A stretch of DNA of 64,000 nucleotides, taken from NCBI GenBank assembly GCA_902593125.1, contig CACJGU010000006.1, positions 1-64,000 of the forward strand, given 5' to 3'. Under the pieces are notes generated by a model. The model ran no database searches. It was not told the origin of the DNA and worked only from the letters and a program-made list of their open reading frames with translations. The translations under genes were made by a program, and so were the position numbers. Of this stretch, positions 1 to 64,000 are shown piece by piece; within the stretch, counting starts at the first letter, position 1; the number at the start of each line of letters is the position of its first letter. The stretch is from an uncultured Alphaproteobacteria bacterium (lineage in GTDB: Bacteria; Pseudomonadota; Alphaproteobacteria; HIMB59; GCA-002718135).

Positions 1-245
1 TTCCAGTGGACACTCATATACATAGATTAGCTCAGAGATGGGGTCTAACGAATGGAAAGAATGTAGTACAAACAGAAAAAGATTTAAAAAATCTTTTTCC
101 AAAAAAATCTTGGAATAAGCTACATCTTCAAATAATTTTTTATGGAAGACAATATTGTCAGGCTAGAAGTTGTTATGGATTAGAATGTGAAATATGTAAA
201 ATTTGCAATCCTAAAAGAAAAAATCCTATAAAAACAAAAAAATAG
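1..245 (+). CDS. nth: Endonuclease III, C-terminal part (cut by the window edge)
   Basis: DNA glycosylase/AP lyase of base excision repair. Only the last ~80 residues are present, and the reading frame is open to the left edge. It begins with VDTHIHRLAQRWGL, matching the catalytic VDTHVxR segment that contains the active-site Asp of the helix-hairpin-helix glycosylase family. The C-terminus is cysteine rich (YCQARSCYGLECEICKIC), where the [4Fe-4S] cluster sits in the family. The cysteine spacing is atypical: relative to the usual C-X6-C-X2-C-X5-C, the second cysteine is displaced and an extra one is present. The gene is convergent with hemJ, 3 bp away. The identification is firm; the state of the cluster is uncertain. 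Confidence 0.88.
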   Translation, partial: PVDTHIHRLAQRWGLTNGKNVVQTEKDLKNLFPKKSWNKLHLQIIFYGRQYCQARSCYGLECEICKICNPKRKNPIKTKK

Positions 246-248
246 TAA

Positions 249-668
249 TCAAAAAGGTTGAAATACTACAAGTATAATAATGAATATTAATATTACGGCT
301 GGAACTTCATTTGTAATTCTAAAAAATTTTGTTGAGAATTTATTTTTATCATTTTTAAAATCATTAAGACATTTAAAACAAAAGAAATGATAACCGGTTA
401 GTAATATAACAAAAAGAATTTTTAAAAGTAGCCAAGTATCAATTCCTACATAATGTGTCATAGAGAAACCAGATATCCAAGTGACTATAAAAGCTGGGAA
501 CATTATAATTTTGTATAATTTTCCCTCCATCAACTTGAAAGTTTCCGATGTTTCCTTGGTTATATTGGGATTAGCATGATTTACAAATATACGTGGGAGA
601 TATAACAAGCCTGCCATCCAAGCTACCATACTAAAGATATGAATTACTTTTAAAGTGTTAAATAACAT
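249..668 (-). CDS. hemJ: Protoporphyrinogen IX oxidase, HemJ family
   Basis: Membrane protein of 139 aa that oxidises protoporphyrinogen IX to protoporphyrin IX, the penultimate heme step, in place of HemG or HemY. About four hydrophobic helices are visible. The N-terminal helix carries the family's conserved His (KVIHIFSMVAWMAG) and a Lys lies in a later helix (LLLKILFVILL). The length matches HemJ (140-150 aa). It is the last gene of the leftward heme operon, 3 bp after hemF, which independently supports the role. The family is assigned by sequence pattern and the function by family knowledge. Confidence 0.9.
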   Translation of the reverse strand: MLFNTLKVIHIFSMVAWMAGLLYLPRIFVNHANPNITKETSETFKLMEGKLYKIIMFPAFIVTWISGFSMTHYVGIDTWLLLKILFVILLTGYHFFCFKCLNDFKNDKNKFSTKFFRITNEVPAVILIFIIILVVFQPF

Positions 669-671
669 TCT

Positions 672-1490
672 TTATTCCCATATTGCATGTGGAGGCATTG
701 ACATTAATATAGCATCAACATTTCCCCCAGTCTCTAGACCAAACTTGGTACCTCTATCATATAATAAATTAAATTCAGCATAACGACTACGTTTAATCAG
801 TTGTTTCTTTTTTTCTTCCTTACTCCACTCATCATTCTTTAGAGAAATCAAAGTATTTTTGATAAACTTATGAAAGTAATCACCAACCTCTTGGACAAAT
901 TCAAAATCTTTACCCCAATCTCCAGTTTGAAGATAATCAAAAAATATTCCCCCTACACCTCTTCGTTCATTTCTATGCTTAAGAAAAAAATAATCATCAC
1001 ACCATTTTTTAAATTTCGGATAATAAGATTTATCATATTTATTACATAAAACTTCTAAACCACGATGATATTTTTCCTCATCCTCGAAAATTAAACAAGG
1101 TGTAATATCCATACCTCCACCAAACCATTCCTGAGTGGTTTTAATAAATCTTGTATTAAAATGCATAGAAGGAATTTTTGGTGAAACAGGATGTAACACA
1201 ACACTGATGCCAGTTGCATTATAATTTGGATCTTCTTTAGCACCTGGGATAGCTTCTCTCATATTTTCGTTAAATGTCCCAGCAACGGTAGAAATATTTA
1301 CTCCACCTTTTTCAATAATATTACCCTTAATTTTACTCATTTTACCACCGCCATCACCTTTGTGATCCCAATTACTTACTTCAAATTGTTTTTCATCAAT
1401 GTTTTGAATAGTTTCAATTAAATTATCTCGTAATTTTTCAAACCATTCTTTCGCAGTATTAAATTTGGGATCAGTAATCATAATGGCCAA
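672..1490 (-). CDS. hemF: Oxygen-dependent coproporphyrinogen III oxidase
   Basis: Cytosolic enzyme of 272 aa that decarboxylates coproporphyrinogen III to protoporphyrinogen IX with O2. Family signatures are clear: HFNTRFIKTTQEWFGGGMD near residue 110, RRGVGGIFFDYL in the middle, and the C-terminal EFNLLYDRGTKFGLETGG followed by a MSMPP motif. The length is somewhat under the ~300 aa usual for HemF, with no visible loss of core motifs. The start overlaps the end of hemH by 13 bp, which indicates translational coupling. Using the O2-dependent enzyme implies heme synthesis under aerobic conditions; no HemN is seen here. Confidence 0.95.
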   Translation of the reverse strand: MAIMITDPKFNTAKEWFEKLRDNLIETIQNIDEKQFEVSNWDHKGDGGGKMSKIKGNIIEKGGVNISTVAGTFNENMREAIPGAKEDPNYNATGISVVLHPVSPKIPSMHFNTRFIKTTQEWFGGGMDITPCLIFEDEEKYHRGLEVLCNKYDKSYYPKFKKWCDDYFFLKHRNERRGVGGIFFDYLQTGDWGKDFEFVQEVGDYFHKFIKNTLISLKNDEWSKEEKKKQLIKRSRYAEFNLLYDRGTKFGLETGGNVDAILMSMPPHAIWE

Positions 1491-2503
1491 CCTTGAATAT
1501 GTTTTTTTATTAGATTTACAAAAACGTCTATGTGATCATCATGATCATTCAAGCAAGGTATATAATGGTAATTTTCTCCACCCGACTCAATAAAATATTC
1601 TTTATTTTCTTCTTCAAGTTCTTCAAGTGTTTCAAGACAATCACTACTGAAACCAGGTGATATTATATGTATATTTTTAATTCCTTGTTTTGGTAATTCT
1701 TTTAAAGTTTCACTTGTATATGGCTTTAACCATTCTTCCCTTCCAAATCTACTTTGGAAAGTAGTCATTATCTCATCATCTGACAATCCCATATGTTCTT
1801 TGACCAATCTTGTAGTTTTAAGACAAAAGCAATGATACGGATCACCATTAGTTAAATACCGTTTTGGTATACCATGATAACTAAAAATAATTTTTTGTGG
1901 TTTAGGATTTTTTTTCCAAAATGATGTTATGGAGTTTGACAATGCTTCAATATAATTTTTTTCTTCAAAGTATTGATTGATAAAACGCATTTCAGGTATC
2001 CAACGCCACTTTTGCAATACATTAGTTACTTCATCAAATGTACTACCTGTTGTTGCAGCACAATATTGCGGATACATAGGTAAGATTAATAATCTTCTTA
2101 CTTGCTTTTTTTGAAGTTTTAACAAAGCATTTGGAATAGATGGATTGCCATAACGCATACCAACTTCAAAAACTATATTTTCATTTTTTGAAGAAAAATA
2201 TGATTGAATTTTACTTAGTTGTCTGTTTGCAATGTCTAAAAGCGGAGAACCCTTATCAGTCCAAATTTGTTTGTATGCTTCTGCTGACTTTGATGGTCTT
2301 ATTTGCAAAATTACTAGCTTCAATATAATTTGCCATAAAATTTTAGGTAATTCGATTACTCTTGGATCTGATAAGAATTGATTTAGATAAACTTTTAGCT
2401 CTTTTTTATTTGGAGCATCTGGAGTGCCTAGGTTAGTAATTAAAATACCAATTTTTTCTTTACTACCGTGCTCATAATCTTTTTCACCTATATATTTAAC
2501 CAT
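1478..2503 (-). CDS. hemH: Ferrochelatase
   Basis: Inserts Fe2+ into protoporphyrin IX to form protoheme at the membrane surface. The 341 aa length is typical. Motifs seen are the N-terminal ILITNLGTPDAP, the QYCAATTGSTFDEV segment, the active-site His in IIFSYHGIPKRY, and the acidic SDCLETLEELEEEN stretch that contributes the metal-path Glu. It lies third in the leftward heme operon, 5 bp after hemE, and overlaps hemF by 13 bp. The assignment is unambiguous. Confidence 0.96.
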   Translation of the reverse strand: MVKYIGEKDYEHGSKEKIGILITNLGTPDAPNKKELKVYLNQFLSDPRVIELPKILWQIILKLVILQIRPSKSAEAYKQIWTDKGSPLLDIANRQLSKIQSYFSSKNENIVFEVGMRYGNPSIPNALLKLQKKQVRRLLILPMYPQYCAATTGSTFDEVTNVLQKWRWIPEMRFINQYFEEKNYIEALSNSITSFWKKNPKPQKIIFSYHGIPKRYLTNGDPYHCFCLKTTRLVKEHMGLSDDEIMTTFQSRFGREEWLKPYTSETLKELPKQGIKNIHIISPGFSSDCLETLEELEEENKEYFIESGGENYHYIPCLNDHDDHIDVFVNLIKKHIQGWPL

Positions 2504-2508
2504 ATCTA

Positions 2509-3507
2509 TTAGCTAAATTCTTTTCTAATATTTTCTATAAATAAATGAACATTTTTTTCTGGAGTATTTTTGTTAATTCCATGTCCAAGGCCACAAATCC
2601 AACCATTAAGATTTTCAATTGATTTCATTTTTTCAATAAAATCTTTTAAATCACTAAGAAATGTATTTTTTTCACTTAACATTAATTGTTCATTGAAATT
2701 TCCCTGAATAAATCCATGCTTTTGATTTTCAAACACAGATTTTAGATCTATTGTGTGATCATAGCCAAAACCAGCAAAGGGAAAACTGATGATAGAATTT
2801 AGATCTAGCAAACTCCTACCTCTTGAATAATAGCCAACTTTATTTGGAAAAGAATTTGCAATCTCTTCTAAAAATTTAGAGTAAATTTCATGAAAATTTA
2901 TTTTATCTAAATCAAGTAAAGAACTATCAAAAACCATAACAAGTTCAACACCTGCATCTAATTGTAATTGAATATTTTTCTTTAGAAGTGGTAAAAGAAT
3001 TTTTGAAATAAATTCTAAATTAATTTTAGTGTCGATTAAATCAGAGTCTTTATTTCCAAAGGCATATTTTGATAATGTCCAAGGTCCGCCAACAAATCCA
3101 ATTAAACTTTTATTATTTGGCAATTTCTCTTTTGTTATTTTTATAGCTTCAAATTGAAATTGCATATGCTCAATTCCACGATCTAGATTACTATAATCAT
3201 TAATATTTTCTGAATTTATATAAGAATTAAATTTAGGTCCTGGGTCAAATTTTAATTCTAAACCTAGTCCCTCTAATACAAATAAAATGTCACTAAATAA
3301 TATTGCAACATCGTAATCAAATTCCTTTATTGGACCAAAAGCAACTTCTGCAGCTAAATCTGGAGTTTTACATAGTTCTTCAAAAGTATATTTTTCTTTG
3401 AGTTTACGATAATGTGAATGGTATCTTCCAGCCTGCCTCATGAACCAAATGGGTGGTGTTTTTTGACCATTTCTTTTGAGCGCATTTTGTAATAAAATAT
3501 TTGTCAT
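2509..3507 (-). CDS. hemE: Uroporphyrinogen decarboxylase
   Basis: Converts uroporphyrinogen III to coproporphyrinogen III by four decarboxylations. The 332 aa protein carries the N-terminal signature PPIWFMRQAGRY, whose arginines bind substrate carboxylates, then FSDILFV with the catalytic Asp, GFVGGPWTLSKYAFG, and the C-terminal GLGHGINKNTPEKNV. It starts 1 bp after the hemC-hemD fusion stop, so the two are almost certainly cotranscribed. It should not be confused with the two MetE-like proteins elsewhere in the window, which share the fold but keep a zinc site. Confidence 0.96.
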   Translation of the reverse strand: MTNILLQNALKRNGQKTPPIWFMRQAGRYHSHYRKLKEKYTFEELCKTPDLAAEVAFGPIKEFDYDVAILFSDILFVLEGLGLELKFDPGPKFNSYINSENINDYSNLDRGIEHMQFQFEAIKITKEKLPNNKSLIGFVGGPWTLSKYAFGNKDSDLIDTKINLEFISKILLPLLKKNIQLQLDAGVELVMVFDSSLLDLDKINFHEIYSKFLEEIANSFPNKVGYYSRGRSLLDLNSIISFPFAGFGYDHTIDLKSVFENQKHGFIQGNFNEQLMLSEKNTFLSDLKDFIEKMKSIENLNGWICGLGHGINKNTPEKNVHLFIENIRKEFS

Positions 3508-3508
3508 T

Positions 3509-5017
3509 TTAGGCTTTTATTAATTTTTTCTTCCAACTATCATAAGATAGCTCAACAAAAAGATTTTTATCATTACCTAATATTTTACTAATCTCATTGT
3601 AGGTATTTCCCGGGCCACAAAAATGATATTTTTCTATAATTTCAGGATATTTATCTATGCTCACCTTAAAAGCTGAACTACTCATCCAATAAAAGTATTT
3701 TTTCTTTTCTATATCTATTTCAAAATAAATAGGCTCCAATTGATATGTTTCAATTTTATTTTTTATCGAACTTACTGGAGATTGAGAATGAGTTAACTTA
3801 ATCCAAGTATTATTTGTTAGCGAATTAATTTCGTTATCAAAATCCTCACCAAGACCATCAGAGGTACCATTAACCCAAATACCTCTTTCAGCTAAATTTT
3901 TCCATGTTCTTAAACCACTTGTCCAAATTACATTATTTGATTTAATTTTAGACTTATCTGGAATTGCGCTAATACGCGAAACATAAATATTTTTGTTTTG
4001 TAAATTATTTATATCCTCAATATTTTCATTTAATTGTTTTCTAGCAAATATTTTATAATTTTTTAGATCTTTAGGATAAATCTCATCTTTTATATTATTA
4101 GAAATACTTATATTTTTTGATTCAATGAAGTCCCAGCTCTCAAAATGATTTCCACTTTCATCTTCACCTCTTTTAGACACAACTAATCCTAATTTATGTG
4201 AGATGTAAGATACGCCTATTTTTTGATGACATCCTCCACCATAATTTTTTAAAATACTTCTTTCTTTAATAACATTTGAATAATCTTCGGAAACATTAAT
4301 ATCTTTTAAAATGTCGTTTAGTTTATTATCTTGAATTCTTGTTTCAATTGCTAAAGCGCCTTGTCCGGGACTACAAGGGTTTATAGACAATGGTAAAACA
4401 GACCATAGACATTCGTTAATATATTTTTTTAGAGTTGTTTTTAATTCATTGAATTCAGAATAATTATTTAAAAGTAATCTATCAATTGCTGCTTTAGCAA
4501 CAACAAAACCATCACTATTAGGATTTTCAAAAAATTTTTTAAATCTAGTAGGTATGTTCCCCCTTATATTTTCAAAATTAATTTCATCAAATTTTTGAGG
4601 AAGATATTTTTTAATGAAATTTTCTAAGTTATATTTTCTTCTTGGTGATGAACATAGAATAGTAATTTTTTTACTATCCATAGTTTTATTTTTTTTTAAG
4701 AATAATATATCTCGTTTATCAGCTCGTTTTAATGTTGCGGCTATTTTAGTCTTATCACCAACTTCAATTGGAAGATCTTTCCAAGAGTGCACAATTAGAT
4801 CACATTTATTATTTATTAATTCATCCCTTAAATCATTAGTAAAAACTCCTTCATTTGGCATTTCAGAAAGAGGGGTTTTTAAATCTTTATCTCCAGAGGT
4901 ACTTCTCGTTAAAAATTCTATTTCTATAAAAGGATATTTTGATTTTAGATAGTCAGAAAATTCACGTGCTTGAATTATTGCTAAGTCACTTTTTCTCGAT
5001 AAAACTCTAATTTTCAT
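3509..5017 (-). CDS. hemC: Hydroxymethylbilane synthase with a C-terminal uroporphyrinogen-III synthase-like domain (HemC-HemD fusion)
   Basis: First gene of the heme operon. Residues 1 to ~300 are porphobilinogen deaminase: LSRKSDLAIIQA, NEGVFTNDLRDEL, CDLIVHSWKDLP (usually HSLKDxP), ENIRGNIPTRF, SPGQGALAIE, and the dipyrromethane cofactor Cys in YGGGCHQKIG. The ~170 residues after that are extra compared with ordinary HemC (~310 aa). They contain IWTSGLRTWKNLAERGIWVN and YFYWMSSSAFKVSIDKYPE, a pattern I read as a divergent HemD domain: a Ser/Thr-Gly turn near the start and an SSSA motif late. No separate hemD is present in the window. HemC identity is firm. The HemD reading is inference from position, size and weak motifs. 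Confidence 0.85.
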   Translation of the reverse strand: MKIRVLSRKSDLAIIQAREFSDYLKSKYPFIEIEFLTRSTSGDKDLKTPLSEMPNEGVFTNDLRDELINNKCDLIVHSWKDLPIEVGDKTKIAATLKRADKRDILFLKKNKTMDSKKITILCSSPRRKYNLENFIKKYLPQKFDEINFENIRGNIPTRFKKFFENPNSDGFVVAKAAIDRLLLNNYSEFNELKTTLKKYINECLWSVLPLSINPCSPGQGALAIETRIQDNKLNDILKDINVSEDYSNVIKERSILKNYGGGCHQKIGVSYISHKLGLVVSKRGEDESGNHFESWDFIESKNISISNNIKDEIYPKDLKNYKIFARKQLNENIEDINNLQNKNIYVSRISAIPDKSKIKSNNVIWTSGLRTWKNLAERGIWVNGTSDGLGEDFDNEINSLTNNTWIKLTHSQSPVSSIKNKIETYQLEPIYFEIDIEKKKYFYWMSSSAFKVSIDKYPEIIEKYHFCGPGNTYNEISKILGNDKNLFVELSYDSWKKKLIKA

Positions 5018-5059
5018 GGGTTATATTTATTTAAATAACACTATATAATAAAATTACTA

Positions 5060-5623
5060 ATGGTTGAATTTAAAGGTTCAAAATCTTCTTGGGGCTTGGT
5101 TGCAAAGCTTTTTCATTGGTCATTAGCTCTGTTGCTTTTTTGGCAGGTCTCAACAGGGATCAGCCTTCATAATATGGAATTTTCTCCACTTAAAATAGGT
5201 TTTATTATTACACATAAATTTTTTGGCACATTGGTTTTTAGTTTAGTTGTCCTTAGATTAATGTGGAAGTACATATTCAATACTCATCCAAAGTATGAAA
5301 ATATTCCATTATTTCATAAATTGGTTTCGAATTTAGTGCATTTTATACTTTATGGTCTAGTTATATTTATTCCTATACAAGGTACTTATATGACATGGCT
5401 TGAAGGTGGAGATGTTCATCTCTTGGGATTAATTAAAATACCACCGTTAATAGAAGAAAACTTCATGCTATACCCTCAAGCATTAACTATACACTATTAC
5501 TCAGCACTCATTTTAACTACCTTTTTTTCACTCCATATAGGAGCTGCATTGTATCATCGATTTATGATTAAAGATAAATACGGTGTCTGGGAAAGAATGT
5601 CTTTTGGAAGAAATAAGGTGTGA
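5060..5623 (+). CDS. Cytochrome b561-type membrane protein
   Basis: Membrane di-heme cytochrome b of 187 aa in the bacterial CybB/YodB family, probably moving electrons between quinol and a periplasmic or membrane acceptor. Four hydrophobic segments are visible, with histidines in the expected places: KLFHWSLALLLFW in helix 1, ITHKFFGTLVF in helix 2, LVHFILYGLVIF in helix 3, and IHYYSALIL plus LHIGAALYH in helix 4. It is divergent from hemC (42 bp) and about 55 bp upstream of hemA on the same strand, so it may share a transcript with the heme-precursor gene. The partner and physiological role are not identifiable. Confidence 0.87.
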   Translation: MVEFKGSKSSWGLVAKLFHWSLALLLFWQVSTGISLHNMEFSPLKIGFIITHKFFGTLVFSLVVLRLMWKYIFNTHPKYENIPLFHKLVSNLVHFILYGLVIFIPIQGTYMTWLEGGDVHLLGLIKIPPLIEENFMLYPQALTIHYYSALILTTFFSLHIGAALYHRFMIKDKYGVWERMSFGRNKV

Positions 5624-5678
5624 CAATTCATTCAATTAAAGACTTACAATTACACATAGGGTGAGATATCAAGAAAAT

Positions 5679-6914
5679 ATGGAATATAAGAAATTCTTTA
5701 AATCTGAATTGAATAACCTTAAGGATCAGGGTCTTTACAGAGACTTTAGAAACATAGACAGACCTATAAAAAATTTCCCAAACGCAGATGAGAGCTTCAA
5801 AAATAAAGAGAGAGAAGTTGAGGTTTGGTGCTCTAATGATTACCTGAATATGAGTCAACATCCAGAAGTAGTTAATGAAATAGTAAAAACACTTCTTGAG
5901 TATGGGTCTGGCTCAGGTGGAACAAGAAACATTTCTGGCACGTCAAGTTATCATACTGAACTTGAAAAGAAACTTGCAAATGTTCATAACAAAGAGGCAG
6001 CATTGGTTTTTGCTTCAGCATATACAGCAAACCAGTCAACTTTATGGACTCTTGGAAAAAAAATTAAAGATATTGAAATATTTTCTGATGAATTAAATCA
6101 CGCATCTTTAATTCAAGGTATTAAAAATAGTGGAGCTAAATGTCATATTTTTAAGCATAATGACATTGATCATCTAGAACAATTACTCAAAGATGCAGAT
6201 GTAAACAATCCTAAATTAATAGTTTTTGAAAGCTTATACTCTATGGAGGGTATAAGATCTCCAATAATCAAAATAGTAGATTTAGCAAAAAAATACAATT
6301 GCATGACATATTTAGATGAAGTTCATTCAGTTGGACTTTATGGTAAAGAAGGTAAAGGTATTGCAGTAGAAATGGGTGTTGAAAACAAAATTGATATTAT
6401 TAATGGAACACTAGCTAAAGCATATGGTCAAATGGGGGGTTATATTGCAGCTAGTTCAGAAATTATTGATTATATAAGAAGTTTTGCACCAGGTTTTATT
6501 TTTACAACATCTATTTGTCCATCAATTGCTGCAGGAGCAGCAAAAGCAATAGATATCGTTTCTTTAGCAGAACAACTAAGAATAAGAATTAAAGAGAATG
6601 CAGCTTTAATAAGAGAAAATTTGGACTCCATAGCAATTCCATATTTAGACACAAACTCTCATATTGTAGCAGTACTAGTAAATGATCCCTTTTTATGTAA
6701 GAAAGTATCTAAAGATTTAATAGATGATCATGGTATTTATGCACAACCAATATTTTACCCAACTGTTCCAAAAGGCTTAGAAAGACTAAGAATAACAGTT
6801 ACTCCAAAACATAGAAAAGAGCATATAGAAAAAATGATTAAGGCTCTTGATAAAGTTTGGTCTAAAAATAATTTGCCAAGAAAAAATATTAATAAAATTA
6901 CCGCAAATATCTAA
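5679..6914 (+). CDS. hemA: 5-aminolevulinate synthase
   Basis: PLP enzyme that condenses glycine and succinyl-CoA to 5-aminolevulinate, the C4 entry to tetrapyrroles typical of Alphaproteobacteria. I chose the ATG giving [18 protein letters not shown] because it matches the family N-terminus; an in-frame GTG 18 bp upstream (5661) would add six residues. Motifs: [46 protein letters not shown], and the PLP-binding Lys in [14 protein letters not shown]. The length (411 aa) is typical. The end overlaps the convergent EamA gene by 4 bp. Confidence 0.95.
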
Positions 6915-7828
6915 GTTTTAATGTTGATATCAATTTGCCTTGCAGCGAAACCATAATAAACTACAGCCACAGTAATTATTATACCTCCAATAATTACAGT
7001 TGGACTTGGCACTTCGTTAATTCCAAAGATGGGAAGCCATACCCATAAAACTCCTCCGACTACTTCCATAAGAGATAATAAAGCTAATTCAGCTGAAGGA
7101 AGATATTTTGCTCCTAAACTGTACAATATAAGTCCTGAAGCTACTAAAAAACCATGAAGTAAACTTAGGTAAGAGTTTATTTTTGGCATAGACGTAAAAG
7201 GTTTAACAGAAAAATCCAAAATAAAAAATGCAAATATAGCACAAAATACTCCTGCCAAAACAACGGTTGTAAATTTAGGAGTTTCTGGTTTCCAACGAAT
7301 TGTGACAGTATAAAGTGCAAAACCGGTTGCAGATATAAAGCCAATAATTGCACCAAGGGCTGTTCCAGTAATACTATCATTTATAATCATTATACAAACA
7401 CCTATAAAAGCTACTATCATTGCGATTAAGGTAGATAGTTTTAATACCTCTCCAAGTACAAAATAACCAACTATTGCAGCAATAAAAGGCATAGAAGCTA
7501 ACATAAAAAGAGTAACAGCTGCAGTAGTCATAGTAATTGAAAAAATAAATCCTGTAAAAGCGGTTGCCAAAAATAATCCTCCAATAACTGAAGAAGGACC
7601 AATCTTAAAAAAATTTTTATAAAAAGAAAAACCTTCAGTAATAAATAAGAAAATTAGTAAAATAATTGATATTGAGATACCTCTATAAAATAAATATTGA
7701 AAAACATAATCATGACCGTCAACCATATATCTTACAGTTAAAGCGCCAAAACTCCAAAAAATCCCAGCAAAAAATACAACTGTAAATGCGTAAATATATG
7801 TATTCTGACTCATATAAATTTGATACAA
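6911..7828 (-). CDS. EamA/DMT-family membrane transporter
   Basis: Inner-membrane protein of 305 aa with about ten hydrophobic helices in two repeats of five, the layout of the drug/metabolite transporter superfamily. The first repeat starts at [17 protein letters not shown], and the second contains [15 protein letters not shown]. The C-terminal repeat ends with [20 protein letters not shown] and a glycine-rich final helix. The start could be five residues downstream at [10 protein letters not shown]. The substrate cannot be read from sequence; members export amino acids, purines or other metabolites. It is convergent with hemA. Confidence 0.85.
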
Positions 7829-7860
7829 ATCATTAATTTAGTTAAAAGTAAATTGATATT

Positions 7861-8019
7861 TTAATTATTTAATTGAATACCTGTTTCTTTACTACCAGAA
7901 ATAGTTACTTTAGTTTTGTTATAGTTTTTTTCTTTTACAGTCGAAGTAGACGACATTTTACATCCCAACAGAGATATAAAGATAATTATTGGCAAGTACC
8001 TATAGACCCAAGCGAACAT
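7861..8019 (-). CDS. Small predicted lipoprotein (52 aa)
   Basis: An open frame on the minus strand begins with ATG at 8017-8019 inside the 3' end of the pentapeptide gene, in another frame, and ends with TAA at 7861-7863. The protein starts MFAWVYRYLPIIIFISLLGC, a short charged start, a hydrophobic stretch and an LLGC lipobox, followed by a polar tail (KMSSTSTVKEKNYNKTKVTI). The mature lipoprotein would be only ~33 residues. A weak GGA ribosome-binding element lies 6 bp upstream of the ATG. It overlaps the upstream gene by 34 bp. I do not recognise a family. Confidence 0.55.
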   Translation of the reverse strand: MFAWVYRYLPIIIFISLLGCKMSSTSTVKEKNYNKTKVTISGSKETGIQLNN

Positions 8020-8489
8020 TTTTTTCCATCAACCCAAATAACATTAGATAAATTAGCTTCATCAAATATAGCTCCTGAGATATTAGCGCCTAGTAAATTT
8101 GCCTCATATAAATTTGCACCTTTAAAAGAAACTCCAAACAAATTAGAGCCCTCAAAATTTACTTTTGCTAAATTAGCATTTTCAAAATTAGCATTATTAC
8201 AATTTGCACCCTGTAAATTAGATGCATATAAATTTGAATTACTAAAATTAGAAAAGATAAAGTTACCAATTGATAAGTTTGAATTATTTAATTGAGATTT
8301 TTCAAAATTTGAAAGAGATAAATTTACTCCTGACATTTGTGAATTTGCTAAACCAGCTCCAGATAAGTCTAAATTTTCAACAAAATTACAATTTGTCCAA
8401 TCAACTTCATTAGAGGGTTGATCATCACAAGCCGCATTGGAAATAGCAGAATAAAATATTATAAAGAAAAATAGATAAAAATATTTCAC
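7986..8489 (-). CDS. Secreted pentapeptide-repeat protein
   Basis: 167 aa. The N-terminal ~18 residues are a signal peptide (MKYFYLFFFIIFYSAISNA) with cleavage likely after SNA, so the protein should be periplasmic. From about residue 40 to 155 it consists of A(N/D)LxX pentapeptide repeats (for example LQGANCNNANFENANLAKVN), which fold as a right-handed quadrilateral beta-helix. Cysteines occur near both ends of the mature protein (ACDDQ, WTNCNF, KKCSLGSIGTC), consistent with disulfide capping. No enzymatic motif is seen. It probably serves as a structural or binding scaffold; the partner is unknown. Confidence 0.85.
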   Translation of the reverse strand: MKYFYLFFFIIFYSAISNAACDDQPSNEVDWTNCNFVENLDLSGAGLANSQMSGVNLSLSNFEKSQLNNSNLSIGNFIFSNFSNSNLYASNLQGANCNNANFENANLAKVNFEGSNLFGVSFKGANLYEANLLGANISGAIFDEANLSNVIWVDGKKCSLGSIGTCQ

Positions 8490-8529
8490 TATTAGATATT
8501 ATGGCTCATTTATGTTAAATTTAAGGCAT

Positions 8530-10275
8530 TTATCTTGAGGTTAATTTTAATTCTATTCTCCTATTCTGTTGATAATCACTATCAGTATTCCCATCGCTTA
8601 TAGGATAAAACTCGCCAAAACCTGCCGCTGCCAACCTATTTGGAGGAAAGCCTAATTCTAATAATAGTTTAAGTACTGAATTAGCTCTAGCTGTAGAAAG
8701 ATCCCAATTCGATGGAAATTTAGAAGTTTGAATAGGTCTTTTATCGGTATGACCTTCAACCATTATGATCCACTCAATATTGTCTGGAATTTGGTTTGTT
8801 GTTTCTTTTAAAGTTAAACCAATTTCACTTAATTTCTTTTTTCCTAAAATTTCTAATTCTGCTGATGCTGACTCAAACAATAATTCAGTTTCAAAAATAA
8901 ATCTATCTCCAACAATTTTAATATCTTCTCTATCTCCTAAAATAGATTGTAATTTTCCAAAAAATTCAGATCTATATTTTTGTAATTCAAAAACTTTCGA
9001 TGTTAATGCTTTATTCAATTTTTCACCAAGAGCTTCAATTTCCAAATCTTTAATTAATTTATCTCTTTGACTTGACTCTAAAGCGCTATTTAATATCGCA
9101 ATTTCTTGCTGGAGCGTATCGATTTGACTAGAAAGTATCTCTACCTGTTCTAAAGTTTTTGATGCTTGAAATTCCATTTTCCTAATTTCATTTAAAGATG
9201 TCTCTTTTTGATTTAAATTTTCCTGCTCAAGTAGAGTTAATTGATTTTCTAGAAGATTTAGTTTTTCTAATTGGATTTGTTCTTTTTCTACAGATAAAGA
9301 TAAAATACTGTTCAATTCAGATATTTTACCTCTAAGACTAAAAATTGTACTATCTTTTTGAATTAAATCTTTATTAAGTCTAGCTAACTCTTCATTTTTA
9401 AATCTTATTGCATCAAGTTTTTCTTTTAAAGATGCGTCTTTCAATCCAAGGCTATCATTTATTTTTAATAAATCATTTGTTAATTCTTTGTATTGTGAAA
9501 TTTGATTTTGCAACTCTTCATCTCTTAAAGAAAGTTGAATGTTAAGATTTTGTAATTCTTCATTTTTATTTTTTATTGCTTGCAATTGTTCATCGATTCC
9601 TACATCTTCAAGACCTAAACTTTCATTGATGGCGAGTAAATTTTTATTTTTCAAATTTAGTTCTTCGATAGTTTCTTTAAGAGACTTTTCACTTTCAGAT
9701 AATTTTAGATTTGCTGTATCAAGTTCTTTATTAAGTAAATTTAATTGATCAATTCTTGTCGCAAGTGCTTTATTGATTCTTTCACCTAATCCTTTTGTTT
9801 CTAGCAAAGCAATTTCTTGACCTTCATAAGTTTCGAGTGCATTTGCAACAATTCTTAATTCCTTAAGCAAATTACTAATTTGATCAGATAAAGCTAATAT
9901 GTTTTGTTCTTGAACAAAAATTTCTGATCTTTTTTTGGCTATATCTTCTTGTAATTCTTCACTATAAAGTTGTTCTGACTCCAAATTCGATTGAGTCTTA
10001 TTTAATTCTTCCTGAGTTTGAGCAAGAGAGGAAAGTGCCTTATCTTTATCTTGAGTTTCAGTAACCAATATCTTTGATAATTCATTAATTTGTATTCTTA
10101 AATCCTGTAAAGCTTTATCTCTCCCTGAAATAGCATCACTTAAATATATTTGTGAGACCGTGAAAACCATTAAAACAAAAATGATAACTATTAAAAGAGT
10201 GGCTAGGACATCTACAAAACCTGGCCAGATATTAGTTGAATCAGAAAGCCTATTTCTTAAAGACCTACTCGTCAT
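8530..10275 (-). CDS. MotB/OmpA-type peptidoglycan-binding protein with a long coiled coil
   Basis: 581 aa. A single helix near residues 17-45 (WPGFVDVLATLLIVIIFVLM) carries an Asp in the position used for proton binding by MotB/TolR/ExbD-type stators. Residues ~50-435 are low-complexity heptad-like coiled coil rich in Leu, Glu, Asn and Lys. Residues ~455-581 are an OmpA C-terminal domain with MVEGHTDKRPI, WDLSTARANSVLKLLLELGF and QQNRRIEL, the residues that bind diaminopimelate in peptidoglycan. It follows the MotA/TolQ-like gene by 2 bp. The pair forms a stator-like complex spanning the periplasm; the driven process is unknown. Confidence 0.87.
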   Translation of the reverse strand: MTSRSLRNRLSDSTNIWPGFVDVLATLLIVIIFVLMVFTVSQIYLSDAISGRDKALQDLRIQINELSKILVTETQDKDKALSSLAQTQEELNKTQSNLESEQLYSEELQEDIAKKRSEIFVQEQNILALSDQISNLLKELRIVANALETYEGQEIALLETKGLGERINKALATRIDQLNLLNKELDTANLKLSESEKSLKETIEELNLKNKNLLAINESLGLEDVGIDEQLQAIKNKNEELQNLNIQLSLRDEELQNQISQYKELTNDLLKINDSLGLKDASLKEKLDAIRFKNEELARLNKDLIQKDSTIFSLRGKISELNSILSLSVEKEQIQLEKLNLLENQLTLLEQENLNQKETSLNEIRKMEFQASKTLEQVEILSSQIDTLQQEIAILNSALESSQRDKLIKDLEIEALGEKLNKALTSKVFELQKYRSEFFGKLQSILGDREDIKIVGDRFIFETELLFESASAELEILGKKKLSEIGLTLKETTNQIPDNIEWIIMVEGHTDKRPIQTSKFPSNWDLSTARANSVLKLLLELGFPPNRLAAAGFGEFYPISDGNTDSDYQQNRRIELKLTSR

Positions 10276-10277
10276 TA

Positions 10278-11303
10278 TTATTTTTTTATTTTCTTTAAAT
10301 CTTTTTCAATACTCTGAAAATATTCTTTAATTTTTTTTGCTTCCAATATTCCATTTTTACTAATTGCATCAGTTAATTGGATCAAAGAAGATTGAGTGTT
10401 TAATTGAGAAGATAAAAAATTTGATAATTGTTTATCCAAATTTGAAGAATTAAAATTAATTTTTTTCAAAACTTCATTAAATTTGTCTAAATTTTTAGAA
10501 ATATTATTTTGATTTTCTGCTGATTTTTTTAAGGCAGAAACGATATTATCTAAATTGTCATAAATTTTTTGAATTGCAATATTAGTAGGTTTATCTACCT
10601 TATCAACAAAATCTGGTGAAGAGTTAGTTGATAATGTTTTTTCAAAATATTGACTATACTTATTTTGTGCTTGCCCAAGGTTAAGATCAAGAAGTCCAAG
10701 AATAAGAGATCCAGCTAGACCAAGTAATGAACTACTAAATGCAACGCTCATACCTTCTAATGGAGCATTTAGACCATCTTTTAAAGAATTGAAAAAACCT
10801 GCAACGTTTGTATCATCAATACCTAAGCCATTTATAACATCACCTACAGAACCAATAGTTTTTAATAATCCCCAAAATGTTCCAAGCAATCCTAAAAATA
10901 CCAGAAGTCCAACTAGGTATCGTGAAGTTTCTCTAATACTAACTAATGTCATATCAGAATTTTCGATTAATCTATCAATTGATGAGCTTTTAAATACAAA
11001 TTTTTCATTTATATTTTTGAGTTCTAATGAAATATTTCGATCTTGCCCTTTAAGGTTTGCGAAGGAATCAATCGAGTTAGTGATGTTAAAATTAGAAAAT
11101 GATATAAATTTATTATTTAAACTTATTAAATGATAAAAATTAAATGCAACACCAACAAATAACCCTAAAATAATTATAAAATTTATAAATATATTTGATA
11201 AAAATGCATTTTGGAGAATTGGATATAAGAGTACAACAATTATAAAAACAAATAAGAGAAAAAATGAAGCTCTAATTATGTAGTTGTTTAAACTCTGAGA
11301 CAT
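10278..11303 (-). CDS. MotA/TolQ/ExbB-family proton-channel subunit
   Basis: 341 aa inner-membrane protein. Two hydrophobic helices lie near the N-terminus (residues ~10-58). After a cytoplasmic stretch come two more helices, ~130-152 (YLVGLLVFLGLLGTFWGLL) and ~185-210 (GMSVAFSSSLLGLAGSLIL), the TolQ/ExbB core with its conserved GT-F-GL and A-x(5)-GL patterns. The C-terminal ~110 residues are a polar helical tail in the cytoplasm. It is immediately upstream of the MotB/OmpA-like partner (2 bp). No flagellar, Tol, Ton or Zorya effector genes are next to it. Confidence 0.85.
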   Translation of the reverse strand: MSQSLNNYIIRASFFLLFVFIIVVLLYPILQNAFLSNIFINFIIILGLFVGVAFNFYHLISLNNKFISFSNFNITNSIDSFANLKGQDRNISLELKNINEKFVFKSSSIDRLIENSDMTLVSIRETSRYLVGLLVFLGLLGTFWGLLKTIGSVGDVINGLGIDDTNVAGFFNSLKDGLNAPLEGMSVAFSSSLLGLAGSLILGLLDLNLGQAQNKYSQYFEKTLSTNSSPDFVDKVDKPTNIAIQKIYDNLDNIVSALKKSAENQNNISKNLDKFNEVLKKINFNSSNLDKQLSNFLSSQLNTQSSLIQLTDAISKNGILEAKKIKEYFQSIEKDLKKIKK

Positions 11304-11355
11304 GTATTAAAAGAATTACATCAGCATTCTATTTTTTTCAATAAATATAAATTAA

Positions 11356-12540
11356 TTAGTTATAAATATAGTTTCTGGTTAAAGGTAAACTGTTAATATT
11401 TTTAGAAATTTGTATTTGAAACACAACATTTCCCATATTAACAAAAGAATATTTGCTAGCTAATAGATAGAATTCCCACATTCTTAAGAAGCGTCTATCA
11501 AACATCTTTATTATTTTATCTTTATTTTCAATTACATTTTTATACCAATGCGAAAGTGTATGAGCATAATGAAGTCTTAAAATTTCTATATCAGTGACAT
11601 TTATATTAAGTTTTTGTGTCTCAACCATTACTTCAGATAAAGATGGAATATAACCTCCAGGAAAAATATATTTTCTAATCCAAGGACTAGTTGCTGTTGG
11701 TTTGCCTCTTTGACCAATTGTATGTAAAAGGAAAACTCCATTTTCTTTTAACAAATCATTTGCTTTTTTTAGGTAGGTTCTAAAATATTTAACACCAACA
11801 TGCTCAAACATTCCAACTGATACTATTCTATCATATTGATTTTTTTCGTTTCTATAATCTTGCAGAGCAAAAGTCACCTTGTCACTTAAACCTTCTTGTT
11901 GTGCTCTTTCACTTGCCGTTTTGAATTGATTTTCAGACAAAGTAATACCTTTTACTGTTGCTCCTGTAGATTTAGCAATTTCGATAGCCATTCCTCCCCA
12001 ACCACAACCTATATCTAATACATTCATGTTTTCATTAATTTGAAGTTTATTAATAATGTGTTCTTTCTTATCTTTTTGTGCTTGGTCCAAACTCATGTTT
12101 ATATTATGAAAATAAGCACAGGAGTATTGCATATCCTTATCTAGAAATAGCTTGTATAAATTTTCATCAATATCATAGTGGTGAGCTACATTTTTTTTCG
12201 AATTAACAAGCTGATTAATTTGTTGAAGGGGCATGAATATGGAAGACATATATTCATATAATTTATAAATTTTATTGTTAGAGATAAAATCATCATAACA
12301 ATTAGTTATGAGATTTATAAAATCTTCAATTGTTCCTTTTTCTATAATGAGCTCTTCATTCATATAGGCTTCACCGATATAAAGACTTGGATTAAAAAAC
12401 AGTTTTCTTTCTATTGATTTATTAGTTAGCTTAACCGCAACTACTGGGTTAGAATTTCCAAAAGAATGCACATTATCATTAGAGTCTTTAATTTCTAAAG
12501 TACCTTCAAATTTTAGTTTTTTTAAAACATTATAAAGCAT
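11356..12540 (-). CDS. cfa: Cyclopropane-fatty-acyl-phospholipid synthase
   Basis: SAM-dependent enzyme that adds a methylene bridge to unsaturated acyl chains of membrane phospholipids. 394 aa with the family order: an N-terminal lipid-binding region (to ~110), a linker ending NVAHHYDIDENLYKLFLD, YSCAYFHN with the conserved Cys, the SAM-binding NVLDIGCGWGGMAIEIAK, and the bicarbonate/active-site segments MFEHVGVKYF and HYAHTLSHWYKN. Tuberculostearic-acid-type methyltransferases share this fold but are less likely here. It stands alone on the minus strand between the stator pair and the GcrA-like gene. Confidence 0.93.
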   Translation of the reverse strand: MLYNVLKKLKFEGTLEIKDSNDNVHSFGNSNPVVAVKLTNKSIERKLFFNPSLYIGEAYMNEELIIEKGTIEDFINLITNCYDDFISNNKIYKLYEYMSSIFMPLQQINQLVNSKKNVAHHYDIDENLYKLFLDKDMQYSCAYFHNINMSLDQAQKDKKEHIINKLQINENMNVLDIGCGWGGMAIEIAKSTGATVKGITLSENQFKTASERAQQEGLSDKVTFALQDYRNEKNQYDRIVSVGMFEHVGVKYFRTYLKKANDLLKENGVFLLHTIGQRGKPTATSPWIRKYIFPGGYIPSLSEVMVETQKLNINVTDIEILRLHYAHTLSHWYKNVIENKDKIIKMFDRRFLRMWEFYLLASKYSFVNMGNVVFQIQISKNINSLPLTRNYIYN

Positions 12541-12563
12541 ACTTTTCTATATTAAAAAAATAG

Positions 12564-12596
12564 AAAACAATGTCAATGATTTGAAAACATTGTTTT
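12564..12596 (-). terminator. Possible intrinsic terminator between the gcrA-like gene and cfa
   Basis: A 9-bp inverted repeat, AAAACAATG (12564-12572) and CATTGTTTT (12588-12596), encloses a 15-nt loop. Read on the minus strand it is followed by CTATTTTTTT. T-runs occur on both sides, so it could work in either direction. The stem is AT-rich and weak. Confidence 0.4.
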
Positions 12597-12627
12597 TTTT
12601 TGAGTATTTTAATAGGTAGATATATGC

Positions 12628-12852
12628 TTATGCAGCAATACGACGGTTTTTTTGAGCTTCTTTTTCTTTTTTAAGCTCTTTTTCGTCAATATAGGCTATG
12701 TCGCAGTGAGCTTGGCAGTAAGGCTTTCCAGTTACAGTATCTGCTTCACAAAAATGAAATTCCTTTTCCTGAGGATCACCTATCGGCCACTGACAGCTAG
12801 AAAAGCTATGCATAACACTATTTTGTTTAAAGTAGTTTTTTAGAATAGACAT
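12628..12852 (-). CDS. GcrA C-terminal-domain protein without the DNA-binding half
   Basis: 74 aa. The core SCQWPIGDPQEKEFHFCEAD followed by GKPYCQAHCDIAY is the conserved C-terminal signature of GcrA, the alphaproteobacterial cell-cycle regulator; this part binds the sigma-70 RNA polymerase domain. Four or five Cys plus His residues could form a small metal site. Usual GcrA proteins are ~150-180 aa with an N-terminal helix-turn-helix that reads methylated GANTC sites. Here that half is absent: the ORF starts only ~19 residues before the motif, and the upstream sequence shows no continuation. It may be a stand-alone sigma-interacting protein. The family match is firm; the role is inference. 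Confidence 0.8.
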   Translation of the reverse strand: MSILKNYFKQNSVMHSFSSCQWPIGDPQEKEFHFCEADTVTGKPYCQAHCDIAYIDEKELKKEKEAQKNRRIAA

Positions 12853-13012
12853 TTTTTACCTAAATTTTAATTTCGAGATAGTTTATATTTATGAAAAAAC
12901 CAGTATTCAACAGAAATTTTAAAAAAGTTGTTAATTATCAATATCTTAGTACTTTTAAAATTGAAACCTACTATATGTAGATATCTTAAATCTATATAAA
13001 ACGAATCGACCA
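12853..13012. other. Non-coding stretch upstream of the gcrA-like gene
   Basis: About 160 bp of AT-rich sequence between the gcrA-like start and the end of the 58-codon membrane ORF. It probably holds the gcrA-like promoter. A 29-codon plus-strand ORF (12891-12980) is present but has no supporting signal. I see no strong hairpin or RNA gene. Confidence 0.4.
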
Positions 13013-13189
13013 TTATAAAATTAAAGGAATTAATAAAATTAAAAAAAATAAATAAGAATAAATTATTATCTTAATATTTAATTTAGATTTTGGAGGTTTT
13101 CTTATCAAAATAAATATAATTATTATTGTCCAAAAAATTAATAAAACCGCCCATCCTGTAATAAATGCATTGATAAAATCTTCTGTCAT
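13013..13189 (-). CDS. Small two-helix membrane protein (58 aa)
   Basis: Open frame from ATG (13187-13189) to TAA (13013-13015) on the minus strand, 33 bp after the msrA stop. The protein has a short acidic start (MTEDFINAF), a hydrophobic helix (TGWAVLLIFWTIIIIFILI), a basic loop (RKPPKSKLNIK) and a second hydrophobic helix ending at the C-terminus. This is the pattern of a genuine inner-membrane hairpin with the positive loop in the cytoplasm. No ribosome-binding site is evident and no family is recognised. Composition bias alone could also yield such an ORF. Confidence 0.5.
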   Translation of the reverse strand: MTEDFINAFITGWAVLLIFWTIIIIFILIRKPPKSKLNIKIIIYSYLFFLILLIPLIL

Positions 13190-13222
13190 ATTAAGTTTAT
13201 AGTAAATTTAAATCGTTATTAA

Positions 13223-13684
13223 CTATACTGCGCAATGCAAGCCAGTTTTTTGAATATATTTTTGATGATATTCTTCTGCTTTATAGTAATCACTTAATTG
13301 ACTTATTTCTGTCACAATAATTAAGTTATTTTCTTTGGCAAAATTGATTTTAGATTCAGTAGCTAATTTTTTTTGATTATCATCAAAATAAAAAATTGCT
13401 GATCTGTACTGAGTACCAATATCAGGTCCTTGTCTATTAAGCGTGGTGGGATCATGACATTTCCAAAAATGATTCAATAGTTTGTCATATGAAATTATTT
13501 TGTTATCATACTCAACTAGTACTACTTCAACATGATTAGTATCACCTTCACAGATACTCTGATATGTGGGATTTAAAGTATGACCTCCGGTGTATCCTAC
13601 TTCAGTTTTCACCACACCAGGTATTTTTCTAAAGGTTTCTTCCACACCCCAGAAACAACCTGCACCAAATAATGCTTTTTCCAT
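13223..13684 (-). CDS. msrA: Peptide methionine-(S)-S-oxide reductase
   Basis: Repairs oxidised methionine residues. The 153 aa protein starts MEKALFGAGCFWGVEETFRK, containing the catalytic Cys in the GCFWG motif. It continues with GYTGGHTLNPTYQSIC, the HVEVV segment, and DQ/PDIGTQYRSAIFYF, all typical of MsrA. A C-terminal Cys (GLHCAV) may be the resolving residue that is reduced by thioredoxin. It lies divergent from the Nudix gene and may be cotranscribed with the small membrane ORF downstream. Confidence 0.95.
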   Translation of the reverse strand: MEKALFGAGCFWGVEETFRKIPGVVKTEVGYTGGHTLNPTYQSICEGDTNHVEVVLVEYDNKIISYDKLLNHFWKCHDPTTLNRQGPDIGTQYRSAIFYFDDNQKKLATESKINFAKENNLIIVTEISQLSDYYKAEEYHQKYIQKTGLHCAV

Positions 13685-13726
13685 ATAATTATAAATATAT
13701 ATCTATTTGATAATTAATCAAATCTA

Positions 13727-14308
13727 ATGAAATCAAAATTTAAAATAATAGATAAAAAAAATTTGTATGACGGCTTCTTTAAAATGAATGAAGTTACTTT
13801 AAAATATAGAAAATATGATGGTAATTGGTCGAATAATATTAAAAGAGAATTGTTTGGAGGTGCTCAAGTTGCGGCAGTCTTACCTTATGATCCAGTGAGT
13901 AAAGAAATTATTTTAATACAGCAATTCAGACCTGGAACTATTTCAAAAGACATTGATCATTATCTTGATGAAATTGTTGCGGGCATTATAGATGAAGGAG
14001 AAAGTCCTGAAATAGCCGCGAAAAGAGAATGCCTAGAAGAAACAGGTTGTGAAGTTAAAAAGTTAATACCAATCCAAGGTTATTTCCCTGCGCCTGGATC
14101 TTCAGAGTCTTTTTATCATCTTTTTCTTGGAGAAGTAAAATCTTTTAAAGGTTCAAAAATTCAGGGTTTAGAAAATGAAAATGAAGATATTTTTGTAAAA
14201 TGTTTTAAAATTAATGAAGTTAGAAAAAAAATGGAAGATGGAAAAATATTAAATGGACTTACATTAATTGCGCTGCAGTGGTTTTTTTTAAACTTTTATG
14301 GAGATTAA
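13727..14308 (+). CDS. Nudix hydrolase, ADP-ribose pyrophosphatase type
   Basis: 193 aa. The Nudix box is complete: GIIDEGESPEIAAKRECLEE followed by TG, matching GX5EX7REUXEEXGU. The context is the NudF/ADP-ribose pyrophosphatase type: an N-terminal domain with FGGAQVAAVLPYDP, ILIQQFRPG before the box, and GYFPAPGSSESFYHLFLGE after it. The expected reaction is hydrolysis of ADP-ribose or a similar nucleotide sugar to AMP plus sugar phosphate. The 3' end overlaps the convergent hypothetical gene by 4 bp. Confidence 0.9.
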   Translation: MKSKFKIIDKKNLYDGFFKMNEVTLKYRKYDGNWSNNIKRELFGGAQVAAVLPYDPVSKEIILIQQFRPGTISKDIDHYLDEIVAGIIDEGESPEIAAKRECLEETGCEVKKLIPIQGYFPAPGSSESFYHLFLGEVKSFKGSKIQGLENENEDIFVKCFKINEVRKKMEDGKILNGLTLIALQWFFLNFYGD

Positions 14309-14640
14309 ATTCCAACACCCCTTTGATAAGGTTGTACTAATTCTTTGCAAATAAGGGTCATGTCAAGAGTTTCAATATTTTGATCGATTGTTTGATATTC
14401 CTGACACTCAAAAAGGTCCTTTTCTTTTTGTAAAACTGTAACAAATAATAAAATTTTTACTCCATTGCCTACTTCTATATTACTTATAGAATAACTTTTT
14501 ACCTGGAAACCTTCATTTATTAAGTCTTTATATGTTTTTTCACTTTCTATCCATTGATCAGTATTAGGATTTGAGTGAGATGTTATGGGAAGAAAAAAAA
14601 TAAAAATAAATATTAGAAATATTAATTTGTTTGTAACCAT
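14305..14640 (-). CDS. Secreted hypothetical protein
   Basis: 111 aa with a clear signal peptide (NKLIFLIFIFIFFLPITSHS), so it is probably periplasmic. The mature part (~85 aa) has two cysteines (LFECQEY and LICKEL) that could form a disulfide. The pattern of short strands (FQVKSYSI, GVKILLFVTVLQKEKDLFEC) suggests a small beta-rich domain. Its start overlaps the end of the upstream peroxiredoxin by 19 bp, so the two are probably coexpressed. I do not recognise a family. Confidence 0.7.
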   Translation of the reverse strand: MVTNKLIFLIFIFIFFLPITSHSNPNTDQWIESEKTYKDLINEGFQVKSYSISNIEVGNGVKILLFVTVLQKEKDLFECQEYQTIDQNIETLDMTLICKELVQPYQRGVGI

Positions 14641-15167
14641 TTCAGTACCTCACTTATATGCTTGTCTATTGAATTTATAGGATAGAAGACTTTTTTAATA
14701 GTATTATTATCAACAATTAGTGTAAATTTTTTTAAATAAACTTGTTTGTTAATTGAAAAAGTTGGTAGTTTTAAAGCTTTGATTAAGGTTAAGTCTATAT
14801 CACTTAAAACATCATAATTTATCATTAAACGCGATGTCATTTCTTTAATGTATTCGATTGGTTGTGTTGATACTCCTATAGGTATTGCATTCATTTTAAT
14901 TATCTTTTCATAATTATCTCTAAAAGAGCAATTTTGCAGTGTACAACCATTTGCGCCTGGAATCTTATTCCAATTTTCTGGAAGTTTTTTTTTTGGATGC
15001 CCTGTTAAAGAATAAAAGTATATAACTAACCTAAAAGTATCAGATCTATTAAGTTTTAAATAATGTCCATCCTGATTTGGTAAAGAAATATCTGGGAATT
15101 TTCTATTAATAAGGTGGCTACATGATCCATCATCATTTAGTTTTGATATATCAATATTTTCTTTCAT
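14622..15167 (-). CDS. Peroxiredoxin-like thiol peroxidase
   Basis: 181 aa thioredoxin-fold protein. The N-terminus FPDISLPNQDGHYLKL is the usual peroxiredoxin first strand. The active-site region IPGANGCTLQNCSFRDNYEK has the peroxidatic Cys and a second Cys five residues later (C-X4-C), as in the PrxQ/BCP-like group with a GW..IPGA.GCT..SC pattern. The downstream segment MINYDVLSDIDLTLIKALKL is the conserved DxxxxxxxALxL part. It reduces hydroperoxides using thioredoxin or similar. It is upstream of and overlapping the secreted hypothetical gene, and divergent from the agmatinase-like gene. Confidence 0.82.
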   Translation of the reverse strand: MKENIDISKLNDDGSCSHLINRKFPDISLPNQDGHYLKLNRSDTFRLVIYFYSLTGHPKKKLPENWNKIPGANGCTLQNCSFRDNYEKIIKMNAIPIGVSTQPIEYIKEMTSRLMINYDVLSDIDLTLIKALKLPTFSINKQVYLKKFTLIVDNNTIKKVFYPINSIDKHISEVLKWLQTN

Positions 15168-15220
15168 CTCATTTAAATATTACTTGTATATTTTTCATGA
15201 TTATAACATAAGATCATTAT

Positions 15221-16159
15221 ATGACTAAAATTAAACCTTTATCAAGCATGTCAACACCAAGGTATGCAGATATATCTACTTTTTTTAGATTACCAATAGT
15301 TAAAGATCTATCAAAGTTAGATTATTGCTTTTGTGGTGTGCCTTGGGATGGTGGAACAACAAATAGGCCAGGTGCAAGACATGGCCCTAGAGAGGTTAGA
15401 AATGCTTCATCACTAGTAAGGCTTTATCATCCTGTTTCATTAAAGAGCCCATATGATATTTACAATGTAGCAGATGTTGGTGATTGTCCTGTTAACCCAG
15501 CAGACCTTCAAGATTCACTTTCAAAAATAGAAATTTTTTTTAAAAATATTAGCAAAATGAATACAATACCAATTTCAATTGGTGGAGATCATTTAATTAG
15601 CTTACCCATTTTAAGGGGCTTGAAAAAGGATAAGGCAATTGGTATTTTCCAATTTGACTCACATTCAGATACTTGGGATAGTTATTTTGGAGGATATAAA
15701 TATACTCATGGAACACCATTTAGAAGAGCAATTGAAGAAAAACTAGTTGATCCTACTAAATATGTAATGCTTGGCATAAGAGGATCTTTATATGATCCAA
15801 ATGATTTAAAATGGGCTCAAGATCAAGGAATAACAATTATTACAATAGATGAATATTATGAAATGGGTTTAGAAAAATGTATAGAAAAGATTCTCAAAAT
15901 TTTAGAGGGGTCTGATATATATTTTACACTTGATATTGATGGAATAGATCCTACCTTTGCACCTGGTACAGGAACACCAGAGGTAGGTGGATTTAATGTA
16001 AGAGAAACTCAAGTTATAATTAGGGCTTTAAAAAACTTAAATTTTGTTGGTGGTGATGTAGTTGAGGTATCTCCTCCATTTGACATAAATAACATGACTT
16101 CACATGTTGCAGCAACTATTGCATTTGAGATGTTATGTACTTTCACAAAAACAAATTAA
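15221..16159 (+). CDS. speB: Agmatinase-family ureohydrolase
   Basis: 312 aa manganese enzyme. Metal ligands are visible in SIGGDHLISLPILRG, FDSHSDTWD (the DxHxD pair) and FTLDIDGIDPTFAPGTGTPE. The N-terminal CFCGVPWDGGTTNRPGARHG is typical of agmatinases and related guanidinobutyrase/guanidino-acid hydrolases. The likely reaction is release of urea from agmatine or another guanidino compound; the substrate cannot be fixed from sequence. It is convergent with the comE-like gene (1 bp). Gene-symbol use follows the family name, not proven specificity. Confidence 0.85.
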   Translation: MTKIKPLSSMSTPRYADISTFFRLPIVKDLSKLDYCFCGVPWDGGTTNRPGARHGPREVRNASSLVRLYHPVSLKSPYDIYNVADVGDCPVNPADLQDSLSKIEIFFKNISKMNTIPISIGGDHLISLPILRGLKKDKAIGIFQFDSHSDTWDSYFGGYKYTHGTPFRRAIEEKLVDPTKYVMLGIRGSLYDPNDLKWAQDQGITIITIDEYYEMGLEKCIEKILKILEGSDIYFTLDIDGIDPTFAPGTGTPEVGGFNVRETQVIIRALKNLNFVGGDVVEVSPPFDINNMTSHVAATIAFEMLCTFTKTN

Positions 16160-16160
16160 A

Positions 16161-16721
16161 TTAAGATTTAATTATATTTTTTTTAAAACGTTCTTTTATT
16201 TTTATTGGATTAAGGGGAATAGATTTAACTTTAATATTACCAGGTTTGACTTTAGATATTATAACATATGATTTATTAGTACATTTGATTGCTTCTGATA
16301 GAACTTGAGGTGTTTCTATACCATCACATTCTATGACATTCTTACAACCAGCTCCCATTGCGACTTTCTTTAAAGAAGTCTTTTCATTAGTAAATGTCTT
16401 TTGATCTCCTGTGGACCCATATGAACCATTATCTATAATTAAAAGTGTGAAATTATTTGGAGATCTATTTCCAATCGTAGCTAAAGTATTCATATTCATT
16501 AATATTGATCCATCACCATCAATGCTTATTACTGGCTCATCAATACTTAAGGATAGACCCAAACCAATTGAAGAGCACAAGCCCATAGTTCCTAACATAT
16601 AAAAATAATTACTCCTATCATCTAACTTAAATAATTCTTGAGAAGGGTAGCCGATATTACAAATTACATGATAATCTCTAATTTGTTTTTGTATTAATTT
16701 TAAAAGATTAAACCTATTCAT
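16161..16721 (-). CDS. comE: Sulfopyruvate/phosphonopyruvate decarboxylase, beta (TPP-binding) subunit
   Basis: 186 aa. Contains the thiamine-diphosphate motif SIDGDGSILMNMNTLATIGN (GDG followed by N ~25 residues later) and LLIIDNGSYGSTGDQKTF, strongly resembling ComE. It overlaps comD by 4 bp. In ComDE the two half-proteins together make one decarboxylase that converts sulfopyruvate to sulfoacetaldehyde. A phosphonopyruvate substrate is the main alternative. xsc, the next pathway enzyme, lies ~31 kb away and supports the sulfonate reading. Confidence 0.83.
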   Translation of the reverse strand: MNRFNLLKLIQKQIRDYHVICNIGYPSQELFKLDDRSNYFYMLGTMGLCSSIGLGLSLSIDEPVISIDGDGSILMNMNTLATIGNRSPNNFTLLIIDNGSYGSTGDQKTFTNEKTSLKKVAMGAGCKNVIECDGIETPQVLSEAIKCTNKSYVIISKVKPGNIKVKSIPLNPIKIKERFKKNIIKS

Positions 16722-17218
16722 TGGTCAGCTTTCATTAGATTAAAATCACAAAGTATAGCAACTGGAGTTCCAATTTTTTTTGATTTAACAACGTATTTTG
16801 ATATTTTATCTAAATCACTAAATTTATTGCAGTGCAAAGTAGGAACATTCATTGTTTTAAGCAAATTTTTTGTAATAGATCCCATTTGATATTGTGCTTT
16901 GACTGTTTCACCTGGTGTTCCACGATAGCTAATAAGTAAGATTGTAGGAATTTTATAATATTTTAATAGAGAAACTATTGCATTAACTGAGTTTCCAATA
17001 CCAGTATTTTGAAGTAATAAGCATGGAAATTTATTCCCTAAATGGGCTCCTGCACAAATACCAATACCTTCTTCTTCTCTAGGAACAGCTGAATAAATAA
17101 TTTCTTTATCCTTTTCCAAAATTGAAATCATATTTGATAACAATTTACAAGGAACACTTAAAAAAAAATTTACACCATTTTTTTTTAATATCATTAAAAT
17201 TTTTTTGCTTACTTTCAT
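16718..17218 (-). CDS. comD: Sulfopyruvate/phosphonopyruvate decarboxylase, alpha (pyrimidine-binding) subunit
   Basis: 166 aa TPP-enzyme N-terminal domain. AVPREEEGIGICAGAHLGNK carries the conserved Glu that activates the thiamine ring, followed by LLLQNTGIGNSVNAIVSL and PTILLISYRGTPGE, the ComD pattern. It sits between the EamA transporter (1 bp overlap at 17218) and comE (4 bp overlap), making a three-gene leftward operon. A split arrangement of this kind matches archaeal ComD/ComE and the bacterial sulfopyruvate decarboxylases used in sulfolactate breakdown. Confidence 0.83.
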   Translation of the reverse strand: MKVSKKILMILKKNGVNFFLSVPCKLLSNMISILEKDKEIIYSAVPREEEGIGICAGAHLGNKFPCLLLQNTGIGNSVNAIVSLLKYYKIPTILLISYRGTPGETVKAQYQMGSITKNLLKTMNVPTLHCNKFSDLDKISKYVVKSKKIGTPVAILCDFNLMKADQ

Positions 17219-18117
17219 TAAATTTTTCTTTCTCTTTGTTTTTTATAATCGTTTTGTCGAACATAAATAATAATACCTCCAATAATAATAAATAATGCAC
17301 CAGGAAATAATTTATCAACTGGCCATTCTCTAAAGAAGATCCAACCTAAAATTAAAGCAAAGAAAATTTCAATATAGTCAAATGGCATAATTTTACTTAA
17401 TTCTGCTCTTCTAGAACCATAAATTAATAGTAAGGTTCCTGTTCCACCTGCTAGCCCCATTATAAGTAAAATAAAAATATCATAAGTATTTTTAAAATTT
17501 TCCCACATATCAAAAAAAATTACAATTAATAAAGAACAAACCATCGTTCCTACTTGTCCATATATATTGATTAAAGGTGATGGAGTATCTAGTGTAAAAT
17601 TTAAAGCTGTAACTCTTGCTAGTGAATACCCAAGTGCCGCTAAAACTGGAAGTAAAATAATTATGTTAAAATCTTCAGACCAGGGTTCCATTATTAATAT
17701 AATTCCAATAAAACCAGACATAACTGCAAACAATTTATACGATCCAAATTTTTCTGCTAATAAGGGTATTGCTAGTAATGTTACCATCATAGGCCCTGTG
17801 TATTCCATAGTAGCCACTAAAGCAAACGGGAGATAAGCATAAGAAGTGTACAAGCATAATTGTGCTAGTGCTACAAATACTCCACGAAATAATCCTAGCT
17901 TCCATTGCGTAATTTTTATTTGTCTACCATTACGATGCCAATCATTTGAAAAATATAAAGCAATAATACATGGTATCATTCCAAATAAATTTCGAAAAAC
18001 TGATAATTGAGCAGCAGGATATTCATTACGCAAAAACTTTATTGCGATACCCATACAATCTAATAAGAACAAACCTGAAAGTGATAGGATAACGGCTAAA
18101 AATAAATTGTTTTTCAT
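17218..18117 (-). CDS. EamA/DMT-family membrane transporter, linked to comDE
   Basis: 299 aa with about ten hydrophobic helices in two EamA repeats. The first includes FRNLFGMIPCIIALYF and YLPFALVATMEYTGPMMV. The second includes YGSRRAELSKIMPFDYIEIF and FREWPVDKLFPGALFIIIGG. The C-terminus is basic and cytoplasmic (RQNDYKKQRERKI). The stop codon shares one base with the start of comD, so it is the first gene of that operon and may move a sulfonate or a pathway intermediate. That link is inferred from position only. Confidence 0.83.
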   Translation of the reverse strand: MKNNLFLAVILSLSGLFLLDCMGIAIKFLRNEYPAAQLSVFRNLFGMIPCIIALYFSNDWHRNGRQIKITQWKLGLFRGVFVALAQLCLYTSYAYLPFALVATMEYTGPMMVTLLAIPLLAEKFGSYKLFAVMSGFIGIILIMEPWSEDFNIIILLPVLAALGYSLARVTALNFTLDTPSPLINIYGQVGTMVCSLLIVIFFDMWENFKNTYDIFILLIMGLAGGTGTLLLIYGSRRAELSKIMPFDYIEIFFALILGWIFFREWPVDKLFPGALFIIIGGIIIYVRQNDYKKQRERKI

Positions 18118-18149
18118 AAATTATAATTTATTTATAAAAAAAACTTCTT

Positions 18150-19136
18150 TTATATAACACAACACTGATCTACCCAGTGTCCTGGCTCAACTTCAGTAAG
18201 ACCCATTTTAATCTCTCCACCTTTGCAATCTATTCCAGGATTAGGACATCTAGTTCTGAACACACATCCTGTAGGTGGATTTAATGCACTAGGAATTTCT
18301 CCTTTTAATTCAATAGCTTCAGATCTTTTTTCTGGATCAATTGAAGGAATAGAGGATAACAATGCTTTTGTATAAGAATGTTTAGGGTTCCTAAATAATT
18401 CTCTTGAAGGACCCATTTCAACTATATGACCTAAATACATAACTGCAACAATATCACATACATGAGCAACAACACTTAAATCATGACTAATAAACAAATA
18501 AGTAAGGTTAAGTTCAGTTTGAAGTTGTTTTAACAGATTTAATATATCTGCTTGTATTGATACATCTAAAGCAGCAACACTTTCATCTGCTACAATAAAT
18601 TTTGGATTACTGACTAAGGCTCTTGCAATTGATATTCTTTGTCTTTGTCCTCCAGAAAATGCATGGGGAAATCTTCTTAAATGCTCAATATTCAATCTAC
18701 ATTTAGCTGCAATATCTCTTACTCTTTCATCAGTCTCTTGTCTTGAGTTAGTTATTTTCATGACTTCTAAAGGTTCTGCAATAATATCCCTAACTGTCAT
18801 TCTTGGACTTAAAGCTGCGTAAGGATCTTGAAAAATTAGTTGGGCTTTTTTTCTATATTCTTTTAAATCTTGTTTGTTTATATTAGTTAAATCATAATCT
18901 TTTTCATCATCATGAAAAATAACATTTCCTGAACTAATCTTATTAGCTCCAAGTATTGCTCTACCGAGAGTCGTTTTTCCTGAACCGGATTCTCCAACTA
19001 AACCAAAAAAAGATCCTTTTTTAATTTTAATATTAATATTATTTACAGCATGTATTTTTTGTTTTTTTGAAATAAAATTTTCTTGGTAGTCAAAATTAAC
19101 CGAAACATTATTTACTGAAATTAAATTATCACTCAT
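18150..19136 (-). CDS. Peptide-type ABC transporter ATPase (OppF/DppF-like)
   Basis: Start chosen at MSDNLISVNNVSVNF, eight bases inside the end of the upstream ATPase gene. An upstream in-frame start at 19190 would add 18 residues of unrelated sequence. Walker A GLVGESGSGKTTLGRA, signature FSGGQRQRISIARAL, Walker B KFIVADESVAALDVS and the H-loop FISHDLSVV are present. The C-terminal ~70 residues are the oligopeptide-type extension with cysteines (GCVFRTRCPNPGIDC). It energises transport together with the neighbouring OppD-like ATPase. It is the last gene of the leftward operon. Confidence 0.92.
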   Translation of the reverse strand: MSDNLISVNNVSVNFDYQENFISKKQKIHAVNNINIKIKKGSFFGLVGESGSGKTTLGRAILGANKISSGNVIFHDDEKDYDLTNINKQDLKEYRKKAQLIFQDPYAALSPRMTVRDIIAEPLEVMKITNSRQETDERVRDIAAKCRLNIEHLRRFPHAFSGGQRQRISIARALVSNPKFIVADESVAALDVSIQADILNLLKQLQTELNLTYLFISHDLSVVAHVCDIVAVMYLGHIVEMGPSRELFRNPKHSYTKALLSSIPSIDPEKRSEAIELKGEIPSALNPPTGCVFRTRCPNPGIDCKGGEIKMGLTEVEPGHWVDQCCVI

Positions 19137-20118
19137 TTTGACCACACTTAATTCCACACTGATCAACCCAATGACCCGATTCAACTTCAATTAATTTCAT
19201 TTCTATTTTACCATCTTTTCCCTCTGGATTATGATGAGGGCATCGAGTTCTAAATACGCAGCCTGTAGGCCTATCTAATGGACTAGGAATATTTCCAGGT
19301 ATCGGAGATAACGGGGCGTCTAGGTTATTTATATCAGGCAAAGCTTGTAATAGACCTTTTGTATAAGGATGTTTTGGATTTTTAAGAATCTCATTTACCG
19401 GACCTTTTTCCACTACACTTCCCAAATACATTACTGCTACATGATCAGCTACTTGAGCAATAACACCTAGATCATGAGTAATAAATATTACACCCATTTG
19501 ATATTCTTTAATAATATCTTTAATTAAGTTAATCACTTGAGCTTGAATTGTTACATCTAAAGCAGTTGTTGGCTCATCTGCTAATAAAAGTTTAGGCATA
19601 GTTGATAGTGCCATAGCTATCATTGCTCTTTGACGCATTCCCCCAGACAATTCAAATGCATATTGATTAAACCGTTTTTCTGCATCTGCTATACCTACTC
19701 TTTTGAGCATGTTTATGGATATTGATTTTGCTTCATCTTTATTAATATTTTTATGAATTAGCAATTGCTCAACCATCTGTGCGCCAATTTTTATTGCTGG
19801 AGCAAAACTTGCCATAGGCTCTTGAAAAATCATTGATACTTTACCACCTCTAATTTTTTTTAAGTCTTGCTTAGTAGTAAATTGAAGAATGTTTTCGTTG
19901 TCTAAAATTATTTCTGCATCTTCGTTATAAGAAGTATTACCTGGGTTTAGTTTCATAATCGATTTAGCTGTCACTGATTTACCTGATCCAGATTCACCAA
20001 CTATACCAAGTACTTCGCCTTGATCTACAGAAAGAGAAATATTTTCAACTGCTGTAATTCTGCCTTCATCAGTATCAAATTTTACATCTAAATTCTTTAC
20101 TTCTAGTAAATGACTCAT
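19129..20118 (-). CDS. Peptide-type ABC transporter ATPase (OppD/DppD-like)
   Basis: 329 aa. Walker A GIVGESGSGKSVTAKSIM, signature FELSGGMRQRAMIAMALS, Walker B KLLLADEPTTALDVT and switch His in IFITHDLGVI are visible, with the oligopeptide-family C-terminal cysteine region (GCVFRTRCPHHNPEGKDG). It starts 1 bp after the OppC-like permease. The C-terminal tails of the two ATPases share the phrase ESGHWVDQC or EPGHWVDQC, a mark of their common origin. Confidence 0.93.
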   Translation of the reverse strand: MSHLLEVKNLDVKFDTDEGRITAVENISLSVDQGEVLGIVGESGSGKSVTAKSIMKLNPGNTSYNEDAEIILDNENILQFTTKQDLKKIRGGKVSMIFQEPMASFAPAIKIGAQMVEQLLIHKNINKDEAKSISINMLKRVGIADAEKRFNQYAFELSGGMRQRAMIAMALSTMPKLLLADEPTTALDVTIQAQVINLIKDIIKEYQMGVIFITHDLGVIAQVADHVAVMYLGSVVEKGPVNEILKNPKHPYTKGLLQALPDINNLDAPLSPIPGNIPSPLDRPTGCVFRTRCPHHNPEGKDGKIEMKLIEVESGHWVDQCGIKCGQNE

Positions 20119-20119
20119 A

Positions 20120-21310
20120 TTATTTTACCTTATGAGGGTCTGCTGCATCACGTAATCCATCACCTACATATACAAATGTTAAAATTAATACGACTAAGAA
20201 AAATACAGGTATGAAATACCATTGATAGTTTAGAAGTACGTCAGCCTTTGTTGCATTTTGCAGAAGTACACCAAGGGAGTTTACCGGTTCTCTTAAACCC
20301 AGTCCTATAAAACTCAAAGCCGTTTCAGATAATAACATATATGGAAAACTAATTACTAAATCGACAATAATATAACTTGTAAAACTTGGTAATAAGTGTC
20401 TCACAATAATGTGAGTAGAGGATGCTCCACAAAGTTTTGCAGCAAGAATATATTCTTGGCTTCTTTCACTAAGCAAATGAGTTCTTACTCTTCTTGCAAG
20501 CGTTGGCCATGAAATTAATCCAAGTAAACACGAAATAAAAAAGAAACGTAATTCAGAGCTCCATTCTAATGGAGCAAAGGCAGCAAGACACATAAATAGA
20601 GGTATTGGTGGTACCGTTCGAATTGCATCGGTAAACATTTGTAATACACTATCAATCCATCCGCCATAGTAACCTGATATCCCGCCTATAATTAGAGATA
20701 GAACAAAAGATATAAATACACCGAGTGTTCCCACAGCTAGTGAAATGTAAATAGCACTTAATGTTCTACTAAATAAATCTTTTCCCGCCTTATCTGTTCC
20801 GAATATATGAATACCACCTTCTTCAACTCCAAATAAATGAGTATTGAATGTAAAACCTGGAATTTTAAAATCTAAAATTTTTCCTGGAAGATTTATATTA
20901 AAATCAAAAACTTTATATTCCCATCCTTCAACAAAAAAATAAACGTATCTTCTTTTTTCAGTATCAACTTTATATACCCATCTAAAGTTAGTATCTGCTC
21001 CTCTATATTTTTCTAATGTGTGTAAAAATGGCCTAGCTGAAAAACCATTTTCATCCCAAAACATTGGAATTTGTGGTGCTCCATTTTCGTATTCTTTGTC
21101 CCTTCCATTTATTGTTGGATCGTAGGGAGATAAGAAATCTGAAAATAAACTACAAATTATCATAAATAGTAAAATGGAACCTGCAATCATAGCTGATCTA
21201 TTGCCAAAGAAACGTGTTCTTACTAATTGCATTTGGGTAGCAGTATAATAAGCCTCTTTTTTTGCTGAACTAACCTCCACCCAAAACTCCTTTTCTAATC
21301 CTTGGATCAA
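20120..21310 (-). CDS. Peptide-type ABC transporter permease (OppC-like) with a long periplasmic insert
   Basis: 396 aa inner-membrane permease. A first helix near residue 40 (SAMIAGSILLFMIICSLFS) is followed by a ~110-residue periplasmic segment (PMFWDENGFSARPFLH to GIHIFGTDKAGKDLFS), then five helices with the EAA-type loop EYILAAKLCGASSTHIIVRH. Ordinary OppC is ~300 aa, so the insert is long. The listed ATG overlaps oppB by 41 bp. A GTG at 21280 (VEVSSAKKEAYY) would reduce the overlap and is a plausible true start. Confidence 0.9.
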   Translation of the reverse strand: MIQGLEKEFWVEVSSAKKEAYYTATQMQLVRTRFFGNRSAMIAGSILLFMIICSLFSDFLSPYDPTINGRDKEYENGAPQIPMFWDENGFSARPFLHTLEKYRGADTNFRWVYKVDTEKRRYVYFFVEGWEYKVFDFNINLPGKILDFKIPGFTFNTHLFGVEEGGIHIFGTDKAGKDLFSRTLSAIYISLAVGTLGVFISFVLSLIIGGISGYYGGWIDSVLQMFTDAIRTVPPIPLFMCLAAFAPLEWSSELRFFFISCLLGLISWPTLARRVRTHLLSERSQEYILAAKLCGASSTHIIVRHLLPSFTSYIIVDLVISFPYMLLSETALSFIGLGLREPVNSLGVLLQNATKADVLLNYQWYFIPVFFLVVLILTFVYVGDGLRDAADPHKVK

Positions 21311-22283
21311 TAATTGCTAAAATTATATCAGTAACAAAATTTACAAATACTATTGTAGCTGTAAGTAAAAAAATAATTGCACCAGCTAATTGTTGATCAT
21401 TTGATCTTGCTAAAGCTTCAATTAACAGTGCTCCTGCTTCAGTTAATATTAAAATCAAAGCCACAATAGGTAGTGCACTAAAAATTCTATTTAAATCAAA
21501 ACCAATAGAATTAATTACTGGTCCTAAAGAATGTTTAGCAGGATATCTCCATAACAAACTCATGCCAGAAACTCCTCTTGCTCTTGCAGCCATAACGTAA
21601 AGTTTATCATTTTCATCAAGCATAAGTGCTCTGACTGTTTGTAATGCAAATGCTGTAGCATTCCATCCTAAAACAAAAATTGGTAACCAAGCTCGACTTA
21701 GGAAATCCATTAACTTTGCTGAAGACCAAGGTTCATTTTCAAATTCTTGAGAGAATAATCCTGTCATAGTATCTCCGTAATAAACTGTCATAAATAACAT
21801 GATACAAAGAGCAACTAAGAAGTTAGGTAAAGCGATTCCAAGATAACTTATAAATTTTAATGTATTATCAAGTGTCGCGTATTTAGTCGTGGCTGATATA
21901 ATTCCAACTGGAATTGCTATTAAATATGAAAATATAAGAGCCACTAAACAAATTGTTAATGATAAAGTAAATCTTCCACTAAGAAGCTCATTAATATTCA
22001 TTCTCAATATACAGCTGTTACCAAAATCTCCATTTACAACTATATTTGATACCCATTTTCCATATCTATATAAAAAAGGTTTATCCAAACCTAAACGAAT
22101 TTTTTCTTTTTCAATGTCTTCAAATGTAATTTGAGATCCTTGTGTATTTTTGAAAGCTAGATACCTTTCTGCACAAGTACCTGGAACTAATTCCATCAGA
22201 GAAAAAACAATAAAGCAAACCAGTAGCAAAGTTATTATTGCAAGTCCTGCTCTTGTAAGTGTGAATTGTATAAAATTAATCAT
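21270..22283 (-). CDS. Peptide-type ABC transporter permease (OppB-like)
   Basis: 337 aa. N-terminal helix LAIITLLLVCFIVFSLMELVP and the typical LGLDKPFLYRYGKWVSNIV segment of OppB/DppB are followed by ~5 further helices. The EAA loop lies at LYVMAARARGVSGMSLLWRY. It is separated from the binding-protein gene by an 85-bp gap holding a strong hairpin, then runs into oppC with overlap. The substrate is most likely a peptide or similar solute; the unusual binding protein keeps this open. Confidence 0.92.
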   Translation of the reverse strand: MINFIQFTLTRAGLAIITLLLVCFIVFSLMELVPGTCAERYLAFKNTQGSQITFEDIEKEKIRLGLDKPFLYRYGKWVSNIVVNGDFGNSCILRMNINELLSGRFTLSLTICLVALIFSYLIAIPVGIISATTKYATLDNTLKFISYLGIALPNFLVALCIMLFMTVYYGDTMTGLFSQEFENEPWSSAKLMDFLSRAWLPIFVLGWNATAFALQTVRALMLDENDKLYVMAARARGVSGMSLLWRYPAKHSLGPVINSIGFDLNRIFSALPIVALILILTEAGALLIEALARSNDQQLAGAIIFLLTATIVFVNFVTDIILAIIDPRIRKGVLGGG

Positions 22284-22320
22284 TTTTAATAATTAGAAAC
22301 TTAGAATAGATAAAAAAAGA

Positions 22321-22347
22321 AAAGCGGCAATACATAATTGCCGCTTT
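22321..22347 (-). terminator. Strong hairpin between binding protein and permease genes
   Basis: Perfect 11-bp stem AAAGCGGCAAT (22321-22331) and ATTGCCGCTTT (22337-22347) with a 5-nt loop. On the minus strand it is followed by C and a run of T's. It lies 21 bp downstream of the binding-protein stop and 38 bp before oppB. It probably acts as a partial terminator or 3' stabiliser that keeps binding-protein mRNA higher than permease mRNA. Confidence 0.85.
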
Positions 22348-22368
22348 TTTTCTAAGTTTTAATTACAA

Positions 22369-24417
22369 TTACTCGTCTAACCACCATTGTGTCGCTAGAT
22401 ATGGGTAAGTTCTATAATACTCATAAGAAGTTGTTTTGAATTGTGTAAAATTTTTCAAAGCATTTCTATGATATGTTGGGAAAGGTGCCTTAACCATTCC
22501 AATCAAAAGACTTTGATCTGTCAACATTTTTGTAATTTTTGCTCCCCATTCATTTGATTCAGCAGTACCTAGGGCATAAGATTGGAATTGATCAATTCCA
22601 TCACTTAAGTCATAGACCCATTGAGGTGGTTCTACTCCTTCAGCACCATCACTGTCAATATAGGCAGCCCACTCTAATCCGTTTGTATGATTAAAGTAGT
22701 TACCAAATGGTGGTTTAAATGTTTCAGGATCTCCTGCCACAATTGCTAAAGGCTGACCTTTGTCCCAAAGGTGAACGTCAAGTTGATTAGAAGCTTGAGA
22801 GCCACGATATTCATCAGGCGTAACCTCTTTGAAAGAAGTTTTTATTCCTGCTTCGTTAAAATATCTCGCAATGAGCTCTACTTCAACTCCACCAAATCCC
22901 TGAGTCGCATAATCAAGATTAATAGCTAAAGGCGCTCCACTTGGAAGTTCTCTAAAACCATCACCATCAGTATCTTTCAATCCTACTTCGTCAAGTAGAG
23001 CACTTGCACCATCTGGATCGTACTGTGTCATATACATTTTAACATCTTCAGGAACAAAGTCAGGTGCTGGTGAAATACCAACAAATTGCTCGACTTTACC
23101 TAGACCATAATATGCAACATCATTAATTTCATCTCTATTGATTGAAATAGACATTGCTTGACGGAAACGAATATCACCGAACACAGAACGTTTTTCTGGA
23201 TCTGCATGATTTACGTTAAAGCTTAATATATTTGATCCACATCCTGGATTAATCTGAAGACTATATCCTCCCGAGTCAGCACCATCTAGTAACTGAGGTG
23301 CAGATTCAAGTTGTACAGACTGAGATTTATAATCTACTTCTCCATTTACAAGTTTTAACAATCTTATCTCATTCTCATTGATATATCGTTCATTCTGATA
23401 ATCAATATATGGAAGTTGATTTCCAGCTGTATCAACTTGGAAGAAGTAAGGATTAGCTGCATACACTCTTCCTTCAGTGGTATCTTCAATAGTCATGTAA
23501 GCTTCTAAAGAAGGATAAGCAGCATAAGGTAGTCCGTCTACTAATTCTGGATTTCTTAGTAAAGGAGTTGGAGTATCAGTCCAACCTGAGTTACCGTAAT
23601 AAGCAGCTAATGCATCCCAACCATCTGCAAATCCTAAAGCTTGTGCATTAGCATCTGCGTTTGAATCAATTTCTGGATGAAATTGTTCTAGGAAATGAGA
23701 AGGCATGAAAAACTGGTTGTATGACCATGCAATAGTAGCAGTTAAACCTGGAAAAGGTGATGGTAAATTGAATCTTACTGTTTGATCATCAATTACATCA
23801 ACTGTCATTGGTTCACCACCAACTAATAGGTATGGATATGGTTTTTCACGAATTTTTGGATTCATCATTAAATCTTCGTACCAAAACTCTACATCTCTAG
23901 CAACAAATGGCTCTCCGTTAGACCACTTATGACCTTTTCGTAACATAAAAGTTAAAGTTGTAAAATCATCATTCCATTGAAAATCTTTTGCAACGTTTGG
24001 AACAATCGTTGATAAGTCATCAGCAAAACGAAGTAAGTTTACATGTCTTGTTGAAAGCATATCAGAAGTTCCAGCTTCTGTTGCATTTGAAAGGAAATTA
24101 ATTGTTCCACCATATTCACCAATTGATTCATATGGTACAATTACTAAAGGCTCATCAGGTAATCTATCCGCTACTGGTGGCAAACTTGGATTACCCTGTA
24201 TTGTTGCATTTATACTCTCAACGTTGGGATTATCATGGAAATGCATACTGCAGTCAGCCGCACTTTCATATTCAGATAATTCATATTGTTGAGGATATTT
24301 TCCTCCCGTCATTCCATCACTCATAGTAGAGCCAGAACAATCTCCTGCAAAAGAGATTCCGCTCCATGCAAAAGTTGAGAAAGAAAATACTAATGCTATG
24401 AATAGTTTTTTAAACAT
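22369..24417 (-). CDS. Peptide-type ABC transporter substrate-binding protein
   Basis: 682 aa periplasmic protein with a signal peptide (FKKLFIALVFSFSTFAWSG). It is an SBP_bac_5 family member: FTLMLRKGHKWSNGEPF-type segment (seen as LTFMLRKGHKWSNGEPFVA), DVIDDQTVRFNLPSPFPGL, and FGDIRFRQAMSISINRDEIN. At ~680 aa it is longer than DppA/OppA (~530 aa), like the large binding proteins of some alphaproteobacterial systems. A good AGGAG ribosome-binding site precedes the ATG. It is the first gene of the leftward operon, behind the palindromic site at 24447-24468. Confidence 0.9.
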   Translation of the reverse strand: MFKKLFIALVFSFSTFAWSGISFAGDCSGSTMSDGMTGGKYPQQYELSEYESAADCSMHFHDNPNVESINATIQGNPSLPPVADRLPDEPLVIVPYESIGEYGGTINFLSNATEAGTSDMLSTRHVNLLRFADDLSTIVPNVAKDFQWNDDFTTLTFMLRKGHKWSNGEPFVARDVEFWYEDLMMNPKIREKPYPYLLVGGEPMTVDVIDDQTVRFNLPSPFPGLTATIAWSYNQFFMPSHFLEQFHPEIDSNADANAQALGFADGWDALAAYYGNSGWTDTPTPLLRNPELVDGLPYAAYPSLEAYMTIEDTTEGRVYAANPYFFQVDTAGNQLPYIDYQNERYINENEIRLLKLVNGEVDYKSQSVQLESAPQLLDGADSGGYSLQINPGCGSNILSFNVNHADPEKRSVFGDIRFRQAMSISINRDEINDVAYYGLGKVEQFVGISPAPDFVPEDVKMYMTQYDPDGASALLDEVGLKDTDGDGFRELPSGAPLAINLDYATQGFGGVEVELIARYFNEAGIKTSFKEVTPDEYRGSQASNQLDVHLWDKGQPLAIVAGDPETFKPPFGNYFNHTNGLEWAAYIDSDGAEGVEPPQWVYDLSDGIDQFQSYALGTAESNEWGAKITKMLTDQSLLIGMVKAPFPTYHRNALKNFTQFKTTSYEYYRTYPYLATQWWLDE

Positions 24418-24446
24418 ATATTTTCTCCTATAAAAATAAATTTATC

Positions 24447-24468
24447 GTATACTTTTTTTGTATACAAA
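24447..24468. promoter_or_regulatory. Operator-like palindrome upstream of the opp-type operon
   Basis: Two GTATAC hexamers 13 bp apart (24447-24452 and 24460-24465). The second is inside a perfect 12-bp palindrome, TTTGTATACAAA (24457-24468). Such sites are typical of GntR-family regulators. It lies 30-51 bp before the binding-protein start. The regulator is not identified. Confidence 0.45.
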
Positions 24469-24536
24469 TTTGAGTTTTTAGCAAAAATTATTGACAAATA
24501 TATTACGTTTTTTTTAAAAAAATTGTGTATTTCTTT

Positions 24537-25445
24537 TTATAACCAAACTGGATTTAACCAAGCAAAACGGCCAAAATTGTCTATTATACTAATTCTAAAC
24601 CAGTTTGTATCAAGTTGATTTAAATCAAAAATTGCCTCTGTAATATTATTACCATTTACACTTAAAGATCTAGATCCTCTACCTACTAAAGTAATATTTT
24701 CCGCAGGAGATGTTTGTACCTTAACTAAGTTATTATCCATTTCACATTTTATAATTTCAACGCCAGTGGAAGAATAATATTTACCTGCTTTCAAAGAATC
24801 TAAAATGGAATTTTCATTTAAATTTTCAGATGCAACCATAACCCATCCACCTCCTCCATCAGGCATTCTAAAATGAGAGTCATCAGTGGCAGTTAAATAT
24901 ATTTTCTTATCTTCTTGAAGAAGATAATCTACTGTTGCTGTTCCAAATCCCCTTGCAGCCTCTATATGGCAAGAGTGATTGTATATCTCTACACCATGTG
25001 CATGACTTACTGACATACATTCATCAAAAGTTAACATATACCATTCTGGATGTGCAATTGTAACAAACGCACCAGTATCAATTGCTCTTTGTATTAAGTC
25101 GTGTGCAGTTTCTTTATCGTCAGCACATTTAAAATCTACTGGTAATCCATTAGCAACAATATGCCAAAGTTCATTCTTAACATATTTTTTTCCTTTACAA
25201 TGAAGCTCAGCGGATGGAATAACAATAAAATCATTCTCATTTAAATGAGTTGTATCTAAAACTAATTCATTAGCAAATTTTTCACCTTTCCACAGATGTT
25301 CTGAAAGGCATATAAAATCATATCCCAAATTTTTATATTCTGTTACGACTTCATTTGGTTTTAGTGCTCCATCAGAATGATTAGAATGTCCATGTAAGTT
25401 TCCTTTGAAGTAATTAGTTGAATTTTTTGAAGGTAATAAATCCAT
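24537..25445 (-). CDS. PHP-domain metal-dependent phosphoesterase (CehA/McbA-like)
   Basis: 302 aa. The N-terminal GNLHGHSNHSDGALKPNEVV and FICLSEHLW carry the histidine/aspartate clusters of the PHP fold, followed by FVTIAHPEWYMLT and a late TATDDSHF segment, giving a full set of metal ligands. Residues ~205-300 form a small beta-rich C-terminal region (VEIIKCEMDNNLVKVQTSPA). No signal peptide is seen. The expected activity is hydrolysis of a phosphate ester; the substrate is unknown. It precedes the opp-type operon on the same strand (119 bp gap) and is divergent from the MetE-like gene. Confidence 0.83.
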   Translation of the reverse strand: MDLLPSKNSTNYFKGNLHGHSNHSDGALKPNEVVTEYKNLGYDFICLSEHLWKGEKFANELVLDTTHLNENDFIVIPSAELHCKGKKYVKNELWHIVANGLPVDFKCADDKETAHDLIQRAIDTGAFVTIAHPEWYMLTFDECMSVSHAHGVEIYNHSCHIEAARGFGTATVDYLLQEDKKIYLTATDDSHFRMPDGGGGWVMVASENLNENSILDSLKAGKYYSSTGVEIIKCEMDNNLVKVQTSPAENITLVGRGSRSLSVNGNNITEAIFDLNQLDTNWFRISIIDNFGRFAWLNPVWL

Positions 25446-25505
25446 ATAATTTATTTAATTAATATTATTTATATTTTATAAAAATAAAATCTATATAAAA
25501 AACTT

Positions 25506-26555
25506 ATGTTAACTACAGTAATAGGTGCCTATCCAAAACCCAATTATATAAAAATTACTGATTGGTTTAATGCAGCAGGTGGAACAGATACGGAGCACCC
25601 AACAAAATTTTACGATAGTGAAATAAAAAAAATGGGTAGTGAAGTTTATGAATTATTTAAAACTGCAACAAAAGAAATTATTAAAGATCAAGAAGAGTGT
25701 GGTATTGATATTTTAACAGATGGTGAAGTTAGAAGAGAAAATTATATTCATTATCATTGCAGACATCTTGATGGTATAAATTTTGATAAGCTAACTGAAA
25801 AAGTTGCAAGAACAGGTAACTATAAATGTTGGCTGCCAACAATAACTGGAAGGGTTAGAGCTAATGCATCTTTTTTAGTTGATGAATGGAAAAATAATCA
25901 ACAACTTACTTCAAAACATCTCAAGATTACAATTCCTGGACCTATGACTATAACAGACACCATCGCTAATACTTATTACAAGTCTGATGAAGAAATGGGA
26001 GTAGATTTAGCAGATGCAATAAATGTTGAAATTAAGAGACTGGTTGATGCTGGTTGCAAGTACATACAAGTTGATGAACCATTGTTTGCAAGAAAACCAG
26101 AGAATGCTCTAAATTTTGGAATTAAAAATTTAGAAAGGTGTTTTAAAGATATAAATAATAAAAATGTTGAAAAAATAACTCACATTTGTTGCGGTTATCC
26201 AGATAAGTTAGACGCAATTAATTATCCGAAGGCACCTCTAAATTCTTATAGTAAAATTAGTAAAGAGCTAGATAAATCAATTATTGATACAGTTTCTATT
26301 GAAGATGCACATAGATATAATAACCTTGAATTTTTAAAAGATTTTAACAATACAAAAGTTATTTTTGGATTAATAAAAATTGCAAGTTCTCAAATAGAAA
26401 CTAAAGAGGAAATAGTTAGCAGAATAAAAGAAGTAATTAAATTTATAGATAAGAAACAACTAATAGTAGCTCCTGATTGTGGATTAGGACATTTGCCAAG
26501 AGATTTAGCAAAGAATAAGCTTAAAATTATGGTTGAAGCTGCAAAAAGTTTTTAA
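25506..26555 (+). CDS. MetE-like (cobalamin-independent methionine synthase C-domain) protein
   Basis: 349 aa, equivalent to only the C-terminal catalytic half of MetE. Zinc ligands appear intact: His and Cys in ITHICCGYPDKL, Glu in DTVSIEDAHR and Cys in IVAPDCGLGHLPRD. The N-terminus TTVIGAYPKPNYIK and DILTDGEVRRENYIHYH fit the family. Such short proteins transfer methyl or alkyl groups to a thiol, either homocysteine or another acceptor; the donor is unclear because the folate-binding N-half is missing. It ends 4 bp inside the convergent ald gene. Confidence 0.8.
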   Translation: MLTTVIGAYPKPNYIKITDWFNAAGGTDTEHPTKFYDSEIKKMGSEVYELFKTATKEIIKDQEECGIDILTDGEVRRENYIHYHCRHLDGINFDKLTEKVARTGNYKCWLPTITGRVRANASFLVDEWKNNQQLTSKHLKITIPGPMTITDTIANTYYKSDEEMGVDLADAINVEIKRLVDAGCKYIQVDEPLFARKPENALNFGIKNLERCFKDINNKNVEKITHICCGYPDKLDAINYPKAPLNSYSKISKELDKSIIDTVSIEDAHRYNNLEFLKDFNNTKVIFGLIKIASSQIETKEEIVSRIKEVIKFIDKKQLIVAPDCGLGHLPRDLAKNKLKIMVEAAKSF

Positions 26556-27667
26556 TGAATTAAAGTTTCTGGATCAACATACTCATAATTAAGATCATCA
26601 GCAATAGCTTTATATGTAACTAGGCCTTTATAAACATTTAGACCATTCATAAAGTGTTTGTCATTTTTTAACGCTTCATTAAAACCATTTCTAGCTAAGT
26701 TTTGAATAAAAGATAAAGTTACTGAATTTAAAGCTAAGGTTGAGGTTTTAGGTACACCTCCTGGCATGTTTGCAACACAATAATGAACGATATCGTCAAC
26801 AACATAAGTTGGGTTAGCGTGAGTTGTTGGTTTGCTTGTCTCAACACATCCTCCTTGATCGATTGCAACATCAACAATTACAGATCCACTTTTCATTTCT
26901 TTGATCATTTCTTTAGTTATAATTTTTGGTGCATTAGAGCCTGGCACTAAGACTCCCCCTATTAATAAATCACATTCAGAAATATAATCTTGTATATTTA
27001 TTTTATCGCTATGAAGAGGTTCAATTTTATCTCCAAATTTTTCTTGTAATTCTTCCAAACGTTTTTCAGATTTGTCAGTGATGAAAACTTTTGCCTGCAT
27101 TCCTGTTGCAATTATGGCTGCATTTTCTCCAACAACGCCTCCTCCTAAAATTAAAACTTTAGCTGGTAAGACTCCAGGAGCACCACCTAGTAGCAAACCA
27201 CTTCCACCTTTGTGTTTTTCAAGTGAATATGCTCCAGCTTGAATTGACATCCTACCAGCGACTGCACTCATGGGTGCTAAAAGTGGTAATTTATTATTTT
27301 GATCAGTTACAGTCTCATAAGCAATACAAATTGATTTTGAATCAATTAAACCCTTTGTTAACTGTGGAGCAGCTGAGAGATGTAAATAAGTAAATAGTAT
27401 CTGATTTTCTTTTAACATTTCTACTTCATTCATTTGTGGCTCTTTAACCTTGATGATCATTTCAGAGTCATTGAATATATCCTCTGCTGAATTTACAATT
27501 TTTGCGCCAGAAATTTCATAATCATTATTTGAGAATCCTGCTCCAATTCCAGCATTATTTTGAATCAAAACAGTATGATTATCTTTAACTAATTCTTTTA
27601 CACTTTGAGGGGTAAGACCAACTCTAGATTCTTGCGCTTTTATTTCAGAGGGTACTCCAATTTTCAT
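26552..27667 (-). CDS. ald: Alanine dehydrogenase
   Basis: NAD-dependent oxidative deamination of L-alanine to pyruvate and ammonia. The 371 aa length is typical. MKIGVPSEIKAQESRVGLTP, LFTYLHLSAAP (with substrate-binding His), VAGRMSIQAGAYSLEKHKGG, the nucleotide-binding VLILGGGVVGENAA, and VDVAIDQGGCVETSKPTTH are all present. Its start shares one base with the stop of the aminotransferase gene. This pairing regenerates pyruvate, the amino acceptor, from the alanine made by the aminotransferase, as in taurine and hypotaurine degradation. Confidence 0.95.
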   Translation of the reverse strand: MKIGVPSEIKAQESRVGLTPQSVKELVKDNHTVLIQNNAGIGAGFSNNDYEISGAKIVNSAEDIFNDSEMIIKVKEPQMNEVEMLKENQILFTYLHLSAAPQLTKGLIDSKSICIAYETVTDQNNKLPLLAPMSAVAGRMSIQAGAYSLEKHKGGSGLLLGGAPGVLPAKVLILGGGVVGENAAIIATGMQAKVFITDKSEKRLEELQEKFGDKIEPLHSDKINIQDYISECDLLIGGVLVPGSNAPKIITKEMIKEMKSGSVIVDVAIDQGGCVETSKPTTHANPTYVVDDIVHYCVANMPGGVPKTSTLALNSVTLSFIQNLARNGFNEALKNDKHFMNGLNVYKGLVTYKAIADDLNYEYVDPETLIH

Positions 27668-29007
27668 TATCTATCACGCATATAATTTGAGATACCAGTT
27701 CTTAACTTGTCAATAATCTCATCTATATGTTTTTTTTCGCAAATAAATGGTGGAGCAACAATTAAACAGTCTCCAGTTGCTTTAAGACTTAAACCAGCAT
27801 CAAATAACTTTTTGAAACAAGCATAACCTGCTTTGCCTAAACGCTCGTCCATTTTAATATCAATACCACCCATCATTCCATAACCTCTAATATCAGTAAT
27901 AATATCAAGGTCCTTCAAAGAAAATAATCCATCTAAGAAATATGGTGACATATCTTTTGCTCTACCAAAAAGATTTTCCTTTTCTATAATATCCTGCATT
28001 GCAAGACCAGCCGCCATTGATACAGGGATTGCTGAATAAGTATAGCCATGAAAGAACTCAATTGCACCAGTTGGTGACGCATCAACAATGGTATCATATA
28101 TATGATCTCTAGAAGCTACAGCACCCAGAGGCACAACCCCGTTTGTTATTGCTTTTGCCATAGTAATAATATCAGGACATACATCAAATGCTTGTGCTCC
28201 AAATGGAGCTCCCATTCTACCCCAACCAGTTATAACTTCATCAAAGATTAAAAGTATGCCATGCTTGTCACAAATTTCTCTAAGACGTTTTAGATATCCT
28301 TTTGGTGGAACAAGAGTTCCGGTAGAACCTGCAACTGGCTCAACAATGCAAGCTGCAATATTTTCAGCTCCAATGTTACCGGCTATTCTCTCCAAATCAT
28401 CAGCAAGATTAGCTCCTGTTTCTGGTTCACCTTTTACAAAAAGATTTTCAGGTAAATGAGTATGTCTTAAATGATGAACATTAGGCATCAAAATATTTGA
28501 GAAAGTTTTTCTATTTGCAATCATTCCTCCAACAGAAATCCCGCCTATATTCATGCCGTGATATCCACGCTCTCTCCCAACAATATGAGATCTATGTCCT
28601 TCTCCTTTAGCTTTAAAATATGCAATTGCAGTTTTGATTGCTGTTTCTACAGCTGATGAACCACAAATTGTAAAAAAAATTTTATTTAAATCTTCTGGTG
28701 TATGTTTTGAAACTTTTCGTGCTAAATCAAATGAGCCACCAAATCCTTGTTGAAATGGTTGAACATAATCTAGTTGTTCTAATTGATTAGAAACTGCTTC
28801 TCTTATTTCTGGTCTTGAATGACCTGCTGGACTACAAAATAAACCTGAACTTGCATCAATTAATTTATTTCCATAATGATCTGTATAGTAAACTCCTTCT
28901 GCTTTGACCATCAATCTTGGACTATTTTTATAGTCTCTGTTTGAAGTGAAGGGCATCCAATGTTCTTCTAGAGAATTTGGTATTTCAGTTCTTTTTTCTA
29001 AATCCAT
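27667..29007 (-). CDS. Omega-amino acid:pyruvate aminotransferase (class III PLP)
   Basis: 446 aa. N-terminal LEEHWMPFTSNRDYKNSPRL and YYTDHYGNKLIDASSGLF, IVGRERGYHGMNIGGISVGG, IVEPVAGSTGTLVPPKGYL, ILLIFDEVITGWGRMGAPFG (cofactor Asp), and the PLP-Lys segment ITMAKAITNGVVPLGAV are present. The pattern is closest to beta-alanine/omega-amino-acid:pyruvate transaminases. Coupling to ald, with a phosphotransacetylase divergent next door and xsc in the same window, suggests taurine or hypotaurine as a possible substrate. It does not resemble the classical roseobacter Tpa N-terminus, so specificity stays open. Confidence 0.88.
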   Translation of the reverse strand: MDLEKRTEIPNSLEEHWMPFTSNRDYKNSPRLMVKAEGVYYTDHYGNKLIDASSGLFCSPAGHSRPEIREAVSNQLEQLDYVQPFQQGFGGSFDLARKVSKHTPEDLNKIFFTICGSSAVETAIKTAIAYFKAKGEGHRSHIVGRERGYHGMNIGGISVGGMIANRKTFSNILMPNVHHLRHTHLPENLFVKGEPETGANLADDLERIAGNIGAENIAACIVEPVAGSTGTLVPPKGYLKRLREICDKHGILLIFDEVITGWGRMGAPFGAQAFDVCPDIITMAKAITNGVVPLGAVASRDHIYDTIVDASPTGAIEFFHGYTYSAIPVSMAAGLAMQDIIEKENLFGRAKDMSPYFLDGLFSLKDLDIITDIRGYGMMGGIDIKMDERLGKAGYACFKKLFDAGLSLKATGDCLIVAPPFICEKKHIDEIIDKLRTGISNYMRDR

Positions 29008-29121
29008 TTTTTCCTTTTTTTTTATTGAGTATACGAAAATTGACCTGAATTAAAGAGTATTTGTATATATTAAGAGAAATATAATAGGAAAAAATGTAGC
29101 AGTAGTATAGAGAGTGAAATT
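29008..29121. promoter_or_regulatory. Divergent promoter region between aminotransferase/ald and phosphotransacetylase
   Basis: 114 bp serving both directions. It contains AGTATACGA (29028-29036), the exact reverse complement of TCGTATACT found upstream of the opp-type operon (24445-24453), and an AT-rich TTTGTATATAT element (29060-29069) that could be part of a second site or a -10 box. GAGAGTG sits just before the pta ATG as a weak ribosome-binding site. Co-regulation is a guess based on one shared 9-mer. Confidence 0.35.
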
Positions 29122-30021
29122 ATGACTGCTATTCCAGAAGATCTTAAAAACATAGCATTGAGAACTCCTAATATTCCTGCAGCAGTTGTATGTCCTGATC
29201 AAGAAAGTGTTTTATTGGCTATTAATGAAGCAAATAAAATTGGTTTACTTGATCCAATATTAGTTGGTAATAAAAAATCAATTGAGCAAGTAGCTTCTAA
29301 AATAGATTTAAATATTCAAGATTATAATATTGTTGAAACTAGTAATGAACAAGAAAGTGCCTCAGTAGCTTGTCAAATGGCAAATGAAGGCAGAAGTAAA
29401 ATTATAGTCAAAGGAAATTTACATACAGATATATTAATGCGATTTTACCTAAAAAAAGAATTTAATTTACTTCAAGGTAAAAGACTAAGTCATATATGGC
29501 ATATGACAGCATCTCAATTAAAAAAACCGATTTATATTACAGATGGTGCGCTTAATGTATTGCCTAGAGTTGAGATAAAATTACAAATATTAAAAAATGC
29601 AGTAGAATTTTATAATAAAGTAAATTCAAACAAGCCTAATGTCGCGATCTTGTCAGGTACTGAGGACCCAATTGAAAGTATGCCAAGCTCAGTAGATGCA
29701 AAAAAAGTCATGGAACTATCTAAAGAGGAAAATATTAATGCTTTTATTCATGGCCCTTTGGCATTTGATAATGCTGTATCTAAAAAAGCAGCAGAAATAA
29801 AAAATATTGAAAATGAAGTAGCTGGAAATGCTGATATACTATTAGTACCTAATCTAGAAACTGGTAATTCTTTATCTAAGATGATGGTATATTTCATGAA
29901 TGCATGTGCTGCTGGAATTGTTATTGGTGGCAAAACACCTATTGTAGTTCCAAGTAGAGCAGATAGTATGAATTCGAAATTAGCATCAATTATGGCTGCA
30001 ATAGTAGCCTCTGAGAATTAA
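29122..30021 (+). CDS. pta: Phosphate acetyltransferase/butyryltransferase family enzyme
   Basis: 299 aa, the short PTA_PTB type without the N-terminal DRTGG part. Visible features include VVCPDQESVLLAINEANKIG, IIVKGNLHTDILMRFYLKK, VAGNADILLVPNLETGNSLS, and the C-terminal CAAGIVIGGKTPIVVPSRADS, which carries the phosphate/CoA-site Ser-Arg-x-Asp. It converts acyl phosphate plus CoA to acyl-CoA. With Xsc producing acetyl phosphate from sulfoacetaldehyde, acetyl-CoA formation is the natural role, but butyryl specificity cannot be excluded from sequence. It overlaps the next convergent gene by 4 bp. Confidence 0.85.
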   Translation: MTAIPEDLKNIALRTPNIPAAVVCPDQESVLLAINEANKIGLLDPILVGNKKSIEQVASKIDLNIQDYNIVETSNEQESASVACQMANEGRSKIIVKGNLHTDILMRFYLKKEFNLLQGKRLSHIWHMTASQLKKPIYITDGALNVLPRVEIKLQILKNAVEFYNKVNSNKPNVAILSGTEDPIESMPSSVDAKKVMELSKEENINAFIHGPLAFDNAVSKKAAEIKNIENEVAGNADILLVPNLETGNSLSKMMVYFMNACAAGIVIGGKTPIVVPSRADSMNSKLASIMAAIVASEN

Positions 30022-30968
30022 TTATTATCTAAATTATTTATATTAGTTAGATATATACTATCTTTTAAATCAGGACATTCACTAATATTATGGTCATAAT
30101 AATCATCGTTATTGTAATCTAAATATTTTGAACCTGAAAATTTAAATAAGATATCATCTCTTGAGTCATTTACATGGAAAATATCATCGGTATCTTTATT
30201 TTTTGAACAGCTGTTAGGAAAACCAATAAGATGTAACAATTCATGTAATACAGTTTGTTCTTCACTATTTAGTTCATCATTAGAAGTTTGAATTATATCT
30301 ACACATGTATCTTTATTTTTAAAATCTGAATTAGTGTATATAATAGAAACCTTTCCTCCAAATCTAGCACGTCCGCATGTTGTATGAAAAAAACTTTTTC
30401 TTTTTTCCCAGCCTTCAAAAAAAACTATAAACTTTTTTGTTTCAAAGTTATTGAATAAATTCTTGTTTGAAAGAATAATTTTTTCAACCTTAGAAGAATT
30501 GTCATCAGAACTATTTTGTTTTGAATTATACAAATTAAACCATTTTAATGTTTTGTTCACTCTCATAAAGGTAATATCAAGTGAATTTATTCCATAATCA
30601 AATTTAATTTTCTGTTTATTACTTTTTTCTGAAAACCATTTATTAATATTTCTTATAGTTTTAACTATTCTATTGTTTATATCTAAATCTCTACTTATTT
30701 GATCACATGGAACAAAATAAATTAAATGAATTAAATTCTCATCTTGATCTTTTTTATCAAGAAAACTTCTATTATCTGATTTATCTTGTTGTAATCTTAT
30801 TATATTTTTTTTAATTTTTTTTTCATTATCATTACAATACTCTGGAATAATTTTATCTTGAGGTTTAAAAAAATATTTCCATTCGTCATCGTAAAACTGA
30901 AAATACAAAACTAATAAAATTATTAAGATAAAAAAAATCGATACTGGTAAAATAAAGTATCGATGCAT
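30018..30968 (-). CDS. Membrane-anchored protein with an HExxH metalloprotease-like motif
   Basis: 316 aa. One hydrophobic segment at the N-terminus (ILPVSIFFILIILLVLYFQF) places the rest outside the cytoplasm. Near residues 236-254, EEQTVLHELLHLIGFPNSCS gives HELLH followed by a Gly three residues on, like the zinc helix of metzincin-type proteases, though the third ligand position is Asn. An acidic LDYNNDDYYDH follows. Cysteines in pairs (VPCDQI, TTCGRARF, DTCVDI, FPNSC, SECPD) suggest disulfides. No family is named with confidence. It lies between pta and the SDR gene, same strand as the SDR. Confidence 0.65.
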   Translation of the reverse strand: MHRYFILPVSIFFILIILLVLYFQFYDDEWKYFFKPQDKIIPEYCNDNEKKIKKNIIRLQQDKSDNRSFLDKKDQDENLIHLIYFVPCDQISRDLDINNRIVKTIRNINKWFSEKSNKQKIKFDYGINSLDITFMRVNKTLKWFNLYNSKQNSSDDNSSKVEKIILSNKNLFNNFETKKFIVFFEGWEKRKSFFHTTCGRARFGGKVSIIYTNSDFKNKDTCVDIIQTSNDELNSEEQTVLHELLHLIGFPNSCSKNKDTDDIFHVNDSRDDILFKFSGSKYLDYNNDDYYDHNISECPDLKDSIYLTNINNLDNN

Positions 30969-30978
30969 TAGTTAAAGA

Positions 30979-31746
30979 TTATTTTGCTGTCCATCCACCA
31001 TCTATCACAACAGAAGATCCTGTCATCATTGAAGAAGCATCTGATGCTAAATATACAACTGCAGTAGCAATGTCAGCTTCAGTTGCTACTTTTCCTAAAG
31101 GTATGTTTTCAATTACAGATTTTTTAAAATTTTTATCTTTAAAAAATTTTTTTACCATCGGTGTTTCAACAAAAGTTGGGCAAACAGAATTCACTCTAAT
31201 GTTGTATTTAGCTAGATCAACAGCCATGCCTTTTGTCAATCCTTCCATTCCAAATTTTGTCATATTGTAAACACTTCTTAGAGGTGCGCCTACTTTACCT
31301 AATTGTGATGATATATTAATTATCGATCCGCCAATTTTTTTTCGATTTTTTGATTTAAGCATAACTTTTGTTGCCAATTGTGCAATATCAAATGATGCTT
31401 TAATATTAAGATCAACAACCTCACTCATATCTTTTCTTTTAATTTTGGTAAAATATTCAGGTCTATTTGTGCCAGCATTATTTACTAATATGTCTAATTT
31501 GTTGATTTCAGAAAATATTTTTTTAATTTCTTTTACATTTGTTACATCACACACATAATAATTACATTTCTTTTTGAGTTTTTTAATTTTGTTTTGAACA
31601 ATTAAGAGATCTTTCTCTGTTCGACTCAGAATAATTACATTTGCACCTGCTTCTGCTAATGCTATCGCACATGCTTTACCTATACCTTTTCCTGATCCTG
31701 TAACAAGAGCGGTTTTGTTATTTATATTAAAATTTTTAAGAAACAT
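30979..31746 (-). CDS. Short-chain dehydrogenase/reductase
   Basis: 255 aa. NAD(P)-binding TGSGKGIGKACA, VCDVTNV, LVNNAGTNRPEYF, catalytic Ser in IINISSQLG and Tyr-x3-Lys in SVYNMTKFGMEGL, and the C-terminal LASDASSMMTGSSVVIDGGW are typical of classical SDRs. It is the last gene of the operon led by the sugar-type binding protein (13 bp after the HAD gene), so it probably acts on the imported compound or a product. An HpsO/HpsP-like role in sulfonate metabolism is conceivable but not supported by specific residues I can see. Confidence 0.88.
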   Translation of the reverse strand: MFLKNFNINNKTALVTGSGKGIGKACAIALAEAGANVIILSRTEKDLLIVQNKIKKLKKKCNYYVCDVTNVKEIKKIFSEINKLDILVNNAGTNRPEYFTKIKRKDMSEVVDLNIKASFDIAQLATKVMLKSKNRKKIGGSIINISSQLGKVGAPLRSVYNMTKFGMEGLTKGMAVDLAKYNIRVNSVCPTFVETPMVKKFFKDKNFKKSVIENIPLGKVATEADIATAVVYLASDASSMMTGSSVVIDGGWTAK

Positions 31747-31759
31747 TTATTCTGATTAT

Positions 31760-32419
31760 TTACAATGAAAAGATAGATTGATCTAATAAATTCATTTTTT
31801 TGATGCACATTTGAAAATTATCTTCTTGGTGGTAGTCACCCGGAAATCCGATGCACTTAATTCCTGCACTCACAGCAGAATTACTACTTTCTTCAGTATC
31901 CTCTATTGCAAGACAATCTTCTGCTTGTAAATTAAGTTTATCTAAAGTGACTTTGTAAATTTCTGGATGTGGTTTTTCCTTTTTAACAAACGATTTATTG
32001 CCAATAAAGTCAAAATCTTCTTTAGAAATTTGACCAGAAAGACTTTCGAATACTGCATCGACATTATTTAAAGTTGTAGAAGTTGAGAAAGCAAGTTTAA
32101 AATTATTATCTTTTGAATACTTAATTATTTCATCAACACTTTTTCTTAATTTTTGTTTGTTTTTAATAATGAATGAACTGAAGATTTCTGTTTTTCTATT
32201 TCTAATTTGTGATGCATTTACATTAGTATTATTTTTCTCAGCAAAATCTTCTACTCTTTTTGTCCCACCAGATTTTTTTAACAAAATTTTATAATCTTGC
32301 TCATCCCAATACCAATCTAGACCAGCTTCTTTGAAAGCTGTATTAAATGAATTACGTTGAATATTAGAAGATTCGATAAGGGTTCCAATCGATCCGAACA
32401 GCAGAGCTTTGTATTTCAT
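31760..32419 (-). CDS. HAD-superfamily protein lacking the catalytic aspartates
   Basis: 219 aa, HAD subfamily IA layout. Motif I is LLFGSIGTLIES where active members have F-D-x-D-G-T, so both the nucleophile Asp and the acid/base Asp are replaced (Gly and Ile). Motif II is FSTSTT, motif III's Lys lies in KKEKPHPEIY, and motif IV appears as CLAIEDTEESSNSA. The cap region is ordinary in length. It is either a non-catalytic or binding protein, or a specialised hydrolase. It sits in the ABC-transporter operon between malG-like and SDR genes. Confidence 0.83.
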   Translation of the reverse strand: MKYKALLFGSIGTLIESSNIQRNSFNTAFKEAGLDWYWDEQDYKILLKKSGGTKRVEDFAEKNNTNVNASQIRNRKTEIFSSFIIKNKQKLRKSVDEIIKYSKDNNFKLAFSTSTTLNNVDAVFESLSGQISKEDFDFIGNKSFVKKEKPHPEIYKVTLDKLNLQAEDCLAIEDTEESSNSAVSAGIKCIGFPGDYHQEDNFQMCIKKMNLLDQSIFSL

Positions 32420-32449
32420 AATAAAACCTATATTTAACTAATATGTTTT

Positions 32450-33331
32450 TTAACCCTTTACTGCACCTGCAGTTAAACCACTAATTAATTGTCGCTGAAA
32501 AAACATTACGATCATAAATAATGGTGCTGTTGCAGAAACAACACTAGCTACCGCCCACATGTAATTACCTCCGTACTCTACTGTTCCAAGATATGCATTG
32601 ATTTTTGGAACCATAGTGTAGTTTTCTTGATTAAGTAACAAAGCAGTTACTGTAAAATCATTATATGCTAACATTAAACTAAATAAGCCAGCTGTTATAA
32701 CTCCTGGCCACATAACAGGCATAATTATAAAACGAAATGCTTGAAAATATGAACAGCCGTCAATTAAAGCACTTTCATCCAATTCTTTAGGCACTGTTTT
32801 AAAAAATGAATATAATAACCACAAAGTAAATGGTTGGTTAATTGCTACCAACACAATTATCGTAGTTGGTAAAATACCCCAAACTCCAAATTGAAAAAAA
32901 GGAAATAAATAACCTGACACCAAAGTGATGTGCGGCATTGCTCTAAAAATTAATGCTGCAATTAAAATCCAAAAGGTATACTTATAGGTTGATCTTGATA
33001 GAGCATAAGCACCAAGTGTTCCTAAAAATAAAGAAATAGATACGACAGATATTGTGACTATAATTGTATTTAAAGCAGCTCTTCCAAATTCACCTTCAGT
33101 CCAAGATTCTATATAACCATTTAATGTAAAATTTCTTCCAGTTTCAATTAGGGTATTAAAGCCAGAAATAGCATAATACCAGTCAGCTCTTGAAAAAAAG
33201 TCTGCTTTGACCTTTAATGATCCCCACAGTGTCCAGAGAAAAGGAAAAACGGAGATGGTCAACCAAAAAATAATAAAAATTGAATTTATAATTATTAATT
33301 GTTTAGAATATTTATTAACTTTTGATTCCAT
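32450..33331 (-). CDS. Sugar-type ABC transporter permease (MalG-like)
   Basis: 293 aa with six hydrophobic helices. The first is IFIIFWLTISVFPFLWTLW. The EAA loop ELDESALIDGCSYFQAFRFI is characteristic of carbohydrate (CUT1) permeases and contacts the ATPase. The C-terminus FFQRQLISGLTAGAVKG is the classical MalG/UgpE ending. It is directly joined to the malF-like gene with no gap. The ATPase of this transporter is not encoded nearby. Confidence 0.93.
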   Translation of the reverse strand: MESKVNKYSKQLIIINSIFIIFWLTISVFPFLWTLWGSLKVKADFFSRADWYYAISGFNTLIETGRNFTLNGYIESWTEGEFGRAALNTIIVTISVVSISLFLGTLGAYALSRSTYKYTFWILIAALIFRAMPHITLVSGYLFPFFQFGVWGILPTTIIVLVAINQPFTLWLLYSFFKTVPKELDESALIDGCSYFQAFRFIIMPVMWPGVITAGLFSLMLAYNDFTVTALLLNQENYTMVPKINAYLGTVEYGGNYMWAVASVVSATAPLFMIVMFFQRQLISGLTAGAVKG

Positions 33332-34360
33332 TTATCTCTCAGTTTTAAATTCTTTCCATGTTCTAATAAGAACTGGAGTTAGAAGGATTCCTACTCCCAA
33401 AATTGTTAGCATTGACGTTGCTCCTGCCGATCCAAATAACATTAATGTTTCATTTCTAAGATCTTTGTAAATCATCCATGATAAAGATTGCGCTACTCCT
33501 TCAGCACTAAAACCTATAATCGGTTCAAAAACTCTAAAGTTATCCATTAAACATATTAAAGCAATAAAGGTTGCGACTGGATATAAATGAGGAAGAACAA
33601 TATGCCTTACTCTTTGAGATCGTGAAGCTCCATCGATTACAGCTGCCTCCATTGGATCTTGAGGTACTGTTTGAAGTCCAGCGTAAAAAACAACAAAAGC
33701 AAAAGGTGTATTGTGCCAAATTCCATATATTATTAATGTAATCCAAGTTAATTTTTTTGATGATTTTAAAGATAAATTTGGATCATCAAAAATAATTTGA
33801 ATAGTTGCGCCTAATATACCTTGAGAGTCTATCATCCAAAATAATACTAAAGAGCCTATTAAAGGAGTCACAATCATTGGGAGTATAGTTCCAAAAATTA
33901 CCATTCCTTTTATACTTTTAGCTAAAACATTTACAGAAAGAGCAACGATAAATCCTAAAACAATTACACACGGGGTAACACTAAAACAAAAAGTGAGAGT
34001 GAAAAGTAAACTCTTATAAAAAGGAAGATTTAAAACTTTTTTCATAAAATCTGAGAAATTATTTGTACTGACCCATGCCTCTTTAACTTCTCCAAAAGCT
34101 AAATGATTTCTATCTTTGTATGTTTCTAATCCATTAAATCTACCTAGAGGATTTTCCGCCCTTGCTAGAGCTGTAGCTTCCTGATCAACTTGTACTTCTG
34201 TTTCACAGCCGAAAGGATCACATGTTTCCACCTCTATTAGTATTTGTTCAGGCTCAATATGAAGTGATTGAAAAAAACTTGAAAATATAGGAAGCCCTAT
34301 AAATAGAACCATTGCCAATCCACTTGGAAAAAAGAACCAGAAAAAAGTTTTATGAGGCAT
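33332..34360 (-). CDS. Sugar-type ABC transporter permease (MalF-like)
   Basis: 342 aa. The first helix FPSGLAMVLFIGLPIFSSFF is followed by a ~75-residue periplasmic segment (containing a CDPFGC pair of cysteines), then five helices. The EAA loop is PMEAAVIDGASRSQRVRHIV. CUT1-type permeases with a first periplasmic loop of this kind are common for glycerol phosphate, sugar or polyol importers. It begins 84 bp after the binding protein, with a strong hairpin in between, and ends exactly where malG-like starts. Confidence 0.92.
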   Translation of the reverse strand: MPHKTFFWFFFPSGLAMVLFIGLPIFSSFFQSLHIEPEQILIEVETCDPFGCETEVQVDQEATALARAENPLGRFNGLETYKDRNHLAFGEVKEAWVSTNNFSDFMKKVLNLPFYKSLLFTLTFCFSVTPCVIVLGFIVALSVNVLAKSIKGMVIFGTILPMIVTPLIGSLVLFWMIDSQGILGATIQIIFDDPNLSLKSSKKLTWITLIIYGIWHNTPFAFVVFYAGLQTVPQDPMEAAVIDGASRSQRVRHIVLPHLYPVATFIALICLMDNFRVFEPIIGFSAEGVAQSLSWMIYKDLRNETLMLFGSAGATSMLTILGVGILLTPVLIRTWKEFKTER

Positions 34361-34403
34361 TACTCATACTTTTATATTTTTATTGTTAAGATGTAACAAA
34401 AAT

Positions 34404-34430
34404 GAGAGTGGAACATATTGTTCCACTCTC
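34404..34430 (-). terminator. Strong hairpin between binding protein and permease genes
   Basis: Perfect 11-bp stem GAGAGTGGAAC (34404-34414) and GTTCCACTCTC (34420-34430) with a 5-nt loop, 14 bp past the binding-protein stop. On the minus strand it is followed by ATTTTTG. It is placed like the hairpin at 22321-22347 and probably lowers read-through into the permease genes or protects the upstream mRNA. Confidence 0.8.
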
Positions 34431-34444
34431 AATATTTATTTAGT

Positions 34445-35680
34445 TTACAGGAAACCCTGTTCTTTGGCTTTAGCTATGTAAGCAGCTTCAATGTCTTCAA
34501 GTGCTTTTTCAGCTGATTCATTACCTTGTAAGAATTCAACCATTTCATCACTCATTGCTCCATGGAGTAAACCCATTTGAGGAATACTTGGATATGGAGT
34601 TGCTCCCATTTTAGCAGCAGCTAAAACACCGACTGCAGCATCACCAGGAGTATATCCGTTGATTAACCATACAGCAGCGTTTGGATTGTTATTAGCCATT
34701 TCTGTTGAAGATGCAGCACCAACTAAAGCTCTAAAAGAAGCTTCGGCGTTTTCATCAGATGTATTTTTTGCAATTGCTAAACCATCCCACCAAAGAGTTG
34801 TAGCAGCAGCACTTCCTCCGCCAACTGTAGGCGGTGCAGCTAATCTTGTATCTGCTTTGATAGCTTGATCACCTTCATCATCTAAAAGTGACGCAGCACC
34901 TGATCCCCAGATATGCATGATTGCAACATTACCAGACTCCCACTCCTCTTTAACTGCATTTGTATCTTGCGTTAAGAAGTCAGGGTTACTTAGTTCAGTT
35001 AATTTTTTTATTACATTAAGTGCAGCTACACCTTTAGCATTGTTAATGCTTGGTTCTGCAGTCCCTGGTTTAAAAAATTCACCACCATGACCTAAGTACA
35101 TGTTTACAAATTCTTGAGAAAGATTCCATCCTGCTTTAAATGCACCAGCATATGGATTATCCATTTTTCCCGAAGCTTTAATTTTTTCAGCGGCGGCAAT
35201 TACTTCTTCATAAGTTGTTGGTACAGCTATTCCTAGTTCATTAAAGATGCTTTCTCTATACCAAAGATGTTGAGCGTTAGCCATGAAAGCAACAGCATAA
35301 ACTTTACCATCAAAAGTTATTAATTGACTTTTATTTAAGTTAGCACCGTATTTTTCAACTAAATCATCCAATGGACGAAGAAGGCCTTTGCTCATCAAAG
35401 GTGTGATTGAACCGTTAGTTACAATCTTAGCTGTAAATTCAGCTGGATTTGCTTCTAAAGCAGGTCCTTGTAATTTTTGGTGATCAACTGAATGAGTAAC
35501 ACTAAAATCAGCATCAGATCCAGCACATTTTTCTGCTTCTTCCATTACGATTCTGAGAGTTGTAAACTCGTTAGCTAATACATTAATTGTCCCATTTGTT
35601 ACTCCACAAGGTGAGTGCCCGCCAGCATATGCACCTGTACTAACAAATGTAAACAACAGAGCTATTAATAGTTTTTTCAT
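34445..35680 (-). CDS. Sugar-type ABC transporter substrate-binding protein
   Basis: 411 aa, signal peptide KKLLIALLFTFVSTGAYAGG. It belongs to the extracellular solute-binding family 1 (MalE-like): VYAVAFMANAQHLWYRESIF, ELGIAVPTTYEEVIAAAEKI and KEEWESGNVAIMHIWGSGAA are characteristic. Two cysteines at the mature N-terminus and after ~30 residues (SPCGVTN, EKCAGSD) could form a disulfide. It is the first gene of the operon malF-like/malG-like/HAD/SDR, divergent from the LacI-type regulator with the palindromic operator between them. The ligand is not predictable. Confidence 0.9.
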   Translation of the reverse strand: MKKLLIALLFTFVSTGAYAGGHSPCGVTNGTINVLANEFTTLRIVMEEAEKCAGSDADFSVTHSVDHQKLQGPALEANPAEFTAKIVTNGSITPLMSKGLLRPLDDLVEKYGANLNKSQLITFDGKVYAVAFMANAQHLWYRESIFNELGIAVPTTYEEVIAAAEKIKASGKMDNPYAGAFKAGWNLSQEFVNMYLGHGGEFFKPGTAEPSINNAKGVAALNVIKKLTELSNPDFLTQDTNAVKEEWESGNVAIMHIWGSGAASLLDDEGDQAIKADTRLAAPPTVGGGSAAATTLWWDGLAIAKNTSDENAEASFRALVGAASSTEMANNNPNAAVWLINGYTPGDAAVGVLAAAKMGATPYPSIPQMGLLHGAMSDEMVEFLQGNESAEKALEDIEAAYIAKAKEQGFL

Positions 35681-35702
35681 ATATTTCCCCTTATTAATAA
35701 AG

Positions 35703-35715
35703 TGTGAAATTCACA
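35703..35715. promoter_or_regulatory. Palindrome TGTGAAATTCACA before the binding-protein gene
   Basis: Six-base arms TGTGAA/TTCACA around a single A, located 23-35 bp upstream of the binding-protein ATG, so it overlaps the 5' leader of that gene. It differs from the TATTCA-N6-TGAATA element and may be a second regulator site or an mRNA leader hairpin. Confidence 0.35.
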
Positions 35716-35771
35716 TTTAAGTATAATTCCTTTATATTAGTATTAGAAAATAATGCAATAATATGAATTGA

Positions 35772-35789
35772 TATTCAATGTTTTGAATA
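35772..35789. promoter_or_regulatory. Putative LacI-family operator, site 1
   Basis: TATTCA-N6-TGAATA. The wider palindrome ATATTCAA-TGTT-TTGAATAT (35771-35790) has perfect 8-bp arms. It lies 21 bp before the LacI-type gene and ~90 bp before the divergent binding-protein gene, which suits autoregulation plus control of the transporter operon. The same element recurs at 38420 and 42624. Confidence 0.72.
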
Positions 35790-35810
35790 TTGAAATTGAG
35801 GGGATAATTC

Positions 35811-36809
35811 ATGAGTTTTAAAAAGACTGCGACATCACAGGACGTAGCAAAACTGGCAGGCGTATCCCAATCCGCAGTTTCAAGATGCTTTACTAAAGGC
35901 GCCAGCATTTCTAGTAGAACAAAGTTAAGAGTTTTAGAAGCTGCCAAGAAATTAAAATATAAAGCGCCTAATATATCTTCTAATTCTACACCTAATGATG
36001 ATAGCGGATTAGTAGCTATCATTTTACCTTATGTTACTAGCAGATATTATCCTGAAGTTTTAATAGAGTTACATGAAGCACTTAGAAATGGAGGTTTTAG
36101 GATTTTATTAATTACGACTGATGACGGGGAAGAATTAGATGAAAAATTAATACAGCCATACTTAAAAGAAAAACTCATTGCAATAATATCAGCAACAAAA
36201 CCTACTGATAAATTTGTTGAAGATTGCAATCAAAAAAGAATTCAATTTATTGCTTATAATAGGAGTTGGAATATACCAACGATAAGTTCTGTTGCATGTG
36301 ATCATCGTAATGGAGGAGAATTAGTTGCAGAATATTTTACCAAAAAAAATCATAAAAATATTGGACTAATTGAAGGACCAAAAGGATCTTATGTTAGTGA
36401 TGAACGATGCAAAGGTTTTAAAAATTATCTTAAAAATAATAAAAAAATTAAATTAAAGATTGAAAAAGGTTTTTTTACTTATGAAGGTGGATATCAAGCA
36501 ACTGAAAAAATTTTTAATAAAAACATAAGTGCAATATTTTGCGCTGATGACACAATGGCATTTGGATGTTTAGATTATATTAAAAAAAATACTTCATTAA
36601 AAACACCTTTTCACTTAGAAATTATTGGTTATGACGATATATCTATGTCAGCTTGGGAATCATATAACCTGACAACTGTTAGACAGCCTATTAGACAAAT
36701 GTCAAAACTAGCAACTCAATTAATAAATGAATTTATTAAGGATCCAGATTTTGAACCTATAAATCATATTGTACAGGGAAGACTTATAAAAAGAAAAACT
36801 ACAAAATAA
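35811..36809 (+). CDS. LacI-family transcriptional regulator
   Basis: 332 aa. The N-terminal helix-turn-helix TSQDVAKLAGVSQSAVSRCF and the hinge helix KLRVLEAAKKLKYKAPNIS are typical LacI/PurR elements. Residues ~60-330 form a periplasmic-binding-protein-like sensor (LVAIILPYVTSRYYPEVLIE, NISAIFCADDTMAFGCLDYI, EIIGYDDISMSAW). A clear GAGGGG ribosome-binding site precedes the ATG. It is divergent from the ABC operon and flanked by the palindromic operator. It is the obvious candidate to control the three TATTCA-N6-TGAATA promoters in this region. Confidence 0.93.
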   Translation: MSFKKTATSQDVAKLAGVSQSAVSRCFTKGASISSRTKLRVLEAAKKLKYKAPNISSNSTPNDDSGLVAIILPYVTSRYYPEVLIELHEALRNGGFRILLITTDDGEELDEKLIQPYLKEKLIAIISATKPTDKFVEDCNQKRIQFIAYNRSWNIPTISSVACDHRNGGELVAEYFTKKNHKNIGLIEGPKGSYVSDERCKGFKNYLKNNKKIKLKIEKGFFTYEGGYQATEKIFNKNISAIFCADDTMAFGCLDYIKKNTSLKTPFHLEIIGYDDISMSAWESYNLTTVRQPIRQMSKLATQLINEFIKDPDFEPINHIVQGRLIKRKTTK

Positions 36810-36810
36810 T

Positions 36811-37230
36811 TTATTTAAATTTTAATCCCATCTGTTCGAAAACACCATGATTATCTACCATAACGTAGTTATCTAAAAACTTTCCGTCTTTAATGGTCCA
36901 AAAATCTGAAAATTGCATTTTGATTGATTTGCCTGTTGGCTCTACTCCAAGATATGTTCCGCTATGTGTGCCTGTTAAAAATCCCGTTGCACTAATCCAC
37001 TCACCTTCTGCAACCACAATATCGTTTTTTACATGATAATCTGGAAATGCTTCATAAAAAGGTTTTAGCACTTTATATTTAAAATTTTCTATACCATGGA
37101 TATCACCAAAACCTGGAGGACCATGCCAGACCATATCATCATGCCAGTACTTGTGTTGTGCTTCTAAATCTTGAGCATTAAGTGCATCATACATATCAGC
37201 TAATAATTTTTTACTTTCATCTAAAGTCAT
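36811..37230 (-). CDS. Single-domain SnoaL/NTF2-like protein
   Basis: 139 aa alpha+beta barrel protein of the SnoaL type. It carries KYWHDDMVWHGPPGFGDIHG, the WHxxMxWxGPxGxG signature also seen in the C-terminal halves of the two type B tandem proteins nearby, followed by FYEAFPDYH, GTYLGVEPTGKSIKMQFSDF and DNYVMVDNHGVFEQMG. Its start overlaps the type A tandem protein upstream by 4 bp, so the two are coexpressed. Members may be cyclases, isomerases or ligand-binding proteins; no specific activity can be claimed. Confidence 0.83.
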   Translation of the reverse strand: MTLDESKKLLADMYDALNAQDLEAQHKYWHDDMVWHGPPGFGDIHGIENFKYKVLKPFYEAFPDYHVKNDIVVAEGEWISATGFLTGTHSGTYLGVEPTGKSIKMQFSDFWTIKDGKFLDNYVMVDNHGVFEQMGLKFK

Positions 37231-38366
37231 TTTTTATCTCCTAAAATTTGCATTAGAATTGCAAGCTCATTAAAGCCAGTCCACTCTTTAATAATTTTAT
37301 TATTTTTAATTTCCCATTGAGTAATTCCCCACAAATACACTTCTCTATTTGTTGGTTGGCCAAATGAGCCATTACCTTTATGAGTTCCTACTGCACCCCA
37401 ACGAACTGATACTAAGTAACCATCTTTTGTATTTCCCATCCAATATAAATCTTCAATACTTAGTGCAAGATCAGGAAATGATGCCAAAAGTGATATTATA
37501 AATTTTCTTAATTGCAAAACTCCTTTAAATTTACGACCAGTTGAACCTTCAAATTCTAAATTACTAGAGTATGCTTTATTTATTGCAGAAAAGTTTCGTC
37601 TATTCCAAATTGTATCATAAACTGCATGCACAAACTCTCTTACATTTTTGATTTTATCTGGAATATCAAAACTAATTGGTCTTAATTTAATAATATTTCT
37701 TGTTGGTTTAGAGTTTTTAAAATGAGGAGCATAAGGCCCTGCAATTCCTTCATCGACAAGTTGCTTAGCAACTTGATTTAAATCTAATCCAAGTTGTTTA
37801 ATTAAGCCTGCAGTGTCGTAAACAACATTTTCGTAATAAATTTTATTATTTTTTGCTACACAATTTGCAATACAAAATAATCTTACTTTTTTACCAGTTG
37901 GTTTAGAAAATTTACTAAATCCCGTATTTGTTCCAGTAATAATTGTTCTATGTGAAGTATGAAAACTTGCATTTTCATCCCCTGCCCAAATAACTTCATC
38001 TGCAAATAATCGAATATCTGGAAAGGCGTTGTTTGTGTGTACAGTATCAGCTACTATTTTTTCAGATCCAGATTGTAAACCAAATTCATCCCAAACTCTG
38101 CAGTCTTTACTGTAGGTGTCATAGATATAACCAATATTTTTTTCTTCCCATATTTGATACGTAATCCTTACAATATAATCAATTATATTTTTATACTGAT
38201 CCTCAAACCCCTTCATTGATTGATGTTTAAGTTTTTTTGGTTTTGGATTTAATGATTTAGCTGTTCCACCACCCCCATATGCTTTTAATGAAATATCATA
38301 ACTCTTAGGCATATGATGATCTTGAAGGGCTTCTGGTCTTTTATCTGTAATTTTATTAAACTTCAT
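37227..38366 (-). CDS. Tandem SnoaL/NTF2-like protein, type A (module 1)
   Basis: 379 aa. Two NTF2-like domains: residues ~51-205 (MKGFEDQYKNIIDYIVRITY, FPDIRLFADEVIWAGDENAS, VVYDTAGLIKQLG) and ~225-378 (REFVHAVYDTIWNRRNF, SFPDLALSIEDLYWMGNTKD, TGFNELAILMQILG). The paralogue at 40611-41603 starts at the equivalent of Met51, so either this copy has a 50-residue polar N-terminal extension or its true start is that internal ATG. Expressed leftward from the operator at 38420, with the single-domain protein following. The function is unknown. Confidence 0.82.
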   Translation of the reverse strand: MKFNKITDKRPEALQDHHMPKSYDISLKAYGGGGTAKSLNPKPKKLKHQSMKGFEDQYKNIIDYIVRITYQIWEEKNIGYIYDTYSKDCRVWDEFGLQSGSEKIVADTVHTNNAFPDIRLFADEVIWAGDENASFHTSHRTIITGTNTGFSKFSKPTGKKVRLFCIANCVAKNNKIYYENVVYDTAGLIKQLGLDLNQVAKQLVDEGIAGPYAPHFKNSKPTRNIIKLRPISFDIPDKIKNVREFVHAVYDTIWNRRNFSAINKAYSSNLEFEGSTGRKFKGVLQLRKFIISLLASFPDLALSIEDLYWMGNTKDGYLVSVRWGAVGTHKGNGSFGQPTNREVYLWGITQWEIKNNKIIKEWTGFNELAILMQILGDKK

Positions 38367-38419
38367 AATTTGTATTTGTAATGAGATACATTTAAAAATA
38401 TTTCAAAGCAATAAAATTT

Positions 38420-38437
38420 TATTCAAAAAAATGAATA
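38420..38437. promoter_or_regulatory. Putative LacI-family operator, site 2
   Basis: TATTCA-AAAAAA-TGAATA, same half-sites and spacing as site 1. It lies between the divergent type A (start 38366) and type B (start 38474) tandem-SnoaL genes, 53 and 36 bp from their ATGs, and could control both. Confidence 0.7.
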
Positions 38438-38473
38438 TTGTCTTTTTTAGTTTATTAATATAATCAAAATGAA

Positions 38474-39478
38474 ATGACTGATCTTCAATTAGAAAAAAAA
38501 TTAGTATTAGATTATTTCAATGAAATAGATAGTTGCAACATTGATTCATTATCTGAAGTTATATCTAAGTACACATCAGAAGATTTTAATATGAAGTGCA
38601 CACATCCATTCAACGAACTAAGTAGTATCGATCTTGTTGCTAATAATCTTTGGAAACCAATTAAAGATTCATTTTCACCTATACAACGTCGATTAGATAT
38701 ATTTTATGCTGGAATAAATTCACTAGATAAAAATAAAGGGAAATGGATCTCAAGTATGGGTCATTTCATGGGTGTTTTCAATAAATCGTTTGTAGGCCTT
38801 AAACCAAATTATAAATCTATTTTGTTAAGATTTGCTGAATTTTATAAAGTGGAGAATAATAAAATTACTGAAGGAGCGATTTTTTTAGATGTAATGAATT
38901 TAATGCAGCAACTAGGTCTTTCTATAATTCCTGAATCTACTGGTCTGGTTTGTGTAACACCAGGACCAATGAATCATAAAGGTTTAAAATTTGATATTTC
39001 TAATGAAAGTGAAAGTCAAAAAACATTAGATTTAATTCATAGAATGCGCGATCGACTTGTTAAGGAATCCAAAATGCAATCATATAAAGAGGAATTAGAA
39101 TTAGATTGGCATAATGATATGATTTGGTGGGGACCAGGCGGTATAGGAGCTTCATATACTATTGATGGTTATAAAAAAGGTCACACAAAACCATTTCAGG
39201 ATGGTTTAGAGTTTGTGCGTTTCAATGGACACATACTTAGTAGTTCAGAAGATGATCTAGGTGGTTGGTTTGGTTGGCCAAATTTAATTATGAAACCTAA
39301 AGGAGAATATTTAGGTTTAACAAATGCTAGTGATATTGAATCAGAAATGAGAGTTGTTGATTTATATCGAAGAGATGGAGATAAATTGGCTGAAAATTGG
39401 ATCTTTATTGATCATTTACATTTTTTAAAAAAACTGGGAGTGGATCTTTTAGAAAGAGCAAAATTTTTAAATCAGTAA
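38474..39478 (+). CDS. Tandem SnoaL/NTF2-like protein, type B (module 1)
   Basis: 334 aa. First domain ~residues 5-155 (LVANNLWKPIKDSFSPIQRR, ISSMGHFMGVFNKSFVGLKP, FLDVMNLMQQLGLS). Second domain ~185-325 (LDWHNDMIWWGPGGIGASYT, EYLGLTNASDIESEMRVVDL, FIDHLHFLKKLGVDLL). The WH-x2-M-x-W-x-GP-x-G-x-G motif is shared with the single-domain protein and with the paralogue at 42680. No signal peptide, so it is cytoplasmic. It is a single-gene transcription unit running into the convergent MetE-like gene (no gap). The function is unknown. Confidence 0.82.
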   Translation: MTDLQLEKKLVLDYFNEIDSCNIDSLSEVISKYTSEDFNMKCTHPFNELSSIDLVANNLWKPIKDSFSPIQRRLDIFYAGINSLDKNKGKWISSMGHFMGVFNKSFVGLKPNYKSILLRFAEFYKVENNKITEGAIFLDVMNLMQQLGLSIIPESTGLVCVTPGPMNHKGLKFDISNESESQKTLDLIHRMRDRLVKESKMQSYKEELELDWHNDMIWWGPGGIGASYTIDGYKKGHTKPFQDGLEFVRFNGHILSSSEDDLGGWFGWPNLIMKPKGEYLGLTNASDIESEMRVVDLYRRDGDKLAENWIFIDHLHFLKKLGVDLLERAKFLNQ

Positions 39479-40606
39479 TTAGATTACTTTCGAGGCAAGT
39501 TTAGTACCTTCAACTAATGCATGAAGCTTTTCATAACAAATTTTTTCATCAATTTTTCCAAAGCCAGCAAATGTACTAAAACCACAATCTGTCCCTGCCA
39601 TTAATTGATCTTTCGGAATTACTGTAGAAAACTGAATTAATCTATCTGCAACAACTTCTGGATGTTCAACAAAATTAGAGGTTGAGTCGATTACGCCAGG
39701 TACTAGGACTTTATCTTTTGGTAACTTTATATCTTGAAAAACTTTCCATTCATGAGCGTGTCTAGGATTAGAAGATTCAATTAGAAAGTATTTTATCTTT
39801 GATTTCAAAATTATAGGTAATATTTTCTCTAAAGCAATATCGTGTGTATGTGGCCCTTCATAATTTCCCCAACATATATGCATTCTAGTTTGTTCAATAT
39901 TAACATTGGATAATGCTGAGTTGAGGCATTCAATTTGTAGTTCTGCACGTTTAATAAATTCATCCTCAGATAAATTTTTAAAATTCATGTGTCTTGCTAA
40001 AGCAAGGTCGGGGCAATCTAGCTGAACTTGGATATCTGATTTTGTTATAACTTCATATTCTTTAGCCATAATATTAGATAATTTATCCAAATATTCATCT
40101 TCACTACTATAAAACTTATTTGGCATAAAAACATTTATGACTCCAGGTGAAGCTGAATTCATAAATGCATGTCGATGATTTAGTTTATCAAGTGAATTTT
40201 TAAAATTATTAATATCTTTTATAAGAGACGTTTCATCTTTTACTTTTAATTCGTTTGTACAACATGGTCTGGTATAAGTTGGTGTGCCACCACTTTTAGC
40301 AATCTTTTCTTTATATTCAGGAAAATCATCAAGGTCAGCGGGTGCTCTTCTTTCACTTTCACCTGAGAACCCCTCTATTCTGTCTTTAATATAAGTAGCA
40401 TAACTAATTTTACTCATCTCCCCATCACTGACAAAGTCAATTCCAACATTAAGTTGTTTCTTCACAACACTTTCGACATTATTTTTTAACACTTCATCAA
40501 AACTACTTTTACTGAATTTTTCACCTTTATCTTTAGCAAATAAAAATTCTGAAAGTTCTTTTGACCTCGGAAGACTTCCAACATGTGTTGTCAAAATATT
40601 AGACAT
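39479..40606 (-). CDS. MetE-like protein of the SnoaL gene cluster
   Basis: 375 aa, the catalytic-half-only form of cobalamin-independent methionine synthase. N-terminal LTTHVGSLPRSKELSEFLFA and GIDFVSDGEMSKISYATYIK. Zinc ligands His/Cys in TRMHICWGNYEGPH, Glu in KYFLIESSNPRHAHEW, Cys in LMAGTDCGFSTFAG. It differs from the copy at 25506 in length and in the ligand environment. Last gene of the leftward operon cupin/type A/MetE-like. It may transfer a methyl or other alkyl group to or from a thiol in the pathway run by this cluster; that is inference. Confidence 0.82.
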   Translation of the reverse strand: MSNILTTHVGSLPRSKELSEFLFAKDKGEKFSKSSFDEVLKNNVESVVKKQLNVGIDFVSDGEMSKISYATYIKDRIEGFSGESERRAPADLDDFPEYKEKIAKSGGTPTYTRPCCTNELKVKDETSLIKDINNFKNSLDKLNHRHAFMNSASPGVINVFMPNKFYSSEDEYLDKLSNIMAKEYEVITKSDIQVQLDCPDLALARHMNFKNLSEDEFIKRAELQIECLNSALSNVNIEQTRMHICWGNYEGPHTHDIALEKILPIILKSKIKYFLIESSNPRHAHEWKVFQDIKLPKDKVLVPGVIDSTSNFVEHPEVVADRLIQFSTVIPKDQLMAGTDCGFSTFAGFGKIDEKICYEKLHALVEGTKLASKVI

Positions 40607-40610
40607 TAAA

Positions 40611-41603
40611 TTAACCCGTTTTTAATAATATCTGTTTCCAGATCATAGTTTCATCATAGAGAACCCATTCATTTTTGATACCTCTTTCTCCATATTCAAC
40701 ATGATTGATACCCATTATATAAATTTTTGCATTAGTAGCTCTTCCAAATAAACCATCTCCTTCATGTTTTCCTACTATAGACCATCGTACTGAAGCTTTT
40801 TTAGGTTCATGTTTTTCTTCAGTAAAAGCAATGTGCTCTACTGAAAATAATCCATTGGGGAAAGCATCTCTTAATTCTTTCCAAAATTTTATTGCCTCAT
40901 CTCTTCCATGGCTAGTTTTCCCTCCTGGTTGAAATTGTTGTATAGCTCTATCATAACTATCATTTATTGTTTTCTCTAAGTTAATGTTCATGATGGAGGT
41001 TAATATATTTGCATATAGCTCTCCAATATTACCAGAAGCTAATATCGGAGATTTATAAATCGATTCTACAGGTGTATTTTCATCAAAAGGTTTGCTAGTT
41101 TTTTCAGGACCACCTTCATCTTTAATGAGATTGCTAGCAAATTTTTTCGGATCTATTCCAATTTGTCTCACGATTGCTCCTTGATCTCTTACAAGCCACT
41201 CATCATAAACCTGATTATTCATACATGCACAGTCAGCAATGGTTCGGTAATAAAGTTTTTTTCCTGTCGCTTTCCCGTACATACCATCAACAGAATGAGT
41301 TGAAGTTGATAAAATACGGTGTGATGAAAAATATCCCTCATCATCATTGCCTGTCCAAATTATATCTTCACCTAAAAGTGTTCTATCGGGGAATAGTTTT
41401 TTACTAGCATATGTACTTTGTATTACTGGATCTGCACCATAAATTACTCCAGATGGAGATCTTGTAGGTGTTGGAAGACTTACATTTGGGGTATCAGCAT
41501 AATACTGTCTTATTGCTTCAACATCATTGTTTTCCCAAATCTGATATGTAATTTTTAAAATATAGTCAGGTAAGTCTTTAAACTGTTTATCAAAACCTTT
41601 CAT
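40611..41603 (-). CDS. Tandem SnoaL/NTF2-like protein, type A (module 2)
   Basis: 330 aa, paralogue of the protein at 37227. Domain 1 starts at MKGFDKQFKDLPDYILKITY and includes LFPDRTLLGEDIIWTGNDDE and IADCACMNNQVYDEWLVRD. Domain 2 (~residues 190-325) includes FPNGLFSVEHIAFTEEKHEP and ASVRWSIVGKHEGDGLFGRA. The phrase SVRW-x(4)-GxHxGxGxFGxxTN is common to both type A copies, marking a conserved pocket. It lies 4 bp upstream of the MetE-like gene and 13 bp after the cupin gene on the same strand. Confidence 0.82.
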   Translation of the reverse strand: MKGFDKQFKDLPDYILKITYQIWENNDVEAIRQYYADTPNVSLPTPTRSPSGVIYGADPVIQSTYASKKLFPDRTLLGEDIIWTGNDDEGYFSSHRILSTSTHSVDGMYGKATGKKLYYRTIADCACMNNQVYDEWLVRDQGAIVRQIGIDPKKFASNLIKDEGGPEKTSKPFDENTPVESIYKSPILASGNIGELYANILTSIMNINLEKTINDSYDRAIQQFQPGGKTSHGRDEAIKFWKELRDAFPNGLFSVEHIAFTEEKHEPKKASVRWSIVGKHEGDGLFGRATNAKIYIMGINHVEYGERGIKNEWVLYDETMIWKQILLKTG

Positions 41604-41616
41604 AGTAAAATAATAT

Positions 41617-42588
41617 TTAATTAGTTTGACGTATTATAAATAAATTCCCCTCATCATTACTTATCTGTCTAACGGAGCGTAATGAGTTTTTTGGAACAGA
41701 AAATGTATCTTTCTCGTTGATTACAAGTGTGTTTCCATCACACTCAATTTCCCATTTACCAGATAAGCAATGATAAACTTCTGATTTCTCTAGTGCATAT
41801 TCATGTATATGTGCATTTTTTCCATTGAGTAGTGAAAGGCTAAAACCTGTTGTATGAGGTATCTTCGGTTCAAATGATTTGTTGTGAATATTAAAATGAT
41901 CAAGATAGTTGATAATTTTATTTGATTTGTAGTGTTCATCATCAACAAAATATTTATCTTTTTTATCAAATCGAATAACAAACTTTTCAATATCTTCTGA
42001 AGAATAATGGTCGAAACTTTCTAATTCATGATCTTTTAATGGTTGAATAACTTTAGTTTCATCTGTTATTTTTTGTTTCTCTGTATCAATTAAAGAATTA
42101 TCATCCATTAAAACCATACCAGATTCTTTTGCATCTTTTAAAAGTTTTGGTGTCCAAGTGATTACACCAGGATCATTTTCACCTAATACTACAAACATTA
42201 AAGCTTCTTCATCACTTACATTTTGAAAACCTCTGAACATATTTGTAGGAAAAGAAGCTATATCACCTTTCTTTAAAATCACTTCACCTTCATTACCGTC
42301 AACCCCCCAATAGAAACGCCATGCACCAGAATGAATAATAAAAACTTCAGCTGTTGTATGACTATGTAATCCAGATCCATTCATAGGTGCGGCACTTACA
42401 GCACCGATATTAAAACCATGTTCTTCAGCTATTTTGACATTTTGTTTTGCATCTTCACTTACTCCAGGCCCTATAACTGAATAATTTTTTCTGTCTTGAT
42501 GGCCTTTTAATTTACCCTCAACAAAAGGTATGTTACTTGGTATAAGTTCATCAAATTTTGCTAATCTTGATGTAATATTCATTGACAT
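41617..42588 (-). CDS. Double-cupin protein
   Basis: 323 aa with two cupin barrels. Cupin 1 (~residues 20-150): GSGLHSHTTAEVFIIHSGAW, GDIASFPTNMFRGFQNVS, holding a His-x-His-x(4)-Glu type metal site. Cupin 2 (~225-320): NAHIHEYALEKSEVYHCLSG, and EKDTFSVPKNSLRSVRQIS. Members are dioxygenases, isomerases or sugar-binding proteins; both barrels appear to keep metal ligands. First gene of the leftward three-gene operon, starting just downstream of operator site 3. The start may be two residues in (MNITSRLAKF). Confidence 0.82.
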   Translation of the reverse strand: MSMNITSRLAKFDELIPSNIPFVEGKLKGHQDRKNYSVIGPGVSEDAKQNVKIAEEHGFNIGAVSAAPMNGSGLHSHTTAEVFIIHSGAWRFYWGVDGNEGEVILKKGDIASFPTNMFRGFQNVSDEEALMFVVLGENDPGVITWTPKLLKDAKESGMVLMDDNSLIDTEKQKITDETKVIQPLKDHELESFDHYSSEDIEKFVIRFDKKDKYFVDDEHYKSNKIINYLDHFNIHNKSFEPKIPHTTGFSLSLLNGKNAHIHEYALEKSEVYHCLSGKWEIECDGNTLVINEKDTFSVPKNSLRSVRQISNDEGNLFIIRQTN

Positions 42589-42603
42589 ATTATTGTGATA
42601 TTT

Positions 42604-42641
42604 TATTCATTTTTTTTGAATATTATTCAAATTAATGAATA
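42604..42641. promoter_or_regulatory. Putative LacI-family operator, site 3 (double)
   Basis: Contains TATTCA-AATTAA-TGAATA (42624-42641), identical in half-sites and N6 spacing to sites 1 and 2, and next to it a second pair TATTCA-N7-TGAATA (42604-42622). It lies between the divergent cupin (start 42588) and type B tandem-SnoaL (start 42680) genes. Confidence 0.72.
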
Positions 42642-42679
42642 AATCAATTATTATTTATTTTTACTGTTAATAAATCGAT

Positions 42680-43777
42680 ATGACAAATGAAATTAAAACT
42701 TTTGATACTGGTGAAAAAGATAGGTCAAATTTTATACACGTAGATTTAAATCCAAAAAAAAATATTGAGAATAAAAAAAATTTTAAAAATTTATTTAATA
42801 AAATTGCTGAGTGTCCAATAGATGATTTAGATGAATATTTAAAATTAACTTATCATGAAGAAGTAGAATTAAATGCCTTTCATCCAATAAATGAAATTAA
42901 GGGAATTGATGATGTAAAAAATAAATTATGGAGACCAATTAAAAATGCATTGCCTGACTTAGAAAGAAGAAACAATCTTGTTATAGGTGGAGCATTTAGA
43001 GACAAGGTTTTTGTTTCATTTATTAGCCATCTTACTGGTACATTTGTAAATGAGTGGCTAGGCATTCCACCAACAAACAAAACGATATTTTTGAGAACAT
43101 GTGAAGCTCATCAAATAACAAATAATAAAATAATTAAATCTTATACACTAATTGATACTGTTGATTTTATTCGCCAAGCTGGACACTGGCCAATAAATAA
43201 ATCACTTGGTTCAGAGGGTATGTGGCCAAGTCCCATAACTGGAGATGGTGAAAATAATGAGAATTTGGATAATGATTTATCGTTAAGATCCCTCAACCAA
43301 GATTTGACTATGCAACGAAGCCTCAATATCAAACCCGAAACAGAGCCTGAACTAAATATAAATGAAATCAGAGAAAAATTAATCAATCATCCTCAAAAAA
43401 ATTACTGGCATCCCAAAATGATGTGGTACGGACCATCAGGCATAGGAACAGCAAGAGGGCTAAAAGGGTTTGTTGATCATCATCAACTTCCTTTTCGATT
43501 AACATTTAAAGAGAGAGATTATTGGAAAATTGGACACTATATTGAAATTGGTGATGGAAATTATTCTATGACAGGTGGTTGGCACAGTATTGAATGTGTA
43601 CATGGATCAAATGAATGGCTTGGGTATAAAGCAACAAATAAAAAAGTAACAATGAGAGTTATGGACTTTTATTTACATCATGAAGGTTTGATTAGGGAAA
43701 ATTGGGTACCAATTGATATTGCTCACATTTTAAATCAAATAGGGATTGATATATTCAAATTAATTCATAAAAAATAG
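42680..43777 (+). CDS. Tandem SnoaL/NTF2-like protein, type B (module 2)
   Basis: 365 aa, paralogue of the protein at 38474. Domain 1 (~residues 35-175): DVKNKLWRPIKNALPDLERR, FISHLTGTFVNEWLGIPPTN, LIDTVDFIRQAGHWP. A ~45-residue acidic linker follows. Domain 2 (~230-360): YWHPKMMWYGPSGIGTARGL, MTGGWHSIECVHGSNEWLGY, PIDIAHILNQIGIDIF. It carries the WH-x2-M-x-W-x-GP-x-G-x-G motif. Two bases separate it from the hpsN-like gene, so the two are coexpressed. The function is unknown, but coupling to a dehydrogenase suggests action on its substrate or product. Confidence 0.82.
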   Translation: MTNEIKTFDTGEKDRSNFIHVDLNPKKNIENKKNFKNLFNKIAECPIDDLDEYLKLTYHEEVELNAFHPINEIKGIDDVKNKLWRPIKNALPDLERRNNLVIGGAFRDKVFVSFISHLTGTFVNEWLGIPPTNKTIFLRTCEAHQITNNKIIKSYTLIDTVDFIRQAGHWPINKSLGSEGMWPSPITGDGENNENLDNDLSLRSLNQDLTMQRSLNIKPETEPELNINEIREKLINHPQKNYWHPKMMWYGPSGIGTARGLKGFVDHHQLPFRLTFKERDYWKIGHYIEIGDGNYSMTGGWHSIECVHGSNEWLGYKATNKKVTMRVMDFYLHHEGLIRENWVPIDIAHILNQIGIDIFKLIHKK

Positions 43778-43779
43778 TT

Positions 43780-45099
43780 ATGGCTATAGAATATATCAAA
43801 AAGGGAATAGATGAGAAACAACGAATAGAAGATAATGAAAAAGTAAAAAAAATTGTTGAAGAGACACTTAGTAAAATTGAAGATGAAGGTGATAAATATA
43901 TTAGAGAATTGTCTAAAAAATTTGATAATTATTCTCCCCCAAGCTTTAAATTAAGTGAAAATCAAATTACTGACTTAATGGATGAAGTATCTAATGAGGA
44001 CAAAGAAGATATAAAATTTGCTCAAAAACAAGTTAGATCTTTTGCTGAAGCTCAGCTTAAAACTTTAAATGAACTGGAGGTTGAAACACATCCAGGAGTA
44101 ATTCTTGGACATAAAAATATCCCTGTGCAAGCTGTGGGCTGTTATGTACCTGCTGGAAAATTTCCCATGGTAGCTTCAGCACATATGTCAGTTGTTACTG
44201 CATCAGTTGCTGGAGTGCCAAGAATAGTAGCAACTACACCACCTTTTCAGGGTAAACCAAATCCAGCTGTTATTACAGCAATGAAAATGGGTGGTGCACA
44301 TGAAATTTTTGTTTTAGGAGGTATGCAAGGAGTTGGGGCAATGGCAATAGGAACAGAAACAATTAAGCCAGTTGATATGCTCGTTGGTCCTGGAAATGCC
44401 TTTGTTGCTGAAGCAAAACGACAGCTGTATGGAAAGGTAGGTATAGATTTATTTGCAGGCCCTACTGAAACAATGGTGATTGCAGACGATACTGTTGACG
44501 GAGAAATTTGTGCAACTGATTTATTAGGACAAGCAGAACATGGTTATAATTCACCAGCAGTAATGATAACTAATTCAAAAAAACTCGCTGAAGATACATT
44601 AATTGAAATTGATAGATTATTAAAAATACTTCCTACAAAAGATACCGCAAGTGCAAGTTGGCGAGACTATGGAGAAATAATTCTATGCGAAAATTATGAT
44701 GAAATGCTCATAAAAGCAAATGAGATCGCTTCAGAGCATGTTCAAGTAATGACAGATCGAGATGATTGGTTTTTAGAAAAAATGACTTCTTATGGTGCGT
44801 TGTTTTTAGGACCTAGGACTAACGTTGCAAATGGTGATAAAGTTATTGGGACTAATCATACTCTTCCTACAAAAAAAGCAGGTCGATATACTGGAGGATT
44901 ATGGGTAGGTAAGTTTATTAAAACTCATACCTATCAAAAGATTGTAACTGATGAAGCAGCAACACTAATTGGAGAATATGGTTCAAGACTCTCTCACCTA
45001 GAGGGTTTTATTGGTCATGCAGAACAATGCAATGTCAGGGTTAGACGTTATGGAAAAAAAAATGTGGCCTACGGTAAACCAGCTGGAGAAAAAATTTAA
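43780..45099 (+). CDS. hpsN: HpsN-like sulfopropanediol 3-dehydrogenase (histidinol-dehydrogenase fold)
   Basis: 439 aa HisD-superfamily enzyme. Zinc ligands Gln/His in LLGQAEHGYNSPAV, Asp and His in GDKVIGTNHTLPTKKAGRY, and the C-terminal His in EGFIGHAEQCNVRVRRYG; catalytic Glu-His in IASEHVQVMTDRDDWF. Stretches such as GHKNIPVQAVGCYVPAGKFP and GGLWVGKFIKTHTYQKI fit my recollection of HpsN, which oxidises (R)-2,3-dihydroxypropane-1-sulfonate to (R)-sulfolactate, better than true HisD. No his genes are nearby, while xsc and comDE are in the window. A related alcohol-dehydrogenase substrate remains possible. Confidence 0.8.
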   Translation: MAIEYIKKGIDEKQRIEDNEKVKKIVEETLSKIEDEGDKYIRELSKKFDNYSPPSFKLSENQITDLMDEVSNEDKEDIKFAQKQVRSFAEAQLKTLNELEVETHPGVILGHKNIPVQAVGCYVPAGKFPMVASAHMSVVTASVAGVPRIVATTPPFQGKPNPAVITAMKMGGAHEIFVLGGMQGVGAMAIGTETIKPVDMLVGPGNAFVAEAKRQLYGKVGIDLFAGPTETMVIADDTVDGEICATDLLGQAEHGYNSPAVMITNSKKLAEDTLIEIDRLLKILPTKDTASASWRDYGEIILCENYDEMLIKANEIASEHVQVMTDRDDWFLEKMTSYGALFLGPRTNVANGDKVIGTNHTLPTKKAGRYTGGLWVGKFIKTHTYQKIVTDEAATLIGEYGSRLSHLEGFIGHAEQCNVRVRRYGKKNVAYGKPAGEKI

Positions 45100-45100
45100 A

Positions 45101-45496
45101 TTATTTTAATTCTCCTTTAATTCTCATTTCATTTCTTATTTTAGTTGCAGATATATCATGTATTTCTTTACCTAAATCATGTTCTGTGAAAGAATACCCA
45201 ACACCTCTACCATAGGATATATCTATAATGTTAGGAACCTTAACAACTACATATTCATTTCCTTCAGAATAACCATGCTTACTTAAGCCTTCATTGATTT
45301 TATTTTTTACTTCTTCAAATTGAAATGGATTATCAGCCTGACCTTCTACGCCTGCATCTACTCCTCCCACATCTCTATACATAATACAAACTTGACCAGT
45401 TTTGCTGAGTGCTCTCTTAAATAATTCCGTATGACCATCATGCCAAGGTTGCCATCTTCCTAACATTTGTACTGTTGGTTTTTTCCAATCAAACAT
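45101..45496 (-). CDS. Small HxGH-type nucleotidylyltransferase
   Basis: 131 aa. The N-terminal PTVQMLGRWQPWHDGHTELF contains HDGH, the HxGH nucleotide-binding motif, and the C-terminal HDISATKIRNEMRIKG holds the ISxTxIR motif, so it is a minimal cytidylyl/adenylyltransferase-fold enzyme. It overlaps the APS kinase gene by 8 bp and ends the xsc operon. ATP sulfurylase shares this superfamily but is about three times longer, so direct sulfurylase activity is doubtful. The acceptor is unknown. Confidence 0.78.
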   Translation of the reverse strand: MFDWKKPTVQMLGRWQPWHDGHTELFKRALSKTGQVCIMYRDVGGVDAGVEGQADNPFQFEEVKNKINEGLSKHGYSEGNEYVVVKVPNIIDISYGRGVGYSFTEHDLGKEIHDISATKIRNEMRIKGELK

Positions 45497-45902
45497 TATT
45501 AATCTCCTTTGCTAAATTTTCTATTTCTTTATCAGATAAAAAATTTGTTATTTTAATATCTGTTTTACTTGGTTGCTCGAACATTTTATTAGTATCTTCA
45601 AATCTACCTTCTTTTATTGTGTCTAACCAAATGACAAAGTCAGGATTAAATGCTTCTCTTGCTTTTTCAGTAGGAGCAACAAAATCACATATTACCCATC
45701 GACCATTTTGTTTTTCAAAATCTGCAAAAGTTTTCATTCTGTTTGCTTGTCTAATACGCCCTTCCATTGAAAAATCCCAATCATTAGCAGATTTTCTTAC
45801 TATATCTGCATTATACCAAGCACAATTTTCAATAACTTTTATAAGTCTCTCTGCAAGCCATGTTTTTCCAGAACCAGGAAGTCCACAAATAAGTATTTTC
45901 AT
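45489..45902 (-). CDS. Adenylylsulfate kinase-like P-loop protein
   Basis: 137 aa. P-loop MKILICGLPGSGKTWLAERL at the N-terminus, YNADIVRKSANDWDFS, RRxRxxN-like region GRIRQANRMKTFADFEKQNG, and VICDFVAPTEKAREAFNPDF, which correspond to the APS kinase (CysC) pattern with a shortened C-terminus. CysC makes PAPS from adenylylsulfate and ATP. Its neighbour CysQ removes PAP, the product of PAPS use, supporting this reading; a kinase acting on another nucleotide-linked substrate is an alternative. It starts 14 bp after cysQ. Confidence 0.75.
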   Translation of the reverse strand: MKILICGLPGSGKTWLAERLIKVIENCAWYNADIVRKSANDWDFSMEGRIRQANRMKTFADFEKQNGRWVICDFVAPTEKAREAFNPDFVIWLDTIKEGRFEDTNKMFEQPSKTDIKITNFLSDKEIENLAKEINNV

Positions 45903-45916
45903 TTTTGTATTATGAG

Positions 45917-46702
45917 TTAATTTTTTGCAATAAAATAAGGGTTAATAACACTTTCTTTTGTGTTGTATAGTATTTTATTTTTATCTAGATTACTAATTGA
46001 TCCTCCTGCTTCCTCCAAAATAATATGTCCTGCTGCAATGTCCCATTCTGATGTTGGTCCTAACCTTGGATAAATATCTGCATCTCCTTCAGCAATAAGA
46101 CAAAATTTTAATGAACTACCGGCTTTAATTAATTCATAGTTATTTAAATTTTTTTTTAGCCAATTTGTAAATTCAATATTTGAATGTGATCGACTACCTA
46201 TAACCTTAATAGGATCACTTTGCTTCTTGTTACTTTTAATAATTTTAAATTGATCAAAATTGTTAATTTTTAAGCTAGTATTAGTTTTAAAAGCACCATT
46301 ATTTTTAATTGCATAATAGAGAAGAGATTTTGCTGGTGCATAAATTACTCCAAAGATAGGATAATTTTTTTCTATAAGAGCAATATTGACTGTAAACTCA
46401 CCATTTCTATTTATAAATTCTTTTGTTCCATCAAGAGGATCTATTAACCAATATTTTTTCCAGCTTTTTCTTTCACTCCAATTTACTAAACTTTCTTCAC
46501 TTAAAATTGGAATACTTGTATCAACATTTTTTAATTTATTAATTATAATGTTATTTGAATTAATATCAGCAATTGTTAAAGGTGAGTTATCTTCTTTAGA
46601 CTTTACAATAATATTTTTATTATAAACTTTTAAAATTTCTTTACCTGCTTCTATAGCAATATTTAATATCTCCAAAATAGTATTTGGCTTATTTAAATCC
46701 AT
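45917..46702 (-). CDS. cysQ: 3'(2'),5'-bisphosphate nucleotidase
   Basis: 261 aa inositol-monophosphatase-fold enzyme. Metal site ILSEES, WLIDPLDGTKEFINRNGEFT and the C-terminal SEWDIAAGHIILEEAGG are characteristic of CysQ, with NGEFTVNIALI as the family-specific extension of the DPLDGT motif. It hydrolyses 3'-phosphoadenosine 5'-phosphate to AMP and phosphate. It lies third in the operon, between the Ca2+/Na+ exchanger (5 bp) and the APS kinase-like gene. Confidence 0.88.
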   Translation of the reverse strand: MDLNKPNTILEILNIAIEAGKEILKVYNKNIIVKSKEDNSPLTIADINSNNIIINKLKNVDTSIPILSEESLVNWSERKSWKKYWLIDPLDGTKEFINRNGEFTVNIALIEKNYPIFGVIYAPAKSLLYYAIKNNGAFKTNTSLKINNFDQFKIIKSNKKQSDPIKVIGSRSHSNIEFTNWLKKNLNNYELIKAGSSLKFCLIAEGDADIYPRLGPTSEWDIAAGHIILEEAGGSISNLDKNKILYNTKESVINPYFIAKN

Positions 46703-46707
46703 AGTAA

Positions 46708-47619
46708 CTAAATAAAAATAAAATAAATATAACTAAAATAGAAAGATAAACCTAAAATACCAAAAGTTCTTCCTAGTTTTTTAAATAAGTACATAAATAT
46801 AAGCACAATAAAGGTTATAAAAAGCATAAATAATAAATCCTGTGATACTAAAACGTCAGGCATTGTAAATTTATTAAAGAAAGAACTAATTCCTAAAACA
46901 CCTAACACATTATAGATATTTGAACCTAAAATGTTACCAAGAGCAAAATCAACTTTTCTTTTTATTGCAGACATAATGCCTACTACTAATTCGGGAAGAG
47001 ATGTTCCAAAGGCAATTAATGATAATCCAATTACAGCTTCTGAAATATTGAATTTATTTGCAAAATTTATTGCTGAACTTACAAAAAGTTCTGATCCATA
47101 AATTAAAAATACTACACCAATTATAATTAAAATAATTGAAATTAATGCTGAGTAATCGCCTTTATTAATTTCATCTATCATCAACGATCCTCTACTTATC
47201 TGAAGATACATTATTAATGCCAGTAAAATTATGGATATTATTCCAAATATAAAATTAAAATAAAAATAACTCATAAAAATTAGAAATATTCCTAATACTA
47301 TATTAATCCAAGCTTGGTTAATTTGGTTTTTATTGATGTTTGTAATTGGGAAAATAATTGTTGTTGCTGCCATAACTAAAATTAAATTTGCAATATTGCT
47401 CCCTAGAACTGCACCAAGTGCAAGATCCGCGTGATTAGTAACTACAGCATTAATACTACTTGCTAATTCAGGAAGAGAGGTGCCTCCTGCTACTATAACA
47501 ACACCAATTGCAAAAAGGGAAATATTTAATTTTTTTCCTAAACTTACTGAGCCTCTAATAACAATTTCAGCACCAGTAACTAATATAACTAGTCCAGCAA
47601 TTAAATAAAAAAGATCCAC
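46708..47619 (-). CDS. Calcium/sodium antiporter (CaCA family, YrbG-like)
   Basis: 303 aa with ~10 hydrophobic helices in two inverted repeats. The alpha-repeats are VVIVAGGTSLPELASSINAV in the first half and IGLSLIAFGTSLPELVVGIM in the second, each with the ion-binding GTSLPE motif. It exchanges Ca2+ or a similar cation for Na+ or K+ across the inner membrane. Eight bp after xsc in the operon. A link to sulfite or substrate handling is not evident from sequence. Confidence 0.9.
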   Translation of the reverse strand: MDLFYLIAGLVILVTGAEIVIRGSVSLGKKLNISLFAIGVVIVAGGTSLPELASSINAVVTNHADLALGAVLGSNIANLILVMAATTIIFPITNINKNQINQAWINIVLGIFLIFMSYFYFNFIFGIISIILLALIMYLQISRGSLMIDEINKGDYSALISIILIIIGVVFLIYGSELFVSSAINFANKFNISEAVIGLSLIAFGTSLPELVVGIMSAIKRKVDFALGNILGSNIYNVLGVLGISSFFNKFTMPDVLVSQDLLFMLFITFIVLIFMYLFKKLGRTFGILGLSFYFSYIYFIFI

Positions 47620-47627
47620 TAAATATA

Positions 47628-49397
47628 TTACTGAATAACCGTATCTTTAGGATCTATACCTGCAATTTCAACAGGGGCTTTCATAGCATCTCTTCTAAAT
47701 GGTTCTCCAAGTTCTTGATTAAGCATAACTTCTATAAATGTCGTTATGCCTTCCATTTGTTCTTTACAAGAAAGTTTTAGAGCTTCAGTCAATTCTTCTT
47801 GGGTATTAACTTTAATACCTTTAAAACCACAGGCATCAGCAATTTTTGCATAGCTTAATTTAGGATCAAGTTCAGTCCCAATAAAATTATTATTGTACCA
47901 AAGTGTGGTATTTCTTTTTTCTGCTCCCCACTGATAATTTCTAAAAATAATCATTGTTATATTTGGCCATCCTTCCCTATTGCAAGAGGTCATTTCACTC
48001 ATACTAATCCCGAAAGCTCCATCACCAGCAAAACCTACTACTGGTGTTTTAGGGCAGCCAATTTTAGCGCCAATAACAGAGGGAAAGCCATAACCACAAG
48101 GGCCAAACAAACCAGGAGCTAAATACTTTCTTCCATTCTCAAAAGTAGGGTAAGCATTTCCAATTGCGCAATTGTTACCAATGTCACTAGAAATAATTGC
48201 ATCTTCTGGCAATCCTGCTTGAATTGCTCTCCATGCCATTCTTGGAGACATTTTTTCAGGTTCTCTCTCTCTTGAGTCCTTGTTCCAAGATGTTCCAGGA
48301 TCATCTTCTTCATGATCAAGACCAGTAAGAGTTTGCAGCCATGATGATTTTGTCTGATGAATTAATTCTTCTCGTTGTTTTCTATTATGATCTCCAGCAG
48401 TTGAAGATAGATTATCCAAAATCTGTTTAGCAACGAGTTTTGCATCACCACAAATACCAACGCTAATTCTTTTTGTTAAACCAATTCTATCTGAGTTTAT
48501 GTCAACTTGAATTATATCAGCATCTTTTGGCCAATAATCAATACCATATCCAGGGAGAGTAGAAAAGGGATTAAGCCTTGTACCAAGTGCGAGAACCACA
48601 TCAGCTTTCGAAATAATTTGCATTGCTGCTTTTGATCCATTGTAACCTAGAGGTCCAACAGCTAATTGATGTTTTCCTGGAAAACTATCGTTGTGTTGAT
48701 AACCACAAGCGACTGGGGCACTTAGTTTTTCAGCTAATTTTTTGCAATCGTCTATTGCGTCTGCTAAAATTACACCTGCACCTGATAAAATAACTGGGAA
48801 TTTTGCATTAGATAATAATTCTGCAGCTTTATTAATTGCTTCTGATCCTCCTGAAGGTCTTTCAAAGTTTATAATTGCTGGTAATTCTATATCAACTACT
48901 TGTGTCCAAAAATCTCTTGGAATATTTAATTGTGCTGGTGCAGAACCTTTTATAGCTTTAGATATAACACGATTTAATACTTCAGCTACTCTAGAAGGAT
49001 CTCTTACTTCTTCTTGATAACAAACCATATCTTTAAACAAATTCATTTGTTCAACTTCTTGAAATCCACCTTGACCCATTGTTTTGTTTGCAGCTTGTGG
49101 AGTTACAAGTAACATTGGAGTATGATTCCAATATGCTGTTTTAATTGGAGTAACTAATCCAGTAATACCTGGACCATTTTGTGCAATACACATGGCAATT
49201 TTTCCGGTTGACCTAGTATAGCCATCAGCCATAATGCCACCATTTGATTCATGAGCAACATCCCAAAAGGTAATTCCAGCTTTTGGAAATAGGTCGGATA
49301 TAGGCATAAATGCTGACCCAATAATACCAAAAGCATGTTGTATCCCATGTTTTTGTAAAACTTTTACAAAAGCCTCTTCAGTTGTCATTTTAGCCAT
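47628..49397 (-). CDS. xsc: Sulfoacetaldehyde acetyltransferase
   Basis: 589 aa TPP enzyme, the length typical of Xsc. It splits sulfoacetaldehyde with phosphate into acetyl phosphate and sulfite, the desulfonation step of taurine, isethionate and sulfolactate degradation. The N-terminus MTTEEAFVKVLQKHGIQHAF, FGIIGSAFMPISDLFPKAG, QNGPGITGLVTPIKTAYWNH and QAANKTMGQGGFQEVEQMNL match the Xsc signature rather than acetolactate synthase. The TPP-binding GDGAFGISMSEMTSCNREGW lies near residue 460. A GGAG ribosome-binding site precedes the ATG. It heads the leftward five-gene operon. Confidence 0.94.
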   Translation of the reverse strand: MAKMTTEEAFVKVLQKHGIQHAFGIIGSAFMPISDLFPKAGITFWDVAHESNGGIMADGYTRSTGKIAMCIAQNGPGITGLVTPIKTAYWNHTPMLLVTPQAANKTMGQGGFQEVEQMNLFKDMVCYQEEVRDPSRVAEVLNRVISKAIKGSAPAQLNIPRDFWTQVVDIELPAIINFERPSGGSEAINKAAELLSNAKFPVILSGAGVILADAIDDCKKLAEKLSAPVACGYQHNDSFPGKHQLAVGPLGYNGSKAAMQIISKADVVLALGTRLNPFSTLPGYGIDYWPKDADIIQVDINSDRIGLTKRISVGICGDAKLVAKQILDNLSSTAGDHNRKQREELIHQTKSSWLQTLTGLDHEEDDPGTSWNKDSREREPEKMSPRMAWRAIQAGLPEDAIISSDIGNNCAIGNAYPTFENGRKYLAPGLFGPCGYGFPSVIGAKIGCPKTPVVGFAGDGAFGISMSEMTSCNREGWPNITMIIFRNYQWGAEKRNTTLWYNNNFIGTELDPKLSYAKIADACGFKGIKVNTQEELTEALKLSCKEQMEGITTFIEVMLNQELGEPFRRDAMKAPVEIAGIDPKDTVIQ

Positions 49398-49533
49398 ATT
49401 TGCTCCGTCAAAATATTTAATTATCCCTACATTAAATTAACACATAAATGAACTATAATAATTTAATTTTAGTTAATACTTTATTATATAAATTTATAAT
49501 TAGATAATTATTAATATATTTACGAATGTTAAA

Positions 49534-51366
49534 ATGACGCTTCAAGGACTAGAAATTATAAAGGCAACCTCTAAAACATTACCAAATCAACCTGGAGTAT
49601 ACCAAATGGAGGATGATAAAGGTAATATATTATATATAGGTAAAGCAAAAAATTTATCTAATAGAGTTAAAAACTATTTGTCTCTTAATAATCTCACAAG
49701 AAGAATTCAACGAATGGTTTGTCTTACAAACTCAATGAGTTTTTTTGTCACTAATACTGAGTTAGAGGCTATAATTTTAGAGTGCAATCTAATTAAAAAA
49801 CATAAACCAAGATTTAATGTTTTATTAAGAGATGATAAGTCATTTCCATATATTTTTATTTCTTCAGAACATGATTTTCCAAGGATAGAAAAACACAGAG
49901 GTGCAAAAAATAAACCAGGAAGATACTATGGTCCATTTGCAAGTCCTGATGCAGTTAATAGAACAATAAATACAATACAAAGAATATTTTTGATCAGATC
50001 TTGTACAGATAAGGAAGTATCAGCAGGAAATAAATTATGTTTTAACTATTATTTGAAACGTTGCTCTGGACCATGTGGTCAAAAAATATCCAAAGTTGCT
50101 TATGCTAAACTAATAGAAGCAGCTGATGATTTTTTAAGTAGTGGCAACTCAAAAAAAGTGCATAAAAATTTTTCTAATCAAATGTACAAAGCATCAAAAG
50201 AAAAAAATTTTGAGCTAGCAGCTTCTTTAAGAGATAGAATAAAAGCACTAGAACACATTGCCCAAAATAATTCTATAAAAATAAAAGATTTTAAAGATGC
50301 TGATATTTTTGCAATAAGTACAAAAGATGGGAGAAGCTGTATTTATGGAAGTTTTTTTCGGAACAATACTTCATATGGAGGAAAAGCATTTTATCCTGAT
50401 CATGATAAATTATCAGATGAGAATGAAATAATGCTTGGTTTTTTAAATATTTTTTATGCTGAAAAAGAAATTCCTAAAATAATAATTACTAATATAAATA
50501 TAAACAAAGTTGATCGATTAAGTTATTTAGGTAAAAATTTTGAAAATATTAAAATTTTAAAACCTTTGAAAGGTCCAAAAAAAAATTTATTAAAATTTGC
50601 AGAAAAAAATTCGAGTATTAATCTTGAATTAAAATTAAACAAATTAAAATCATTTGATAGTTTTACTTACGAAATAAAAAAATTATTCAAAATTGATAAA
50701 GATATCAATAAAATTGAAGCCTATGATAATAGTCATACTTTTGGCAAATACCCTGTTGGTGTTATGGTTGCTTACAATAATAATGGTTTCATGAAATCAA
50801 ATTATAGAAAATTTAATATTAAATTTAATATGGAAGAAAATAAAAATAAAGTTGATGATTATTATATGATGAAAGAAATTTTAATAAGACGTTTTAAAAA
50901 TATTCAATTTAAAACAGATTTTGATTTACCTGACCTATTATTAATTGATGGAGGTAAAGGACAATACAATTCTGCACTAGATGTGCTGAGTAATCTTAAG
51001 ATTGACATTCCAATAATAGCAATGGCAAAAGGTGTTGAAAGAGATTCTGGAAAGGAAATCCTAATTCACAATAAATTTACTTATAGATTGAGTGAAAATA
51101 ATACTCTACTTCATTTTTTGCAAAATATCAGAGATGAGGTTCATAGATTTGCTATTACAACTCATAGAAACAAAAGATCTAAAATGAGTATAAAGTCTGT
51201 TTACGATGATTTAAAAGGAATAGGACCAGAAAGAAAAAAGATATTAAAGAAACATTTTGGATCTATTGAAAGTCTCAAATTAGCTAGTTTAGAGGAGCTT
51301 AAAAAAATCAAATCAATACCAGATAATATATTAGAAAAAATTTATGAATATTTTCATAGCGTTTAA
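49534..51366 (+). CDS. uvrC: Excinuclease ABC subunit C
   Basis: 610 aa. N-terminal GIY-YIG nuclease domain (QPGVYQMEDDKGNILYIGKA), the conserved Cys patch LCFNYYLKRCSGPC, the UVR domain KNFELAASLRDRIKALEH, the endonuclease core IEAYDNSHTFGKYPVGVMVA and LPDLLLIDGGKGQYNSALDV, and C-terminal helix-hairpin-helix KGIGPERKKILKKHFGSIES. It makes both incisions around UvrAB-marked DNA damage. It is divergent from the xsc operon and followed by pgsA after 29 bp. Confidence 0.96.
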   Translation: MTLQGLEIIKATSKTLPNQPGVYQMEDDKGNILYIGKAKNLSNRVKNYLSLNNLTRRIQRMVCLTNSMSFFVTNTELEAIILECNLIKKHKPRFNVLLRDDKSFPYIFISSEHDFPRIEKHRGAKNKPGRYYGPFASPDAVNRTINTIQRIFLIRSCTDKEVSAGNKLCFNYYLKRCSGPCGQKISKVAYAKLIEAADDFLSSGNSKKVHKNFSNQMYKASKEKNFELAASLRDRIKALEHIAQNNSIKIKDFKDADIFAISTKDGRSCIYGSFFRNNTSYGGKAFYPDHDKLSDENEIMLGFLNIFYAEKEIPKIIITNININKVDRLSYLGKNFENIKILKPLKGPKKNLLKFAEKNSSINLELKLNKLKSFDSFTYEIKKLFKIDKDINKIEAYDNSHTFGKYPVGVMVAYNNNGFMKSNYRKFNIKFNMEENKNKVDDYYMMKEILIRRFKNIQFKTDFDLPDLLLIDGGKGQYNSALDVLSNLKIDIPIIAMAKGVERDSGKEILIHNKFTYRLSENNTLLHFLQNIRDEVHRFAITTHRNKRSKMSIKSVYDDLKGIGPERKKILKKHFGSIESLKLASLEELKKIKSIPDNILEKIYEYFHSV

Positions 51367-51395
51367 AAAATACATAATTTAAAACTAAAATTATA

Positions 51396-51939
51396 ATGAA
51401 CTTATCTAATTTTCTAACAATAACAAGAATAGTAGTAATTCCAATAATTGTAATTTGTATTTATTTAAAAAGTCCAATTTTTGGATGGACAGCTTTTGTT
51501 TTATTTTGTTTAGCAAGCATAACTGATTATTTTGATGGTTATTTAGCAAGAATAAGAGATGAAGTTACTAATTTTGGAACCTTTTTAGATCCAATAGCTG
51601 ATAAATTATTAGTGGCTGCAGTTCTGCTGATTTTAACATCTAAAGGTGTAATAGCAGACTGGGATACCATACCTGCGCTCATAATTTTATTAAGAGAGAT
51701 TACAGTATCAGGATTACGGGAATATTTAGCTGGAATTAAAATAAGTGTACCTGTTTCAAGAATTGCAAAATTAAAAAACTTTATTACAATTATGTGCTTT
51801 AGCGTTATTAATATTGTCTGAGGCTATTTATAATGCTTATATGATAGTGTATTTTGGTAAAGTATTTTTATGGATTGCAGGTTTATTAACTCTATACACT
51901 GCCTACGATTATGTAAAAGCTTCAATAAAACATTTCTAA
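51396..51939 (+). CDS. pgsA: CDP-diacylglycerol-glycerol-3-phosphate 3-phosphatidyltransferase, with a frameshift
   Basis: Membrane enzyme of phosphatidylglycerol synthesis. The first frame runs to a TGA at 51819-51821 and includes the CDP-alcohol phosphotransferase motif (ITDYFDGYLARIRDEVTNFG then FLDPIADKLL). It stops ~40 residues short. The missing C-terminus lies in the +1 frame: ALLILSEAIYNAYMIVYFGK, ending LLTLYTAYDYVKASIKHF before TAA at 51937-51939. The junction is around TGCTTTAGCG (51795-51804); one T fewer restores an uninterrupted family-like sequence. An error in the assembly or a recent mutation is likelier than truncation, as pgsA is normally essential. Confidence 0.88.
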
Positions 51940-51940
51940 A

Positions 51941-52186
51941 ATGAAAATTAAATATTTTGCTTGGATAAAAGATATTACAAATAAAGAATTTGAAATAATT
52001 GCCAGAAACCATCCAAAAAATATCGAAGAATTAAAAATTGTACTGAAAAAAAATTATCCAGATTTAGAAAAACATTTAGATCAAGATGTACTAAGATTTG
52101 CAATTAATTTAGAATATACTTTTGAAAATCAAAATTTAAATTCTAATGATGAAATAGCAATATTCCCTCCTGTTAGTGGGGGTTGA
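51941..52186 (+). CDS. moaD: Molybdopterin synthase small subunit
   Basis: 81 aa beta-grasp sulfur carrier. It ends EIAIFPPVSGG, the double-glycine tail that is thiocarboxylated and donates sulfur in molybdopterin synthesis. The N-terminus MKIKYFAWIKDITNKEFEII is the MoaD first strand. It starts one base after the repaired pgsA frame ends and its stop codon overlaps the moaE start (TGATG). Confidence 0.9.
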   Translation: MKIKYFAWIKDITNKEFEIIARNHPKNIEELKIVLKKNYPDLEKHLDQDVLRFAINLEYTFENQNLNSNDEIAIFPPVSGG

Positions 52187-52602
52187 TGATTAAAATTCAA
52201 AAAAAAGATTTTAATATAGAGCAAGAAATTAAATTATTAAAAGATAAGTATTCAAATGTTGGTGCAGTGATTTCGTTTATTGGATTTGTAAGAGATATAA
52301 ATAATAAAAAAGATGTTAAATATATTGAGTTAGAGGTCTATGAGAAGATGGCAATTAAAGAATTATCTAAAATTAAAGATAATGCTATTAAAAAATTTGA
52401 TTTAGTAGACTGTTTAATTGTTCATAGATACGGCAGGTTAGATGTAAACGATAGAATAGTTTTAGTTGTTTGTTTTTCAGAACATAGGAACAATAGTTTT
52501 GAGGCATGTAAGTTTATTATGGATTATCTTAAAAAAGACGTTCCGTTTTGGAAAAAAGAAATTTATTTTAAAGGATCCGACTGGCTAGAAAATACTAATT
52601 AG
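52186..52602 (+). CDS. moaE: Molybdopterin synthase catalytic subunit
   Basis: 138 aa. I set the start at the ATG overlapping the moaD stop; a TTG 3 bp earlier is also in frame. VGAVISFIGFVRDINNK and YIELEVYEKMAIKELSKI are MoaE signatures, LIVHRYGRLDVNDRIVLVVC follows, and the C-terminal FIMDYLKKDVPFWKKEIYFK carries the conserved active-site lysines. With MoaD it converts cyclic pyranopterin monophosphate to molybdopterin. It overlaps the convergent ilvE by 8 bp. Confidence 0.93.
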   Translation: MIKIQKKDFNIEQEIKLLKDKYSNVGAVISFIGFVRDINNKKDVKYIELEVYEKMAIKELSKIKDNAIKKFDLVDCLIVHRYGRLDVNDRIVLVVCFSEHRNNSFEACKFIMDYLKKDVPFWKKEIYFKGSDWLENTN

Positions 52603-53479
52603 AATTTGTTACTAAACTTCTATAATCTTTCATAAATTGAAAGGTTATTGATTTCTCACCTGTTTTAAATTTTTGAGAATCAATTGATTTTACAGGAGTT
52701 ATTTCTGCTGCAGTCCCAGTTAAAAAAACTTCATCAAAATCCTTTAATTCATGTGGTTTTATATATCGTTCAATTAAATCAAAACCTTTATCCTTAACCA
52801 TTTTAATAACTGTTTGACGTGTAATGCCATTTAAGAAACAATCAGGTATTGGAGTGTGAATTTCCTTATCTTTAACTAAAAAAATATTTGAGCTTGTTGC
52901 CTCAGCAATATAACCTCTGTAATCTAGCATTAAAGCTTCATTGTATCCTTTTTCTTCAGCAAATGATTTTGAAAGTGTACAGATTAAATATGGGCCAGAA
53001 GCTTTAGCTTCGAATGGTATTGAGTCTGGAGGAGGTCTTTTCCATGGTGAAGTTATTAAACTTAGTCCTTCTTTCATGTCCTCAAAATTATAATATGTAG
53101 TCCAGTCATCCCAGACAGCAATTGAAACATGAACGTTTGAACTTTTTGTTGATAAACCCATTAAATTACTTCCTCTCCAAGCAAATGGTCTTACGTAACA
53201 ATCTTGATATTTCATTTTCTTGATAAGCTCATCTTTAGCTTTATTAATCTCACCTTCAGTGTATGGTATTTTGATTCCTACTGTTTCAGCTGATTTAAAA
53301 AATCTCTTAGTATGTTCCTCACTTTTGAAAATTTTACCATTGTATGCTCTTTCACCTTCAAAAACTGCACTTGCATAGTGTAAGCCTTGCGATATCACAT
53401 GAGTTTTAGCTTTGCTCCAATCTACAAAGTCCCCATCATACCAGATCCAACCTTCTCTATTTTCAAACGATTTCAACAT
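52595..53479 (-). CDS. ilvE: Branched-chain amino acid aminotransferase
   Basis: 294 aa fold-type IV PLP enzyme. IWYDGDFVDWSKAKTHVISQ, LHYASAVFEGERAYNG, CYVRPFAWRGSNLMGLST, FEAKASGPYLICTLSKSFAE with the PLP Lys (ASGPY context), and EATSSNIFLVKDKEIHTPIP with the cofactor-phosphate loop are present. Catalyses the last step of Leu/Ile/Val synthesis and the first of their breakdown. The close D-amino acid transaminase family is less likely given the GLSTKSSNVHVSI region. Divergent from the MarR-type gene. Confidence 0.9.
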   Translation of the reverse strand: MLKSFENREGWIWYDGDFVDWSKAKTHVISQGLHYASAVFEGERAYNGKIFKSEEHTKRFFKSAETVGIKIPYTEGEINKAKDELIKKMKYQDCYVRPFAWRGSNLMGLSTKSSNVHVSIAVWDDWTTYYNFEDMKEGLSLITSPWKRPPPDSIPFEAKASGPYLICTLSKSFAEEKGYNEALMLDYRGYIAEATSSNIFLVKDKEIHTPIPDCFLNGITRQTVIKMVKDKGFDLIERYIKPHELKDFDEVFLTGTAAEITPVKSIDSQKFKTGEKSITFQFMKDYRSLVTNSN

Positions 53480-53541
53480 AAATAAAATATATTTATTTTT
53501 TAAATGACAATTGACTATCAGTGATGCATAATTAAGTCAAT

Positions 53542-54024
53542 ATGGCTGACCTAAATAATTTGTTAACTCCATTATTCCTAAATGAAAAGGAAATTAGGAA
53601 AATAATAGAATTAATGTTCTTTTCTTACAGAGATTTTACTTCTGGGCCTGATAAAATACTTGAAAAACTAAATTTTGGAAGGGCTCACCATAGGGTAATT
53701 TACTTTGTTGGGAAAAAGAATAATTTGACGATAAAAGAACTTCTTTCAATATTAAAAATCACAAAACAAAGTCTGTCTAGAGTATTAAATCAGTTAGTTA
53801 AAGAAAAATATATAATTTTGTCTACAGGTGAAGATAAAAGAACAAAAAAACTCTCACTTTCAAAAAAAGGGCAGGATTTAGAAAAAAAATTATCTGATAT
53901 ACAAATAGCTAAAATTTATAATGTTATAAAAAAATTTGAAGAAATTGATATAAATGGTTTTAAAAAAGTATTGTTTGAAATGATAGATCATGACAATCAA
54001 AAAAAATTTGATGAAATAAACTAA
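53542..54024 (+). CDS. MarR-family transcriptional regulator
   Basis: 160 aa winged-helix protein. Recognition-helix region LTIKELLSILKITKQSLSRV followed by the wing LSTGEDKRTKKLSLSKKGQD fits MarR. It precedes an OmpR-type response regulator (4 bp) and an EnvZ-type kinase on one strand. The MarR/OmpR pair recalls the petP/petR arrangement of other Alphaproteobacteria, which I mention as similarity of gene order only. Confidence 0.87.
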   Translation: MADLNNLLTPLFLNEKEIRKIIELMFFSYRDFTSGPDKILEKLNFGRAHHRVIYFVGKKNNLTIKELLSILKITKQSLSRVLNQLVKEKYIILSTGEDKRTKKLSLSKKGQDLEKKLSDIQIAKIYNVIKKFEEIDINGFKKVLFEMIDHDNQKKFDEIN

Positions 54025-54028
54025 GAAT

Positions 54029-54709
54029 ATGAAAAAAAGTATACTCATCGTTGATGATGATAAAAGATTGAGAGAACTTTTAAAAGATTATTTGACGGAA
54101 AAAAAATTTGAAGTCTATAGCTCTGAAGATTTTTTAGAGGCAAAAGAAATAATTTCCCTTATTATATTTGATTTGGTTATTTTAGATAGGATGATGCCAT
54201 CTGGAGACGGTATTGATTTAGTTGAATTCATAAAAGAAAAGTCAAATTCTCCAATCATTATGTTAACAGCGATGAGTGAAGACCAAAATAAAATTGATGG
54301 ACTAAAGATTGGAGCAGATGATTATTTAGCTAAACCGTTTGAACCTGAGGAACTCTATTTAAGAATAAAAAAACTTTTGAATTTATATAATAATAAGTCA
54401 AAAAAAGATTTAAAAATATCATTTGGTGAATTTATATTTGATATGAATTCATTAGAGTTAAAAATAAATAATAAAACTGTTTATCTTACTGAAGGTGAAA
54501 ATAATTTATTATTAAAATTAATTTACAAAAGAAATGATATTGTTTTGAGAGAAGAATTAGCAGATCAAGAATTTGATGAATCTGAGTTACGTAAAGTAGA
54601 TGTACGAATAACTAGATTGAGACAAAAATTAGAAAAAAATGCAAAACAACCTCAATTTGTTAAAACAATTAGAGGTAAGGGATATAAATTAATTTGTGAT
54701 GAAATTTAA
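54029..54709 (+). CDS. OmpR-family response regulator
   Basis: 226 aa. Receiver domain: acidic pair ILIVDDDKRLRELL, phosphorylated Asp in LVILDRMMPSGDGIDLVEFI, Thr in PIIMLTAMSEDQNKIDGLKI and the Lys in DDYLAKPFEPEELYLRIK. The C-terminal winged-helix DNA-binding domain includes RKVDVRITRLRQKLEKNAKQ and the ending FVKTIRGKGYKL. It is one base from the kinase gene, so the two form a cognate pair. Confidence 0.94.
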   Translation: MKKSILIVDDDKRLRELLKDYLTEKKFEVYSSEDFLEAKEIISLIIFDLVILDRMMPSGDGIDLVEFIKEKSNSPIIMLTAMSEDQNKIDGLKIGADDYLAKPFEPEELYLRIKKLLNLYNNKSKKDLKISFGEFIFDMNSLELKINNKTVYLTEGENNLLLKLIYKRNDIVLREELADQEFDESELRKVDVRITRLRQKLEKNAKQPQFVKTIRGKGYKLICDEI

Positions 54710-56001
54710 TGATTAAAAAATTTATACCATCTACTTTAATTGGTCGTTCAATAATAATAATATTTGTACCTATTATCATATTAGTTCTATTAACTTCATT
54801 AGTTTTTTATCAAACATCTTGGAGTATAATATCTAAAAGATTAACTGAATCAGTTGTGGCAGATATTAATGTGCTAGTAAAGTTGATTGATGTAAATTTA
54901 GAAAATTATGCATTAGAGATTGCTAACAAAGATTTTAAAATGGATATAAAGATTATAGATGGCGAAGTAATTGATCCTCTATCAATAAATCTCAACAGGG
55001 GCATTTTATCTAGAAGACTTGAACAATCTTTATCAAATCTAAAAAAACCGTTTGTATATGATTTAAGTAATTTAGAAAATGGTGCTTTAATAAAAATACA
55101 GTTAAATAATAAATTATTAATAATCAATGTAGATAAGGATAGAGTATATAGTCAAACGGCATTTGTTTTTTTACTGTGGATGATTTTTGCTTCATTAATT
55201 TTACTATTCTTGTCTTATTTTTTGATGAACAAACAATTAAAACCTCTTAAGAGATTAGCCATAATTGCTGAAACATTTGGAAGGGGATTAGATGCACCAG
55301 AATTAAAAAGTGTGGGAGCTTATGAAATAAGACAAACTTCTCAGGCTTTTAATCAAATGAGAACAAGAATTAATAGATTTTTAAAACAAAGAACAGATAT
55401 GTTAGCTGGTGTTAGTCATGACTTGAGAACTCCTTTAACCAGAATGAAGCTTCAAGTATCACTTATAAAAGACAAAAAAGCAAAATCTGAGTTAGAGCTT
55501 GATATTAATGAAATGACTGCAATGCTAGATAGTTATGTAAGTTTTGTAAAAACTGAATCTCCAGAAACAATAGAAAACATAGTAATCAATGATTTAATAA
55601 AAGACTGTGCAAAAAATTTTGATAGGAGTAAATATAAGATACAAATAAATGAAAAAAATACTATCCAAACCTCTGGAAGACCTATTCAATTAAAAAGAGC
55701 ATTTCAAAATATAATTAACAATTCAAAAAGATATGGAGATAAAATTATTATAAATATTTATCTTAATGCTGATGGATGTAACATAGAAATAAATGATAAT
55801 GGACCAGGTATTCCAAAAGAGAGTTTTGAGGACGTTTTTAAACCTTTTTTTACTCTTGATCCTTCAAGAAATAAACTTAAAGGGGAGAGTGGTCTTGGAT
55901 TAACAATTACTAGAGATATAATTAGATCTCATGGAGGAGAAATTAAGCTTGGAAAATCACAATTAGGTGGATTAAAATTATCTGTTCTGTTGCCAATATA
56001 A
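54709..56001 (+). CDS. EnvZ-type sensor histidine kinase
   Basis: 430 aa inner-membrane kinase. Helix 1 near residues 10-33, a periplasmic sensor of ~110 residues, helix 2 near 148-170, and HAMP (MNKQLKPLKRLAIIAETFGR). The phosphoacceptor His lies in MLAGVSHDLRTPLTRMKLQ. ATP-binding boxes are AFQNIINNSKRYGDKIIINI (N), IEINDNGPGIPKESF (G1) and KGESGLGLTITRDIIRSHGG (G2). The sensor is not of a recognisable family; in EnvZ relatives the stimulus is osmolarity or envelope state. Confidence 0.94.
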   Translation: MIKKFIPSTLIGRSIIIIFVPIIILVLLTSLVFYQTSWSIISKRLTESVVADINVLVKLIDVNLENYALEIANKDFKMDIKIIDGEVIDPLSINLNRGILSRRLEQSLSNLKKPFVYDLSNLENGALIKIQLNNKLLIINVDKDRVYSQTAFVFLLWMIFASLILLFLSYFLMNKQLKPLKRLAIIAETFGRGLDAPELKSVGAYEIRQTSQAFNQMRTRINRFLKQRTDMLAGVSHDLRTPLTRMKLQVSLIKDKKAKSELELDINEMTAMLDSYVSFVKTESPETIENIVINDLIKDCAKNFDRSKYKIQINEKNTIQTSGRPIQLKRAFQNIINNSKRYGDKIIINIYLNADGCNIEINDNGPGIPKESFEDVFKPFFTLDPSRNKLKGESGLGLTITRDIIRSHGGEIKLGKSQLGGLKLSVLLPI

Positions 56002-56003
56002 AT

Positions 56004-56348
56004 TTAGTATAGCCTAACTCCATTCAATAATTTTTTAGAGGGTAAAACTAGTATTGGCTCATTATTATCATCTGGTAAAGCTAGAACTAATACTTCAGAA
56101 ATAATTTTACCAATTTGCTTTGGTGCAAAATTAACTACGGCAATAACTTGCTTGTTTATTAATTGATTTGGATTATAATTTTTTCTTAGTTGAGCTGAAC
56201 TTTTTTTTATACCAATTCCTTCACCAAAATTAATTTTAAGTATTATTGAAGGTTTTTTTAACTGATTATATTCTTCTGCCTCAATAATTGTTCCGAGTCT
56301 AATATCTACTTTTTTAAAATCGAGGTATTGTATAGTTTTGTCTTCCAT
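56004..56348 (-). CDS. CsaA-like tRNA-binding domain protein
   Basis: 114 aa OB-fold protein matching the EMAP-II/Trbp111 type: FKKVDIRLGTIIEAEEYNQL, IKKSSAQLRKNYNPNQLINK, IAVVNFAPKQIGKIISEVLV and the C-terminal PILVLPSKKLLNGVRL. CsaA binds tRNA or unfolded proteins. The stop is convergent to the kinase gene (2 bp) and the start shares a base with the upstream TetR-like gene. Confidence 0.9.
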   Translation of the reverse strand: MEDKTIQYLDFKKVDIRLGTIIEAEEYNQLKKPSIILKINFGEGIGIKKSSAQLRKNYNPNQLINKQVIAVVNFAPKQIGKIISEVLVLALPDDNNEPILVLPSKKLLNGVRLY

Positions 56349-56884
56349 TAGAATATTTTTAAATATTTATCTAAATTGTTTAAATATTTATCAAGGGCTG
56401 TCATAGTTTTTTCTAGAGATTCAGTTTCATCATTAGTCCAAGAATAAATCGTTAATATATATAAAGCAAAAATAACTTTCAATTTAGGTAATCCTTTTAA
56501 TCCATCAATATTTATATTCGATAAAGTTGACATTAAAACTATGCTCTCAACGAATGATGGAGTAATAAAAAATAACTCATTAGGGTTTTTTAAAAAAAAT
56601 TTAATTAATTTTTTAATTGATTTTCTATATTCATTAAGAATATCGAGCCTTGCCATAAAAACTTCAAATAACATGTCCTTTTTTGATGACTCCTCTAAAG
56701 AAGAAAGGTTTTTTTTAAGTAAGAAATCAAAATATGTATTTAAATTTTTTAGCAAATCCCTTTTATCTTTAAAAAAACTATCTTCTCTTACCTTCAAGAC
56801 TTTTAATAAAGTAATTTTTTCCCACGAATTATTTTCTAATAATTGTAATGTTTTTTTTGCAATTAAGATCTTATTTTTTTGCAT
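56348..56884 (-). CDS. TetR-like helical protein
   Basis: 178 aa, mostly alpha-helical. The first ~50 residues could form a TetR-type helix-turn-helix (IAKKTLQLLENNSWEKITLL then VREDSFFKDKRDLLKNLNTYF), although the recognition helix is not canonical. The C-terminal tail TMTALDKYLNNLDKYLKIF resembles alphaproteobacterial TetR- or COQ9-like proteins coded next to proC. I cannot decide between DNA binding and a ubiquinone-related COQ9 role. It is sandwiched between csaA-like and proC on the same strand with overlaps of 1 bp or a gap of 1 bp. Confidence 0.6.
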   Translation of the reverse strand: MQKNKILIAKKTLQLLENNSWEKITLLKVLKVREDSFFKDKRDLLKNLNTYFDFLLKKNLSSLEESSKKDMLFEVFMARLDILNEYRKSIKKLIKFFLKNPNELFFITPSFVESIVLMSTLSNINIDGLKGLPKLKVIFALYILTIYSWTNDETESLEKTMTALDKYLNNLDKYLKIF

Positions 56885-56885
56885 T

Positions 56886-57695
56886 TTATTTACTTTGATC
56901 TTTAGCTCTTTTAAAGGCCTCTGAGGTCAATTGAAAAAATAATTTGTGTAAATTTTTTTTATTCATTACTTTAAGACCTGCTTCGGTTGTTCCTCCTTTA
57001 GTGGCAACACTTTTAACTAAATCTTTAGCAGACTTTTTATTTTCTTGTATTAAATTAACTGATCCTTTAAAAGTTTGTAAAACAAGTGTTCTAGCAATAT
57101 TTGTATTAAAACCTAATCCAATTGCTGCTTTTTCCATTGCATCAATTAAATTGAAAACAAAACCAGGGCCACTACCTGAAATAGCCGTAGCCATATCAAT
57201 TTCATTTTCATCTTTCAAATATATAGACCTTCCAGAATAATTAAAAATCTTCAGAACCTGATTCTTCCTAAATTTACTCATATTTTTATTTGCAGTTATA
57301 CAATTCATACTTTCTCCAATAGAAGCTGGTAAATTAGGCATAACTCTAAAAAAATATTTTATTTTTTTTAATCTATTTTTAAACTCTTTGATTTTCTTAC
57401 CCGCAATTATACTAATAACGATACATGTTTTTTTAAATTCAACTTCAGAAAACTCATCTAATACATTCTTTAAATCAAATGGTTTGACAGCAAAAATTAT
57501 AAAATCTGTATCAAAATGTTTATCTATTTTAGAAACAGATTTAAAGATTTGAATTTTCTTATTTTTATAATTGTTTTTAAGATAATTGTATTTAATTGGA
57601 TCGATAACAGTTACATAATAATTATTTGATTTGAGCCACGAGGTTAGTAAAGCTTCTCCCATATGCCCACATCCAACAAGTAAAATTTTTTTCAT
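56886..57695 (-). CDS. proC: Pyrroline-5-carboxylate reductase
   Basis: Last enzyme of proline synthesis: reduces pyrroline-5-carboxylate with NAD(P)H. I start it at MKKILLVGCGHMGEALLTSW (ATG at 57695), since the eight residues upstream of it are not family-like. Dinucleotide motif GCGHMGEA, FRVMPNLPASIGESM, and the C-terminal signature TAISGSGPGFVFNLIDAMEK with VATKGGTTEAGLKVMNKKN support it. The length is 269 aa. Confidence 0.93.
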   Translation of the reverse strand: MKKILLVGCGHMGEALLTSWLKSNNYYVTVIDPIKYNYLKNNYKNKKIQIFKSVSKIDKHFDTDFIIFAVKPFDLKNVLDEFSEVEFKKTCIVISIIAGKKIKEFKNRLKKIKYFFRVMPNLPASIGESMNCITANKNMSKFRKNQVLKIFNYSGRSIYLKDENEIDMATAISGSGPGFVFNLIDAMEKAAIGLGFNTNIARTLVLQTFKGSVNLIQENKKSAKDLVKSVATKGGTTEAGLKVMNKKNLHKLFFQLTSEAFKRAKDQSK

Positions 57696-57730
57696 GTATA
57701 TTAAAATATATATTAACAATAATATATATT

Positions 57731-58219
57731 TTAAGCTCTGCCAATTATTTCAAAGTTTGAGAATTTAATTGCTTCTCTTGGGGTTATTTCATCAAATAAA
57801 ACTTGTTGAAAGCTAGGATAGAACTTTTCACACTCATATATCCCTATATCAACTAGATCTTCAAATTTTTTATGAAGAACTTCTGTTTCTGTATTTGATA
57901 AAATTGTATGTCTAAATGCAGGTATCCCGTTTCTGCTTGTTATATCAAAATGACCTATCCATAAATTTTCATTAATTAAACCAAGCAATTCATAGGCTTT
58001 ATTTAGTTTTATTTCAGGAAATCTAATATCAAAGGTAATTGATAGACTAAGTGCATTGATATTTTCTGACCATGTAAAATAAAGTCTGTAAGCACACCAT
58101 TGAGAAGAAATTTCGGCTACAAGTTCATGATCATCAGCTCTACTAAAGTTCCATTTTTTTTGATGAATTACATCTTCAACTATATCTATTGGATTTAATA
58201 ACATATTATCATTTTCCAT
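57731..58219 (-). CDS. YbjN-domain protein
   Basis: 162 aa. An alpha-beta domain of the YbjN/type III chaperone-like fold: NPIDIVEDVIHQKKWNFSRA, WCAYRLYFTWSENINALSLS, ELLGLINENLWIGHFDITSR. Conserved in Alphaproteobacteria beside proC. E. coli YbjN affects motility and stress responses, but the molecular role is not known. It could begin at the internal Met6 (MLLNPID). Confidence 0.85.
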   Translation of the reverse strand: MENDNMLLNPIDIVEDVIHQKKWNFSRADDHELVAEISSQWCAYRLYFTWSENINALSLSITFDIRFPEIKLNKAYELLGLINENLWIGHFDITSRNGIPAFRHTILSNTETEVLHKKFEDLVDIGIYECEKFYPSFQQVLFDEITPREAIKFSNFEIIGRA

Positions 58220-58333
58220 ACATTATGTAGTACATATTTAAAAAGTAAGTACTAGATATGGATTACTAAAAATTTACGATGTTTTGCAAGATTATTTATT
58301 AAAAAACTAGAATAAATGTGAATAATTAAGGAT

Positions 58334-58630
58334 TTACTTCGTTTTTTTGCGTTTCTTATTGGAATTAGACCTTTTTATTGTTGTTTTTTTCTTCTTTTTA
58401 ACTCTTCTTTTTGGGGTTTTTTTTAAATTTTCATTATCATCAATTAATTTTTGCACCATTTTTTTTAATACTTCAAATTCATCTTTTTTGACTAAATTCA
58501 TTTTTTTTATGACTTTATTAACTCTTAAAGAAACTATTGTCTCAATTTCCTCTTTTATTCCAGAAAATGTGCTCATTGCGTCTACTGCAAATTTTGATAA
58601 ATCTGATAAGATTTTGTTTTTATTAACCAT
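58334..58630 (-). CDS. UbiK/BMFP-type accessory protein with a basic tail
   Basis: 98 aa. Residues 1-70 match the accessory factor UbiK/BMFP domain (LSKFAVDAMSTFSGIKEEIE, KMNLVKKDEFEVLKKMVQKL), a coiled-coil trimer that helps the late ubiquinone-synthesis complex at the membrane. The last ~28 residues are almost all Lys, Arg, Ser and Thr (KTPKRRVKKKKKTTIKRS), similar to basic extensions in related proteins and possibly used for RNA or membrane contact. It is divergent from lgt (23 bp). Confidence 0.82.
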   Translation of the reverse strand: MVNKNKILSDLSKFAVDAMSTFSGIKEEIETIVSLRVNKVIKKMNLVKKDEFEVLKKMVQKLIDDNENLKKTPKRRVKKKKKTTIKRSNSNKKRKKTK

Positions 58631-58653
58631 TTTTTTAATAATAATATAACTAT

Positions 58654-59448
58654 ATGAATTTTATTCAACCTTCAATAGATCCAGTGATTATATCATTCGG
58701 TTTTGTTGATATTCGATGGTACAGCTTAGCATATATACTAGGATTAATTATTGGTTTAGTCATAATGAAAAGGCTAAATAAATTTAGTAATAATTTTATA
58801 GACCCAAAACATTTAGATAATTTTTTTGTTTGGGCTGTTATAGGTATTATCATTGGGGGTAGAATAGGTTACGTTTTATTTTATCAATTTAATTTATTTA
58901 TTACAAATCCTCTCTATATTATTGAGATTTGGAATGGTGGAATGTCGTTTCATGGTGGTCTTATAGGTATAATTGTAAGTATTTACTTATTTTCTAAAAT
59001 TAATAGGATAAATTTTTTTTATCTTTCTGATTTAGTTTCAATTGTCGCGCCAATTGGAATATTTTTTGGGAGAATCGCAAACTTTATAAATACTGAGTTA
59101 ATTGGAAAACCAACTGATTTTTATATATCAGTTATTTATCCATCAATAGATGATATTCCCAGACACCCCTCTCAACTTTATGAAGCAATGTTTGAAGGTT
59201 TAATTTTATTCATTTTTTTGATTACATTTTTTTATAAAACAAAAGATTTTTTAAAACATGGCATCATAAGTGGTCTTTTTTTATGCTGTTATTCTTTTTT
59301 TAGATTTATTATTGAATTTATAAGAGAGCCGGACATACAAATAGGATTATTATTTAATTTTATTTCAATGGGTCAATTATTATGTGTTCCAGTATTTATA
59401 ATTGGCTTTATAATTATTCAATATCATGCAAGTAGAAAAAATAATTAA
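58654..59448 (+). CDS. lgt: Prolipoprotein diacylglyceryl transferase
   Basis: 264 aa inner-membrane enzyme with ~7 helices that attaches diacylglycerol to the lipobox Cys of prolipoproteins. Landmarks: VDIRWYSLAYILGL, IGGRIGYVLFYQF, GGMSFHGGLIG with the catalytic His, FFGRIANFINTELIGKPTDF (signature GRxxNFxNxELxG) and DIPRHPSQLYEAMFEG. Its 3' end overlaps midA by 23 bp, a strong sign of coupling. It would process the small lipoprotein at 7861-8019. Confidence 0.95.
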   Translation: MNFIQPSIDPVIISFGFVDIRWYSLAYILGLIIGLVIMKRLNKFSNNFIDPKHLDNFFVWAVIGIIIGGRIGYVLFYQFNLFITNPLYIIEIWNGGMSFHGGLIGIIVSIYLFSKINRINFFYLSDLVSIVAPIGIFFGRIANFINTELIGKPTDFYISVIYPSIDDIPRHPSQLYEAMFEGLILFIFLITFFYKTKDFLKHGIISGLFLCCYSFFRFIIEFIREPDIQIGLLFNFISMGQLLCVPVFIIGFIIIQYHASRKNN

Positions 59449-60460
59449 GTCTGAAATAATTACAAAAAAAAGAGGTATGCGTTTAGATATTTTTTTAAAA
59501 AAAGCGCTTTTTAGTAAAGATGGATATTATAGTAAAAGAAATCCAATAGGTAAAATAAAAGATTTTGTAACTGCTCCAGAAATTTCACAAATTTTTGGAG
59601 AAATAGTTGGCATGTATCTATATTATTTTTGGAAAACAAAAATAAATTCAAAATATAATTTAATAGAATTAGGTCCAGGCAAAGCTACTTTATTTATGGA
59701 TATTGCAAATAGTGTTTCAAAATTACCAGGCTTTTTAGAAAAATCAGAAATTTCATTTATTGAAATTAATCAAAAGTTAATAAAGTTACAAAAGAAAAAT
59801 ACCAAAACATTATTAAAAAATATAAAATGGAAAAAAAAAATCAATTTTAATTCTCATTTACCCTCAATTATATACTCAAATGAGTTTTTTGATTGCTTCC
59901 CAGTAAGACAGTTTACTTATAAAAATGTCTGGTTTGAGAAATATGTTAATTTTAATAGAAAAAATAATAGTTTTTATCTTGAAAATAAACAAGTAAATAA
60001 CAAAAAATTACTTACCCAATTAAACTTTCATAAAAAAAATAATTTATTAGAAATTTCATTTGAAAGAAATAAATATTTTGAAAATATTTGTAAATTTATA
60101 AAAAAAAATAGAGGTATTTTTCTTACTGTAGACTATGGATATTTAAATAATAATAAAAATTTTACATTACAGGCAATACAAAATCATAAATTCTCTCATG
60201 TATTAGAAAATATTGGTGAAAAGGATATTTCAAGTCATGTAAATTTTGAAGATTTAATTAATATTGCTAAGCAAAATAATTTAAAAATTGAAGAATATAC
60301 TTCTCAAAGGGAATTTTTATTAAAATTTGGAATTTTAGAGAGAATAAAAACTTTTAATAAATCCAGATACAAAAATAAAATTAATATTGGAATAGACAGA
60401 TTAATTAATAATAATGAAATGGGAAATTTATTTAAATTTTTAATAGTTTCAAATTTATGA
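59426..60460 (+). CDS. MidA/NDUFAF7-family SAM-dependent methyltransferase
   Basis: 344 aa. The family (DUF185) methylates arginine of a complex I subunit in eukaryotes; in bacteria complex I assembly is the likely target. SAM pocket LIELGPGKATLFMDIANS, then YSNEFFDCFPVRQF and FLTVDYGYLNNNKNFTLQAI are seen. Coupled by overlap with lgt and by 4 bp with pgeF, an order common in Alphaproteobacteria. Confidence 0.87.
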   Translation: MQVEKIIKSEIITKKRGMRLDIFLKKALFSKDGYYSKRNPIGKIKDFVTAPEISQIFGEIVGMYLYYFWKTKINSKYNLIELGPGKATLFMDIANSVSKLPGFLEKSEISFIEINQKLIKLQKKNTKTLLKNIKWKKKINFNSHLPSIIYSNEFFDCFPVRQFTYKNVWFEKYVNFNRKNNSFYLENKQVNNKKLLTQLNFHKKNNLLEISFERNKYFENICKFIKKNRGIFLTVDYGYLNNNKNFTLQAIQNHKFSHVLENIGEKDISSHVNFEDLINIAKQNNLKIEEYTSQREFLLKFGILERIKTFNKSRYKNKINIGIDRLINNNEMGNLFKFLIVSNL

Positions 60461-61227
60461 ATCAAAGTATTTACTATAATATAAAAAAATTTCGTAAAAT
60501 TGTCACTTGTGGTTTTTTTACATCAAAAGGAGGAACCTCTAAAGGAAATTTTCATTCTTTAAATTGTAGTAAAAGTAATAAGGATAATAAAATTAATGTT
60601 TCTAGAAACATAAAAATTGCTCTAAAAAATTTAAATATTGATAACAAAAAACTTAAACTAATAAATCAAATACATTCAAATAAAACTTATATTATAAATG
60701 ATAATAACTTTAATAAAAAACTTTATGGAGACGGACTAATATCAAAGAGCAAAAACATTGCTTTAGGTGTTTTAACAGCAGATTGTGCTCCTATTTTTTT
60801 GTTTGATAATAAAAAAAGAATAATTTGTTGCCTACATTCAGGCTGGAGGGGAACTTTATTAAATATAATTAAAGAAGGTATAAAAAAAATTGAAAACAGC
60901 AAAATTAATAGAAAAGATATAATTGCTATTGTGGGCCCTTGTATAGCCTTTAAAAATTATGAGGTTGATAAAAAATTTAAATCTAAATTTATAAAAAAAA
61001 ATATTCGATATTCTCAATTTTTTAAACCAAAGAACAATACAAAAGATTTATTTAATTTACGTGGTTTAATAAATTATCAATTAAAAAGGGAGAGAATTTC
61101 AAATATATTCAATATAAAAAAAGATACCTATAAAAACAATCAGATTTTTTTCAGTCATAGGAGAATGAGTCATCAAAATCGTAGCTCAGAAGGAAGAATG
61201 ATAAATATCATCTGTTTAAAAGATTAA
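60457..61227 (+). CDS. pgeF: PgeF/YfiH-type peptidoglycan editing factor (laccase-domain)
   Basis: 256 aa. The copper/zinc-site family features are GGTSKGNFHSLNC, NQIHSNKTYII, the Cys in GVLTADCAPIFLFD and His in CCLHSGWRGTLLN, and IAIVGPCIAFKNYEVDKKF. Homologues hydrolyse or act on adenosine nucleosides and on peptidoglycan muropeptide stem variants, and do not need a laccase role. It starts 4 bp before the midA stop. Confidence 0.88.
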   Translation: MNQSIYYNIKKFRKIVTCGFFTSKGGTSKGNFHSLNCSKSNKDNKINVSRNIKIALKNLNIDNKKLKLINQIHSNKTYIINDNNFNKKLYGDGLISKSKNIALGVLTADCAPIFLFDNKKRIICCLHSGWRGTLLNIIKEGIKKIENSKINRKDIIAIVGPCIAFKNYEVDKKFKSKFIKKNIRYSQFFKPKNNTKDLFNLRGLINYQLKRERISNIFNIKKDTYKNNQIFFSHRRMSHQNRSSEGRMINIICLKD

Positions 61228-61274
61228 TTTCTATTGAACTATTTTCTATCTGATATAGTAGTGAATTCTGTTTA

Positions 61275-62210
61275 ATGAAAATCATCGCTTGTAATAGCAG
61301 TAAATCTCTTTCAGAAAAAATCTCAGAACATATTGGAACGCCATTAGCTGATGCGTCTCTAAGAACTTTTAACGATAGAGAAATCTTTGTAGAAATAAAT
61401 GAAAACATTAGAGGTGAAGATGTTTTTATAATTCAATCAACCTCTCATCCTGCTAACGATCATTTAATGGAACTATTGATAACAATTGATGCAGCACGAA
61501 GAGGATCTGCAAAAAGAATTACAGCAGTAATTCCTTATTATGGATATGCTAGGCAAGACCGTAAAACAGGACCACGTACACCCATAACCGCAAAATTAGT
61601 TGCAAACTTAGTTACATCAGCAGGAGCCCACCGGGTATTAACAATGGATTTACATGCAGGGCAAATTCAAGGCTTTTTTGACATACCTCTTGATAATATT
61701 TTTTCTGCCCCACCTATTCTTAAGGATATTAAAGAAAAGTTTGCAGGAAACAAAGATATAGTTGTTGCATCTCCTGATGTAGGAGGTGTTGTAAGAGCCA
61801 GAGCTTTTGCAAAAAGATTAGACGCTGGTCTAGCTATAGCAGACAAAAGAAGAGAAAAAGCAGGCGAGTCAGAAGTAATGAATATAATTGGAGATGTTAA
61901 AAATAAAACGTGTATTTTACTTGATGATATTGCTGACTCAGCAGGTACTTTATGTAATGCAGCTGAAGCTCTTAAAAATAATGGAGCTAAAGAAATTTAC
62001 TCTTACATTGTACACGGAGTATTATCAGGTAAAGCGTTAGAAAGAATATCAAACTCTGCAATAAAAGAATTAGTTTTGACTGATACTATTGAGCCAACAA
62101 AAGAGGTAAAAAATACAAAAAACATTAGACATATTAGTATTGCTCCTTTAATGGGTGAGGCGATTAAAAGGATTAGTAGTGACGCATCTGTCTCTGCGCT
62201 TTTTGATTAA
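61275..62210 (+). CDS. prs: Ribose-phosphate pyrophosphokinase
   Basis: 311 aa, makes PRPP from ribose 5-phosphate and ATP for nucleotide, His and Trp synthesis. N-terminal [60 protein letters not shown], the [19 protein letters not shown] region and the PRPP loop [19 protein letters not shown] are conserved. It is followed by rplY, pth and ychF in the usual alphaproteobacterial order. Confidence 0.96.
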
Positions 62211-62221
62211 TTTTTAAGATT

Positions 62222-62899
62222 ATGGAAAATTATAAAGCATTAGATAGAAACAAAGAAGCAGGTTCAATTCATAGCCTTCTTACCAAGGGTATGGTGCCTG
62301 GTATAATTTATGGAAAAGGATCTGAACCAACTAAAATCGCTTTAGAAGATAAAATTTTAATGAAACTTATGAATAGTGGCTCATTTTATTCAACAATTAT
62401 TGACATTGATGTAAATGGGAAAGTTGAAAAAATCCTTCCAAAGCAACTACAATATCATCCAGTAAGCGATAAGCTTATTCATTTTGATTTTTTAAGAGTT
62501 CAAGAAAATACAAAAGTTAACGTAGAGATTCCAATCGAATTTTTAAATCAAGATAAATGTCCAGGTCTAAAAAAAGGTGGTGTACTTAATACAGTTAGAA
62601 GACTGATTGAACTTACATGTAATGCAAATAATATTCCTAGTAAACTTGAGTTTGATTTAATTGAAAGTGAAATAGGTGATGCTGTTAAGATTAGTAATAT
62701 AAAACTTCCAGAAGGTGTTGCTCCTACTATAGCAGATAGAGATTTTGTAATAGCTACTTTAGTTCCACCAACTGTAGAAGTCGAAACAAAAACTGAAGAA
62801 GCTTCAGAAGAAGCTGCCTCAGAAGGTGCCGAAGAAAAATCAGAAGAAAAGAAAGAAGATACTTCTGATAAAAAAGAAGAAAATAAAGAATCTAAATAA
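62222..62899 (+). CDS. rplY: Ribosomal protein bL25 (CTC form)
   Basis: 225 aa, with the N-terminal 5S rRNA-binding domain (~1-92) starting YKALDRNKEAGSIHSLLTKG, the C-terminal CTC beta domain (~93-190, VNVEIPIEFLNQDKCPGLKK), and an acidic, Lys/Glu-rich tail of ~35 residues (TEEASEEAASEGAEEKSEE). The tail is common in Alphaproteobacteria. Twelve bp after prs. Confidence 0.94.
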   Translation: MENYKALDRNKEAGSIHSLLTKGMVPGIIYGKGSEPTKIALEDKILMKLMNSGSFYSTIIDIDVNGKVEKILPKQLQYHPVSDKLIHFDFLRVQENTKVNVEIPIEFLNQDKCPGLKKGGVLNTVRRLIELTCNANNIPSKLEFDLIESEIGDAVKISNIKLPEGVAPTIADRDFVIATLVPPTVEVETKTEEASEEAASEGAEEKSEEKKEDTSDKKEENKESK

Positions 62900-62920
62900 A
62901 TTTACTTTATATTCCATCAT

Positions 62921-63481
62921 ATGTTTTTAATTTGTGGACTTGGGAACCCAGGTGTAAGTTACAAAAATACCAGACATAATGTTGGTTTTCATTTAGCAGA
63001 TAATATAATTTCTCATTTAAATTTAGATAAAATTAAAGAAGATAAAATAAAAGAATTGTATTCAGGCTTAATTAATAACCAAAAACTTTTTGTATTAAAA
63101 CCACTTACATTCATGAATTTATCTGGAAAAGCAGTTTCTCAGATTGTCAATTTTTATAAAATAAAGTTAGAAAATACTTTTGTTATCCATGATGATCTTG
63201 ACTTAGAATTATCGAAAGTAAAAATAAAGCAAGGTGGAGGAAATGGTGGTCATAATGGATTAGAAAGTATTGACCAATATGTAGGAGAAAACTATTTTAG
63301 AATACGTATTGGAATTGATCATCCAGGACATAAAGATCTGGTTTCAAGTTATGTTTTAAATAAATTTTTAAAAAAAGAAGAGCAAATAATTAATAAAAAA
63401 ATCGACAAGATGGTAAATAATATAGAATTAATATTTTCCGATATTCCTCTATTCTTAACAAAAATAAGCGAACAAAGTTAA
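62921..63481 (+). CDS. pth: Peptidyl-tRNA hydrolase
   Basis: 186 aa. Recycles tRNA from prematurely released peptidyl-tRNA. [20 protein letters not shown] holds the catalytic His and Asn, [14 protein letters not shown] the substrate loop, and [20 protein letters not shown] the catalytic Asp; [11 protein letters not shown] follows. 21 bp after rplY and 1 bp before ychF. Confidence 0.95.
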
Positions 63482-63482
63482 T

Positions 63483-64000
63483 ATGGGATTTAAATGTGGA
63501 ATAGTTGGATTGCCTAATGTTGGAAAATCAACGTTATTTAATGCTCTAACGCAGTCAAGTAATGCAGAGGCAGCAAATTATCCATTTGCTACTATTGAAC
63601 CAAATATAGGAAGAGTTGCAGTACCTGATGATAGATTAGATAAACTAGCAATAATTGGAAAAAGTGAAAAAATTATTCCATCCTTTATGGATTTTGTTGA
63701 TATTGCAGGATTAGTAAAAGGAGCCTCACAGGGTGAGGGGTTAGGAAATAAATTTTTAGGACATGTAAGAGAAGTTGATGCAATTGCTCATGTTGTTAGA
63801 TGTTTTGAAGATACTAATATTACCCATGTATCATCTAAAATTGATCCAATAGATGACATTGAAACAGTAAATTTGGAATTACAGTTGGCTGATCTTGAAA
63901 GTTTAAATAATAAAAAAACAAGTTTAGAAAAAAAATTAAAAGCAAACGATAAAGAATCAAAAAATCAATTTGAAATTATAAATAAAATCTTAAAGACTCT
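63483..64000 (+). CDS. ychF: YchF/Obg-type GTPase, N-terminal part (cut by the window edge)
   Basis: The frame starts with ATG at 63483, one base after the pth stop, and stays open to the window end (172 codons). [20 protein letters not shown] is the YchF P-loop, [20 protein letters not shown] the switch region and [20 protein letters not shown] the G3 segment. YchF (OLA1 homologue) prefers ATP over GTP and binds ribosomes. The C-terminal TGS domain lies outside the window. Confidence 0.95.

Follow-up and report, generated by a model that had tools for sequence, protein, structure and literature searches.

A Putative Leptospira-Type Bifunctional HemC–HemD Fusion in the hem Gene Cluster of an Uncultured Marine Alphaproteobacterium

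Introduction

Leptospira possesses a fused protein with both porphobilinogen deaminase (HemC) and uroporphyrinogen-III synthase (HemD) activity, as stated in a passage of PMC8698207 that cites Guegan 2003. In most SAR11-type genomes, the same two successive reactions are assigned to separate HemC (PF01379) and HemD (PF02602) proteins; their HemC is homologous to the one analyzed here, whereas two genes are involved and the HemD is longer and is recognized by Pfam. HemD activity is likewise carried on a fused protein in the CobA–HemD fusions (e.g., that of Tsukamurella, L206, by annotation), but the partner in these is a methyltransferase and HemC is separate. Literature searches, with most subscription papers outside their coverage, returned no paper on a HemC–HemD fusion in HIMB59, AEGEAN-169 or SAR11, and term searches of PMC3815206, PMC10030771 and PMC10734472 found no heme or porphyrin words.

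The gene described here lies in a window of 64,000 nucleotides (the whole stretch of DNA that was analyzed) from an uncultured alphaproteobacterium (contig CACJGU010000006.1), whose assembly (GCA_902593125.1) is 1.26 Mb in size and 69% complete. The closest named relatives of the window are single-cell genomes, including Pelagibacteraceae bacterium AG-337-I02, which an excerpt of PMC8692485 places in the AEGEAN-169 marine group, order HIMB59. An earlier note, made from the sequence alone, had described the gene as hemC fused to a divergent hemD-like domain, and this description is supported below by homology to the Leptospira protein, by a complementary distribution with standard HemD and by phylogenetic trees.

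Results

Comparison with the Leptospira Enzyme and Extent of the Fusion

When the protein was compared with plasmid records by tblastn, the bifunctional porphobilinogen deaminase/uroporphyrinogen-III synthase of Leptospira interrogans (WP_000086813.1) was matched over residues 3–499 with 38.8% identity, and the other HemCs among the matches listed aligned only up to about residue 294. The two proteins have an identical domain order and are homologous and collinear over both domains, although the hosts differ (Leptospira and a marine alphaproteobacterium). Judged by this homology, the gene is very probably a member of the known Leptospira-type bifunctional HemC–HemD enzymes.

The open reading frame, whose coordinates include the stop codon (Table 1), encodes 502 amino acid residues. 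Its N-terminal part passed the curated cut-off of the HemC family TIGR00212 (188.2 bits against 164; residues 3–273) and also matched PF01379 (164.5 bits; residues 3–234), and for the last ∼180 residues no family was matched in Pfam or NCBIfam. Since standalone HemC frames in the SAR11-type order are mostly ∼300–345 amino acids long, the excess of ∼190 residues over HemC claimed in the earlier note is right. A CDI-toxin-like Pfam match (E 0.0028) lay inside the HemC part and below its own cut-off, and was ignored. The fusion was matched in 130 of the 162 genomes of the window's order, in most of them at full length, and 62 distinct loci were found among the named genomes, so that an assembly artefact is excluded.

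Table 1. Coordinates of the hem genes, neighboring frames and protein parts in the window.
Feature	Position	Strand	Basis
hemJ, protoporphyrinogen oxidase	249..668	-	TIGR00701, 144.9 bits
hemF, oxygen-dependent coproporphyrinogen oxidase	672..1490	-	NF003727, 339.6 bits
hemH, ferrochelatase	1478..2503	-	TIGR00109, 330.2 bits
hemE, uroporphyrinogen decarboxylase, Leptospira-like type	2509..3507	-	TIGR01464, 227.8 bits, below the cut-off of 302.95
hemCD, fused hydroxymethylbilane synthase/putative divergent uroporphyrinogen-III synthase	3509..5017	-	Open reading frame; full-length Leptospira match; TIGR00212
HemC part, residues ∼1–300, including K80/D81, R126/R127 and C263	4118..5017	-	PF01379; TIGR00212; invariant putative catalytic positions; end at ∼300 inferred
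HemD-like domain, residues ∼321–502, compact and divergent	3512..4057	-	Conservation in 36 fusions including Leptospira; structural ranking; complementary to PF02602
Cytochrome b561-like membrane protein between hemCD and hemA	5060..5623	+	NF008566, 28.4 bits, far below the cut-off; weak assignment
hemA, 5-aminolevulinate synthase, divergently transcribed	5661..6914	+	TIGR01821, 568.7 bits

Conserved Positions of the HemC Part

The atypical HemC motifs pointed out earlier, HSWKDLP and CSSPRRKYNL, are both present in the translation. In an alignment of 36 fusions (A3), the cofactor cysteine C263, within GGGCHQKIG, was kept in all 36, as were R8, K80, D81, R126, R127, R152 and R158, and R180 was conserved in 35, the remaining one being unread. 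The last eight positions (R8 to R180) are presumably the catalytic positions of HemC. The third residue of the first motif (W79 of HSWKDLP) was variable, with W in 19, F in 9, L in 4, Y in 3 and M in 1 of the 36 fusions. The odd motifs nevertheless keep the putative catalytic residues. As for the claim that the C-terminal part is not the normal third domain of HemC, an extra domain does follow, beginning only at about residue 321, but the third HemC domain is not simply absent, with C263 retained.

The hem Gene Neighborhood

In the window and its near relatives, hemE directly follows hemCD (junction at 3507–3511 of the window) with no hemB between them. In Leptospira hemB adjoins hemCD, and the same holds for relatives of the window, whereas hemB is gone from the cluster in the window's immediate clade. 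The three genes hemCD, hemB and hemE were found together in the sister family (f2), in genus g104 of the SAR11-type order, in family f47 and at two of the four loci of family f50 (L155 and L156); at the other two f50 loci (L157 and L187), hemE comes directly after hemCD. Moreover, hemB lies between hemCD and hemE in a genome of the window's own genus (G051, L249; hemB at 7645–8604) and in one of its family (G109, L247). By tblastn, the HemB of f50 scored 306 bits with Leptospira and 239 bits with the next organism. The hemE copy of G428 (L157, 5876–6911) is split into two overlapping frames, which indicates a frameshift or a sequencing error.

The HemE of Leptospira is of the same type as that of the window, for which tblastn gave 46.6% identity and 296 bits with Leptospira and 161 bits with the next organism. 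The TIGR01464 cut-off was missed by the HemEs of all fusion-bearing genomes searched, that of Leptospira included. The clusters differ in that the one in Leptospira has glutamate-1-semialdehyde aminomutase and the window has 5-aminolevulinate synthase.

According to an excerpt of PMC10308909, members of AEGEAN-169/HIMB59 count among the heme auxotrophs that have been reported, and they possess transporters for heme. It is highly unlikely that the present organism is such an auxotroph and the locus a relict of the pathway: hemA, hemCD, hemE, hemF, hemH and hemJ all have open frames that match their families, dozens of genomes of the order carry an intact hemCD, and other members of the window's family retain hemB in the cluster, even though no hemB was found within the window and both published statements would agree with a relict. 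Among the high-quality genomes of the order, 18 of 20 match the fusion; the two others, G002 and G103, which lack a fusion match in the match list, leave room for real auxotrophs.

Elsewhere in the window, a MotA/ExbB-like frame (10278–11303) and an OmpA/MotB-like frame (8530–10275), both on the minus strand, were matched by PADLOC to ZorA (E 3.5e-14) and ZorB (E 7.5e-22). For this pair (8530–11303), an ordinary motor or envelope function is equally probable as Zorya.

Sequence and Fold of the C-Terminal Domain

The C-terminal domain was conserved across the 36 fusions, including that of Leptospira, with many invariant residues. It is ∼171–182 amino acids long, against mostly 232–245 in the HemDs compared. 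For the alignment of this domain (A4), 34 of the 36 rows of A3 were used, two rows with unread bases being dropped. PF02602 (HEM4/HemD) was matched by none of these 34 domains even at E ≤ 1, and its curated cut-off was not reached. The search of the domain against HemD profiles thus failed at the level of Pfam and gave a weak match (E 0.066) at the level of profile–profile comparison, in which the motifs FYWMSSSAF and CGPGNT were aligned to the final third of HemD (E values of 0.066–0.14). After column shuffling, the local profile score was reached by 0 of 60 shuffles and the global score by 42 of 60, the latter being no better than shuffles. Tyr425, invariant in all 36 fusions, aligned with a tyrosine that is invariant in the 11 HemDs of alignment A5. 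A search of PDB sequences with the profile of the domain gave chance matches only.

AlphaFold gave poor models, with a mean pLDDT of 48.4 for the C-terminal domain and 55.3 for the whole protein, probably because only shallow alignments were usable: these held only related loci and the window and were of low diversity, with a mean column identity of 91–93%. With the model of the domain, Foldseek gave no match at E ≤ 0.001; with the full model, the first 32 rows were HemC and no HemD was among the best 50 rows. When 999 Foldseek chains were re-aligned to the low-confidence model, ranks 1–6 all went to uroporphyrinogen-III synthases (six entries representing four species), with Z scores of 6.7–7.6 over 91–98 aligned residues; the next entry had a Z score of 4.9, and best Z scores of 7–8 are common. 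On the structural match to HemD, whose absence would have spoken against the earlier note, uroporphyrinogen-III synthases thus rank first, with a model of low confidence. The ranking places model residues 10–109 (residues 325–424 only of the protein) on residues ∼34–156 of the uroporphyrinogen-III synthases, a region that we take to be the second, inserted domain of HemD. The modeled C-terminal domain seems to lack the initial part of HemD domain 1. Together, the structural ranking and the profile match are supportive of a HemD identity, but not proof of it.

Distribution of the Fusion and of Standard HemD

PF02602 was found over its cut-off in 0 of the 162 genomes of the window's order, compared with 12 of 14 controls, and likewise no separate hemD exceeded it in the window's own genome (69% complete), a check that the earlier note had proposed. 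Weaker matches to PF02602 within the order, below the threshold (best E 0.002), were regarded as chance, being mostly short pieces within longer frames other than hemCD. In a sample of 385 Alphaproteobacteria, the C-terminal domain was present in 12 genomes of several families; standard HemD was found in none of these 12 carriers and in 297 of the 373 non-carriers (Fisher p 1e-8, with kinship within this class sample ignored).

In the SAR11-type order (that of G258), genuine copies of the domain occurred in 2 of 197 genomes, and both belong to g104, the genus of G532. HemC was found in 88 of 97 genomes of this order; apart from the usual lengths given above, its frames measured 493 amino acids in both g104 genomes and 362–441 amino acids in a few genomes that also yielded a separate HemD. 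HemD was matched in 85 of the 95 genomes outside g104 and in 0 of the 2 g104 genomes. For the order of G209, 14 of 18 genomes had the domain and 0 of 18 had HemD. A match of the domain in G565 (E 6e-4) was rejected, that genome having separate HemC and HemD. More divergent fusions were present in two additional alphaproteobacterial families, in G330 (f47; L161, 6030–7502) and G192 (f33; L160, 6–1484), and were matched nearly full length at ∼30% identity.

The carrier search covered the Alphaproteobacteria, one phylum sample and one plasmid collection. With A4, 2 of 378 genomes of the phylum sample were matched; both were known already, and therefore no carrier outside the Alphaproteobacteria was found in that sample. 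When the Leptospira C-terminal domain was compared with the plasmid records, the only two convincing matches were both Leptospira records. Viral contigs gave 12 pattern stretches and no relative of the domain.

The distribution is as predicted if the fusion replaces hemC and hemD, and its complementarity supports a HemD role of the C-terminal domain. It is very improbable that the domain is instead an unrelated or decayed (e.g., structural) extension, with HemD being an unrecognized separate protein. The failure of all 34 members to match the Pfam HemD model, the poor structural model and the weak profile match would suit such an extension; nevertheless, the domain is kept with many invariant residues in 36 fusions, it is part of the Leptospira protein for which the passage of PMC8698207 reports dual activity, its presence coincides with the absence of HemD in several lineages, and the model-based ranking points specifically to uroporphyrinogen-III synthases.

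Phylogeny of HemC and HemE

In the tree of the HemC part, 23 fusions formed one clade (support 100/100) apart from 22 standalone HemCs, alphaproteobacterial ones included. This tree held a chosen subset of the f1, f2 and f50 fusions, and the Paenibacillus and Acetoanaerobium loci had been lost at the motif filter. Leptospira was placed among the alphaproteobacterial fusions, g104 grouped with f2 (100/100) and the window's family (f1) with f50 (99/94); in the tree as drawn, the fusions of G330 and G192 were the first to branch off within the fusion clade. In the HemE tree, ten HemEs of fusion-bearing genomes, including Leptospira, likewise fell into a single clade (100/99), apart from 24 other HemEs, and g104 joined f2 (100/100), not the other SAR11-type genomes. 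This tree omitted the G428 copy (split), the G192 copy (truncated) and the window's duplicate, and its five outgroup HemEs came from plasmid records and were labeled fusion-free by assumption.

Because the fusions form one clade with Leptospira among the alphaproteobacteria, horizontal acquisition, raised as a possibility in the earlier note, is supported, in particular for g104 of the SAR11-type order. The shared gene order and the HemC and HemE trees thus indicate that a block of hem genes is shared, and from these sequence comparisons g104 most likely received it horizontally. A different history, in which the fusion arose once in the Alphaproteobacteria and most lineages then lost it or had it displaced, Leptospira being a later recipient, is less likely, though it deserves some weight. 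The carriers found belong mostly to several families of Alphaproteobacteria, and Leptospira is nested among them in both trees; yet the sampling of carriers (Alphaproteobacteria, phylum sample and plasmids) was biased toward that class, the HemC-bearing SAR11-type genomes outside g104 have a standalone-type HemC, and the grouping of g104 with f2 at 100/100 in both trees means that a transfer is needed at least there. Such a single origin is compatible with the enzymatic explanation given below.

Discussion

We hold with high confidence that the gene encodes a Leptospira-type bifunctional enzyme that would make the substrate of HemE, and that it belongs to a shared hem block that probably entered g104 by transfer. 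Carrying the dipyrromethane cofactor on C263, the HemC part would join four porphobilinogens to hydroxymethylbilane, and the C-terminal part, a compact and divergent uroporphyrinogen-III synthase, would close the ring with inversion of ring D. The product would then pass to HemE, encoded by the next gene. The fusion, hemB and hemE are part of a gene block common to several small-genome alphaproteobacteria and Leptospira, which most likely entered at least one SAR11-type genus by horizontal transfer and replaced the native hemC, hemD and hemE. Homology and gene distribution lend this predicted function good support. The sequence comparisons show the HemC match with its conserved residues, the full-length homology to the Leptospira enzyme, the lack of a standard HemD and the gene order; HemD activity in the window's organism, and any advantage that fusing the two steps may bring, we infer.

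A wider proposal can be made tentatively, with doubt slightly outweighing confidence: a shortened uroporphyrinogen-III synthase, invisible to Pfam and always fused to HemC here, may have spread among Leptospira and streamlined ocean bacteria as a hemCD–hemB–hemE cassette that displaced the native genes, and the heme auxotrophy reported for HIMB59/AEGEAN-169 lineages may in part reflect a gap in annotation. At its boldest, the proposal is that the domain would lack the initial beta-alpha unit of domain 1 of HemD, HemC domain 3 would fill that role and hydroxymethylbilane would be handed directly between the sites.

The completeness of the heme pathway is often judged by the recognition of HemD. 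The Pfam model misses a conserved replacement for HemD, and therefore genomes of abundant marine lineages can be wrongly called heme auxotrophs; if the auxotrophy report used HemD models, the fusion would have been counted as a missing step. The difference between g104 and its relatives with separate genes is a natural replacement, which makes the function of the C-terminal domain directly testable. The small-genome ocean bacteria that bear the fusion probably can make heme, though they may look unable to do so.
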